From assembly GCA_947476015.1 (NCBI GenBank), contig CANJOS010000007.1, positions 1 through 41,502 of the forward strand: a DNA stretch of 41,502 bases, in the 5' to 3' direction. The position numbers and the translations under genes are program-made. This document shows, in pieces, positions 1 to 41,502 of the stretch. The stretch's first letter is position 1, and every line of letters begins with the position of its first letter. This DNA comes from Comamonadaceae bacterium. Lineage in GTDB: Bacteria; Pseudomonadota; Gammaproteobacteria; Burkholderiales; Burkholderiaceae_C. Under the pieces are notes generated by a model, which was given only the letters and a program-made list of their open reading frames with translations, had not been told where the DNA came from and made no database searches.

Positions 1-441
1 ATCATGGCAGGTGATCCTTCATTGGCTCGCGCAGAAGCAAAGGGCAACATCAAAGGTGACATGTTCTCTTGCCCCGATGGTCTGTGGGTAGACGGACGAG
101 GCCTGATGTGGATTCAGTGCGACATGTCCACCTCTGCCATGGGCAAAGGCGACTTGAAGAATTTCGGCAACAACATGATGTTGGCTGCCGATGTGCAAAC
201 TGGTGAAACTCGCCGCTTCTTGGTAGGCCCTGCAGGCTCTGAAATTACGGGCGTGACTGAAACACCGGATGGCAAAACCATGTTCCTCAACATTCAGCAC
301 CCAGGCGAGCCCGCCAGCGAACAAAATAATCCAGCCAACCCACGGGCCATTTCTAACTGGCCAGAGCAAAAATCAAATGGGCGTCCCCGGAGTGCTACCG
401 TCGTGGTTCGTAAAATAGATGGCGGCATCATCGGTACCTGA
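1..441 (+). CDS. PhoX-family alkaline phosphatase (DUF839), C-terminal part
   Basis: The reading frame is already open at base 1 and runs to a TGA at 439-441, so this is the last 146 or so residues of a longer gene that starts outside the window. The segments SCPDGLWVDGRGLMWIQ, GSEITGVTETPDGKTMFLN and IQHPGE are typical of the C-terminal end of PhoX/DUF839 proteins, periplasmic Ca/Fe-dependent phosphatases that release phosphate from organic esters. Full-length members have roughly 600-700 residues. The catalytic metal site cannot be judged from this fragment. The gene converges on the iron-receptor gene, with only 19 bases between the stop codons. Family membership is fairly sure; the true substrate is not known. 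Confidence 0.8.
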   Translation: MMAGDPSLARAEAKGNIKGDMFSCPDGLWVDGRGLMWIQCDMSTSAMGKGDLKNFGNNMMLAADVQTGETRRFLVGPAGSEITGVTETPDGKTMFLNIQHPGEPASEQNNPANPRAISNWPEQKSNGRPRSATVVVRKIDGGIIGT

Positions 442-460
442 GCACCTTGATGCCAAATAA

Positions 461-1540
461 TTACCTGAATCCTACGCGGTCTAGCATTTGTTGAACTTTG
501 ATTTGGTTCATCCCAACGGCACTGACCGGTAGAACTTCACTTTTGAAATGACCACCCGACATGGCTTTCAGTGCAGGATTGTCAAAGCTCACACCTTTGG
601 CTGCGGGCCATTCATTGTTGCCGTTTGCAAAATGATTTTGCGCAGAAGCGCTGGCCAAATATTCTAAAAACTTGATGGCGTTTTCCATGTTCTTTGAATT
701 TTTTGCAACTGCACCGCCTGCAATATTCAAATGCGTGCCCCAACTTGCTTGATTCGGGAAAATCACTCCCACTTTTTCTGCCAACATTTTTTCTGCTGGA
801 TTGTTGGATCGCATGAGCCTGCCCAAATAGTAAGTATTGGTGATGGCCACTGCACACTCGCCAGAAGCAACGCCTTTAATTTGATCAGTGTCACCGCCTA
901 CAGGATTGCGGGCCATGTTGTTAACCAAACCTTTGAGCCAAATTTCTGTCTGTTGAGGGCCCAAGTGTTCAATCATTGCGCCAAACAAACTGAGGTTGTA
1001 GGGATGCGAGCCCGATCGAATACAAAGCTTGCCCTTGAATTGTGAATCGGCCAACTTCTCATAAGTGTCGATGTCACTTTTCTTGAATTTCATCTTGTCA
1101 TAGACAATCACACGAGCGCGGGTTGACAAACCAAACCAAGAAATACCGCCGCTGTCTGATCGCTTTGCTCTGAGATTTTCTGGAATCGCTTGTTCCAAGA
1201 CTTTGGATTGAATGGGTAAAAATTGCCCATCAATTTCTGCACGCCATAAACGTGCGGCATCCACCAATAAAATCACATCGGCTGGGGAAGCTGATCCTTC
1301 CGCTTTGAGTCGTGTCAGGATGCCAGCATCATCCGCGTCCACGCGCTTGATTTGGATGCCCGTCAGTTTTGTGAAATCACTGTACAAAGCTTCGTCTGTC
1401 GGGTAATGACGAGCTGAGTAGACATTGATCACAGCCCCTGACTGTTGCGCCAAGGCAGTGCCAAAAAACACAGACGCAAAACTCAAGGTGAGACATGCGC
1501 AAAAAGTACCGCATGCCATTTTGTTTACTTTATGACTCAT
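461..1540 (-). CDS. Fe(III) ABC transporter substrate-binding protein (FutA/FbpA family)
   Basis: A 359-residue periplasmic iron-binding receptor. It has an N-terminal signal peptide (hydrophobic stretch about residues 10-30, cleavage after ALA). The conserved iron-receptor start VYSARHYPTDEALY is at about 40-53, and the tyrosine pair that coordinates ferric iron in this family is present (NTYYLGRL, Y237/Y238). The family delivers Fe(III) to an inner-membrane FbpB/FbpC-type permease, and those two genes lie directly upstream. A 72-base gap separates it from the ATPase gene and holds a Fur-box-like palindrome, so it probably has its own iron-repressed promoter. The start is ATG 1540 with only a weak GAAG before it; M8 (1519) is possible. 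Confidence 0.9.
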   Translation of the reverse strand: MSHKVNKMACGTFCACLTLSFASVFFGTALAQQSGAVINVYSARHYPTDEALYSDFTKLTGIQIKRVDADDAGILTRLKAEGSASPADVILLVDAARLWRAEIDGQFLPIQSKVLEQAIPENLRAKRSDSGGISWFGLSTRARVIVYDKMKFKKSDIDTYEKLADSQFKGKLCIRSGSHPYNLSLFGAMIEHLGPQQTEIWLKGLVNNMARNPVGGDTDQIKGVASGECAVAITNTYYLGRLMRSNNPAEKMLAEKVGVIFPNQASWGTHLNIAGGAVAKNSKNMENAIKFLEYLASASAQNHFANGNNEWPAAKGVSFDNPALKAMSGGHFKSEVLPVSAVGMNQIKVQQMLDRVGFR

Positions 1541-1579
1541 TGATGGGTAATTTGATCTTCAATTGAGCAAATTCTACAT

Positions 1580-1602
1580 CAAATACGAATGATTCCTATT
1601 TG
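1580..1602. promoter_or_regulatory. Fur-box-like operator upstream of the iron receptor gene
   Basis: A 23-base palindrome centred on G1591: CAAATA (1580-1585), core GAATgATTC (1587-1595), TATTTG (1597-1602). Only the C1586/C1596 pair breaks the symmetry. It matches about 10 of 19 positions of the classical Fur consensus and has the same centre and arm spacing. It sits 40-62 bases upstream of the receptor start codon, where a repressor would cover a promoter. Binding by Fur is inferred. Confidence 0.7.
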
Positions 1603-1612
1603 TAACTGGAAA

Positions 1613-2692
1613 TCATGAAGTTGAATTGACCTCTCCAGCGAAGGTCACCACATGGTCCACTTCTGCGCGGATGCCAATGAGTTCACCCAATTTGTGATCA
1701 TGATGACTGGGAACATGCGCCAACACTATCTCCCCAGACTGGAGCTTAAGTGTGTACAAAAACTCAGACCCCCTGAAGGCTTTCCGCACAATTTCAGCTT
1801 TCACTGGGGCTTCATCGTCATGAACAATGTCATCGGCACGAAGGAGAACATGACACTCCTCCTCAAGTTGATCTTCAGGGATGAGCAGGATGCTTTCATC
1901 AGATAAAACACCCAGGACCGTTTGCACCTCAATCCGACGGTTCACCATGCTGCGCAAACCAGGAATGAACACACCATGCCCAATGAATTCAGCAACAAAA
2001 CGCGATGTGGGTCGATGGTACAAGTGATAAGCATCATCCCACTGTGCCAACTGCCCCTCATGCATCACGCCAATCACATCACCGATGGCAAAGGCCTCCA
2101 TTTGATCGTGTGTGACAAAAAGCGCTGTGGCATGAGCGGCTTTGAGAATGGCCCTGATTTCAATGGCCAATCTTTCCCGCAGATCGATGTCTAAGTTTGA
2201 AAATGGCTCATCTAACAAAAGGAGATCGGGTTTAGGCGCTAAGGCTCGAGCCAGAGCGACGCGCTGCTGTTGTCCGCCGGAAAGTTCATGAGGGTATCGA
2301 TTTTGGATACCTTCAAGTCCAACCAATTCCAAGACTTCCCGAATACGCGAATTTTGTATCTCTAAGTTTTGTCCGTACAAGCCAAATGCGATATTGCGTT
2401 CCACTGTCAAATGTGGGAACAAAGCGTAATCTTGAAAGACCATGCCCATTCGACGTTTCTCAGGCACCTCTGTCCAACCCAATCGACTCACCACACGATT
2501 TGACAATTGAATATGTCCTGAAGCCACGGGCTCCAACCCTGCTATAGATCGTAAAAGCGTGGTTTTTCCGCAGCCAGAGGGCCCAATGAGAACGCCAATT
2601 TGACCTGCCTCTAAGTGAAGAGACACGCCATGAACCGCAGGCTTGGGATTGCCCGCGTAGCGCACATCAATGTTGGCAAGTGTCAGGAACAT
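1613..2692 (-). CDS. Fe(III) ABC transporter ATP-binding protein (FbpC/PotA-like)
   Basis: A 359-residue ABC ATPase. Walker A is GPSGCGKTT (37-45), the Q-loop is VFQDYALFPHLTV, the signature LSGGQQQRVALARAL starts at 137, Walker B is LLLLDEPFSNLD (about 157-168) and the switch histidine is in FVTHDQMEA. A C-terminal TOBE-type domain of about 120 residues follows, as in FbpC and PotA. It should energise uptake of ferric iron with the divergent permease (2824-4440) and the receptor gene just downstream. The start is ATG 2692. No strong ribosome-binding site is seen, because the region just upstream carries one arm of an inverted repeat. Confidence 0.9.
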   Translation of the reverse strand: MFLTLANIDVRYAGNPKPAVHGVSLHLEAGQIGVLIGPSGCGKTTLLRSIAGLEPVASGHIQLSNRVVSRLGWTEVPEKRRMGMVFQDYALFPHLTVERNIAFGLYGQNLEIQNSRIREVLELVGLEGIQNRYPHELSGGQQQRVALARALAPKPDLLLLDEPFSNLDIDLRERLAIEIRAILKAAHATALFVTHDQMEAFAIGDVIGVMHEGQLAQWDDAYHLYHRPTSRFVAEFIGHGVFIPGLRSMVNRRIEVQTVLGVLSDESILLIPEDQLEEECHVLLRADDIVHDDEAPVKAEIVRKAFRGSEFLYTLKLQSGEIVLAHVPSHHDHKLGELIGIRAEVDHVVTFAGEVNSTS

Positions 2693-2699
2693 AGCTTGA

Positions 2700-2756
2700 A
2701 TTGTAAGGACAGCTTAAACCCCCCTCGAATCTAGGCTTGTTATCCCTCCTTACAAT
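2700..2756. repeat. 10-bp perfect inverted repeat between divergent iron-transport genes
   Basis: ATTGTAAGGA (2700-2709) is repeated as its exact reverse complement TCCTTACAAT (2747-2756), with 37 bases between. The arms lie in the control region shared by the ATPase gene (start 2692) and the permease gene (start 2824). It could be a pair of regulator half-sites about 47 bp apart, between four and five helical turns. It does not resemble a Fur box. Confidence 0.5.
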
Positions 2757-2823
2757 GCTTCTTTGGCAGTGCTTTTTGATTCAGGCATTTGCAACCCTCA
2801 GCCCACCTCATAAGACACCCTTC

Positions 2824-4440
2824 ATGCACGCTTCCCGAATTCGTTCGGTTTTGTTTAGCCTTATTGCAATTCTGATATGTTTGCCCATCGTGGCACTGGT
2901 CAGCGCGTGGCTAGAGTGGAACGAAACGTCTGCGCAAGTTTTGTACGAACTTTCTCAAACCGTCTTGACAGATTATGTCGCTGCGAGTTTGTTGCTTTGC
3001 GTGGGGGTTGGCTTGGGGGTCACACTGCTTGGCACCGGCACTGCAGCCGCTGTGACTTTGTTTAAATTTCCAGGGCAAGAATTTTTTGAGTGGGCACTGC
3101 TTTTGCCCATGGCCATCCCAGCCTATGTGGTGGCTTATGCCTACACAGACTTCCTTCAATTCAGTGGCCCACTCCAAACTTTCTTGCGCAATCAAACTGG
3201 CTTGGAAGGTCGCGTATTGCCTGAAATCAGAAGTTTGGGTGGCGCCATCCTTGTTTTTTCATTGTCTCTTTATCCCTATGTCTACCTGCTGACCAGAACA
3301 GCTTTGAGTGAACGAGGCGCCCATTTAATGGAAGCCGCACGCCTGCTGGGCGCACCGATGCGCCGAAGAATATTGGAGGTTGCTGTTCCCTTGGCTCGTC
3401 CTGCAGTCGCTGCAGGCGTTGCTCTGGCCTTAATGGAAACGCTGGCTGACTTTGGGGTTTCAAGTTATTTTGGTATTCAATCATTCACTGCAGGTGTTTA
3501 CAAATCTTGGTTGATCATGGACAACAGAATTGCAGCCGCACAGTTGGCTACATTCTTGTTGGCTGTTGTACTCTTGTTGCTGCAAATTGAAAAGTCTGCA
3601 CAAGCTCGAATGCGATTCAGCTCTTCGCTTACCGGGATCGGCTCTTCAACAGATGCTCAACCCGTCAAGCTCATGGGCATTCGAGGGTATGCAGTCAGCT
3701 TTGCGTGTGCTGTACCGCTCCTTTTTGGATTTGTAGCGCCAGTGCTACTCATGCTGAACCCGCTGCTCTCATCAGATGTCAATATCGCATGGAGTCGATT
3801 TCTCAATTGGACATTGAACAGCTTACAGCTAGGTGCTATCACATCTGTCTTAGCCGTCGGTGTGGCTTTATTGCTGACCTTTAATTTGCGCAGCCATCCA
3901 AATACTTTGACACGATGGGTCACTGTTTTAATTGGATTGGGATACGCAATCCCTGGTGCAGTGGTCGTGGTTGGACTCTTATTGCCCGTTCATTGGGTGC
4001 AGACGAAATGGCCGGACACGCAATTAGGTTTCTGGCTTACCGCCACAGGAATCGGTTTGATTTGGGCTTATTTGGTCCGATTTTGCGCCGTTGCACTCCA
4101 GTCAATTCAGAGCGGCTATGCCCGAATTCCGAAGAGTCTTGATGAGTCCGCTCGAATACTGGGAATCTCTGGGATTCAATTGCTGTCCCAAGTTCATACG
4201 CCACTCCTCAAACGGTCAATTTTTGCAGCCTTGCTTTTGGTCTTCGTAGATGTCATGAAGGAGCTTCCGGTCACGCTGGTGCTTCGCCCTCTCAATTCCG
4301 ACACCCTGGCAGTGATGGCCTACCACCTGGCGCGGGACGAGCGCTTGGGAGAGGCGGCGTTGCCCAGTCTTGCGTTGGTATTGGCAGGCTTGTTGCCCGT
4401 CATGTTGTTGAGTCGCGCAATGAAATCCAATACCACCTGA
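2824..4440 (+). CDS. Fe(III) ABC transporter permease, fused two-domain type (FbpB-like)
   Basis: About 538 residues with roughly twelve hydrophobic segments and two tandem binding-protein-dependent permease domains. Each domain carries an EAA-type loop (EAARLLGAPMRRRILEVAVP and ESARILGISGIQLLSQVHTP) that docks on the ATPase. This two-in-one layout is typical of FbpB/HitB/FutB. ATG 2824 gives the expected MHASRIRSVLF start before the first membrane helix. The frame is also open upstream to TTG 2737 and ATG 2755, but neither has a ribosome-binding site and the extra residues look non-homologous. It is transcribed away from the ATPase gene, an unusual split of a system more often found as a single A-B-C operon. 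Confidence 0.88.
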   Translation: MHASRIRSVLFSLIAILICLPIVALVSAWLEWNETSAQVLYELSQTVLTDYVAASLLLCVGVGLGVTLLGTGTAAAVTLFKFPGQEFFEWALLLPMAIPAYVVAYAYTDFLQFSGPLQTFLRNQTGLEGRVLPEIRSLGGAILVFSLSLYPYVYLLTRTALSERGAHLMEAARLLGAPMRRRILEVAVPLARPAVAAGVALALMETLADFGVSSYFGIQSFTAGVYKSWLIMDNRIAAAQLATFLLAVVLLLLQIEKSAQARMRFSSSLTGIGSSTDAQPVKLMGIRGYAVSFACAVPLLFGFVAPVLLMLNPLLSSDVNIAWSRFLNWTLNSLQLGAITSVLAVGVALLLTFNLRSHPNTLTRWVTVLIGLGYAIPGAVVVVGLLLPVHWVQTKWPDTQLGFWLTATGIGLIWAYLVRFCAVALQSIQSGYARIPKSLDESARILGISGIQLLSQVHTPLLKRSIFAALLLVFVDVMKELPVTLVLRPLNSDTLAVMAYHLARDERLGEAALPSLALVLAGLLPVMLLSRAMKSNTT

Positions 4441-4516
4441 GTTCATTTGACTGTGTTTGGAAAATAAGCTTCATTCGCCGCAAAAAATGGGCTTCAACAA
4501 GCGGACACTGGATGCA

Positions 4517-5158
4517 TCAGATCTGATCGATGGAAGAAGTATTTTTCGGATCTTTACTCTCATCGTCTGAAATGGCAAATCTATCATTTGTTCTGGTATA
4601 AAAACTTGCACCGAATCTTGCAACAGGTCGATAGTCTTTCAGATTAACTCGCCATGCTTGCGTATCAATGAGCCCCTCTCTTGCTGCCAACCACTTGATG
4701 CGTCCAATGAAAACATACCGACTGGGGGTCTCAAGTTTCTCGTGAAGCACGCACTCAAATGCGATAGGTGCTTCTAAAATTCTGGGGGGCTTGACGGTCA
4801 ATGACGGCGTTGAGGTAAGCCCTACTGCAGACAATTCACTCACTTCAGATGGAAATGCTTTACCGCAAGCGTGCATTTTTACCGCCATAGCCTCATCAGA
4901 CATGTGCACTACAAATTCGCCATTGTGCAAAATATTGGCTGCTGTGTCTTTCAGTTGTCCGTCAAGAAGTCTGTTGATGCTGATCATCAAGATGGGCGGG
5001 TCTTCCCCGATCATATTGAACATAGAGAAAGGCGCAGCATTCACCACGCCGTTTTCCCCCAGACTTGTCACCAATGCGATCGGCCTTGGGACGATAAGAC
5101 TGGCCATCAATTTATAGCGTTCATAGCTGCTTATTTGGTCGAAGTCGACTTCAGTCAT
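4517..5158 (-). CDS. Flavin reductase family protein (FMN-binding split barrel)
   Basis: A 213-residue protein of the flavin reductase/DIM6-NTAB family. The N-terminal half shows the flavin-binding barrel signature: PRPIALVTS, VNAAPFSMFNMIGEDPP, then NGEFVVHM. A second family block follows at FECVLHEKLETPSRYVFIGRI. Members bind FMN and either supply reduced flavin to a partner oxygenase or act on their own substrate; the substrate here is unknown. A possible but unproven partner is the LLM-class flavin enzyme at 7189-8235. A hairpin terminator separates it from the Bug receptor upstream, so it may be transcribed independently. The last 25 residues are polar and unlike the core. Confidence 0.82.
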   Translation of the reverse strand: MTEVDFDQISSYERYKLMASLIVPRPIALVTSLGENGVVNAAPFSMFNMIGEDPPILMISINRLLDGQLKDTAANILHNGEFVVHMSDEAMAVKMHACGKAFPSEVSELSAVGLTSTPSLTVKPPRILEAPIAFECVLHEKLETPSRYVFIGRIKWLAAREGLIDTQAWRVNLKDYRPVARFGASFYTRTNDRFAISDDESKDPKNTSSIDQI

Positions 5159-5196
5159 ATGTCAGGGAGCGAGTTTGAATCACGCATCTTAACTAC

Positions 5197-5238
5197 AAAA
5201 GCAGCAGCCCCAATCACATCTGATTGAGAAACTGCTGC
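5197..5238 (-). terminator. Rho-independent terminator after the Bug receptor gene
   Basis: Outer stem GCAGCAG (5201-5207)/CTGCTGC (5232-5238) and inner stem CAATCA (5211-5216)/TGATTG (5221-5226) around a four-base loop. Read on the minus strand, the hairpin is followed at once by TTTTGTAGTT. It lies 33 bases beyond the stop of the receptor gene at 5271. Confidence 0.6.
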
Positions 5239-5270
5239 ACTGGGATCTATTCCAGTTTGCTTAGAAGCGT

Positions 5271-6251
5271 TTAAACAATGACTTCTACTTTCGCGCGTTT
5301 TGCAACTGCGGTCCAAGTGCTGATTTGCGACTGAATCAGTTTGGTGAAATCATCACCCACAACGGGTGTTTTTCGAGGTAAAGTTTGCACCTCCTCCAAA
5401 CGAGCCATCACATCCGACTTGGCAAGTAGTTCAGGAATGAGCGCAGTAATTTTTTGAGCAATAGGCGCTGGTAAATTCTTAGGCGCAGAAAGACCCAACC
5501 ACTGCGAACCGGTGAGTGAGTTGTACCCCAGTTCAGCAAATGTTGGGATATTGGGCAATGCAGGTAAGCGATTGGGCGTTGAAATGGCAAGTGCGCGCAA
5601 GGAACCCGCTTTGAGTTGATTCACGTTGGTTGTGACAGGATCAAAAACACTGTCAATTTGGCCGCCCAACAAATCTTGCATGGCAGGTGCACTGCCTTGA
5701 TAAGGCACATGGTCATGCTCGTTTGCTTGACCTTCAATTTTTAACAATTCGCCGTAAAGGTGATTGGCGGAACCAATACCCGAAGTGCCGTACCTGACTG
5801 GCCTCGTCTTGGCAGCGTTGATGTATTGCGCCAGTGTTTGATACTGCGATTGAGCACGGACAAGCAACAACATGGGCGCTTCAACCAACATACCCATGTG
5901 TGTGAAATCACTCACAGGGTCAAATGGCATTGTTTTCCGAGTTGCCGTTGCATAAATGTGAACAGAAGCGTGGCTGACTAAAAGCGTATACCCATCGGCT
6001 GGCTGACGCGACGCAAATTCAGTACCGATCAAACCACCCGCGCCCGCCCTGTTTTCCACCACAACTGTTTGGGAAAGAGCTTGTGACAAGTGAGGCGCTA
6101 AAAGCCTTGCCACCGTATCTACCAGTCCGCCTGGAGGATATTGACAGATCAGACGAATAGGCCCCTTTGTGGGCCAAGCAGCGGTCTGGGCATGAACCCA
6201 TGGCGCGGCAACGGTCGACGCAGCAACTGCTAGTAAATCACGACGCTTCAT
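5271..6251 (-). CDS. Bug-family (TctC-like) tripartite tricarboxylate transporter receptor
   Basis: A 326-residue secreted solute receptor with a signal peptide ending in PWVHAQ (about residue 21). The Bug family signature is present: IRLICQYPPGGLVDTVARLLAP, then VVENRAGAGGLIGTEF, the VPYQGSAPAMQDLLGGQID block and FAELGY. Bug proteins bind carboxylates and other small acids in the periplasm for a TctA/TctB permease, but no TctA/B gene lies in this window. It is an orphan receptor, as is usual in Burkholderiales. ATG 6251 has a good ribosome-binding site (AAGGAA). It is divergent from the racemase gene across a repeat-rich intergenic region. The ligand cannot be predicted. Confidence 0.92.
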   Translation of the reverse strand: MKRRDLLAVAASTVAAPWVHAQTAAWPTKGPIRLICQYPPGGLVDTVARLLAPHLSQALSQTVVVENRAGAGGLIGTEFASRQPADGYTLLVSHASVHIYATATRKTMPFDPVSDFTHMGMLVEAPMLLLVRAQSQYQTLAQYINAAKTRPVRYGTSGIGSANHLYGELLKIEGQANEHDHVPYQGSAPAMQDLLGGQIDSVFDPVTTNVNQLKAGSLRALAISTPNRLPALPNIPTFAELGYNSLTGSQWLGLSAPKNLPAPIAQKITALIPELLAKSDVMARLEEVQTLPRKTPVVGDDFTKLIQSQISTWTAVAKRAKVEVIV

Positions 6252-6351
6252 ACAGATTCCTTGTATTCAATGAATGAAAAAGTTAAGATTTAAAAAAGTT
6301 CGTTAAAACCGCAAAACTTTGAGCACAAAACATGCCCGAGAATGTCAATTT

Positions 6352-6418
6352 CCAACGCCCCAAAATAGACAATTGATCAACTCAATTGCACCAATTTAGA
6401 CAACCAACGCACCAAAAT
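6352..6418. repeat. Direct and inverted repeats in the receptor/racemase intergenic region
   Basis: CCAACGCCCCAAAAT (6352-6366) recurs as CCAACGCACCAAAAT (6404-6418), 14 of 15 identical and offset by 52 bases. Between them is an exact inverted repeat CAATTGA (6370-6376)/TCAATTG (6382-6388) with a five-base spacer. CCAAAATAGACAA (6360) is also echoed by CCAATTTAGACAA (6391). This dense arrangement ends just before the ATG at 6422 and suggests regulator binding sites. Confidence 0.5.
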
Positions 6419-6421
6419 TTG

Positions 6422-7192
6422 ATGCACAAACCAAGTCCAATTCGTTTTCTCGTCATCAATCCAAATACAAATCATCTGACAACAAGGCGACTGCAAGAAG
6501 TCTTAACGAGTGGCGTAGCAGAAAATGTTCAGTTAGATTTCATCACCGCTAGTTTTGGAGCCGCTTATATAGCGTGCGAAGCCAGCCATGCCGTTGCATC
6601 CCATGCTTGTATAGCGGCTTGGGCAGAACACCTTCAAATGTCCCAAACAACGCCTAACGGTGTACTTATCGGCTGTTTCGGCGATCCAGGGCTTTTTGCA
6701 CTTCGAGAAATTGCAGCCAGTCGTGTCACGGGACTGGCAGAAGCTTCATTTATTCAAGCATCAAAGCTGGGGCCATTCTCCATAGTGACAGGCGGTGAGC
6801 GTTGGAAGCCTATGCTTGAGCGGTTGGCAATGAGTCTGGGTTTCAGCGATAAGTTAAGACACATAGAAACCGTCAAGGCAACCGGTGCTGAATTGCAAGC
6901 CAATCCTCTAATGGCCATTGAGTATTTGAAAAAAGCATGTGAGCAGGCCGCTAAGGCTGATGTGAGATCAATCATTCTGGGCGGTGCGGGCCTGGCTGGA
7001 TACGCCAAACAACTTCAAACTTTGATTTCAATGCCCTTGATTGACAGCGCAACCGCCGGCCTTGAAGTATTGATGAACAAACAGGTCCCTATGCCTTCAC
7101 AAATTGAAAACGGTACCTATGCTCAATGGACTGGGATGTCGAACTCTGTTGAACGTCTAAGCCTGTCATCAAGCCCAGACTCAGCACGTTAA
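6422..7192 (+). CDS. Asp/Glu/hydantoin racemase family protein, second catalytic Cys replaced
   Basis: About 256 residues. The start NPNTN (residues 13-17) and the block GCFGDPGLFALRE (Cys85) are hallmarks of the hydantoin racemase/Asp-Glu racemase family, whose two cysteines act as paired acid and base. The second cysteine, usually in LGCAGM, is replaced here: the sequence reads LGGAG with Gly188 in the Cys position. That makes two-base racemisation unlikely and leaves decarboxylase-, isomerase- or maleate-isomerase-like chemistry as options. ATG 6422 is chosen over TTG 6386 because homology begins right after it. There is no operon partner: the next gene is convergent and the two overlap by four bases. 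Confidence 0.78.
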   Translation: MHKPSPIRFLVINPNTNHLTTRRLQEVLTSGVAENVQLDFITASFGAAYIACEASHAVASHACIAAWAEHLQMSQTTPNGVLIGCFGDPGLFALREIAASRVTGLAEASFIQASKLGPFSIVTGGERWKPMLERLAMSLGFSDKLRHIETVKATGAELQANPLMAIEYLKKACEQAAKADVRSIILGGAGLAGYAKQLQTLISMPLIDSATAGLEVLMNKQVPMPSQIENGTYAQWTGMSNSVERLSLSSSPDSAR

Positions 7193-8235
7193 ATCCACTC
7201 AGAGGAGGTGGCAGTGACAGAAGGGATCACATGCTGCGCAAACAAGTCCACCGATTTCATAGCATCATCATGCGCCATGTCGCCAAACATGAACTGGGAA
7301 GCTATGTAGTTGAGATGGCCAAGGCGAGCCTGACGTGTCAGTTCCTTGGCCACGGTCTCAGGCGACCCAGCCACGCCTTGGCCTGATTCGACCATCCCTG
7401 CAAAGTCTGTCGCCAATTTGAGACGTGCCGGTTCCGTACCATGCTTGCGCCAGAGTTTATAAAAACTTTCGTAAAATCGAGGCCAGGCGCTTTGAGCAAT
7501 CTGCATCGCTTGCTCATCTGTTTCCGCCACGACGACGAATCGGGAGACACCGATGCAGGCATCAGTTCGAGCGGCTTCTCCGGCTTTAGCGGCCTCGGCT
7601 CGGTAACTCTCGCTGATCAGGTGGACCTTATCGATGGGGCCTCCGCAGATGATGTGGACGCCGTTTCGTGCAGGCCAGATCGCTGACTCAGCGTTAGCCG
7701 CTGCATACCACATCGGGGGATGGGGGAGCTGAAAAGGCTTCATGGTGAGAGGAACATCCTTGAAGGTCCAAAATTTTCCTACGTGATCGAGAGTCTCAGA
7801 CGTGAAGCACTTTTGCACAATCGCGTATGACTCAGCGTAGGCTTGGACTGAGCTTTCCGGGGGGATGCCGTGCGCATCAAGCTCGTAGGGACTCGCCCCC
7901 CGCCCAATACCGAACTCCAACCTGCCATTTGAAAGGTGATCAAGCATACAAATCTCTTCGGCCAAGCGAAGCGGATGATGAATCGGCAAAAGGTAGACCA
8001 AAGGACAGAGGCGAATATTGCGAGTGCGCTGGGCCATTGCAGCGAGGAAAACCGATTGCGATGGCGCCATGTTGAGCGGCGTGGCATGGTGTTCACTTTG
8101 GTGGTAGCAATGAAAGCCATGGCGATCGTAGAGTTCGCCCAGTTGCATGCGCTGCTCGTACTGAATATTGAGCGGCCGCCCCGTGTCGTCCACTTGGTCA
8201 AAAATACCGTATCTCATTGTCGTAGGTGCGTTCAT
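7189..8235 (-). CDS. LLM-class flavin-dependent oxidoreductase (luciferase-like monooxygenase)
   Basis: A 348-residue protein of the bacterial luciferase superfamily. Typical blocks are GFHCYHQSEHH, LDHLSNGRLEFGIGRG (flavin-site region), PHPPMWYAAAN and a C-terminal GSPETVAKELTR. Such enzymes use reduced FMN and oxygen to hydroxylate or cleave a substrate and need an external flavin reductase. It is the last gene of the Rieske/Liv operon: its ATG (8235) is one base from the stop of the LivF-like gene (TAA then TATG). It probably acts on the compound imported by that transporter. The reaction is not predictable from the sequence. Whether the flavin reductase at 4517 serves it is speculation. 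Confidence 0.88.
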   Translation of the reverse strand: MNAPTTMRYGIFDQVDDTGRPLNIQYEQRMQLGELYDRHGFHCYHQSEHHATPLNMAPSQSVFLAAMAQRTRNIRLCPLVYLLPIHHPLRLAEEICMLDHLSNGRLEFGIGRGASPYELDAHGIPPESSVQAYAESYAIVQKCFTSETLDHVGKFWTFKDVPLTMKPFQLPHPPMWYAAANAESAIWPARNGVHIICGGPIDKVHLISESYRAEAAKAGEAARTDACIGVSRFVVVAETDEQAMQIAQSAWPRFYESFYKLWRKHGTEPARLKLATDFAGMVESGQGVAGSPETVAKELTRQARLGHLNYIASQFMFGDMAHDDAMKSVDLFAQHVIPSVTATSSEWI

Positions 8236-8236
8236 A

Positions 8237-8929
8237 TTAGATTTGGACTCCGATCAACATTTCAACTTCACTGCGCCGCTGTTTGAGATCATCAGCGCTT
8301 CCTGAATAGACCGTTTGACCTCGATCCATGACAACGCACTTATCAGACAGTGCCATGGCCACCTCCAAATGCTGCTCTACGAGAAGGACGGCCATGCCAT
8401 GCCGCAGAATCTCACGTATTGACTGAACCAGACTTTCTACGATCAGTGGCGACAACCCCTCGGTGGGCTCATCCAGCAACAGCACGCGAGGATTACCCAC
8501 CAAGGCCCGGCCAATTGCCAGCATTTGTTGCTCACCTCCTGATAAAACTGCACCCAAAGACTGCCTGCGGTCTGCCAGGCCCGGGAAAACCTTAAAAACT
8601 GCAGCGGCATCCCATGGGCCAGTTCGTCGCCCTACTTCCAAGTGCTCGATCACCGTCAGGCTTTTAAATACTTCACGATTTTGAGGTACATAACCCAAGC
8701 CGGCACGCGCCTTTCGATAGGTGTCGACCTGTGTGATGTCATTGCCATCCAGAATGACTGAACCACCGTGCGTATTGGCTCGCCCCATGATGGCTTCAAA
8801 GAGTGTCGTCTTGCCAACGCCATTTCGACCGATGACTGACAGACACTCGCCAAAATTGGCAGAGATGGAGACCCCCTGAACAACCACTGTTTTGCCCCAG
8901 CCTGCATGCAAGTCACGAACCTCAAGCAT
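8237..8929 (-). CDS. Branched-chain-type ABC importer ATP-binding protein, LivF-like
   Basis: A 230-residue ATPase with Walker A GRNGVGKTT (34-42), signature LSGGEQQMLAIGRALVG, Walker B LLLDEPTEGLSP and the LivF-typical ending DRGQTVYSG. The EPTEGLSP sequence marks the LivF rather than the LivG subfamily. It forms the ATPase pair with the preceding gene, whose end it overlaps by eight bases (ATGCTTGA), which implies translational coupling. Together with the LivK-, LivH-, LivM- and LivG-like genes it makes a complete high-affinity importer. In this setting, with a Rieske oxygenase at the front of the operon, the cargo is more likely an aromatic or cyclic acid than an amino acid. Confidence 0.92.
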   Translation of the reverse strand: MLEVRDLHAGWGKTVVVQGVSISANFGECLSVIGRNGVGKTTLFEAIMGRANTHGGSVILDGNDITQVDTYRKARAGLGYVPQNREVFKSLTVIEHLEVGRRTGPWDAAAVFKVFPGLADRRQSLGAVLSGGEQQMLAIGRALVGNPRVLLLDEPTEGLSPLIVESLVQSIREILRHGMAVLLVEQHLEVAMALSDKCVVMDRGQTVYSGSADDLKQRRSEVEMLIGVQI

Positions 8930-9707
8930 GGTCTTTCACTCCCGTGAAACGGTCGTGGCCTGAGCGACCTAAATATGCGTTTCTGACAGATGCTGAGTTC
9001 ATCACCTCTTGAGCTTTGCCTGAGGCCAGTACTTTGCCGGAAACTAGCACGGTCACATCGGCGCAGAAATCACGCACAAGTTTCATATCGTGTTCAATCA
9101 TCAGGATGGCCATTTCTGCAGGCAGTTTGTGCAATGCGCTTAACAGGAGGTCTGTTTCCGTAGAAGGAATGCCCGCAGCAGGCTCATCAAGAAGCAAGAC
9201 GCGAGGCTTGAGAGCCAGCACGATGGCGATCTCGACGAGTCGCTGCTTTCCATAGGACAAGTTTTCTACAGGAAGATCCGCCTGCGCCTGGATTTGCAGC
9301 TCGGCAAGTATCTCAAGGCAACGATCACGCTGCTCTCGCAAGCTGTGCATACTCTGCCATAGCCTGTCCGCAACGCCTGTGTTCTCGTTGACCGCCAATT
9401 GCACATTCTCTAAGACACTGAGTTTGGGAAAAAGGCTGGTAATTTGAAACGATCGAACCAGTCCCATTTTGACCCGGCTCTGAAGCGATGTTCGAGTGAG
9501 GTCGCGGCCAAACGACAAAACCTGCCCTGAGTCTGGCTCAATCGCGCCAGAGACAAGTCCAACGAGGGTTGACTTGCCTGCCCCATTCGGTCCGATCAGG
9601 GCATGTCGAGCACCTGCACCAAGCCCCAAATGAACCTCATTGGTGACTTGCAAACCCCCAAATGATTTGCAAAGCCCGCGTAATTCGAGTGCCAACATTG
9701 CAGTCAT
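8922..9707 (-). CDS. Branched-chain-type ABC importer ATP-binding protein, LivG-like
   Basis: About 261 residues. Walker A is GPNGAGKST (39-47), the signature is LSYGKQRLVEIAIVLAL, Walker B is LLLDEPAAGIPSTE and the switch region is MIEHDMKLV. The LSYGKQR signature is characteristic of LivG. ATG 9707 overlaps the stop of the permease gene by four bases (ATGA). The open frame extends further upstream to 9824, but that part overlaps the permease gene and has no family similarity. It works with the LivF-like ATPase downstream. Confidence 0.92.
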   Translation of the reverse strand: MTAMLALELRGLCKSFGGLQVTNEVHLGLGAGARHALIGPNGAGKSTLVGLVSGAIEPDSGQVLSFGRDLTRTSLQSRVKMGLVRSFQITSLFPKLSVLENVQLAVNENTGVADRLWQSMHSLREQRDRCLEILAELQIQAQADLPVENLSYGKQRLVEIAIVLALKPRVLLLDEPAAGIPSTETDLLLSALHKLPAEMAILMIEHDMKLVRDFCADVTVLVSGKVLASGKAQEVMNSASVRNAYLGRSGHDRFTGVKDHA

Positions 9708-10663
9708 TCTGTGCGTCGATTCTGGAAGATCCGCGACAGAAAGCCCGCGATTCCACCTTTGAGAAAGAAAGTCACACCCATGAGTAACACGCCAATGACC
9801 AACATCCAATAAAAAGGATTCCACTGTTGCGTAACGTACTTGACGATTAAATAAACAGGCGCACCCAACAAGGCACCATAGAGACTGAAGGCACCGCCAA
9901 GAACAACCATCACCAACACATCAACGGAGGTCTCCAAACTGAGCACCTGCAAGCCAACAAAGGCCGTGTTCTGCGTCAACAGTGCACCGGCAATTCCAGC
10001 AAAGCTGGCACACAAAGCGTACATCACCACCAAACGCCGGAGAACGGGTGCGCCAAGCAAGCTCATTCGCAGAGGGTTCTCACGGATACCCACCATGGAA
10101 AGACCATAGGGAGACGACACCAAGCGACGCGCGAAAAGAAACACCACAGCCAGCCAAGTCAGGCTGTAAAGGAATTGAACATTGCCATCCAACGACCAGT
10201 TGAAAATGCCAAGAACGGGCTTGAAACTGACGCCCGTAAGGCCATCATCACCACCCGTGATACTTGTTGCCTTGTTTGCTGCCTCAAACACGATGACGGA
10301 CAAGGCCATTGTCACCATCAAAAGCGGCAAGCCACTCAGGCGCAAAATTACAAACCCGATACCAATTGCAAGTACACCGGTGACTAATCCAGAGATCAGA
10401 ACACCGCTGATGGGCTCTTGCCATCCCGCCAAAGCCAAGCGCCCAGCCACGTAAGCACCGATGCCGAAATACATCGCATGACCCAGCGAAATGATGCCAG
10501 CAAAGCCAAGCGCAAGACCAAAAGAGAGTGCAAACAATGTCATCACCAGCACAGAGGCACCAAACCCACGGTAATCCGGAAAGATAAAGTAACAAGCAAG
10601 CGCCATCAACCACCAAAGTAAGCCGACTCTGCTTCGCCAAAAATTATGTTGATTCAGTTCCAT
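9704..10663 (-). CDS. Branched-chain-type ABC importer permease, LivM-like
   Basis: About 319 residues, highly hydrophobic, with 8-10 membrane segments. The LivM hallmarks GLALGFAGIISLGHAMYFGIGAY and SPYGLSMVGIRENPLRMSLLG are present (each quoted only in part). ATG 10663 follows the LivH-like stop by eight bases and gives the natural start MELNQHNFW. The frame stays open to 11023, but the added 120 residues are rich in Arg, Cys and His and are a shadow of the LivH-like gene. It pairs with LivH to form the membrane channel of the operon's importer. Confidence 0.9.
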   Translation of the reverse strand: MELNQHNFWRSRVGLLWWLMALACYFIFPDYRGFGASVLVMTLFALSFGLALGFAGIISLGHAMYFGIGAYVAGRLALAGWQEPISGVLISGLVTGVLAIGIGFVILRLSGLPLLMVTMALSVIVFEAANKATSITGGDDGLTGVSFKPVLGIFNWSLDGNVQFLYSLTWLAVVFLFARRLVSSPYGLSMVGIRENPLRMSLLGAPVLRRLVVMYALCASFAGIAGALLTQNTAFVGLQVLSLETSVDVLVMVVLGGAFSLYGALLGAPVYLIVKYVTQQWNPFYWMLVIGVLLMGVTFFLKGGIAGFLSRIFQNRRTE

Positions 10664-10671
10664 CTCCGTCC

Positions 10672-11547
10672 CTACTTCCAACCCATGAGCAGACCCTGCG
10701 GCCGCCATAGCACCAAGATGACAAGCAAGGTGAACACCGTAAAGGCCCCCAACTCCGGCACGAAGTAACGACCCGCAGTGTCTACCAAGCCCACCACCAA
10801 AGAAACGACCAATGAAGCTTTGATGTTGCCGAACCCGGACAGGGCAACGATGGTCAGGAAAAGCGGCAGATGTTTGAACGGATAAAGCGGCTCTAAGGGC
10901 AACATGCCTGCACCGACAATGCCACCGATGGCGGCCAAACTCGCGCCAATGGCGAATGCCACTGAAAAATACCAATTGACATTGATGCCTGAAGCCTTGG
11001 CCATGCTTTGATTGTCTACGCAAGCGCGAAGCGTGGCGCCGAAACTGGTGTGGTCAAACAACAACCAAAGGCTCAAAAGAATCACAAGTCCAGCGACCAT
11101 CACGAAGACTCTGTAAACCGGAAACGGTCGCCCTAATACACTGACATTGCCTGACAACCATTCAGGATACTTTGTAGCAAGCACGTTGGGCCCGAAAGCG
11201 AAAGTCAGGAGGGCAATGAATGCAAAGCAAAAGCCAATAGTGGCAAGCACTTGCTCTAGCTCGCTCATACCAAAAAGCCAACGAAAGAAGACTCTCTCTA
11301 GAACAACGCCGATTAACAAAACGAGCAAGACTGCGGTGACTGCTGCAGCAAGAAAACCAATGTCTAGCAAAGCTGGGAGTTTAAACGCCAAGTAGCCGCC
11401 GAGTACGGCAAAAACACCATGCGCCAGATTGACAATCCGCATCAAGCCAAGTGTCAGAACCAGCCCGATGGAAATAACAAAAAGAACAATGCCAAAGCTG
11501 ACCCCGTACAAGAGGATAAAAGTGACTGCCGGGGTCAGCTGGTCCAT
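10672..11547 (-). CDS. Branched-chain-type ABC importer permease, LivH-like
   Basis: A 291-residue permease with about eight membrane helices. Recognisable segments are GLMRIVNLAHGVFAVLGGY near residue 40 (the LivH NxAHG motif), TLRACVDNQSMAKASGIN (cytoplasmic coupling loop) and GFGNIKASLV. It starts with ATG 11547, 14 bases after the receptor gene stop, and is followed after eight bases by the LivM-like gene. The NLAHG and ACVDNQ motifs separate it from sugar permeases. Confidence 0.92.
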   Translation of the reverse strand: MDQLTPAVTFILLYGVSFGIVLFVISIGLVLTLGLMRIVNLAHGVFAVLGGYLAFKLPALLDIGFLAAAVTAVLLVLLIGVVLERVFFRWLFGMSELEQVLATIGFCFAFIALLTFAFGPNVLATKYPEWLSGNVSVLGRPFPVYRVFVMVAGLVILLSLWLLFDHTSFGATLRACVDNQSMAKASGINVNWYFSVAFAIGASLAAIGGIVGAGMLPLEPLYPFKHLPLFLTIVALSGFGNIKASLVVSLVVGLVDTAGRYFVPELGAFTVFTLLVILVLWRPQGLLMGWK

Positions 11548-11561
11548 GGGAGTGCCAGAAA

Positions 11562-12743
11562 TTAGTTAGCGAGAACAGGTGCTTTAACCGCCTTGAAGGT
11601 GTCCACGACGGTATTGCGCAACTTCCCGCTGACTTTGTCAATGCGTCGGATATGAATGTCCTGCACCGGCTCACGTGTTGCGGCGTCGATGGTAAGCGCC
11701 CCTCTAGGGCTGCGGATTGTCACACCGAGAGCAGCCTGATGAGCAGTTTTGGCATCGAACGGCTTACCCCTTTGAGATTCAATCATCTTGTAAATCAAGG
11801 CCATGCCGTCATAGGCGGAAACAGCGGCGAAAGTTGGGGACCGGTCATTACCGTATTTCTTTTTAAGGGCGGCAGTGAAGGCCTTATTTTCGGGATTGTC
11901 TAAGGACTCAGCGTAATACAGCGCCTGATGGAATCCGATGATCGAATCATCAAACAGGTTCAAATCAGCGTCCTCTGCCTCGCCCATGCCAATCACAAGA
12001 TTTTGCTTCATCACACCTTGGGCTGCCAAGGCTTTGCTAAAGCTCACCGCGGCCGCACCCGGTGGCACGAATACGTCAAGCACATCGATGTCAGCGTTTT
12101 TGATGCGCTCGGCGATCGGCGCATAGTCGACTGTGTTCAGTGGCGCTCGCAATTCATCTACGATCTTGCCACCGCCAGCCTCAAAAGCAGATCGGAAAAA
12201 CTTTTGCACATCATGCCCTGGTGCGTAGTCAGAGACTGCCACGTAGGCCTTGCGTTTGCCACTTTTCAAAGCAAACTGTGCAGCTGCAACTGCTGACTGC
12301 CCAATATTCTGACCCGCACGCACAAACAACTGCGACTGAGTCAGGAGGGTTGGCGAGGCTGCTACAAAAAGTACCGTTGGTGTATTCGTCTGGTTGATCA
12401 CAGCTGAGGCAGCAGATGCGTCGGAGGTCAAATAAAAGCCCCCCAGGATGGACACCTTATCGCGAACGACCAACTCTTCAACCAACCTTCTCGCCGTCGC
12501 TGGATTAGGTCCCCCCATGTCTCGGAAAATGATTTCGACCTTCCGGCCGCCGACTGTATCACCGTTCAATTCGCGAAAGATTTCAATGCCGGTTCTTATC
12601 TCACGTCCGGGCGTTGCAAAAGGTCCCGTGTCATGGTTAACAATGCCGATTCGAATGGTCTCTTGCTGCGCAAGCGCTGCAATTGGCGCCAAGGCAGCGA
12701 TTGTGGCCGTGGCCAAAAGTGTTTTGAGTAATTGTCTTTTCAT
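11562..12743 (-). CDS. ABC transporter periplasmic binding protein, LivK/amide-binding type
   Basis: A 393-residue type I periplasmic receptor. It has a clear signal peptide (MKRQLL followed by a hydrophobic core, cleavage after AALA about residue 25) and then ETIRIGIVNHDTGPFATPGR, the first beta strand of the Leu/Ile/Val-binding fold. Later blocks are VEIIFRDMGGPNPATARRLVEELV and a C-terminal RSPRGALTIDAATREP. Paralogues of this clade in aromatic degraders bind aromatic acids. The gene lies 37 bases after the ferredoxin gene, in one operon with the oxygenase. The ligand is inferred from context only. Confidence 0.9.
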   Translation of the reverse strand: MKRQLLKTLLATATIAALAPIAALAQQETIRIGIVNHDTGPFATPGREIRTGIEIFRELNGDTVGGRKVEIIFRDMGGPNPATARRLVEELVVRDKVSILGGFYLTSDASAASAVINQTNTPTVLFVAASPTLLTQSQLFVRAGQNIGQSAVAAAQFALKSGKRKAYVAVSDYAPGHDVQKFFRSAFEAGGGKIVDELRAPLNTVDYAPIAERIKNADIDVLDVFVPPGAAAVSFSKALAAQGVMKQNLVIGMGEAEDADLNLFDDSIIGFHQALYYAESLDNPENKAFTAALKKKYGNDRSPTFAAVSAYDGMALIYKMIESQRGKPFDAKTAHQAALGVTIRSPRGALTIDAATREPVQDIHIRRIDKVSGKLRNTVVDTFKAVKAPVLAN

Positions 12744-12780
12744 GTAGTTTCTCCAAGGGCTAAGTTATTTCTTTAATCAA

Positions 12781-13071
12781 TCAAAGGTCCAGAACGAGGA
12801 CGGGTGTTCTGGAGCGGGAACAACAAAGGATGATGCAATTTCCCTGATTGCGTTCTTCCTGAGTCAAAACATCGTCACGATGGTCTGGCACACCTTCCAA
12901 AACTGGAACGAGGCACGAACCACACATGCCAGACATACAAGAGAACCCTACATCAATCCCCTCGAGCAACAGTTCATCAAGAATATTGCTTTCAGCTGAA
13001 ACAGTGAGACTTTTCTGACTGCGGGCCAGCTTGACTTCAAAGGAATGATTTGGATCGAAAGTGACGGACAT
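12781..13071 (-). CDS. Stand-alone [2Fe-2S] ferredoxin resembling the C-terminal domain of phthalate dioxygenase reductase
   Basis: About 96 residues. The plant-type cluster motif is C45-MSGM-C50-GS-C53, with the fourth ligand C83 or C84. The sequences LEGVPDHRDDVLTQEER and VLVLDL match the C-terminal domain of the phthalate dioxygenase reductase/VanB family. Those reductases are about 320 residues long, with FMN and NAD domains in front; here both are absent. The preceding DNA is the end of the oxygenase gene, so no hidden N-terminal domain fits. ATG 13071 has an AGG box and lies 18 bases from the oxygenase stop; a GTG at 13089 is the less likely alternative. It should pass electrons to the Rieske oxygenase, but its own reductase is not encoded nearby. 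Confidence 0.88.
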   Translation of the reverse strand: MSVTFDPNHSFEVKLARSQKSLTVSAESNILDELLLEGIDVGFSCMSGMCGSCLVPVLEGVPDHRDDVLTQEERNQGNCIILCCSRSRTPVLVLDL

Positions 13072-13089
13072 GTTCAATCTAACCTGCAC

Positions 13090-14379
13090 TTACGCAGCCA
13101 ACTTTTCTCGGTTGCTCATGACCTGTTCACGCCAGTCGTCATTGACATCGATCACAGTATCAACAAGTGCCTTGATATGGCAAAGGTCTGGAATCTCGTT
13201 GCCAATCGGTTCCTCGCCTTTTTCAACCATGCTGACAGCCTCCAACAAACGTTTTCGCAAGCGCATGACTGCGCTGTCAGCTGGCACCAGATGCTCTTTC
13301 GTCCGGTTCACAATCGGGCCCATCGAAATGGCCAAAATTGCATCTTCCTGTTCAATACCGCTAAAGCCAGTCCAACTTTGCTTCATAGCAGCACGATTTT
13401 GGCCAAGTCGATCTGCCCAAATAGCATTGAACTGGCAAGTAGCGGGATCCCAGAACCGTTCGTCGTCCAAGCCCATGATGCGCAGGATGTCTGCGCGCGA
13501 GACAGCCTTAGGCCCATGGCAGAGCAAGTACGTGCTCGTCCACTCGTCATTTTGCGGTACTTCAAAGACAAAAAACTGAAATGCTGGTGCAGGAATGATG
13601 CGGCATGTAGGCAAAATAACTGGCGTGACGCGAATGCTGACTCCCTTTTGACCCTTAATCTGCTGCGCTGCCTTTCGCTTGGCCACGTAGTGGTAGCCAT
13701 ATTCAGTGTCTTCACATTCAAGCGATGGACAATTGTCAGGAACACTCAGGGCGCCAGGGTTGTAATCCTCTTCGACCATCGAAGTGAATGTATCGTGCAT
13801 CCAAGTCGGATTGGCGAGATTGCTGTGCAGAATCCCCACATGCGAACTGTCAACGCCACCCTCAAACAGTTGCAAGTAATTGGCGTGTGTATTGATGCGA
13901 AGCACAACGCGATTTTCATCACCCCCTTCAAAGAACGGAAACTTTTGAAATACTGGCTGCTTGTCTTTGGGCCCGATGTAAGTCCAGATCAAACCGCCAG
14001 CTTCGTGCGCAGGGTAAGAGGGTGCTTTTAATTTTTCAGAAAAACATTTGTCTGCATGATTAGGTGTTTCCATGATGGTCCCATCGACAGCAAATTTCCA
14101 TCCATGGTAAAGACATCTGATTCCGCCGCCCTCAACACGTCCGATTGCAAGCGAAACACCCCGGTGCATGCAGTACTCGTCAAGCACCCCTACTTTGCCT
14201 TGCGTGTCACGGAAGACGACAAAGTCTTCACCGAGCAGTTTGGCGCGAAGCGGATCACAGTCTGGGTGAGGCAACTGCTCAGAAGTACAGATCGGGTGCC
14301 AGTAGCGGCGCATTGTCTTGCCCATTGGCGTAGATGGACCCACACGGGTGAGTGTTTCATTGTCGGCAGCACTGATCAT
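13090..14379 (-). CDS. Rieske non-haem iron oxygenase, phthalate-4,5-dioxygenase-like large subunit
   Basis: About 429 residues. The Rieske [2Fe-2S] site is CMH (C70, H72) and CLYH (C89, H92). The mononuclear iron site has D177, H180 and H185 in EGGVDSSHVGILH, with a later acidic ligand probably in GIEQEDAIL. The block AISMGPIVNRTKEHL is typical of the phthalate/vanillate/phenoxybenzoate group of one-component oxygenases. The enzyme would use O2 and two electrons to hydroxylate, dihydroxylate or demethylate an aromatic or cyclic acid. ATG 14379 has a strong ribosome-binding site (GGAG); the open frame to 14559 overlaps the MarR gene and is not coding. It is the first gene of an eight-gene operon, with the matching ferredoxin next. 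The substrate is unknown. Confidence 0.92.
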   Translation of the reverse strand: MISAADNETLTRVGPSTPMGKTMRRYWHPICTSEQLPHPDCDPLRAKLLGEDFVVFRDTQGKVGVLDEYCMHRGVSLAIGRVEGGGIRCLYHGWKFAVDGTIMETPNHADKCFSEKLKAPSYPAHEAGGLIWTYIGPKDKQPVFQKFPFFEGGDENRVVLRINTHANYLQLFEGGVDSSHVGILHSNLANPTWMHDTFTSMVEEDYNPGALSVPDNCPSLECEDTEYGYHYVAKRKAAQQIKGQKGVSIRVTPVILPTCRIIPAPAFQFFVFEVPQNDEWTSTYLLCHGPKAVSRADILRIMGLDDERFWDPATCQFNAIWADRLGQNRAAMKQSWTGFSGIEQEDAILAISMGPIVNRTKEHLVPADSAVMRLRKRLLEAVSMVEKGEEPIGNEIPDLCHIKALVDTVIDVNDDWREQVMSNREKLAA

Positions 14380-14537
14380 TTTGAACTCCAGATCTTGAAA
14401 AAAGGTTTTCCGCGTGAAACAATATAGCGGTATGTTCAAGTTGCGCGCATTAGGAGAAACACGGAGAAAAGAAGCCGATTCAACTCTTTCAACCAGATAA
14501 CATACAACTTTGATAACTGAACGCCAATAGTGATTAA

Positions 14538-15047
14538 ATGAAAGACATTCGCTCAACATTCGAACAATGGGAAGCCCAACGGCCAGACCTCGATCTGTCC
14601 ACTCTTTACTTCAAAATCACTGTGCTCAGATTGGGAAAGGCCATAGAAGACGAGTTTGATCGGAGTTGTCGAATTCATCATGATCTGCGGGCTAACGATG
14701 TGCGAGTTCTTTTTACCTTGCTTCGGTCTGGTCAACCTTACATGCTTCGACCAACAGATATTTTTCAATCCCTGCTGATCACCGCTGGCGCTGTCACCAA
14801 GCAAGTCGACCGCCTCGCCAGTCGCGGATTGGTCAAACGCAGAAAAGACCCAAGTCACGCAGGTGGCACCCTGGTCCAACTCACCGCCAAAGGCATCAGC
14901 GTCTCTGACGAAATTGCCATGATTGTTTCTTCCCAGGGGAAAGTCCACGAAGCCATGGAAAGTTTGTCAAAAGTTCAACAAGAAAAAACCTTGGATTTTC
15001 TTTTGAAACTCTTGGATGAATTTAACAAGCGCCAAAAGTCTTCCTGA
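14538..15047 (+). CDS. MarR-family transcriptional regulator
   Basis: A 169-residue winged-helix protein. The central region, about residues 50-115, carries ANDVRVLFTLLRSG, TAGAVTKQVDRLASRGLVKRRKDP and TLVQLTAKG, which form the MarR recognition helix and wing. The flanking helices give the dimer interface. It is divergent from the Rieske operon, with 158 bases between start codons, the usual layout of a repressor that is released by the aromatic substrate or its CoA ester. That region contains TGCGCGCA (14442-14449) and an imperfect TGAA/TTCA dyad at about 14415-14438, neither a convincing operator. The stop codon lies inside a strong inverted repeat. Confidence 0.87.
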   Translation: MKDIRSTFEQWEAQRPDLDLSTLYFKITVLRLGKAIEDEFDRSCRIHHDLRANDVRVLFTLLRSGQPYMLRPTDIFQSLLITAGAVTKQVDRLASRGLVKRRKDPSHAGGTLVQLTAKGISVSDEIAMIVSSQGKVHEAMESLSKVQQEKTLDFLLKLLDEFNKRQKSS

Positions 15048-15066
15048 AAAATATTTTTTCAGGAAG
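15040..15066 (+). repeat. 12-bp perfect inverted repeat over the marR stop codon
   Basis: CTTCCTGAAAAA (15040-15051), spacer TAT, then TTTTTCAGGAAG (15055-15066). The TGA stop of the MarR gene (15045-15047) is in the left arm. It would form a strong hairpin with a three-base loop, but no T-run follows, so it is not a textbook terminator. It may be an attenuator, a partial terminator between marR and the hydrolase gene, or a DNA-binding site. Confidence 0.55.
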
Positions 15067-15088
15067 CACATGATTAACAAGGAATGGT

Positions 15089-15976
15089 ATGAACGTACAC
15101 CCTCATGCTGAGCGTCCGATCGCTCATGGCCTTTCTCGCAGGCAGCTGTCAAGCGATTACGACGTCGAATCAACCGTACCAGACTTGCCCGGCTACATGC
15201 GAACTTTTATTGAACGCAGTGATCTGGTTCGCAAAAACTTTCAAGAAAAATGCAAGCTTGACATTGCCTATGGCCCCTTGAATGCTCAAAAGCTCGACCT
15301 TTACCAGACTGCGGCATCCAGCAAGGCCCCCATTCTGGTGTTCTTTCATGGGGGCGCTTGGAAGGGATCGAACAAAGAATGCCGAGCCTTCCCAGCTCAG
15401 CTGTTTTGCGCAAGCGGTGCCATATGGATATCGGTCGAGTATCCGCTTGCCCCTGACCACGCCATCGACATGCAAGCGGAATCGGCAGAAATGGCGCTCC
15501 GATGGATTCATGACAATGCGGCAAGCTTCAGTGGGGATCAACATCGCATCCTCGTGATGGGGCACTCTGCTGGCGCGCATCTTGCCAGCATTGGACTATT
15601 TCGCCTATTGAATAAAAATCCCGAACTTGCAACAAACTTTGAGCTTTTAACGATCAGTGGCGTCTTCGACCTTGAGCCAATGATGTTCACCAAAGTCAAT
15701 GATTGGCTCAGGCTCAATCCGCAGTTAATCCTGCAACACAGCCCCATCTGCAGCATTCCAGCCAAGTCGCCTCCCCTGCATGCCTTTGTCGGTGGCGATG
15801 AACCAGACGTGTTCATGCGTCAGTCACTGGACATGACGGGTGCCTATGCAAAGCGAGGCTTTGCCAGCCGATTGACCACATTGCCAGGCCGCAATCACTT
15901 CAGTGTTCTAGAGGAGTTCGACGTTCAGTCTGGGCCACTTCAGAGCGCTGTATTGGAGTTCATAAGGCGCACCTGA
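15089..15976 (+). CDS. Alpha/beta hydrolase, esterase/kynurenine-formamidase-like
   Basis: A 295-residue serine hydrolase. The oxyanion-hole motif HGGAW is at 87-91, the nucleophile elbow GHSAG at 158-162 (Ser160), an acidic residue is likely in GGDEPDVF and the catalytic His is in GRNHFSVL. The sequences YPLAPDHAID and the HGGAW form place it close to the arylformamidase/BD-FAE esterase group, which cleaves N-formyl amides or small esters. ATG 15089 has an AAGGA box. It follows marR by 41 bases on the same strand, so it may respond to the same regulator as the Rieske operon and act on the same aromatic ester or amide. The substrate is inferred only in this general sense. Confidence 0.85.
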   Translation: MNVHPHAERPIAHGLSRRQLSSDYDVESTVPDLPGYMRTFIERSDLVRKNFQEKCKLDIAYGPLNAQKLDLYQTAASSKAPILVFFHGGAWKGSNKECRAFPAQLFCASGAIWISVEYPLAPDHAIDMQAESAEMALRWIHDNAASFSGDQHRILVMGHSAGAHLASIGLFRLLNKNPELATNFELLTISGVFDLEPMMFTKVNDWLRLNPQLILQHSPICSIPAKSPPLHAFVGGDEPDVFMRQSLDMTGAYAKRGFASRLTTLPGRNHFSVLEEFDVQSGPLQSAVLEFIRRT

Positions 15977-16034
15977 ATGACACCCCATTGAATTCCCTAT
16001 AGACTCACAAAGAATAGCCCCTACGGTACAGATC

Positions 16035-16832
16035 ATGACCCTTTTACAAACAGACAAAATGATCGCCCGAAAAGAAAACCATATCGGGTGGTTGACATTC
16101 AACAACCCGGCGCGACTGAATGCGGTATCTCTGGAGATGTGGGAAGGATTGGCTTGCATCGCTGAAGACTTTGCCAGCGATACCAACATCCGCGTGGTGA
16201 TCGTGCAGGGGGCCGGTGACAAAGCCTTTGTTTCAGGAGCGGATATTTCTGAATTTGCAAATCAACGTGACTCTGCTCAGGCTACCTTGCGGTATGACGC
16301 TATCTCTTCAATAGGCATGCTCGCTCTCAAAAACATGAAGAAGCCAAGCATCGCCATGATCAATGGGTACTGCGTTGGGGGTGGCGTTGCCGTGGCATTG
16401 AACTGCGACATTCGAATCGCAAGTGAGAATTCAAAGTTTGCCGTACCCGCCGCCAAATTGGGTTTGGGTTATGAATACGAAGGCGTTCGCAAACTGGTTG
16501 ACATTGTCGGGCCGTCGTTCGCACAAGAAATTTTCTTCACAGCACGTCAATTTACCGCTCAAGAAGCATTGGCCATGGGCTTGATCAATCGCATGCTTCC
16601 TGTTGATTCATTAGAACAATATGTTCGTCAATACGCTGACATGATTGCGGCCAATGCACCCATGACGGTCGCCTCCATCAAAACCATTGTGGGCGAAATC
16701 GTCAAAGACGAAACTCAACGTGATATTGCATTGTGCGATCGGGTATTTACGGCATGTTTCGAAAGTGAAGATTTCAAAGAAGGCAGAACCGCTTTCATGG
16801 CCAAACGCAAGCCTGTTTTCAAAGGTCGTTGA
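16035..16832 (+). CDS. Enoyl-CoA hydratase/isomerase (crotonase) family protein lacking both usual catalytic Glu
   Basis: A 265-residue crotonase-fold protein. The CoA/oxyanion-hole motifs SGADISEF (67-74) and GYCVGGG (111-117) are intact. Compared with classical enoyl-CoA hydratase, the two catalytic glutamates are not there: the GGGCE position reads GGGVA (Ala119) and the PE position reads PA (Ala139). The fold and acyl-CoA binding are secure, but hydration by the standard mechanism is not. Isomerase, decarboxylase or another crotonase reaction is possible. It lies 33 bases before a CaiB-type CoA-transferase gene and probably forms a two-gene unit with it. The start could also be ATG 16059. 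Confidence 0.88.
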   Translation: MTLLQTDKMIARKENHIGWLTFNNPARLNAVSLEMWEGLACIAEDFASDTNIRVVIVQGAGDKAFVSGADISEFANQRDSAQATLRYDAISSIGMLALKNMKKPSIAMINGYCVGGGVAVALNCDIRIASENSKFAVPAAKLGLGYEYEGVRKLVDIVGPSFAQEIFFTARQFTAQEALAMGLINRMLPVDSLEQYVRQYADMIAANAPMTVASIKTIVGEIVKDETQRDIALCDRVFTACFESEDFKEGRTAFMAKRKPVFKGR

Positions 16833-16865
16833 AAATTGAAATTCGCTGATTGAAAAGAGTCCCCT

Positions 16866-18083
16866 ATGGCACTTCCCTTGTCTGGCATTCGTGTTTTGGA
16901 TTTGACCAACGTCTTGGCAGGTCCCTATTGCAGCATGGTCCTAGGGGATATGGGTGCGCAGGTCATCAAAATTGAAAATGCGGACAAGGGTGATATATCT
17001 CGCAGTTTTGAACCCCAAGTCAATGGTGAGTCTTATTGCTTTGCGGTACTTAATCGAAACAAAAAAAGCGTCGCCTTGAATTTGAAAGACCCTGATGGAT
17101 TGAAGATCGCTTTGATGTTGGCTTCAAAAGCCGACATCGTTTTAGAAAATTTCAGGCCGGGTGTGGTCCAGCGCATGGGTTTAGGTTATGCGTCTGTGAA
17201 AGAACTCAACCCCAGTGTTATTTACGCCTCGATGTCAGGGTTTGGTCAAACTGGGCCCTATGGCAAAAAAGGGGGTTTTGACATCATCGCTCAAGGGATG
17301 TCAGGCATCATGATGATGACCGGTGAACCGGGCGGACGCCCTGCCAAAGTAGGGATCGCCATGAACGACATCGCCAGCGGTGTCACTGCACTTTCAGGTA
17401 TTTTGGGTGCCTTCATCGGAAAATTAAGATTCGGTGAAGGTCAATACATTGAGACCTCTTTGCTTGAAGCGGGTCTGGCTTGGACACCATGGGAATTCGG
17501 GGCCTACTTCGGTTCTGGTGAAATTCCCACGGCCACCGGAACACGTCACAGGCGCTCTGCCCCTTATCAAGCCTATCGCTGTGCTGATGGTCATGTGACG
17601 GTGGGCGCCGGATCACAAAAATTGTGGCTTGATTTTTGTCAAAATGTCATTGACCAACCCGATTGGCCGGATAAACCGATGTATTTGACACCTGCGTTGA
17701 GAGTTCAAAATGCAGATCATTTAGAGCATGAAATCGAAGCACTATTGATGCGTCAATCCTGTGCACATTGGGTTGAAAAAATGGATCTGGCAGGCGTGCC
17801 GGGGGGGCCCGTTTTTGGTTATGAAAAAATCATGCATGATCCACATATTCAGGCACGCATGATGGTGCATGACATTGAGCACCCCATCATCGGAGCCATG
17901 AAAACCTTGGGCTTGCCAATCAAGTCAAGTGGTGAACTCAACAGCATTCGGATGCCTGCGCCGTGGTTAGGTCAACACTCGACGGAAGTATTGCAGCAAC
18001 TGGGATATTCAACTAACCAAGTTCAAGCACTGTTTGCCCAAGGTGCTGTTTTTGACCAATACCCAGACAAACACGGAAACTGA
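16866..18083 (+). CDS. Class III CoA-transferase (CaiB/BaiF family)
   Basis: A 405-residue enzyme with the family start SGIRVLDLTNVLAGPYCSM, then ENFRPGV, YASMSGFGQTGPY and RHRRSAPYQAY. Asp168 in AMNDIASG aligns with the catalytic aspartate (Asp169) of formyl-CoA transferase, which forms the acyl-enzyme anhydride. The family moves CoA between carboxylic acids such as formate, carnitine, succinate, benzylsuccinate or 2-hydroxy acids. With the crotonase gene 33 bases upstream, it likely activates a carboxylate that the crotonase then processes. The end converges on the SDR gene, with 35 bases between. The CoA donor is unknown. Confidence 0.9.
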   Translation: MALPLSGIRVLDLTNVLAGPYCSMVLGDMGAQVIKIENADKGDISRSFEPQVNGESYCFAVLNRNKKSVALNLKDPDGLKIALMLASKADIVLENFRPGVVQRMGLGYASVKELNPSVIYASMSGFGQTGPYGKKGGFDIIAQGMSGIMMMTGEPGGRPAKVGIAMNDIASGVTALSGILGAFIGKLRFGEGQYIETSLLEAGLAWTPWEFGAYFGSGEIPTATGTRHRRSAPYQAYRCADGHVTVGAGSQKLWLDFCQNVIDQPDWPDKPMYLTPALRVQNADHLEHEIEALLMRQSCAHWVEKMDLAGVPGGPVFGYEKIMHDPHIQARMMVHDIEHPIIGAMKTLGLPIKSSGELNSIRMPAPWLGQHSTEVLQQLGYSTNQVQALFAQGAVFDQYPDKHGN

Positions 18084-18118
18084 GTGAACCCGGCAGCAAG
18101 CCAGCAAGCGTGTGCAAG

Positions 18119-18904
18119 TCATTGCGCCAAAAATCCGCCATCCACTGCCAAGGTATGGCCTGTCACCATGCTGGCGCAAGGTGAACATAAAAAAACAACA
18201 GCACCTACAATGTCTTCAGGCTTAGCAAGTCGTCCCAAGGGGGTTATTCCTTTTATTTTCTCAATCAATTCAGGTTGTGCCATCAGTGACTTGATGAAAT
18301 CTGTTTCCACCCAAGTCGGGGCGATGGCATTGACGCGAATTTGATGCGAGGCCCACTCCACTGCCAATGCCCGCGTTAAATTAACAATGGCACCCTTGGT
18401 AGATTGATAAGAAATATTGGGATACAAACCACCACCCGAGAGCCCCATGATGGAGGCCGTATTGACCATGGCACCACTGCCTTGCTCAATCATGAAGCGT
18501 GCTGCACTTCGCGCACATAAAAACACACCCGTGAGGTTGACTTCCAATACACGATTCCAGTCTGCCAAGGCCAAATCAATGGTTGGCTTTCTGATGGCGA
18601 TTCCTGCGTTGTTAATGAGAATATCCAGTCTTTGGTGAAGCTCGTAAGCTTGGTTCATGGCTTGATCGACTTGAGATTCATCTTTGACATCAACACAGAT
18701 GGCTGTTGCAGACAAGCCTTCTTTCACAATGTCACTGACTGCAGCTTGTGCAGCAGAAAACTCATGGTCCATCACGACCACATGCGCGCCCGATCGCGCC
18801 AAACCTAATGCAACAGCTTTGCCTATGCCATTGCCCCCACCTGTCACAACGGCAGTTTGGCCTTCAAGGCTAAAGGCTTTCAGGGGGTTAAAGCCTGTGC
18901 TCAT
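18119..18904 (-). CDS. Short-chain dehydrogenase/reductase (classical SDR)
   Basis: About 261 residues. NAD(P)-binding motif TGGGNGIG (21-28), NNAGIAI, catalytic Ser in NTASIMG and the YxxxK pair in YQSTK. The C-terminal MVTGHTLAVDGGFLAQ is typical of the classical FabG-like group, which interconverts secondary alcohols and ketones of sugars, polyols, 3-hydroxyacids or steroids. ATG 18904 is preceded by AAGGAT; two upstream starts (ATG 18919, TTG 18922) lack spacing. It follows the SAF-domain oxidoreductase gene by 18 bases, so the two form an operon under the GntR regulator. Confidence 0.87.
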   Translation of the reverse strand: MSTGFNPLKAFSLEGQTAVVTGGGNGIGKAVALGLARSGAHVVVMDHEFSAAQAAVSDIVKEGLSATAICVDVKDESQVDQAMNQAYELHQRLDILINNAGIAIRKPTIDLALADWNRVLEVNLTGVFLCARSAARFMIEQGSGAMVNTASIMGLSGGGLYPNISYQSTKGAIVNLTRALAVEWASHQIRVNAIAPTWVETDFIKSLMAQPELIEKIKGITPLGRLAKPEDIVGAVVFLCSPCASMVTGHTLAVDGGFLAQ

Positions 18905-18922
18905 AGGTGATCCTTGCATCAA

Positions 18923-20320
18923 TCAATCGGCATTCATGAAATGAAGATCTTGAGATTTTCTCAACAGATACAAAGGGCTCTGTGTCTCTAAATCAACATC
19001 GTCACACAAGAGCAATTGACCCTTGAGGACACGGCGACGAGTCTTCAACCCAGCGCACAAGTAATACGGAATAGGATTGCCTTGAGACAAAATTTTTGCC
19101 GGATGCAAGGCATGACTTAAACCTTTAATCACATGCCGCTCTCCCATCTCAAGCATTTGACCCGCTTCCAGATCTGTTTGAGCGATTGCGACCAAATCAA
19201 CCAGAGGCCGAACTTGAGTGCTGCCCGTTGAGCATTGCAAACTCACAGCGGACAAAACTGACAGGGTGGCTTCGGCCCCAAGCAAATGCACAGGGTTGTG
19301 GATCAGGACATATTTATTCTCTGGGCAAGTGGGTATCCCTTTGCTTGCTAAGAGTTGACCTGTTTTTTGATCTGGCACTTCAATGACGACAAAGACACCA
19401 CCAGCAAAACTCAATTCATCGGGGCGTCGCAGGCAATTGAACATGTCAACGCGGTTGACACCGTGGAGCAGTCCGCCATCGGCTTTGGGTCTGAAAATGG
19501 TAGGCAATTCGGTGGTTTTTGCCAAGGGTGCATGCAGTGTGGGGGTGTCTGGCATAAGACCGGTGTGATTGCAAACAATGCCCATCTCACACAAATCAGG
19601 TACGGTGGTTAATGCAAAAGGGACATTCGCACGGCCTGAAAGATTTTTTTCTAAATCATGACTGGCTTGCAAATTAAAGAAGTCTTGAAAATCAGGACAC
19701 CGAGCCTGCTCGCCCCATGCTGTAATGCCGCTGCTGGCCGCGTCCCAAACAAAATCAGACTCGCTTGATTTGCCCGCACAAACTATGGGGAACCCCATGA
19801 TTTTGGCCCATTCGATCAGACCAATCAGAAGGCTGGGTTGATCCCCATCGACGGGCGAGATCACCACCCCTTTTTTGTGGGCTCTGCGAGCCAGTTCAGC
19901 GCCCACGACAACTTCGGCTTCTTTGGTGGCCATCACCACATGGCGACCTGCTTCGATGCACGCTAAGGCAGTTGCAGCAGCGCCTTGTGGATCTCCGGTG
20001 GCCTCAAGCACCACGAGGAGAGGCATTTGAACCAATAATTCGGCTCGGTCAACCACAACCAATTGACCCAATTGAATGGCTTTGAGGGCTTGCGGTAAAT
20101 CATGACAAACTTGAATATCTGAGATTGCAAATCCCACACCCACAGCAGTTTGCACCGCACGCTGGATGTTTTGATCGCAAACAGCAAGCATTTTCAAGCT
20201 TGGCATTCGCCCAACTTGCGCCATAAAGCTGGCCCCAAATTCACCAGCGCCAACCAAACCAACCCCAGCAGGTTGAAGTGACTTCGCTCCAAATTTTGAA
20301 AAAATTGTTTGAAGGTTCAT
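18923..20320 (-). CDS. NAD(P)-dependent homoserine-dehydrogenase-like oxidoreductase with C-terminal SAF domain (DXR-like family)
   Basis: About 465 residues. The N-terminal Rossmann motif GLVGAGEFG (21-29) is followed by a long central domain (SPVDGDQPSLLIGLIEW, GITAWGEQARCPDF). The C-terminal part has an SAF-like segment, about residues 365-450 (ATLSVLSAVSLQCST, EAGQMLEMGERHVIKGL, VLKGQLLLCDDVDL). This architecture matches proteins annotated as SAF-domain or FlgA-like oxidoreductases. From memory, the Brucella DXR-like enzyme DRL, which makes 2-C-methylerythritol 4-phosphate, belongs to this group; most members have no known substrate. An equally likely role is oxidation of a sugar acid imported by the TRAP system next door. 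The start is M6 (20320) or M1 (20335). Confidence 0.75.
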   Translation of the reverse strand: MNLQTIFSKFGAKSLQPAGVGLVGAGEFGASFMAQVGRMPSLKMLAVCDQNIQRAVQTAVGVGFAISDIQVCHDLPQALKAIQLGQLVVVDRAELLVQMPLLVVLEATGDPQGAAATALACIEAGRHVVMATKEAEVVVGAELARRAHKKGVVISPVDGDQPSLLIGLIEWAKIMGFPIVCAGKSSESDFVWDAASSGITAWGEQARCPDFQDFFNLQASHDLEKNLSGRANVPFALTTVPDLCEMGIVCNHTGLMPDTPTLHAPLAKTTELPTIFRPKADGGLLHGVNRVDMFNCLRRPDELSFAGGVFVVIEVPDQKTGQLLASKGIPTCPENKYVLIHNPVHLLGAEATLSVLSAVSLQCSTGSTQVRPLVDLVAIAQTDLEAGQMLEMGERHVIKGLSHALHPAKILSQGNPIPYYLCAGLKTRRRVLKGQLLLCDDVDLETQSPLYLLRKSQDLHFMNAD

Positions 20321-20328
20321 GATATATT

Positions 20329-20353
20329 CTTGCATACAAAATTAAATTTGTAT
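20329..20353. promoter_or_regulatory. Candidate GntR operator 1 (divergent promoter)
   Basis: CTTGCATACAAAATT (20329-20343) matches 14 of 15 bases of a second copy at 21148-21162. It overlaps an exact inverted repeat ATACAAA (20334-20340)/TTTGTAT (20347-20353). It lies between the divergent SAF-oxidoreductase and gntR genes, overlapping the possible start of the former, and so could control both. Binding by the GntR protein is inferred from position and repetition. Confidence 0.6.
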
Positions 20354-20383
20354 CAAACTCGCGCATATTTTTCAAAGTCATGA

Positions 20384-21136
20384 ATGGTCAAGCTTCGTTT
20401 AATTCCAACGCCCCAAGATGCCATGCTTGGCATCAGCAAGGTCGAGCAAATCCCTAAAAAAGGCGATTTACATCAGCATGCTGTGGCCATGCTTAGAAAC
20501 ATGATCATTACTGGCGCTTTGGCGCCTGGAGAACGCCTCAATGAGCGCGAGTTGTGTGCGAGTTTGAATGCCTCCAGAACGCCTGTTCGCGAAGCCATTA
20601 AAACTTTGGCTCAAGATGGCTTGATCGAAGTTTCACCGAATCGCTCCCCTGTTGTCGTTCCCTTGGATGCGCAACAAACAGAAGACCTGATCGTTGTGGT
20701 TTCTTCGATTGAGGCGCTTGCCGGCGAATTGGCTGCAGCACGCATGACCGATGCAGAAATTGCTGAATTGGGCATCCTGCACTACACCATGCTCAAGCAC
20801 CAGGCGAATGACGACCTGCCTGACTACTTCAAGGCCAACAAAGCATTCCACCGAAAGATTTTGGAATATGCACACAACAGCACTTTGTTATGGGTCTGGG
20901 ACTTGCTTTCTTTGCGTGTCGACAGAGCCAGATATGCCTCCAACTTATGGCCCGAGCGCTGGAACAAAGCCATGCAAGAGCATGAGCATATTTTGAAGTG
21001 CCTGAGTGAACGAAAGCCCAAAGCTACGTCTCTGGCCATGTCTGAACACGTGCAAAACGGACTGTCGGTGGTCGTCAGGAGTCTTTTACAAACTCAGCAA
21101 TTTCAGCCCCAAAATCAGAGAAAACCCTTGGATTGA
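20384..21136 (+). CDS. GntR-family transcriptional regulator, FCD (FadR) subfamily
   Basis: A 250-residue regulator. The N-terminal winged helix, about residues 28-95, carries LAPGERLNERELCASLNASRTPVREAIKTL. The C-terminal helical FCD ligand domain holds the metal-binding histidines in FHRKILEYAHN, EHEHILK and MSEHVQNGL. FCD regulators usually sense small carboxylates, often sugar acids, and are released from DNA by them. It is divergent from the SAF oxidoreductase-SDR pair and upstream of the TRAP importer; both control regions carry the same 15-bp motif. The start is ATG 20384; M14 (20423) is also possible. Confidence 0.9.
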   Translation: MVKLRLIPTPQDAMLGISKVEQIPKKGDLHQHAVAMLRNMIITGALAPGERLNERELCASLNASRTPVREAIKTLAQDGLIEVSPNRSPVVVPLDAQQTEDLIVVVSSIEALAGELAAARMTDAEIAELGILHYTMLKHQANDDLPDYFKANKAFHRKILEYAHNSTLLWVWDLLSLRVDRARYASNLWPERWNKAMQEHEHILKCLSERKPKATSLAMSEHVQNGLSVVVRSLLQTQQFQPQNQRKPLD

Positions 21137-21147
21137 CGGCTCAAAAT

Positions 21148-21162
21148 CTTGCATGCAAAATT
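21148..21162. promoter_or_regulatory. Candidate GntR operator 2 (upstream of the TRAP genes)
   Basis: CTTGCATGCAAAATT contains the perfect palindrome TTGCATGCAA (21149-21158). It lies in the 50-base gap between gntR and the TRAP receptor gene, 25 bases before its ATG. The same sequence, with one base changed, occurs upstream of gntR itself. Confidence 0.6.
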
Positions 21163-21186
21163 GATGTACAACACAAGGAGTACAAA

Positions 21187-22209
21187 ATGACCTCGCCCAT
21201 CACCCATTTTTCTAAAATTTCTCGCCGTTCACTTTTGCAATCCAGTGCAGCCATCAGTTGCGGTTCATTTTTGATACCTGCAAAAGCGGCAGTTGAGCTC
21301 AAGCTCACCCATCCTGCAGATCTATCGCATCCCGTGCATACCGAAGCAGAAAAAATGGTCAGGCGCATTCTCGACCGAACCAATGGCGAAGTCAAAATTA
21401 CAATATTTCCCAACAACACATTGGGCTCCCCCGTGGAGACAGCGCAGCAAACTCGTCTGGGCGCCATCGACATGATCTTGATGAATCCCGCCAATATCGA
21501 GTCAATCTCAAAGGCCGTGGGAGTGATCAATATTCCTTACCAGTTTGACAGTTATGAGCACGCGCACAAAACACTGGACACCACAGCCAAAGATTGGCTT
21601 GCACAGCAGCTTGCCACCGTTGGCTTTAGTTGGATTGCCAACTTTGAATGGGGCTTCAGGGCCTTGTCAAACAGCCGCAAGCCTGTGCGCGTGCCAGATG
21701 ATGTCAAAGGTATGAAACTGCGCGTACCACCCGAGTTGGCCATCAAGTCGGCCTTTGAGGCATTGGGTGCAAATACACAGACCATTGCCTTTCAGGAAGT
21801 TTATTTGGCCTTGGCCAATAAAACGGTAGACGGACAAGACAACCCCATCGGAACAACCTTTGCCGCCAAATTTTTTGAAGTTCAAAGCCACATTGCTTTG
21901 ACCAAGCATATTTACAGCACCATCATGTTCACAGCCAACCAGCGCTCTTGGCAAAACAAACTCAACGAAGCGCAAAGAAAAATTATTTCTGAAGAAGCTG
22001 CTGTGGCTGGACAAGCTGCTCGAAAAGGTGTTCGCGATAAGGAAGAAGAAAACATTGCCATCATGCAAAAAGCAGGCGTGGCCTTTACGCGTCCCGATGT
22101 CGCTCCTTTCAGAGACAAGATGGGGCCAGCCTATGATGTCTTGAAGAAAAGCTTAGGGGACGACACTTGGAACACTTGGACCAAATTGGTGGCCTCTGCA
22201 CGCGCTTAA
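21187..22209 (+). CDS. TRAP transporter solute receptor, DctP family
   Basis: About 340 residues. The N-terminus has a twin-arginine-like motif SRRSLLQSS before the hydrophobic core and ends near AKAA. The DctP family blocks FPNNTLGSPVETAQQTRLGAIDM, GMKLRVPP (ligand arginine) and ANKTVDGQDNP are present. The receptor captures a small carboxylate in the periplasm for the sodium-driven DctQM permease encoded next. ATG 21187 has a strong AGGAG box (21176-21180); the longer frame from 21133 crosses the candidate operator and is rejected. The first gene of a TRAP-SDR unit. Confidence 0.92.
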   Translation: MTSPITHFSKISRRSLLQSSAAISCGSFLIPAKAAVELKLTHPADLSHPVHTEAEKMVRRILDRTNGEVKITIFPNNTLGSPVETAQQTRLGAIDMILMNPANIESISKAVGVINIPYQFDSYEHAHKTLDTTAKDWLAQQLATVGFSWIANFEWGFRALSNSRKPVRVPDDVKGMKLRVPPELAIKSAFEALGANTQTIAFQEVYLALANKTVDGQDNPIGTTFAAKFFEVQSHIALTKHIYSTIMFTANQRSWQNKLNEAQRKIISEEAAVAGQAARKGVRDKEEENIAIMQKAGVAFTRPDVAPFRDKMGPAYDVLKKSLGDDTWNTWTKLVASARA

Positions 22210-22227
22210 AAAAAACTGTTTGAGCGC

Positions 22228-23526
22228 ATGTTCATTGCCGCGATTTTATTTTTAGTTGGCTTCAGCATTGTGCTCGGCTTCCCCATTGCGGGGGCGCTGG
22301 GCATGATTGCTGGTGCCATCATGGTCTACACATCAGGTGCCGACTTGCTGATGATTTTTATTCAGCGCGCCTATGCTGCAACCACTTCGTTTCCACTCTT
22401 GGCCATTCCATTTTTCATCCTGGCGGGAAACCTCATGAACGTGGGCGGCACGACAGAGAGAATTTTTGAAGTCGCCAAATTGTTTGTAGGTCAAGTGAGA
22501 GGCGGATTGGCGCACGTGAATGTGATTGGCAGCATGATTTTTGCAGGGATGTCGGGCTCTGCAGTTGCAGATGCAGCAGGTCTGGGCGTGATAGAAATAC
22601 GCGCCATGATCAAGGAAGGTTATCAAGCGAAATATGCAGCCACCATCACTGCGGTGTCGTCCACCATTGGCCCCATCATTCCGCCCAGTATTCCATTTGT
22701 AATCTACGGCAGCCTGGCCAATGTTTCGGTAGGTGCATTGTTTCTAGCTGGCATTGTTCCAGGTTTACTGGTGGGCGCTGGCTTGATGATTTCAATTGCT
22801 TTGGCAGCCAAGAAACTGAATTTGCCGCGCTCCGCAGGCATTCCAAGTTGGTCAATCGCCTCGAGGGTGATCCTTCGCGCCATCCCCGCACTGGCATTGC
22901 CGCCCCTTATTTTGTACGCCATTTTCAGTGGCGTTGTCACGCCCACGGAAGCCGCTGTTCTGGCAACTGCCTACGCCTATTTCTTAGGCCATTTTGTTTA
23001 CAAAGAGTTAACCTGGGACAGCTTGGTCCAAACCGTTTGGGACTCCGGACGACAAACCGCACAAGTCATGTTCATCATTGCCATGTCTGCGCCCTTTGGT
23101 TGGGTCTTGATTCAGCAGCAAGTACCCAATGCCATTTTGCAAGGCTTGATGTCACTGTCCGCAGATCCGATTGTCATTTTGTTGATCGTGAACGTGGTGT
23201 TGTTGATTCTGGGCATGTTCTTGGAGACGATTGCCATCATGATCATCACTTACCCTATCTTGGCCCCTGTGATGGCAGGCATCGGCGTTGACCCGGTTCA
23301 CTTTGGTGTAATTTTGGTGGTCAACATGATGATTGGCTTGGTAACACCGCCGGTCGGCTTGTGTTTGTTTGTGGTCTCTGGAATTGCCAAAGTACCAATT
23401 GCAGACATCGTTAGCGAGTTAACGCCTTACTTGATCGCATTGTTAGTGGTACTGGTGATGGTCACTTATGTTCCTGCATTTTCTTTGTGGCTGCCCCACC
23501 TTTTAGGATATGGAGTCGTCAAATGA
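22228..23526 (+). CDS. TRAP transporter large permease, DctM family
   Basis: A 432-residue membrane protein with 11-12 predicted helices. Typical DctM signatures are FPLLAIPFFILAGNLMN, GMSGSAVADAAGLG, TIGPIIPPSIPFVIYG and GLVTPPVGLCLF. It forms the transport channel with the DctQ-like subunit whose start codon overlaps its stop (ATGA). The order here is receptor, large, then small permease, whereas receptor, small, large is more common and is what the second TRAP cluster at 27159-29991 shows. Confidence 0.93.
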   Translation: MFIAAILFLVGFSIVLGFPIAGALGMIAGAIMVYTSGADLLMIFIQRAYAATTSFPLLAIPFFILAGNLMNVGGTTERIFEVAKLFVGQVRGGLAHVNVIGSMIFAGMSGSAVADAAGLGVIEIRAMIKEGYQAKYAATITAVSSTIGPIIPPSIPFVIYGSLANVSVGALFLAGIVPGLLVGAGLMISIALAAKKLNLPRSAGIPSWSIASRVILRAIPALALPPLILYAIFSGVVTPTEAAVLATAYAYFLGHFVYKELTWDSLVQTVWDSGRQTAQVMFIIAMSAPFGWVLIQQQVPNAILQGLMSLSADPIVILLIVNVVLLILGMFLETIAIMIITYPILAPVMAGIGVDPVHFGVILVVNMMIGLVTPPVGLCLFVVSGIAKVPIADIVSELTPYLIALLVVLVMVTYVPAFSLWLPHLLGYGVVK

Positions 23527-24032
23527 TCGGGTATTTCAGACGTCTTGATTTTCTGATCGCCTCTCTCCTGAAGTGGTCGGTCATTGCCTGTTTTTTTGGA
23601 CTGTTTCTTTTGATGATCTCTGGGATTTTGCAACGCTTCATGCCTGAATTTAAAATATCAGGCTACGAGGAGATGATTGAGTTTTTATTTGTCTGGATGA
23701 CCTATTTAGGTGCTACTGCCATGTGGCGAGAAGGCATGCTTTATCGGGTCGGCGCATTCGACAAGGTGTTCTCAAAGTCAGTTAAACGCGCTCTGGGTGT
23801 GATCATTCATTTGTTCATGATCGCTTTATGTTGGGTGCTTATTTTCAAAGGCAGTGACTTTGCATTTTCAGCTGGCGAGATCACACCATTTTTACAATTC
23901 AACAAAATTTATTGGTATGCAGCAATTCCTATTTGTGGTTCTTTCATGGCGGTTTACAGCTTGATTTCGCTGGCACGTTTGCTGATAGACCCCTCGTTTG
24001 AAGAGCATCAAGAAGTCATCACGCTGGGTTAA
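23523..24032 (+). CDS. TRAP transporter small permease, DctQ family
   Basis: About 169 residues with four hydrophobic helices. The sequences RFMPEFKISGYEEMIEFLFVWMTYLG (quoted in part: the GYEEM and FVWMTYLG blocks) and the charged loop after helix 2 are typical of DctQ. ATG 23523 overlaps the stop of the large-subunit gene by four bases, so translation is likely coupled. The frame is open a little further upstream (23487) but only inside the DctM gene. Confidence 0.88.
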   Translation: MIGYFRRLDFLIASLLKWSVIACFFGLFLLMISGILQRFMPEFKISGYEEMIEFLFVWMTYLGATAMWREGMLYRVGAFDKVFSKSVKRALGVIIHLFMIALCWVLIFKGSDFAFSAGEITPFLQFNKIYWYAAIPICGSFMAVYSLISLARLLIDPSFEEHQEVITLG

Positions 24033-24051
24033 CGCCCCGCAAAGGAAACGC

Positions 24052-24822
24052 ATGTCACGATTAGCAGGAAAAATAGCGATTATCACGGGTGCAGCAGGCG
24101 GTATTGGTTCTGCAACTGCATTGCTTTTTTGCGAGGAAGGCGCTAGCCTTGTCATGGTCGATTTACCAGAATCACCCTTGCAGACGGTTGTCGATGGCAT
24201 TTTAAAAAGAATTCCAAGCGCTCAAATTGAAATTGTTTTTGCAGACGTTGGTCAAGAGGCATCCGCGAAATTCATTGCTGAGACTGCTCTGCGTCGATTC
24301 CAAAAAATTGACATTCTGGTGAACAATGCAGGTGTGCGCGCTTATGAAGCATTGGCGCAAACCACAGCGTCGACATGGGAAAAAATATTGTCAGTCAATC
24401 TGCTCAGTTACGCCTATTTGATTCGCGAGTGCCTGCCTTATCTGCGGGCCAGTGAACAAGCCTCTGTCATCAACATTTCTTCAACGCATGCCGTCAATCC
24501 ACGCAGTGGAATGGGTCAGTACGATGTGGCCAAAGCCGGGATCGTTTCATTGACCAAAACCTTGGCATTTGAAGAGGCGGTTCATGGAATTCGTGTGAAT
24601 GCAGTTTGTCCGGGCCTCACTCTTACACCCTTTCACGTCAAACGCGCTCAGGCTGACGGAAAAACCGAACAAGATTTGAGACAGGAAGATGTCACCCACA
24701 ACATACAAAAGAGATGGAGTGAGCCACGTGAAATTGCTTATCCAATTTTATGGTTGGCGTCCAATGAAGCCTCTTTTATAACAGGCTCTGTGTTGATGGT
24801 CGACGGTGGTACCCGGGTCTAG
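24052..24822 (+). CDS. Short-chain dehydrogenase/reductase
   Basis: About 256 residues. Cofactor motif TGAAGGIG near residue 12, NNAGVRAY, catalytic Ser in NISSTHAVN and YDVAK for the Tyr/Lys pair. It ends with ITGSVLMVDGGTRV. ATG 24052 has AAAGGA in front and lies 19 bases after the DctQ gene, so it is the last gene of the TRAP operon. Together with the neighbouring lactonase-like amidohydrolase (convergent) it resembles a sugar-dehydrogenase/lactonase pair, in which the SDR oxidises a cyclic sugar or an alcohol group of a sugar acid. The specificity is not determined by the sequence. Confidence 0.88.
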   Translation: MSRLAGKIAIITGAAGGIGSATALLFCEEGASLVMVDLPESPLQTVVDGILKRIPSAQIEIVFADVGQEASAKFIAETALRRFQKIDILVNNAGVRAYEALAQTTASTWEKILSVNLLSYAYLIRECLPYLRASEQASVINISSTHAVNPRSGMGQYDVAKAGIVSLTKTLAFEEAVHGIRVNAVCPGLTLTPFHVKRAQADGKTEQDLRQEDVTHNIQKRWSEPREIAYPILWLASNEASFITGSVLMVDGGTRV

Positions 24823-24853
24823 CGTCCTGATGCGGCCAGCGTTTAAACACCTG

Positions 24854-25777
24854 CTAATCAAGCTTTAAATTCAAGCGATAAAAATCATTGGCATTGCCCA
24901 CAAAAAATGCATGCCGCTGCTGGCTTGAAAAATTTTCAAGCATTCTTGAGACCGATTGAACCAAAGTGTCAAAATCAATGCGCAAACCAGCCACAGGAAA
25001 GTTGGAAGCAAACATGCAACGCTCAATGCCAAAAATACCAATGGCGTCTAAGACTATTTGCCGGTTAGATTCATAAGACCACTTTTCATGCTTCAGCCCA
25101 AACTCAGACACCTTCAGGTACACGTTAGGTTCTTTGGCAATGGTTTGCATGGCGAGTCGCCAAGCTTGCAAGCCTTGTGGACTTCGATCCCATGGAAAAC
25201 CAGTATGGTTCAACACAATGGGCGTTTGCGGAAATGATCGGGCCACATCTGCCGCCTCAACCAAATGCCAATAGGGAACGCGTAAATCCCAACTCCAGCC
25301 ATATTTCGCCAGTCGGGAAAACCCTGTAAGCCATTTTGGGTCTTGCATGCTGCCTGCTTGGCCTAGTTTGATGTGATCAGGATCGAGCGCAGTGACAGGT
25401 TTTGAACGTATGCCCCTGACCCATGGAAATTGCGCTTGTCGTGCCATCACTTCTTCGCTGTTGTCGGTGTGAAACCATGTGTGCGCAACAATTGCAGTCG
25501 GCATATTTTCAAGCTGTTGCAACTGAGTTAGCCAACGTGTTTCACCCACCTGATCGTCTCTGTTCCATTCAGCTTCGCAATGGACGGTCGCCAGGACCTT
25601 GTGATTTTGGCTGTCCTTGCGGTAATCAGCGGGCAAGTAATTTCTTTTAAGTGCATCGTAAGGACCTAAAAAGAAATGCTGTTCAGGATGATCTTGCAAC
25701 CAAGGGTAATGGTTTTCATCCAAATTCCAAAAATGATGGTGTGCATCGACCAATTTGATATTAGTATGTGCTGACAT
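24854..25777 (-). CDS. Amidohydrolase family protein, COG3618 lactonase type
   Basis: A 307-residue TIM-barrel hydrolase. VDAHHHFWNLDENHYPWL near the N-terminus gives the metal-site HxH; further blocks are VHCEAEWN, PIVLNHTGFPWDRS and MFASNFPVAGL, with the family's terminal aspartate region. The COG3618 group includes L-fucono-lactonase, 2-pyrone-4,6-dicarboxylate lactonase and similar enzymes that open sugar-acid or pyrone lactones. It is clearly paralogous to the protein at 29988-30905, which shares EAEW, LNHTG and MFASNFPV. It converges on the TRAP operon, with 31 bases between stop codons, and is divergent from the LysR gene across a region with tandem repeats. Confidence 0.87.
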   Translation of the reverse strand: MSAHTNIKLVDAHHHFWNLDENHYPWLQDHPEQHFFLGPYDALKRNYLPADYRKDSQNHKVLATVHCEAEWNRDDQVGETRWLTQLQQLENMPTAIVAHTWFHTDNSEEVMARQAQFPWVRGIRSKPVTALDPDHIKLGQAGSMQDPKWLTGFSRLAKYGWSWDLRVPYWHLVEAADVARSFPQTPIVLNHTGFPWDRSPQGLQAWRLAMQTIAKEPNVYLKVSEFGLKHEKWSYESNRQIVLDAIGIFGIERCMFASNFPVAGLRIDFDTLVQSVSRMLENFSSQQRHAFFVGNANDFYRLNLKLD

Positions 25778-25907
25778 GGCTTGTTAAACCTCTCTTTTTG
25801 TCATCTCTTTTGTCTCCAAAATTCACCAATGATCTTAATGCATGACGGCATATTTGCCACCTGATCTTTACCCTATAGAATGCCGCTCAAAGTTGGTTAA
25901 TTTCTTT

Positions 25908-25931
25908 CTTGGCGCACCGATCCTTGGCGCA
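25908..25931. repeat. Tandem 15-bp-period repeat in the amidohydrolase/lysR intergenic region
   Basis: CTTGGCGCA occurs at 25908-25916 and again at 25923-25931, and the bases after each copy are also alike (CCGATC and TCTGATC). The pair lies 75-98 bases upstream of the LysR start and in the control region of the divergent amidohydrolase gene. It may be a binding site for the LysR regulator; no clear T-N11-A dyad is seen at this place. Confidence 0.4.
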
Positions 25932-26005
25932 TCTGATCGAAGACCTTTGGGTCAGTGTTCGCTTATCTCTTAATGATTGCAATGTCAGGTCCGTCGAAAG
26001 CAAAG

Positions 26006-26935
26006 ATGTCTCGCGCAATTCCTCCACTCAATCCGCTCAGAACTTTTGAGGTTGCTGCAAGACATCGCAGCTTCACTCGAGCCGCGGAAGAATTGTCCGT
26101 GACAGCAGCGGCAGTCAGTCATCAGATCAAAATCCTTGAGGAGAGTCTGGGAATTGTTCTTTTTGTACGACAACCAAAATCTCTGGAATTAACGAAAGCT
26201 GCACAGGCCTACCTGCCAAGCATCCAAAAGGCCTTCCACCAGATGGCTGAAGCCACACAGCAGCTGCAGCTTCGGGAAAATTCGTTCACCCTCAAGATCA
26301 ATGTGCCACCTACTTTCGCCGTCAAGTGGCTGATGCCGCGTTTGATCAGATTCCTCAAGCACCATCCGTCCATCGACGTGAAGGTCTCCACATCTGCGCA
26401 GTCAGTTGATTTTGATCGTGAGGGCTTTGACCTTGCGGTACGTTATGGACGTGGTGTTTACCCGGGCCTGCACGCTGAATTGTGTCTACCCGTCGAAGTC
26501 TTTCCCGTGTGCAGCCCAACGCTACTTCAAGGCAAGCATGCATTGCAAGAACCCGCTGACCTGAAGCACCACATCTTGCTACATGACGATAGCACTTATG
26601 CCGATGTCAGTAACCCCAATTGGGCGATGTGGCTGCTTCATGCTGGGGTCCTTGGTGTAGATGCAACGCGTGGGCCATCATTTTGGCCCAGTCATTTGGT
26701 GATCAATGCGGCAATTGACGGTATGGGCGTTGCGCTGGCCAAACGTAATTGGGTTGAGAAAGACATTGAGGAAGGCCGTCTGGTGAAGCCATTTGAGATC
26801 AGTCTGCCTGTCGAATTTTCCTATTACCTTGTCTACCCAGAGTCCCGCTTAAAGGACCCACTGATTACCAGATTCGTCGATTGGGTCAGATCTGAGGTTG
26901 AAGCAGACAAAGCCGACAAGGCAGGCTGTTTGTAA
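26006..26935 (+). CDS. LysR-family transcriptional regulator (GcvA-like)
   Basis: About 309 residues. The GcvA-type start PPLNPLRTFEVAARHRSFT leads into the DNA-binding helix-turn-helix AAEELSVTAAAVSHQIKILEESLG. The LysR substrate domain follows with GFDLAVRYGRGVYPG, PVCSPTLL and a final LVYPESRLKDP. Upstream in-frame starts at 25955 and 25982 add residues without family similarity. It stands directly before the second TRAP operon on the same strand and is divergent from the first lactonase gene, so it could control either or both. The likely effector is the imported acid or its lactone. Confidence 0.88.
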   Translation: MSRAIPPLNPLRTFEVAARHRSFTRAAEELSVTAAAVSHQIKILEESLGIVLFVRQPKSLELTKAAQAYLPSIQKAFHQMAEATQQLQLRENSFTLKINVPPTFAVKWLMPRLIRFLKHHPSIDVKVSTSAQSVDFDREGFDLAVRYGRGVYPGLHAELCLPVEVFPVCSPTLLQGKHALQEPADLKHHILLHDDSTYADVSNPNWAMWLLHAGVLGVDATRGPSFWPSHLVINAAIDGMGVALAKRNWVEKDIEEGRLVKPFEISLPVEFSYYLVYPESRLKDPLITRFVDWVRSEVEADKADKAGCL

Positions 26936-26945
26936 AAGCCCGCCG

Positions 26946-26975
26946 CCCCTAGAAAGAAATTTTGCTTTCTAGGGG
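26946..26975. terminator. Strong hairpin after the lysR gene
   Basis: CCCCTAGAAAG (26946-26956) and CTTTCTAGGGG (26965-26975) form an 11-bp perfect stem around the loop AAATTTTG, ten bases after the lysR stop. The stem is long and stable, but it is followed by GGTATACAG rather than a T-run. It is best called a probable terminator or transcript-stabilising hairpin separating lysR from the TRAP operon. Confidence 0.5.
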
Positions 26976-27041
26976 GGTATACAGAATCTCAGCGATTTCG
27001 GAGGCTAAGTTTTTTTATCATCTCGCTTCAAAATTTATCCC

Positions 27042-27070
27042 TTGACCCATAGTGATGCTCCGCATAAAGT
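27042..27070 (+). promoter_or_regulatory. Possible sigma-70 promoter for the second TRAP operon
   Basis: TTGACC (27042-27047) is followed after 17 bases by TAAAGT (27065-27070), a reasonable -35/-10 pair about 90 bases upstream of the receptor start. A small hairpin, GGGC (27124-27127)/GCCC (27132-27135), lies in the leader before the ribosome-binding site. The evidence is spacing and consensus only. Confidence 0.3.
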
Positions 27071-27158
27071 GAAGTTGCACATAAAAAGTAGTTGCAGTCT
27101 GGGCGTTTTCACAATTAACAAATGGGCACGAGCCCGTTACATCGTAGGAGAATCTGAA

Positions 27159-28163
27159 ATGAATCGGAAGTTCAAATCACTGTTTTCGGCAGCCGTGTTT
27201 TTCGTGGCCGCTGCCCCTTTCTTTTCTGCCCCTGCTCTGGCTGAGGTCAAATTGCGCTGGGCCCACGTGGGTACCGCAGGGGCGCCCCAAACGCTCTATG
27301 CAGAAGAGGTGGCCAAACTGGTCAAGGAACGCACCAACGGGCGAGTTCTCATTCAGCTATTTCCGAATTCGCAACTCGGCGGTGCTGGAGAATTGGTCGA
27401 TGGCGTGAAGTCTGGCGCAATCTCCATGGGCCATCACGAGTTTGCTTCATTGGCCAAATTGGTTCCAACTGTTGCAGTGTTCAATACGCCTTTCGTCTAC
27501 CGAGACCCAGAGCACAGTTTGCGTGCCACCAACGAAAGCACCTCACCTGCCTTGAGAGATATCAACAAGCAACTGGTGGAAAAAGGAAATATCCGAATTG
27601 TGGGTAGTTTTTTTGCTGGCACACGGCACTTGACCTCCAATGAGAAAGTACTCTCCTCTAAAGACATGCAAGGTAAAAAATACCGTGGCGTTCCAATCAA
27701 GTTGTGGTCCTCGATGCTCACTGGCATGGGTGCAGTTGCCACGCCTGTGGAGGTGGCAGAGCTTGCCACTGCATTGGCCACCGGCCTCGTTGTGGGGCAG
27801 GAAAATCCTCTTTGTAATCTTCAATCTCTCAAACTCTTTGAGGTTCAAAAATTTGTGATGATGACGGGCCACATGCAGTCAACCCTCGCCGTTTTCTCCA
27901 ATGAAAAAGCCTGGCAAGCCATTCCGGCTGCAGATCGAAAGATTCTGGAGGACACCATGGCCGAAGTTGGCAAAGCTACGCTAGCTTGGGACCGTGCAAC
28001 CACAGGCAAATGCAGAACCGATCTTGAAGCCAGGGGTATGACTTTTGTTGAAGCCAAAGATGGCCTGGACATTGAAGGTTTCCGCAAATCAGTTCTAGTT
28101 CAAGTTGGCAAAGACTTTCCCGACTGGCCGCCTTTTATCGAGCAGATCCGATCTGTCAAATAA
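27159..28163 (+). CDS. TRAP transporter solute receptor, DctP family
   Basis: About 334 residues with a typical Sec signal peptide (MNRKFKSLFSAAVFF start, cleavage after ALA near residue 28). The DctP blocks LFPNSQLGGAGELVDGVKSGAI, GKKYRGVPIKLW (in place of the usual K-R-P) and LATGLVVGQENPL are present. ATG 27159 has a strong TAGGAG box; the longer frame from 27042 would include the leader. It starts the operon receptor-DctQ-DctM-lactonase-dehydrogenase. It differs clearly from the DctP at 21187, so the two clusters probably import different, though related, acids. Confidence 0.92.
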   Translation: MNRKFKSLFSAAVFFVAAAPFFSAPALAEVKLRWAHVGTAGAPQTLYAEEVAKLVKERTNGRVLIQLFPNSQLGGAGELVDGVKSGAISMGHHEFASLAKLVPTVAVFNTPFVYRDPEHSLRATNESTSPALRDINKQLVEKGNIRIVGSFFAGTRHLTSNEKVLSSKDMQGKKYRGVPIKLWSSMLTGMGAVATPVEVAELATALATGLVVGQENPLCNLQSLKLFEVQKFVMMTGHMQSTLAVFSNEKAWQAIPAADRKILEDTMAEVGKATLAWDRATTGKCRTDLEARGMTFVEAKDGLDIEGFRKSVLVQVGKDFPDWPPFIEQIRSVK

Positions 28164-28191
28164 TCAGCGCAGAGTGCAAGGATAGATTTAA

Positions 28192-28689
28192 ATGTGGGCA
28201 AATAGTCTTGAGTTCATTCGCAAAGGCGTGCGGTGGGCAAGCCTGACCCTGCTGGCTCTATTGGTGATCACACCACTGGCTCAAATTGGAATGCGCGGCA
28301 TCTTCAACGTACCGATGTCCTCGGCCGAAGAACTTGCGCGCTATTTCATGATTTGCCTCACATTTCTGGCGTCATCCTATGTGACGATTGAAGGCGGGCA
28401 GATTCGGATGGAAGAATTTCAGGGTTTGCTGCCGCCTCGTCTTCGCTGGTATCTACAGATGTTCATTGAAATCTCTGGCGTTGTGATGTTCTCAGTTATT
28501 TGCGTCGCTTCAGCTATCACGATAGGCAACAATATGCAAAACCAAACACCAACCCTTGAGATGCCATTTTGGCTCTTCATGGGCCCGTTGCTTGTAGGCT
28601 CATTGTTACTGGTTATCGAGACAGCCGTGTCATTTTTTCATACCTTTCGCCGTCGCAGGCCCGACGAGAAGCACACAGTATTAACCTAA
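28192..28689 (+). CDS. TRAP transporter small permease, DctQ family
   Basis: A 165-residue membrane protein with four hydrophobic helices. The sequences MSSAEELARYFMICLTFLASSY and EGGQIRMEEF (each a typical DctQ block, the first quoted in part) lie between helices 1 and 3. It starts 28 bases after the receptor gene and is followed after 15 bases by the large subunit. The C-terminal tail is basic (FRRRRPDEK), in line with a cytoplasmic end. Confidence 0.88.
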   Translation: MWANSLEFIRKGVRWASLTLLALLVITPLAQIGMRGIFNVPMSSAEELARYFMICLTFLASSYVTIEGGQIRMEEFQGLLPPRLRWYLQMFIEISGVVMFSVICVASAITIGNNMQNQTPTLEMPFWLFMGPLLVGSLLLVIETAVSFFHTFRRRRPDEKHTVLT

Positions 28690-28704
28690 CAAAGGAAGTT
28701 TTCA

Positions 28705-29991
28705 ATGGAAGGTTTTTTCATCGTTGCTGCTTTTCTGTCGCTGTTCGTTCTGGGCTTTCCAGTTGTTCTCGCCATCGGAATTCCGTGCATCGGTTACATA
28801 TTTTTAAAAGGTTTGCCCATCGACCTGATCGCGCAGCGGACCCTTTATGCCCTTGATTCATTTCCTCTGGTCGCAGTGCCAGTGTTCTTATTTGTCGGCA
28901 GCCTGATGAACAGCGCTGGCATTTCACGTTATATCTACAAGTTTGCGGATACCGCCACTGGGCGTCTTCCTGGCGGATTGGCACAGGTCAATATCTTTGG
29001 TAGCCTGATATTTGCCGGCATGTCTGGCTCGGCCCTTGCCGATATTGGCGGATTGGGACGGATTGAAATTGATGCAATGCGAAACAAAGGTTTTACGTCA
29101 AAGTTCGCTGCTGCAGTCACGAGCGCTTCAGCCATCGTTGGCCCGATTTTTCCACCCTCGATTCCGCTGATCATCTATGGCACGGTCACTGGCGTTTCAG
29201 TCATACAGCTGCTGCTGGGCGGTATCCTGCCTGGCCTGCTTTGTGTGCTGATGCTGATGCTGATGACCGCATGGCTGGCCAAACGGCGAAATTACCCGCG
29301 CGCTGAACGTTGGCCAACTTGGGCAGAGTTGTGGCGCGATTTCAAGCCGGCATTCCCCGCCATTGTTGCCCCGTTGATTCTGATTGCTGGCATGCTGGCT
29401 GGTTACTTCACTCCCACCGAGATCGCTGCCGTCACTGTGCTGTACGCAGTGCTGATCAGCAGCCTCTTCTACCGCGAACTAACCTGGCAAGGCGTACTCA
29501 ATGCCGCTTTTGAAACTATTCGTGCTTCGGCGGGTATATTGATCATCGTTGCTGTCGCTGCACTGTTTGGATGGATTTTGTCGGTTGAGCAAGTACCCCA
29601 AAAGCTGACAGAGGTCATGCTGTCAATTTCTACCAACCCTTATGTATTGCTGATGATTGTCAACGTACTGCTGATTTTGGTCGGTATGTTCTTGGACAGC
29701 ACGACTGCAATTTTGGTCATCGCACCAATCATCGCCAAGCCCCTGATTGCAGCCGGTGTGGATCCTGTGCATCTGGGCATGGTCGTCGTTTTCAATCTCA
29801 TGGTGGGTTTGCTGACGCCGCCGATGGGTCTTGCGCTTTTCCTCGTGGCCGACATTGCCAAGGTCACCATGAAAGAGGTCCTCAAAGAGATGCTGCCCTA
29901 TTATGTTCCTCTTCTTATCACGTTGATGCTGATCACCTACGTGCCTGGCCTGACAACGTGGTTACCCCGACTTGCAATGGGTGGGCCGTGA
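28705..29991 (+). CDS. TRAP transporter large permease, DctM family
   Basis: A 428-residue permease with 11-12 helices. Signatures are DSFPLVAVPVFLFVGSLMN, GMSGSALADIGGLG, IVGPIFPPSIPLIIYG and LLTPPMGLALFLVADIA. It couples solute entry to a sodium gradient with the DctQ-like subunit. Its TGA stop is shared with the GTG start of the lactonase gene (GTGA at 29988-29991), so the transporter and the enzyme are translationally coupled, a strong hint that the lactonase acts on the imported solute or on its product. Confidence 0.93.
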   Translation: MEGFFIVAAFLSLFVLGFPVVLAIGIPCIGYIFLKGLPIDLIAQRTLYALDSFPLVAVPVFLFVGSLMNSAGISRYIYKFADTATGRLPGGLAQVNIFGSLIFAGMSGSALADIGGLGRIEIDAMRNKGFTSKFAAAVTSASAIVGPIFPPSIPLIIYGTVTGVSVIQLLLGGILPGLLCVLMLMLMTAWLAKRRNYPRAERWPTWAELWRDFKPAFPAIVAPLILIAGMLAGYFTPTEIAAVTVLYAVLISSLFYRELTWQGVLNAAFETIRASAGILIIVAVAALFGWILSVEQVPQKLTEVMLSISTNPYVLLMIVNVLLILVGMFLDSTTAILVIAPIIAKPLIAAGVDPVHLGMVVVFNLMVGLLTPPMGLALFLVADIAKVTMKEVLKEMLPYYVPLLITLMLITYVPGLTTWLPRLAMGGP

Positions 29992-30905
29992 AAAACAATC
30001 AGCCTGAGCCGAGCGCAGACTTTCCAATCGTTGATGCGCACCAGCATTTTTGGAACATCGAAAAGAACTATCACCCATGGCTGCGCGACGAGCCACCTAT
30101 TTCATTTCGATATGGCGACTACAGCGCAATCCGAAAACAGTATTTGCCTGACGATTACTTTGTCAGCGTTTCGCCACACCATGTTGTGAAGACAGTTTAT
30201 GTAGAAGCCGAATGGGATCCATCAGACCCCATCGGAGAATCACGCTACATCGCAGATTTGCGTCGAGAAAAAAATTTCCCAAATGTCACAGTTGCACAAG
30301 CTTGGCTCGACCGAGATGATTGCGCTTCGGTCCTCGAACAGCAAGCGGCTTTTGACTTTGTGCGCAGCGTAAGGCATAAACCCAGAGCAAACTCTTCTCC
30401 CAATGATGCGGCACCGGGTGGCATGAGCGATGCAAAATGGCGCACTGGTTTCGCGCGGCTTGCGCCCTTAGGATTGCATTTCGATTTGCAGACACCATGG
30501 TGGCACCTCGCCGATGCAACTCTCCTAGCATGCGATTTCCCTGACACTACAATTATTCTCAATCATACGGGGCTTCCCAGCGACCGCAGCGCTGAGGGAC
30601 TTGCCAACTGGCAGCGTGCGATCAAGAAATTAGCATCCTGTCCGAATGTCATGATCAAAATTTCGGGCTTGGGCCAAGAGGGTCAAACTTGGACTGTTGA
30701 CGCCAATCGCGCCATCGTCTTAGCTGCCATCGAAGCTTTCGGACCAGCGCGCGCGATGTTTGCCAGCAACTTCCCAGTCGACAGTTTGTGCGCCAGTTTT
30801 GATACTATTTTCACGGGGTTCCGCACCATCGTTTCTGACTTTTCCGCATCTGAGAAGCGCGCCTTGTTCCACGATAACGCCATCCGCATTTACAACATGG
30901 AGTAA
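29988..30905 (+). CDS. Amidohydrolase family protein, COG3618 lactonase type
   Basis: About 305 residues. VDAHQHFWNIEKNYHPWL carries the metal-binding HxH; further blocks are VYVEAEWDPSDPIGESRY, IILNHTGLPSDRS and MFASNFPVDSL. It starts with GTG 29988, whose last bases are the DctM stop, and is followed after three bases by the dehydrogenase gene. It is paralogous to the protein at 24854. The family hydrolyses sugar-acid, pyrone or muconolactone-type lactones. The TRAP-lactonase coupling suggests that the transported compound is a lactone or yields one. Confidence 0.88.
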   Translation: MKNNQPEPSADFPIVDAHQHFWNIEKNYHPWLRDEPPISFRYGDYSAIRKQYLPDDYFVSVSPHHVVKTVYVEAEWDPSDPIGESRYIADLRREKNFPNVTVAQAWLDRDDCASVLEQQAAFDFVRSVRHKPRANSSPNDAAPGGMSDAKWRTGFARLAPLGLHFDLQTPWWHLADATLLACDFPDTTIILNHTGLPSDRSAEGLANWQRAIKKLASCPNVMIKISGLGQEGQTWTVDANRAIVLAAIEAFGPARAMFASNFPVDSLCASFDTIFTGFRTIVSDFSASEKRALFHDNAIRIYNME

Positions 30906-30908
30906 CAC

Positions 30909-31787
30909 ATGGGAAAACTACGAATAGGCTATGTTGGCATCGGTCTCATGGGCATGCCCATGACACTGCGACTGATGCAGCTTGGCTACTCTGTGACTGT
31001 CTTTGACATTCTGTCAGGACGCACAGATGCGGCATGCGCATCAGGCGCAAAACTGGCAGCCACACCCGCACAAGTGGTGCATGGGAATGACATCATTTTG
31101 CTCAATCTGCCAACCACCGATGCCGTTGAGCTGGCCGTCTTTGGCGAGCATGGCGTTGCAACAGCCATTCGCCCACCGCAACTTATTGTCGATTTTTCAA
31201 CGGTCAAAGTTGACAAGGGACGTGCTTTCGCAGCCAAGCTTAGAGAAAAAACGGGTTGTGGGTGGATCGACGCGCCAGTGTCAGGTGGTCCTCCCGCATG
31301 TGCTGCTGGAAACCTGACCATCATGGCAGGTGGCGATGCTGGCGAGATTGACCGCGTGCGCCCTTTGATGGGCGATATCGCAGGGCAATTCACTTTGATG
31401 GGCCCATCAGGCGCAGGTTTAACCGCCAAGATGATCAACCAACTGATTGTGGGATGCACTCACGCAGTCATGGCCGAAGCGGCTGTTCTTGCCGAAGCCG
31501 CTGGCATTGACGCAGCACGCATTCCTGAGTGCCTTGCGGGAGGTTATGCCGACAGCTCGATGCTACAAAAACTGTATCCAAGAATCATCGCACGCGATTT
31601 CGCGCCTCAGGGTTATGCGCGTCAACTTCTCAAAGATCTGGAGATGTTGAACGAATTCGCCGGCGGCCTTAAAGCGCCATTGCCAATGTCAGGCCAAGCA
31701 TTGACGCTGTATCGGATGCTGATCCATCTGGGCCACTCAGAGCTCGATACTGCGGCAGTATTTAAACTGTACGAGTCGCAAGTCTAG
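30909..31787 (+). CDS. NAD(P)-dependent beta-hydroxyacid dehydrogenase (3-hydroxyisobutyrate dehydrogenase / tartronate semialdehyde reductase family)
   Basis: A 292-residue enzyme. The Rossmann motif is GIGLMG (10-15), the substrate-binding block is DAPVSGGPP, and the catalytic lysine sits in GAGLTAKMINQL (the family G-x-x-x-K-x-x-N pattern). It ends in an all-helical domain. The family oxidises beta-hydroxyacids such as 3-hydroxyisobutyrate, D-glycerate/tartronate semialdehyde, sulfolactate-like or 4-hydroxybutyrate compounds. It follows the lactonase by three bases as the last gene of the LysR/TRAP operon, so it may act on the hydroxyacid released by lactone opening. Confidence 0.9.
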   Translation: MGKLRIGYVGIGLMGMPMTLRLMQLGYSVTVFDILSGRTDAACASGAKLAATPAQVVHGNDIILLNLPTTDAVELAVFGEHGVATAIRPPQLIVDFSTVKVDKGRAFAAKLREKTGCGWIDAPVSGGPPACAAGNLTIMAGGDAGEIDRVRPLMGDIAGQFTLMGPSGAGLTAKMINQLIVGCTHAVMAEAAVLAEAAGIDAARIPECLAGGYADSSMLQKLYPRIIARDFAPQGYARQLLKDLEMLNEFAGGLKAPLPMSGQALTLYRMLIHLGHSELDTAAVFKLYESQV

Positions 31788-31831
31788 TGACTAGAATGAA
31801 TGCCATTACAGCGAATGAAAAGAATTTTGAA

Positions 31832-32491
31832 TCAATCAAACAAATACATCTGTTTGGCATGCAATAAATAATCTGCGACAAACTGTGACAGCATCAGGTG
31901 GTGCTTATTTTCATGCCAATGCGGCTGCATGAATTTTTTCGTATACCAGTTTGCTTGGCTTTCTAGATGGCACCCCACCAATCCTACTGACCCCTGCACA
32001 ATGGCCATAGGGTCGCCATTGGCATAGGTGGCAACAGTATCAAAACGACCCTCTAAAAATGTAGGACCATCATAAAAGTACATCTGCTCATCTCTACCAC
32101 GCCAAACGACAGGGGCTGTGGTGCCATAGGAAGAACGGATGTCCGACCTGGGTCGCTTGATGTATTGCACACAGCGGGTCAGTTTGAGTAGATTGAAGTA
32201 ATAGGCATCTGCCCAATATGCGCCCATGCAAATACCCAAATACTTACCACCACGCCGCATAAAAGATTGCACATCGGGAAGGTTAGACTTAAGAATCCTT
32301 CTAAAAGCCGTCGCCTCACCATCACCACCAGGAAAAACCACCAAGTCCACATCGTCAAAGAAACCATCGCTCACTTTATGACTGGTGAATAATTTAATTT
32401 CTGCCACAGGCGACAAAGCAGCGATTACCCCGTTGACTGAATCAGTGGAACAGGTGGGGTGATGCAGAAAAAGAGCAATGGTTTTTTTCAT
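31832..32491 (-). CDS. Class I glutamine-amidotransferase-like protein (BPL_N domain)
   Basis: A 219-residue protein of the ThuA/DJ-1-like amidotransferase fold. VVFPGGDGEA (about 51-60) and the nucleophile elbow GICMGAY (Cys88) are evident, with a later His in VGCHLESQANWY. This matches the N-terminal domain of eukaryotic biotin-protein ligase (BPL_N), which in bacteria occurs as a free protein of unknown function. No synthetase partner is beside it. It is divergent from the Bug receptor gene across a 268-base region containing a palindrome. Catalytic function is inferred from fold only. Confidence 0.75.
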   Translation of the reverse strand: MKKTIALFLHHPTCSTDSVNGVIAALSPVAEIKLFTSHKVSDGFFDDVDLVVFPGGDGEATAFRRILKSNLPDVQSFMRRGGKYLGICMGAYWADAYYFNLLKLTRCVQYIKRPRSDIRSSYGTTAPVVWRGRDEQMYFYDGPTFLEGRFDTVATYANGDPMAIVQGSVGLVGCHLESQANWYTKKFMQPHWHENKHHLMLSQFVADYLLHAKQMYLFD

Positions 32492-32684
32492 GCTTAATCC
32501 AATTAAGTCTTCTCAAATTAGGCCTCAGGGCAAAGATCTCCCTGTTCATTGTCACTTTTTCGCCATCACAACCCCGTGAAATCCCGACTGTTCAAAACAT
32601 TGTTTGTGAAAGATACTGAGCCTTAAGACATAGATGATAAATGACTGTATCGGCATCGGTAGCCAAGTAGGAAGAGATGATGGA

Positions 32685-32699
32685 TTGCATCGGATGCAA
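32685..32699. promoter_or_regulatory. 15-bp palindromic operator candidate
   Basis: TTGCATC-G-GATGCAA is an exact palindrome around G32692. It lies 61-75 bases upstream of the Bug receptor start at 32760. It shares the TTGCAT/ATGCAA half-site with the GntR-type sites at 20330 and 21149, but with a longer centre. It suggests a regulator (GntR or LacI type) not encoded next to it. Confidence 0.5.
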
Positions 32700-32759
32700 A
32701 TTGTCATTGACTTCTGCTTCTTTATGCAGGCCTTCGTATTTTCAAACGGGAGACAAACC

Positions 32760-33758
32760 ATGATCAAGACAAGTAATCCATCAAGAAGAACAGTTCTGAC
32801 AACTGCAATTTGGGGTGCCAGTGCAGTAGCCTCAATGCCACTCAGCGCATTTTCTCAAAGTCAATTTCCCAGTAAACCAATCACCTTTGTCGTGCCCTAC
32901 CCAGCCGGTGGGGCTAACGATATGTTGGGACGTTTAATTGGCCTCAAAATGTCGGAAGTTCTTGGCGGAACATCAGTCGTAGAAAACAAGCCAGGTGCAG
33001 GCGCATTGTTAGGTGCATCTGCAGTTGCACGCGCTGCTGCAGATGGCCATACCTTGCTAATTGGTGGTTTGGCGACTCATGCAGCAAGTCCCCACATGTT
33101 GAAAGCCGACTACGATCCCCTTAAAGATTTTGAATCGATTGGCATGATTGGAAGTGCACCCATCATTGCCATCACCTTCAACGATTCCCCTTTCAAAACA
33201 CTCAAGGACGTTGTGGATGCTGCTCGAAAAGATCCAAAGGGCGTGATGTACGGTACATCTGGCAATGGTTCTCCGCTTCATTTGGCCGGTGAGCTGTTTA
33301 TTTCGCAAAACAAAATTGAAATGACGCATGTGCCCTACAAAGGTGGCAACGCTCACATCATCGATTTGATTGGTGGCCGAGTTCCCGTTATTTTTGACAC
33401 TGCCACCAACTGTGTTCCATTGTTGAAGTCGGGCAAGGTTCGGGCTTTAGCAGTAGGTGCCACTGCGCGTCTGGCTGATTTTCCCAATGTTCCGACCTTT
33501 GCAGAAGCAGGCTATCCCCAATTTGACTTCTCTGCCTGGTACGCGGTTTTTGCACCTGCCAAAACACCAAAAGACATTGTTGCCAAGTTATCTGGTGCAC
33601 TTTCCACAGCCCTCAAAACGCCAGATCTTATTGGCAAGCTGAATGGTGTTGGCGTCACAGCTTCCAATGGTGATGCCTCACAGTTGGCCAAATTTCTGCC
33701 CGGTGAAAATGAACGCATTGGTCGTCTAATCAAAACTGCGAATATCAAGCCCGATTGA
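32760..33758 (+). CDS. Bug-family (TctC-like) tripartite tricarboxylate transporter receptor
   Basis: About 332 residues. A twin-arginine-like motif SRRTVLTTA precedes the hydrophobic signal core, with cleavage likely near AFSQ. Bug signatures follow: ITFVVPYPAGGANDMLGRLIG, VVENKPGAGALLGASAVA, VPYKGGNAHIIDLIGGRV and FAEAGYP. ATG 32760 has GGAG six bases upstream; the longer frame from 32634 is rejected. It is followed after 14 bases by the HpcH/HpaI aldolase gene, so the receptor's ligand is probably a sugar acid or hydroxy acid that feeds that aldolase. No TctA/TctB permease is encoded nearby. Confidence 0.92.
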   Translation: MIKTSNPSRRTVLTTAIWGASAVASMPLSAFSQSQFPSKPITFVVPYPAGGANDMLGRLIGLKMSEVLGGTSVVENKPGAGALLGASAVARAAADGHTLLIGGLATHAASPHMLKADYDPLKDFESIGMIGSAPIIAITFNDSPFKTLKDVVDAARKDPKGVMYGTSGNGSPLHLAGELFISQNKIEMTHVPYKGGNAHIIDLIGGRVPVIFDTATNCVPLLKSGKVRALAVGATARLADFPNVPTFAEAGYPQFDFSAWYAVFAPAKTPKDIVAKLSGALSTALKTPDLIGKLNGVGVTASNGDASQLAKFLPGENERIGRLIKTANIKPD

Positions 33759-33772
33759 ACAATTAAAAAATC

Positions 33773-34540
33773 ATGCATCAAACACTGCCTAACAATCAAC
33801 TCAAAAAAGCCCTTCAAGCAAACAAACGACAAGTGGGCTTGTGGGTCACTTTTGCGCATCAACAAATCGCAGAAGTGTTGGCCGACGCTGGTTTTGACTG
33901 GCTTTTGTTTGATATGGAGCACAGCCCCACTGACCTCTACGACGTGGGTCAACAACTCTTAGCCGTGAGGGGCACTTCCACTGCTGCTGTAGTGCGCGTG
34001 CCTATTTTGGAAATGGCTTGGATCAAGCGTGTTCTTGATGCAGGTGCGCCCAACATCATGGTGCCGAATGTTCGCAATGCCGCAGAGGCACGAGATGCAG
34101 TGGCTTTCACCCGCTTTGCGCCAGAAGGCTTGCGCGGTGTGGCGGGCAGCACACGCGCAGGAAACTACACGCGCTACACAGACTTTATGGCGCGAGCCAA
34201 TGATGAAGTTGGACTCATCCTTCAAATTGAGTCACGTGAGGCATTAGCCGATCTAGATGCAATTTGCAGGGTACCAGGTGTGGATGCTATTTTCATTGGT
34301 CCTTCCGATCTGGCTGCGAGCCTAGGCCACCGAGGCAATGCCGGTCACCCTGAAGTGCAAGCAGCCATTGCACAAGCCTTCAAAACAGCCAATGCTGTAG
34401 GTAAAGCTGCAGGCGTACTGGCCGCAGATGGCAAAGCTGAAGCTTACTTTGCCGGGGGCGCAACTTTTGTGGGTGTTGGAACGGACCTGCACTTGCTGAT
34501 AGCAGGTGCAGATGCTGCGGCAGCCAAGTTCAAGCTATAA
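33773..34540 (+). CDS. HpcH/HpaI family class II aldolase (2-keto-3-deoxy acid aldolase type)
   Basis: A 255-residue TIM-barrel aldolase. The conserved MEHSPTD (catalytic His), RVP, GAPNIMVPNVR, RFAPEGLRGV, QIESREA (metal-binding Glu) and FIGPSDLAASLG (metal-binding Asp) are all present. The family splits 2-keto-3-deoxy-glucarate, 2-keto-3-deoxy-rhamnonate or 4-hydroxy-2-ketoheptanedioate to pyruvate and an aldehyde. It forms an operon with the Bug receptor. Its last 11 bases overlap the end of the convergent DapA-family gene. The precise substrate is unknown. Confidence 0.9.
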   Translation: MHQTLPNNQLKKALQANKRQVGLWVTFAHQQIAEVLADAGFDWLLFDMEHSPTDLYDVGQQLLAVRGTSTAAVVRVPILEMAWIKRVLDAGAPNIMVPNVRNAAEARDAVAFTRFAPEGLRGVAGSTRAGNYTRYTDFMARANDEVGLILQIESREALADLDAICRVPGVDAIFIGPSDLAASLGHRGNAGHPEVQAAIAQAFKTANAVGKAAGVLAADGKAEAYFAGGATFVGVGTDLHLLIAGADAAAAKFKL

Positions 34541-35414
34541 CAAGATTTTTTTGCAATACGTCCTTAACCCGTTTTTTATCATGGTCTGTGAGCGGTTTAA
34601 ATGGTCCCCTGCAAATTCCACAATCAATCCCTTGTAACTTCATGGCGTATTTAACAGCATTGAACACACCTGCCTCAACCATGGTCTCAACAATTTCATT
34701 CACCTGGCCTTGGATTCTAAAAGCCTCTAAGTTCTGACCACTTTCAAATGCTTTTTTGATGGCAATGAACTTAGGAGCCATGAAATTAACCGTACTGCCA
34801 ATCATTCCTTTGGCGCCCATTGAAAGTCCTGAAAGAAAAGCTTCATCGTAGCCATTCAGTCCAATGAGTGAAGGATTGTGTGAAAGTACACGTTCTAACT
34901 CATACATGTTTGTATTGGTATGTTTCAATGCCAAAACTCGAGGGTGCTTGAACAACTCCTTGATAGGGCCCTGTGTCATATTGATGCCAGTGAATGCTGG
35001 AATGTTGTAAACAACCAATGGCATATCGGACAATTCCATCAAATCCAAATAATAAGCAATGATTTCTTCTGTGGTGTATTTGAAATAAATAGGCGGTACA
35101 GAAGAAATCGCATCCGCGCCATTCTCCTTGGCATGTTTTGACAATCGAACTGCAGCATCAGTTCCGCCACAACCCGTATGCACAATCACTTTGACTCGGC
35201 CAGCCGATTGATTGAGCACAATTTCTGCTATTTTTTTCCGCTCGTCTTCGGTAAGAAGGAAAGACTCTGCAGTAGATCCTCCAACATAAAGTCCATTTAC
35301 ACCTTGATCGATTTCAAAATCAACCAGTTTCTTTAAGGCTTCAAGATTGATTTCTCCACCCGCCTTCATGGGTGTTGGGAGTGCTGGATAAATACCTGAA
35401 AAATCAATGCTCAT
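34530..35414 (-). CDS. DapA-superfamily aldolase, N-acetylneuraminate-lyase-like
   Basis: About 294 residues. GLYVGGSTAESFLL (family GSTGE region), the active-site Tyr in VYNIPAFTGINMT, the Schiff-base Lys in LALKHTN and NGYDEAFLSGLSMGAKGMIGST follow N-acetylneuraminate lyase more closely than dihydrodipicolinate synthase. NAL-type enzymes cleave sialic acid or related 2-keto-3-deoxy sugar acids to pyruvate and an aldose. ATG 35414 has AAGGAA in front. It lies 14 bases after the SDR gene, and the two form the distal part of the IclR-linked series. The G to A change in GSTGE deserves a check. Confidence 0.85.
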   Translation of the reverse strand: MSIDFSGIYPALPTPMKAGGEINLEALKKLVDFEIDQGVNGLYVGGSTAESFLLTEDERKKIAEIVLNQSAGRVKVIVHTGCGGTDAAVRLSKHAKENGADAISSVPPIYFKYTTEEIIAYYLDLMELSDMPLVVYNIPAFTGINMTQGPIKELFKHPRVLALKHTNTNMYELERVLSHNPSLIGLNGYDEAFLSGLSMGAKGMIGSTVNFMAPKFIAIKKAFESGQNLEAFRIQGQVNEIVETMVEAGVFNAVKYAMKLQGIDCGICRGPFKPLTDHDKKRVKDVLQKNLVIA

Positions 35415-35428
35415 TTTCTTCCTTGAAA

Positions 35429-36253
35429 TTACCAAGCGGTCCAACCGCCATCTACAACAAGATTAGATCCCGTCATGTAGCGAGAAGCGTCAGAGGCTAA
35501 AAATACGATTGAGCCATTGAATTCGTCTTCCTCAGCCATCCTGCCGATCGGCATTCGCTGACAGTAATTGGCTTGAAATTCAGCGTCTTGGCTGTCACGC
35601 CTGACGCCCGAGGGAGTCAGGATGTTGACCCTCACGCCTTTGCGGCCCCAATAGGTTGCCAGATAACGTGTGAAGTTATACAAGCCAGATTTTGAAGCGC
35701 AATATGCGACGGGCTTGACGAATGGTTTTCCAGTTTTCAATTCTTTATAAGCATAAATGTCTTGAACCGGAGAAAGCATTCCGTAAATCGAGCCGACATT
35801 GATCACTGAACCCCGTCCTAGTTTAGCCATTGCACCCCCAATAATTTGGCAGCAAAAGAAAGTGCCGGTCATGTTCACTTCCATCACCTCGCGCCAAACA
35901 TCCTCAGGAAAATCTTCAAACGGTCCAGAAACTTCGGGTGGGGCGCTAGGTTGAGTATCGAGGCCAGCATTGTTGATAAGGACATGGGGTACACCCCACT
36001 TAGAAACCAAAGCATTTAAACCAGCGATCACCGATGATTTATTCGCAATATCAACTGTAAAGAATGCAAGGCTGTCAGAATCGATTGGAAATCGTTCTTT
36101 TAATTCCGCTAAATCAGGGATATGGCGATTAAATATGGCAACCTTGGCGCCACGATCAAGCAGTTCAAGCGTAAATTGACGTCCAATTTGGCCAAGCCCA
36201 CCTGTGATCACAATGACTTTATCACTTAAGTCAAAAATATCTGTTCTATTCAT
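35429..36253 (-). CDS. Short-chain dehydrogenase/reductase
   Basis: About 274 residues. Cofactor motif TGGLGQIG near residue 17, NNAGLDTQP, catalytic Ser in NVGSIYGML and YCASK for the Tyr/Lys pair, with a terminal LVVDGGWTAW. The TGGLGQIG start and the GGWTAW end resemble SDRs from nonulosonic-acid and polysaccharide pathways, not the FabG group. ATG 36253 lies 14 bases upstream of the NAL-like gene's control region. It likely oxidises or reduces the same sugar acid that the NAL-like enzyme handles. Confidence 0.87.
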   Translation of the reverse strand: MNRTDIFDLSDKVIVITGGLGQIGRQFTLELLDRGAKVAIFNRHIPDLAELKERFPIDSDSLAFFTVDIANKSSVIAGLNALVSKWGVPHVLINNAGLDTQPSAPPEVSGPFEDFPEDVWREVMEVNMTGTFFCCQIIGGAMAKLGRGSVINVGSIYGMLSPVQDIYAYKELKTGKPFVKPVAYCASKSGLYNFTRYLATYWGRKGVRVNILTPSGVRRDSQDAEFQANYCQRMPIGRMAEEDEFNGSIVFLASDASRYMTGSNLVVDGGWTAW

Positions 36254-36315
36254 CTCTGATTCTTTTTTAAAAAAGATTGACGCCAATGTATCTTATTTGT
36301 CTAGTATCTAAAGAC

Positions 36316-36362
36316 ATAAAAGAAAACGTGTGCCAATGCCTGTAAAGGCTTCAGCACACGTT
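36316..36362 (-). terminator. Rho-independent terminator after the Bug receptor gene
   Basis: Outer stem AACGTGTGC (36325-36333)/GCACACGTT (36354-36362) and inner stem GCCT (36338-36341)/AGGC (36346-36349). On the minus strand the stem runs straight into TTTTCTTTTAT. It starts 21 bases after the receptor stop. It probably limits transcription into the SDR-NAL-like pair. Confidence 0.75.
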
Positions 36363-36383
36363 CAAACTCAATTCAAAAATAAT

Positions 36384-37367
36384 TTATTTAATACCGAGTT
36401 TTTCGATCAGTTGCTTAAAGAGTGCACTGTCTGCGGTAATTTGCTTTTTAAAATTAGCACCATCCGTCACAGCATAACCAAGGTTCTGTTTTTCCATTGC
36501 TTCTTTAACTGCGGGTTCATTGGCTGTTTTCACGCTGATTGCCGAAAGTTTCTCCAAGACATCTGCAGGCATGTTTTTAGGGCCTGCAATGCCTCGCCAA
36601 GTTCCCATCGAGAGATCAATTTTTCTTTCTTTCAAAGTTGGAATTTGATCAAAACCGACGCCCCTGAACCGCTGATCCGCAAAGACACCCAGCGGACGAA
36701 GCTTGCCAGTAGAGACAAAAGTGGAAACCTCAGAAGGAGAGGATGTCACAGCATCAATGTGGCCTCCCAGAAGTGCTACAACTGCAGGGGCATTACCTTG
36801 GAAGGGCACATGCGTAAAGGTTGTACCAATTTTTTGGCTGAGGGCTTCAGCAGCCATGTGCGATAAACCGCCAGTACCTGCATTACCAAACTTCATGGGA
36901 TCTTTTGACTTTTTAGCAGCCTCCATAAATTCCTCAACAGTATTCCAAGGCGCCTCAGCCCTGACTGTCAGAACAATAGGATCAGCATTGAGCCTGACGA
37001 TTGGTGTGAAATCATCTGTTGTGAACTTCACAATGCCCATATGAGGAATGATGGCCATCTCAACTGTCACCATGGCAATCTTGTAGCCATCAGGCTTAGC
37101 CGATGCGACCTCTGTCAACCCAATTCCGCCGCTGGCACCTGGCTTATTCATCACAGTAATTTGCTGTGACGTGTGTTTTTTTGCCGCATCTGCAAAAACT
37201 CGGGCTAGAACATCTGTTCCTCCACCTGCGCCAAATGGCACAACAAGTTCAATTGTTTTATTGGGGTAGTCGGCAGCGCTCTGGGCATTAGCGCCCAAGG
37301 TCATGACTCCCAAAAATAATGAAGAAGTTAAAGCAAGCAGTTTGCCGGTTGAAATACGCAGTTTCAT
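36384..37367 (-). CDS. Bug-family (TctC-like) tripartite tricarboxylate transporter receptor
   Basis: A 327-residue secreted receptor with a Sec-type signal peptide (hydrophobic from residue 8, cleavage after ANAQ). Bug signatures are IELVVPFGAGGGTDVLARVFAD, VMNKPGASGGIGLTEVA, VPFQGNAPAVVALLGGHID and a TLKER segment in place of FAE-GY. It is the third Bug protein of the window. It lies between two DapA-family genes on the same strand, so it probably feeds the 2-keto-3-deoxy-acid pathway formed by them. No membrane components are present. The start is ATG 37367 with an AAGGATC box. Confidence 0.92.
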   Translation of the reverse strand: MKLRISTGKLLALTSSLFLGVMTLGANAQSAADYPNKTIELVVPFGAGGGTDVLARVFADAAKKHTSQQITVMNKPGASGGIGLTEVASAKPDGYKIAMVTVEMAIIPHMGIVKFTTDDFTPIVRLNADPIVLTVRAEAPWNTVEEFMEAAKKSKDPMKFGNAGTGGLSHMAAEALSQKIGTTFTHVPFQGNAPAVVALLGGHIDAVTSSPSEVSTFVSTGKLRPLGVFADQRFRGVGFDQIPTLKERKIDLSMGTWRGIAGPKNMPADVLEKLSAISVKTANEPAVKEAMEKQNLGYAVTDGANFKKQITADSALFKQLIEKLGIK

Positions 37368-37452
37368 GATGAATGATCCTTAATTTTTAACATGGTGAAT
37401 TAAAAGCTAGCACAATAAAATGGTATTTACACTTAGACGATTTTCCTAGCAT

Positions 37453-37464
37453 TACGTCGACGTA
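37453..37464. repeat. 12-bp perfect palindrome
   Basis: TACGTCGACGTA lies in the 131-base gap between the first DapA-family gene and the Bug receptor gene, about 86 bases upstream of the receptor start. It could be a regulator site for the receptor's promoter. It is not followed by a T-run and is unlikely to be a terminator. Confidence 0.35.
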
Positions 37465-37498
37465 GGCTTTCGAAAAGTAGTCAGTCTGATGCATGAAC

Positions 37499-38401
37499 TC
37501 AAGGCATTAGAGGCTGCATGGCCGCTTTGATATCAACTTTTTGTTGTTCAGTCACACGCATCATGGGCGCACGAGGTTCGAACATGCGAATACCTTGAAG
37601 ATGCTGGATGTACTTAATGCAGGCAGGTAAGTTATCGTGGCTCATGGTGTTCCATAAAGCATTTAATTTAAAGTGAAGATCTCTTCCTGTCTGATGGTCA
37701 TTGGCTTCGACAGCTTTTTGAATTTTGACAACCACATGTGGCACGGCACTTGTCAATGCAGAAATGGCACCATGCATGCCCATACAAAAACCGGGATATA
37801 ACAAAGCGTCGACACCGGAAAGCACCACATTTTCAGGTTTACAACGCAAGAGAAGATCAGACAATGACTTGAGATCTCCCCCACTCTGTTTCATTCCAAT
37901 GACGCCAGGAACTTCCGCCATGATGCGCAGCATCAGATCGACACTCAAGTAGTTCCAAGGTATGACGTTGTAGATCAGGATTGGAATTCCAGTTGCATCT
38001 GCAATGGTTCGGAAATGTTCAATCGTTGCATCAGCGTCGGGTTTAAATAAGTAATGCACTGGCGTGACTTGAAGGGCAGCAACCTTCATGCCCTTGAGCA
38101 TGTTGGCGCGCTCAATTGCCGCTCTTGTACTTTGCACAATAAGACCCGCTAAGAAAGGAACTCGGCCATCCGTTGCGTCATAGGCCTCACGCATCACCGA
38201 CGAAAACTCACCATCCGTTAAGGTGTGGCCCTCACCTGTGCTGCCACCTGCCACAACACCACTGGCGCCGCTCTTGATGATGAAATCAATTTGTTCTTTT
38301 AATCCACCTTTTACCAAATCTCCATTTTGATCAAATGGCATCGTGATTGGCGGAAGGACACCAGTTAACAGCTGGCGAAGTGAGGGTGTGGGACGGGTCA
38401 A
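37499..38401 (-). CDS. DapA-superfamily Schiff-base aldolase/dehydratase
   Basis: About 300 residues. GVVAGGSTGEGHTLT holds the intact GSTGE motif; the active-site Tyr is in LIYNVIPWNYLS and the Schiff-base Lys in VIGMKQSGGDL. Members include dihydrodipicolinate synthase, 5-keto-4-deoxyglucarate dehydratase and 2-keto-3-deoxygluconate aldolase; this one is not a clear match to any named type. The likely start is TTG 38401, because GGAGG lies six bases before it; the track of homology also begins there, and no ATG exists upstream in frame. It is the first gene of the IclR-controlled series and has an IclR-type motif 34-47 bases upstream. Confidence 0.85.
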   Translation of the reverse strand: MTRPTPSLRQLLTGVLPPITMPFDQNGDLVKGGLKEQIDFIIKSGASGVVAGGSTGEGHTLTDGEFSSVMREAYDATDGRVPFLAGLIVQSTRAAIERANMLKGMKVAALQVTPVHYLFKPDADATIEHFRTIADATGIPILIYNVIPWNYLSVDLMLRIMAEVPGVIGMKQSGGDLKSLSDLLLRCKPENVVLSGVDALLYPGFCMGMHGAISALTSAVPHVVVKIQKAVEANDHQTGRDLHFKLNALWNTMSHDNLPACIKYIQHLQGIRMFEPRAPMMRVTEQQKVDIKAAMQPLMP

Positions 38402-38433
38402 GATTGCCTCCAATGGTAATTTGATTTTCAAAA

Positions 38434-38448
38434 TGTCCGGAATCCGGA
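38434..38448. promoter_or_regulatory. Candidate IclR operator upstream of the dapA-like gene
   Basis: TGTCCGGAATCCGGA, containing TCCGGA repeated with one base between (38436-38441 and 38443-38448). The reverse complement of this site recurs upstream of the iclR gene at 39424-39438 with 14 of 15 positions alike. A further half-site GTTCCGAAT lies at 38454-38462. It sits just upstream of the TTG start of the dapA-like gene. Confidence 0.6.
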
Positions 38449-38562
38449 TTAATGTTCCGAATATCAAGCAATTTAAAAGTGAACTCTCAGGTGGGCAATA
38501 GGTGTAATCCCTGCGAAGAATTGGAACTCTAATGGATTGAAACAGTCACCCTCAAGCCTTGC

Positions 38563-39372
38563 TCAATAGTCTGACTCATAGCCTAACTGCCTTGAAATTG
38601 CTTCAGCAGTCTGCACAACAAGGGGGGCCAAGCTTGAAATCTTGGCGTCTGTCATGCGATCCGCAGATCCAGTGACGCTGATAGAGGCAAAGACGTGGCC
38701 AGATGAGTTGCGAATAGGCCCTGCAATACACCTCACCCAAACCTGGTGCTCTGCATTGTCAATAGCGTAGCCCCGCTTTCTGATGGCCGCTAATTCTTTG
38801 CGCAGGTCTTCAGCTTTTGAAATTGTTGTTGTGGTGAATTTCTTGAGACCCGCTGCAATAACTCTCTCAATGACTTCAGGACGCTGGAATGCAAGCAATG
38901 CCTTGCCAACGCCCGTGCAATGAGCAGGAGAGGCTTCTATGGGCTGAATGCCTCTGGATTGGCGCTCCAGCGGCTCTTCTCGCTCAACGACAACAACTTC
39001 AAAACCATTGAATACTCCCAAATGGGATGACTCCCCTGCCAGTTTAGACAGCCTGTCTATGAAGGGCTTTGCTTCCCTCAGGATGTCCATGTTTGCAAGG
39101 GAAATATTACCCAACTCAAACAGTTTGATGCCAAGACCGTAGCTGCTTGTTCTAGAGTCTTGCTCGATAAAGCCAATCTCTTTCATTGCAGACAACATTC
39201 GATGAGCAGTTGGCCTAGGAAGGCCAGCAAGTTGCGCAACCTGAGCGAGCGTCAAGTGCCGATTGATTGTGGAGAAACATTCAAGGATAGACATCATCTT
39301 GACGATGGATTGAATTCTGCTTTTGTCATCTTTTCGAGATTTATCGGTGACCATTAAATTTTTACCTGTCAT
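38563..39372 (-). CDS. IclR-family transcriptional regulator
   Basis: A 269-residue regulator. The N-terminal winged helix has LTLAQVAQLAGLPRPTAHRMLSAMKEIGFIE (about residues 40-70), and the C-terminal effector domain has SHLGVFNGFEVVVVER, ASPAHCTGVGKALLAF and ISVTGSADRMTD. IclR proteins usually sense a substrate of the pathway they control, such as KDG or aromatic acids. It is upstream of, and co-oriented with, the DapA-Bug-SDR-NAL series and divergent from the DppA-like receptor gene. A shared motif is present upstream of itself and of the dapA-like gene. M7 (39354) is an alternative start. Confidence 0.92.
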   Translation of the reverse strand: MTGKNLMVTDKSRKDDKSRIQSIVKMMSILECFSTINRHLTLAQVAQLAGLPRPTAHRMLSAMKEIGFIEQDSRTSSYGLGIKLFELGNISLANMDILREAKPFIDRLSKLAGESSHLGVFNGFEVVVVEREEPLERQSRGIQPIEASPAHCTGVGKALLAFQRPEVIERVIAAGLKKFTTTTISKAEDLRKELAAIRKRGYAIDNAEHQVWVRCIAGPIRNSSGHVFASISVTGSADRMTDAKISSLAPLVVQTAEAISRQLGYESDY

Positions 39373-39423
39373 ATTTATCTCTCAAATTAACTCAAGCACT
39401 TACAAGTTGCAAGCCCTCAATAG

Positions 39424-39438
39424 TTCGGATTCCGGACA
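39424..39438. promoter_or_regulatory. Candidate IclR operator in the iclR/DppA-like divergent region
   Basis: TTCGGATTCCGGACA; its reverse complement TGTCCGGAATCCGAA matches TGTCCGGAATCCGGA upstream of the dapA-like gene in 14 of 15 bases. It lies 52-66 bases from the iclR start, a position that would allow autoregulation and control of the divergent DppA-like receptor gene. The 251-base region otherwise holds only AT-rich DNA. Confidence 0.6.
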
Positions 39439-39623
39439 ATCATAAGAGAAAATATAAAAATTAAGAAAAGAAAATCATTCCAAAGAGGCAAAAAAATCGA
39501 CACCTTTGTCAACAGAAATTAAAAACTACAGGGTAATCAACTATCACTTTCCAAGAGATACGGATTGACGCACCATGCCCCTTTAGTTAGCATGAAATTC
39601 ATAACCATGAATAGGAACAGCGA

Positions 39624-41153
39624 ATGAAATTCAGCTCTCAAAATCCCTTTGCCGCTTTGTTTTTGATATGCGCTTTAAGCCTGCCAAGCCTCAGCTTTTC
39701 TGCACCCACTGGCAAACTAACGGTTGCTGTCCCCTCTGAGCCCGCAACGCTTGATCCTCACAAAGCAAGCAATCGGTACAACTACATGTTCAACACCAAC
39801 ATGTTTGAGGGCCTTTACATTCGAAACGATAAAGCAGAATTGGTACCGGCATTGGCCGAATCCGTTGCCGTTGCTTCTGATGGACTTACCTACACATTTA
39901 AATTGAGAAAGGGTGTGAAGTTTCATGATGGCTCGGCCATGACTGCTGACGACGTGAAGTTTTCAATTGAAAGAGCCATTAATCCCAACACCAAAAATCC
40001 TTTACTGGCCTACATCAAAACAATTGATCGTGTCGATATCATCAATGCAGACACCGTTGCCATGAAGCTCAAAGAAAGAGATGCCATCTTTCTTAAGAAA
40101 TTAGCCTTTGCTGGTTGGATTGTTCCTAGGAATTACATTCAAGCTGTTGGCGAAGATGGATTTGCAAAAAAACCCATGGGAACTGGTCCGTTTAAATTTG
40201 TTTCCCGCTCAATCAACGAGCAAATCGAGATGGAAGCCAATGAACTGCATTGGAGCACTGTCCCCAAGGTTAAAAACTTGGTTATCAGAACTGTTCCCGA
40301 AGATGCCGTTCGTTTGGCAATGCTCCAAACTGGCGAGGCAGATATCGTTGCCGAGATGCCACCACCATTGGTTGAACGAATTAATGCTTTGCGGGGTGTC
40401 AAAACACTTTCACATCCAAGTGGCGAAATCTACTGGGTCGTCTTCAATATCAAAGATGGCGCAAAAGACAGTCCGCTTCTCAACCCGATGGTTAGAAAAG
40501 CACTGAACCATGCCATTGACAAACAAGCCATCATCACAAACGTTCTTAAAAACCAAGCAGTTCAAATTGCAGGCGCTCTTGCACCGTCAGTAGCTGCCGT
40601 TGATAAAAATTTACAGCCTTATGCTTACAACCCTGCCTTAGCTAAAAAAATGTTAGCCGATGCTGGCTACCCGAATGGTTTAAAAGTCGATATGTACAGT
40701 TCTGTGGGACGCTACACATTGGACAAAGACATTTCACTGGTCATCGCCAACCAGCTGAAAGCTGTAGGAGTCGATGTCAACCTCAACCTTTGGGAGTCCT
40801 CCAAGTGGGTTGGTGATTTGTCTAAAAAATACTACCCCATGAGCTACCAAGCGTTTGGTAACACGGTGTTTGATCCTGAAGGTCTGATGATTTTTGGATT
40901 GCACAGTAAAGCTTTTTGGTCTTTTTATAAAAATGATGCAGTCGATAAAATGATTGACGACTCACTCAAAATATCAGAACAAAAAGAACGCGATACCCAT
41001 TTCCAAAAAATTGACAAAATGCTTTACGACGATGCCTCCCATATTTTCTTATGGGAGAGCAAAATTCTGATTGGCATGCGTGACAAGGTCACTTGGAGAC
41101 CCCAACCTGGCGACAATGTTTACAAATTTTGGAATGCCAGTGTCGACAAGTGA
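39624..41153 (+). CDS. ABC transporter substrate-binding protein, family 5 (DppA/OppA-like)
   Basis: A 509-residue secreted receptor with a signal peptide (hydrophobic residues 8-25, cleavage near SFSA). The family 5 blocks LTVAVPSEPATLDPHKASN, LAESVAVASDGLTYTFKLRKGVKFHDG (quoted in part), MTADDVKFSIERA and GTGPFKFV are present. Such receptors bind peptides, but many paralogues in Burkholderiales bind sugars, heme or opines. It is divergent from the iclR gene. Its stop codon shares a base with the start of the next permease gene (TGATG), which marks the beginning of a larger ABC operon that leaves the window. Confidence 0.92.
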   Translation: MKFSSQNPFAALFLICALSLPSLSFSAPTGKLTVAVPSEPATLDPHKASNRYNYMFNTNMFEGLYIRNDKAELVPALAESVAVASDGLTYTFKLRKGVKFHDGSAMTADDVKFSIERAINPNTKNPLLAYIKTIDRVDIINADTVAMKLKERDAIFLKKLAFAGWIVPRNYIQAVGEDGFAKKPMGTGPFKFVSRSINEQIEMEANELHWSTVPKVKNLVIRTVPEDAVRLAMLQTGEADIVAEMPPPLVERINALRGVKTLSHPSGEIYWVVFNIKDGAKDSPLLNPMVRKALNHAIDKQAIITNVLKNQAVQIAGALAPSVAAVDKNLQPYAYNPALAKKMLADAGYPNGLKVDMYSSVGRYTLDKDISLVIANQLKAVGVDVNLNLWESSKWVGDLSKKYYPMSYQAFGNTVFDPEGLMIFGLHSKAFWSFYKNDAVDKMIDDSLKISEQKERDTHFQKIDKMLYDDASHIFLWESKILIGMRDKVTWRPQPGDNVYKFWNASVDK

Positions 41154-41502
41154 TGAATGATCGATGGCGTTATCTGCTTGAACGCCTGATACAGGCTGCA
41201 GTTTGCGTTTGGGGTGTGTCGGTCATTATTTTTTGCATCACACACTTCATTGGCGACCCAGTTCAGTTGTTGATGCCAGCGGAAGCTTCACAAGCCGATC
41301 GTCTGGCCTATCAACAAGCGCTGGGACTGGATAAGTCGGCCTTCGAACGCTACATTATATTTTTCACCAATGTCTTACAAGGTGACTTAGGTCAATCTTA
41401 CAGATTCAACACACCTGTCTTGGCATTGATATGGGACAAATTCCCTGCTACGTTTGAATTGGCAGTTGCTGCGATTGTTTTTGCAATCATTGTTGGCGTT
41501 GG
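41153..41502 (+). CDS. Dipeptide/oligopeptide-type ABC transporter permease (DppB-like), partial
   Basis: From ATG 41153 the frame is open to the end of the window (116 complete codons). The start MNDRWRYLLERLIQAAVCVW leads into a first membrane helix (about residues 12-33), then a periplasmic GDPVQLLMPAEASQ, an ALGLDKSAFERYIIFF segment and QGDLGQSYRFNTPV. These are the classic DppB/OppB N-terminal features (the GDP, LGLD and GDLGxS motifs). It overlaps the receptor stop by one base. The remainder and the further DppC, DppD and DppF genes should follow outside the window. Confidence 0.9.
   Translation, partial: MNDRWRYLLERLIQAAVCVWGVSVIIFCITHFIGDPVQLLMPAEASQADRLAYQQALGLDKSAFERYIIFFTNVLQGDLGQSYRFNTPVLALIWDKFPATFELAVAAIVFAIIVGV

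Follow-up and report, generated by a model that had tools for sequence, protein, structure and literature searches.

Positioned between two units of a putative catabolic cluster, the gene for a GntR-type regulator (gntR) is flanked in this stretch of DNA by two near-identical short motifs, one in the gap that separates it from a divergent oxidoreductase gene (oxr), the other in the gap before the genes of a TRAP transporter (dctP, dctM, dctQ). This raises the question whether the two motifs are operators, which protein binds them, and whether binding serves to repress or to activate the flanking genes. The features are collected in Table 1; the window is the whole stretch that was analysed (41,502 nt).

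The two sites in the window

The initial annotation had placed matching 15-mers on either side of gntR, and this is borne out: CTTGCATACAAAATT and CTTGCATGCAAAATT both lie on the + strand and agree at 14 of 15 bases. The palindromic core that it had described is perfect in operator 2 (TTGCATGCAA) and pairs at four of five positions in operator 1 (TTGCATACAA). Judged from the window alone, the case for the two sites is suggestive: pairs of shuffled gaps share a 15-mer at no more than one mismatch in 3 of 3000 trials, and the 15-mer with up to three mismatches is not rare in the window (7 matches vs 6.71 expected).

Table 1. Coordinates of the features in the window.
Feature	Position	Strand	Description
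sdr1	18119..18904	-	short-chain dehydrogenase behind oxr; co-directional with oxr in the window
oxr	18923..20320	-	DXR-II-like oxidoreductase (Pfam DRL_cat); likely start 20320
-10-like box, oxr promoter	20326..20331	-	AAGAAT, 4/6 match, best of several spacings; overlaps operator 1; predicted
Operator 1	20329..20343	+	15-mer CTTGCATACAAAATT, core TTGCATACAA at 20330-20339; between oxr and gntR; putative
-35-like box, oxr promoter	20351..20356	-	TTGATA; TTGACA in the orthologues
gntR	20384..21136	+	250 aa; GntR winged helix and FCD ligand domain; predicted regulator of both sites
-35-like box, dctP promoter	21133..21138	+	TTGACG; overlaps the gntR stop codon
Operator 2	21148..21162	+	15-mer CTTGCATGCAAAATT, core TTGCATGCAA at 21149-21158; between gntR and dctP; putative
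-10-like box, dctP promoter	21156..21161	+	CAAAAT, 4/6 match; overlaps operator 2; predicted
dctP	21187..22209	+	TRAP solute receptor; Pfam DctP 2.4e-73
dctM	22228..23526	+	TRAP large permease; Pfam DctM 9.4e-116
dctQ	23523..24032	+	TRAP small permease; Pfam DctQ 1.9e-19
sdr2	24052..24822	+	short-chain dehydrogenase, end of the dctP unit; recurs in orthologue clusters

In the genome to which the window belongs (2.8 Mb, 79% complete), exact copies of TTGCATRCAAAATT occur only at operators 1 and 2; forms with one mismatch add 11 entries, one of which is operator 2 read on the opposite strand. The degenerate core TTGYATRCAA has 16 places there, vs one for the reversed control pattern; of the 15 inspected, two are the operators, 12 lie inside ORFs and one is intergenic. 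The latter (TTGCATACAAAATA, L085, 1141-1150) lacks the C flank, and the genes around it, as read from their ORFs, look like those for an amidase and an MmgE/PrpD protein.

The window also contains the further inverted repeat that had been proposed around operator 1, ATACAAA (20334-20340) and TTTGTAT (20347-20353), but a functional role of this repeat is not supported: TTTGTAT follows operator 1 in one of 16 sequences, that of the window, and the repeat was rejected as a second box on this count. The right arm of the repeat covers the -35-like box of oxr, and a hand count puts the repeat at about 16 nt from the operator centre, the distances of reported additional boxes being 7-12 nt.

Conservation in orthologous loci

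A scan of genome contigs with an alignment of three orthologues yields 15 loci (L060-L074) with 57-67% identity in the gntR protein, from Limnohabitans, Ramlibacter, Lautropia, unclassified Comamonadaceae and Burkholderiales, one uncultured bacterium and one Rhizobiales genome; the stretches scored in each were the 200 nt ahead of the gntR match and the 150 nt behind it. The exact core TTGYATRCAA is present before gntR in 15 of 15 loci and after it in 14 of 15, counts that are not independent, since several orthologues are close kin. In 2000 shuffle controls, the core averages 0.0165 (before gntR) and 0.009 (after) of 15, with maxima of 2 and 1, and among 64 compared patterns of the form xyzYATRz'y'x', none besides TTGYATRCAA rises above 0 before gntR and 1 after it. 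It is this conservation in the gaps, set against the shuffles, that identifies the sites as real rather than due to chance. The motif idea, for which the initial annotation had chosen the DNA before orthologous genes as the testing ground, thus survived, with the exact core in 29 of 30 gaps.

In 14 of the 15 loci, TTGYATRCAA occurs at exactly two places, both flanking gntR, and nowhere else in the DNA examined; L063 has it at one place, and the position of operator 2 there holds only forms of the one-mismatch class, TTGCATACAT and, further left, ATGTATGCAT. The core is also kept in the Rhizobiales locus (L073, 57% identity) despite a different gene order. The DNA around the sites is less similar, with a mean identity of 42% in the 30 nt to the right of operator 1 and pairs ranging from 10% to 96%. 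A scoring matrix built on the 29 orthologue sites without those of the window (maximum 32.4) ranks operator 2 first in the window (27.3) and operator 1 second (26.6), the third place scoring 8.4.

Distribution in the genus and family

An orthologue of gntR (E <= 1e-60) is found in 6 of 80 genomes of the genus. Two places of CTTGYATRCAARAWT, on one contig and at a distance of 812-819 bp, are seen in these six genomes and in none of the 74 others; as the six may overlap the 15 orthologue loci, this result is a consistency test. Among the remaining 74 genomes, 12 have one place of CTTGYATRCAARAWT and 62 have none; in all eight of the 12 that were inspected, a different GntR-type gene stands next to the motif, with 42-44% identity in a helix-region match of 52 residues. 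The longer form CTTGYATRCAAG has exactly two places in one genome of 5.3 Mb (G155), both flanking gntR, and one in another (G022), where the other site differs at one flank.

In L123-L128, L132 and L134, a different GntR-type gene of the genus has Gln for Arg55, the helix SRTLVRE and the wing SSRRGW. Its start coincides with or closely follows a single CTTGYATRCAAGATT site, and an apparent gene for a solute-binding protein lies downstream; the operator letters are the same here, the regulator is different.

At the level of the family, CTTGYATRCAAGA is found in 98 of 399 genomes. Thirty of these loci were inspected: none holds this gntR, five have a match to another GntR gene, and in 21 the motif lies within an ORF of at least 150 aa, such ORFs being frequent in GC-rich DNA. 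The motif alone is thus a poor finder of the regulon, and its letters, being present in other contexts, are no private signature. In a plasmid search (2144 records), one record is at 60-80% identity; identity among the matches listed is below 47%.

Promoter anatomy and the start of oxr

Both sites keep a near-fixed distance to -35-like boxes. Eleven of 14 orthologues (L073, which has no divergent oxr, was left out) have TTGACA on the oxr strand, starting 16-17 nt before the core, and 12 of 14 (L063, which has no exact core, was left out) have TTGAC[AGC] on the dctP strand, starting 15-17 nt before it. The mean likeness to a -35 box is highest 16 nt ahead of the core for the oxr strand (4.6 of 6, against 1.56 over all offsets) and 15 nt ahead of it for the dctP strand (3.53, against 1.53); at their best offsets, the two opposite strands score 3.06 and 2.80. 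With a spacing of 17-19 nt, a -10-like box coincides with the right operator arm; the matches of these boxes are weak (4/6 or 3/6) and were picked as the best of several spacings. The promoter-box scan gave no clear promoter on the gntR strand. A site over the promoter spacer and the -10 region is in the usual place for repression, and since both sites cover these elements at a near-fixed distance behind the -35-like boxes of oxr and dctP, repression is suggested.

The start of oxr is, from the sequence, most likely the ATG at 20320; an ATG inside operator 1 was discarded as a start, since reading from it runs into a stop within 7 codons in L060, L061, L062, L065 and L066. Operator 1 is thus intergenic, between the divergent oxr and gntR as initially annotated, its centre being closer to the oxr start (about 15 nt) than to that of gntR (50 nt). 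This placement is in line with a trend described for such divergons in PMC4494728, in which a single site lies closer to the structural gene. With only 5 nt between the -10-like box and the ATG at 20320, the oxr mRNA may be leaderless.

In two Ramlibacter loci, L063 (8669-8800) and L072 (near 2914-2941), a further element that resembles a degenerate operator stands 18 nt upstream of the dctP-side site; the place 16 nt behind TTGACG is taken there by this element rather than by the dctP-side site.

The regulator and its predicted DNA recognition

The gntR product combines an N-terminal GntR winged helix (PF00392, 2.5e-18, residues 31-88) with a C-terminal FCD domain (PF07729, 6.1e-24, residues 102-224); the closest NCBIfam model, phnR_burk, stays far below its cut-off (94 vs 271.5 bits). 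FCD metal sites are formed by an Asp or Asn and three His, residues that hold a metal and a carboxylate; N152, H156, H200 and H222, invariant in 16 of 16 sequences, fit this expected set. Equally invariant are Arg55, SRTPVRE (64-70), P85, N86, S88 and P89, that is, the helix and most of the wing residues.

By our own residue count, Pro67, Asn86 and Arg55 correspond to HTH positions 40, 59 and 28 of PMC4494728, in which Pro at position 40 avoids G/C and Asn at 59 leans to A/T at the K of TKGT, while Arg at 28 goes with G/C at the same base. By this trend, Pro67 and Asn86 would be in line with the TTG of the operators; Arg55, at the position associated with G/C, does not appear to fit the operator T. 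Relatives with Arg at residue 55 (35-44% identity, wing mostly PNRGA) have TTGYATRCAA within 350 nt upstream in 30 of 41 cases, and 15 loci without Arg there (L016-L030) have no core in the stretches searched, although L018 has one inside the gene itself. Arg55 was nevertheless dropped as the core-setting residue, as the group with Gln at that position has the same motif letters.

Compared with the published patterns NyGTNxACNy and TKGT-ACMA, the TTG and CAA arms of the operators fit, and GT/AC fits partly, operator 2 having GC on both arms. Across the 29 orthologue sites, the inner base is C in 19 left arms and G in 14 right arms, and the flank is C in 28 on the left and G in 23 on the right; such C/G flanks are found in none of the 30 Arg55 relatives with the core. 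This pairing of wing and flank is clade-wide and may go back to one event, and the group with the wing SSRRGW also has C flanks; like Arg55, it does not count as proof here.

Proposed mechanism and alternatives

We consider it very probable that the FCD-type GntR regulator has its operators at the two sites that flank its gene, and that they serve the ligand-relieved repression of both units. The regulator would bind the near-palindrome CTTGYATRCAAGA as a dimer, at operator 1 covering the oxr promoter at its spacer and -10 region, and at operator 2 the corresponding parts of the promoter of dctP-dctM-dctQ-sdr2; without ligand, the dimer would block RNA polymerase at both promoters, and a carboxylate substrate or intermediate of the pathway would bind the FCD domain and release it. 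What is observed here is the presence of the sites, their conservation, the linkage of the pair to gntR in the genus, and their near-fixed distance to the -35-like boxes. We infer that the gntR protein is the binder, that it represses rather than activates, and that it acts on its own gene as well; the nature of the ligand is likewise a prediction.

An activating or dual role of the same regulator at both sites is unlikely, but it is the weightiest of the alternatives: the -10 boxes under the sites are weak, and Ms0535, a GntR/FadR-type protein whose site CCTTGCATGCATTCTTGCATGCAAGG contains CTTGCATGCAAG, is an activator (PMC4609117). Against it, the sites lie over the spacer and the -10 region, behind good -35-like boxes in 11/14 (oxr) and 12/14 (dctP). 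It is considerably less probable, indeed very improbable, that the sites are in fact bound by a different GntR-type regulator of the genome that shares the core specificity. The core upstream of 30 of 41 Arg55 relatives (35-44% identity) and the same CTTGYATRCAAGATT letters at a further GntR group speak for such a protein; however, paired sites occur in the genus only in genomes with this gntR, where they flank it, the C/G flanks of the orthologue type are seen in 0/30 relatives, and the other candidates of the own genome, among the matches listed (4 of 13), reach at most 30% identity. A chance resemblance within AT-rich promoter sequence, for which the frequency of the 15-mer at three mismatches in the window might be cited, is contradicted by the core in 29/30 orthologue gaps, against no more than 2 and 1 of 15 in the shuffles, and can practically be dismissed. 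The most likely function thus inferred for the gntR product is that of a local repressor released by a carboxylate ligand; as a GntR/FCD regulator with a 2-nt-spaced palindrome, it would be an ordinary representative of a known kind of bacterial switch.

The gene cluster

The order oxr, gntR, dctP, dctM, dctQ, sdr2 recurs in the orthologue loci: 13 of 15 have a divergent oxr next to gntR (L062 breaks off at this point, and L073 has oxr behind sdr2), dctM is present in 15 and dctP in 14, and dctQ and sdr2 in 13, the contigs of L065 and L067 ending before them. The initial view of one FCD regulator for both units is upheld by this gene order and by the paired placement of the motif, but it had counted sdr1 as a member, and this part does not stand: next to oxr, sdr1 has no match of at least 35% identity in any of the 15 loci, of which L062 breaks off at that point. 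In L062 (1100-1215), most of dctP is absent behind an intact operator, and a short dctP-like start, with frames read by eye, runs into dctM; this is either a deletion or an assembly error.

An amidohydrolase like that at 24857-25777 of the window belongs to the cluster in 14 of 15 loci, behind oxr or sdr2. The window copy has the opposite orientation, adjoins a LysR gene and, by the matrix scan, has no operator before it; its match to the L-fucono-1,5-lactonase model is far below cut-off. It is related to a second amidohydrolase (29958-30902; both Amidohydro_2), so that the two stand at two neighbouring TRAP clusters. This second cluster (25955-31784) comprises LysR, dctP, dctQ, dctM, amidohydrolase and a 3-hydroxyisobutyrate-dehydrogenase-like gene, and has no TTGYATRCAA site; relatives of three of its genes are found downstream in L060. 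In L068, sdr2 is followed by an enoyl-CoA hydratase and a CoA-transferase with 77% and 84% identity to the window genes at 16035 and 16866, an arrangement that hints at a link between the operator cluster and the genes to its left in the window.

Taken as a whole, with confidence evenly balanced for and against the joint picture, the operator pair may define an undescribed regulon of Limnohabitans, Ramlibacter, relatives and one Rhizobiales genome. It would serve a catabolic route with a TRAP importer, a dehydrogenase and a DXR-II-like oxidoreductase, in most cases joined by a lactonase-like amidohydrolase. The oxidoreductase lacks two key residues of DXR-II and perhaps performs a new reaction on a branched or sugar-acid substrate; in this clade, a PN-SP wing would go together with C:G flanks, and the oxr mRNA would be leaderless. 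Limnohabitans-like bacteria are common in fresh water, and the analysis provides a comparatively tested regulon boundary for one of their uncharacterised, TRAP-fed catabolic clusters. Since the releasing ligand should be the substrate or an intermediate, the operator pair also gives a handle on the substrate of the pathway, and it adds a case of how GntR/FCD wings and operator flanks may pair.

Comparison with known systems

The product of oxr resembles DXR-II/DRL of Brucella (PDB 3upl) (match at E = 3.7e-39) in its DRL catalytic domain (PF21135, 1.2e-25) and in keeping His250, but differs from it in Thr229, replaced by Asp, and Arg320, replaced by Asn (alignment positions counted by eye). In this respect, judged by these two residues, it seems nearer to the uncharacterised DXR-II-like oxidoreductases; PMC3847144 describes these families as uncharacterised, with four tested members that did not complement a DXR mutant. 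The literature search yielded no useful paper on an apionate-type pathway.

The sole GntR paper found by searching print for the motif letters is PMC4609117, on Ms0535 of Mycobacterium smegmatis, which is reported to activate itself and a permease. The likeness lies in a FadR-type GntR protein with a footprinted site that contains CTTGCATGCAAG; the site of Ms0535, however, is a 26-bp double inverted repeat, the protein is an activator and the gene cluster is unrelated. The accessible part of PMC4494728 names no group for the present cluster, and the GntR/FCD regulators that it treats share with this one the domain pair, the TTG...CAA palindrome and the single divergon site nearer to the structural gene. 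They differ from it in the consensus, in that the published sites have GT/AC, whereas those of the present regulator frequently have GC at the inner base, and C/G flanks.
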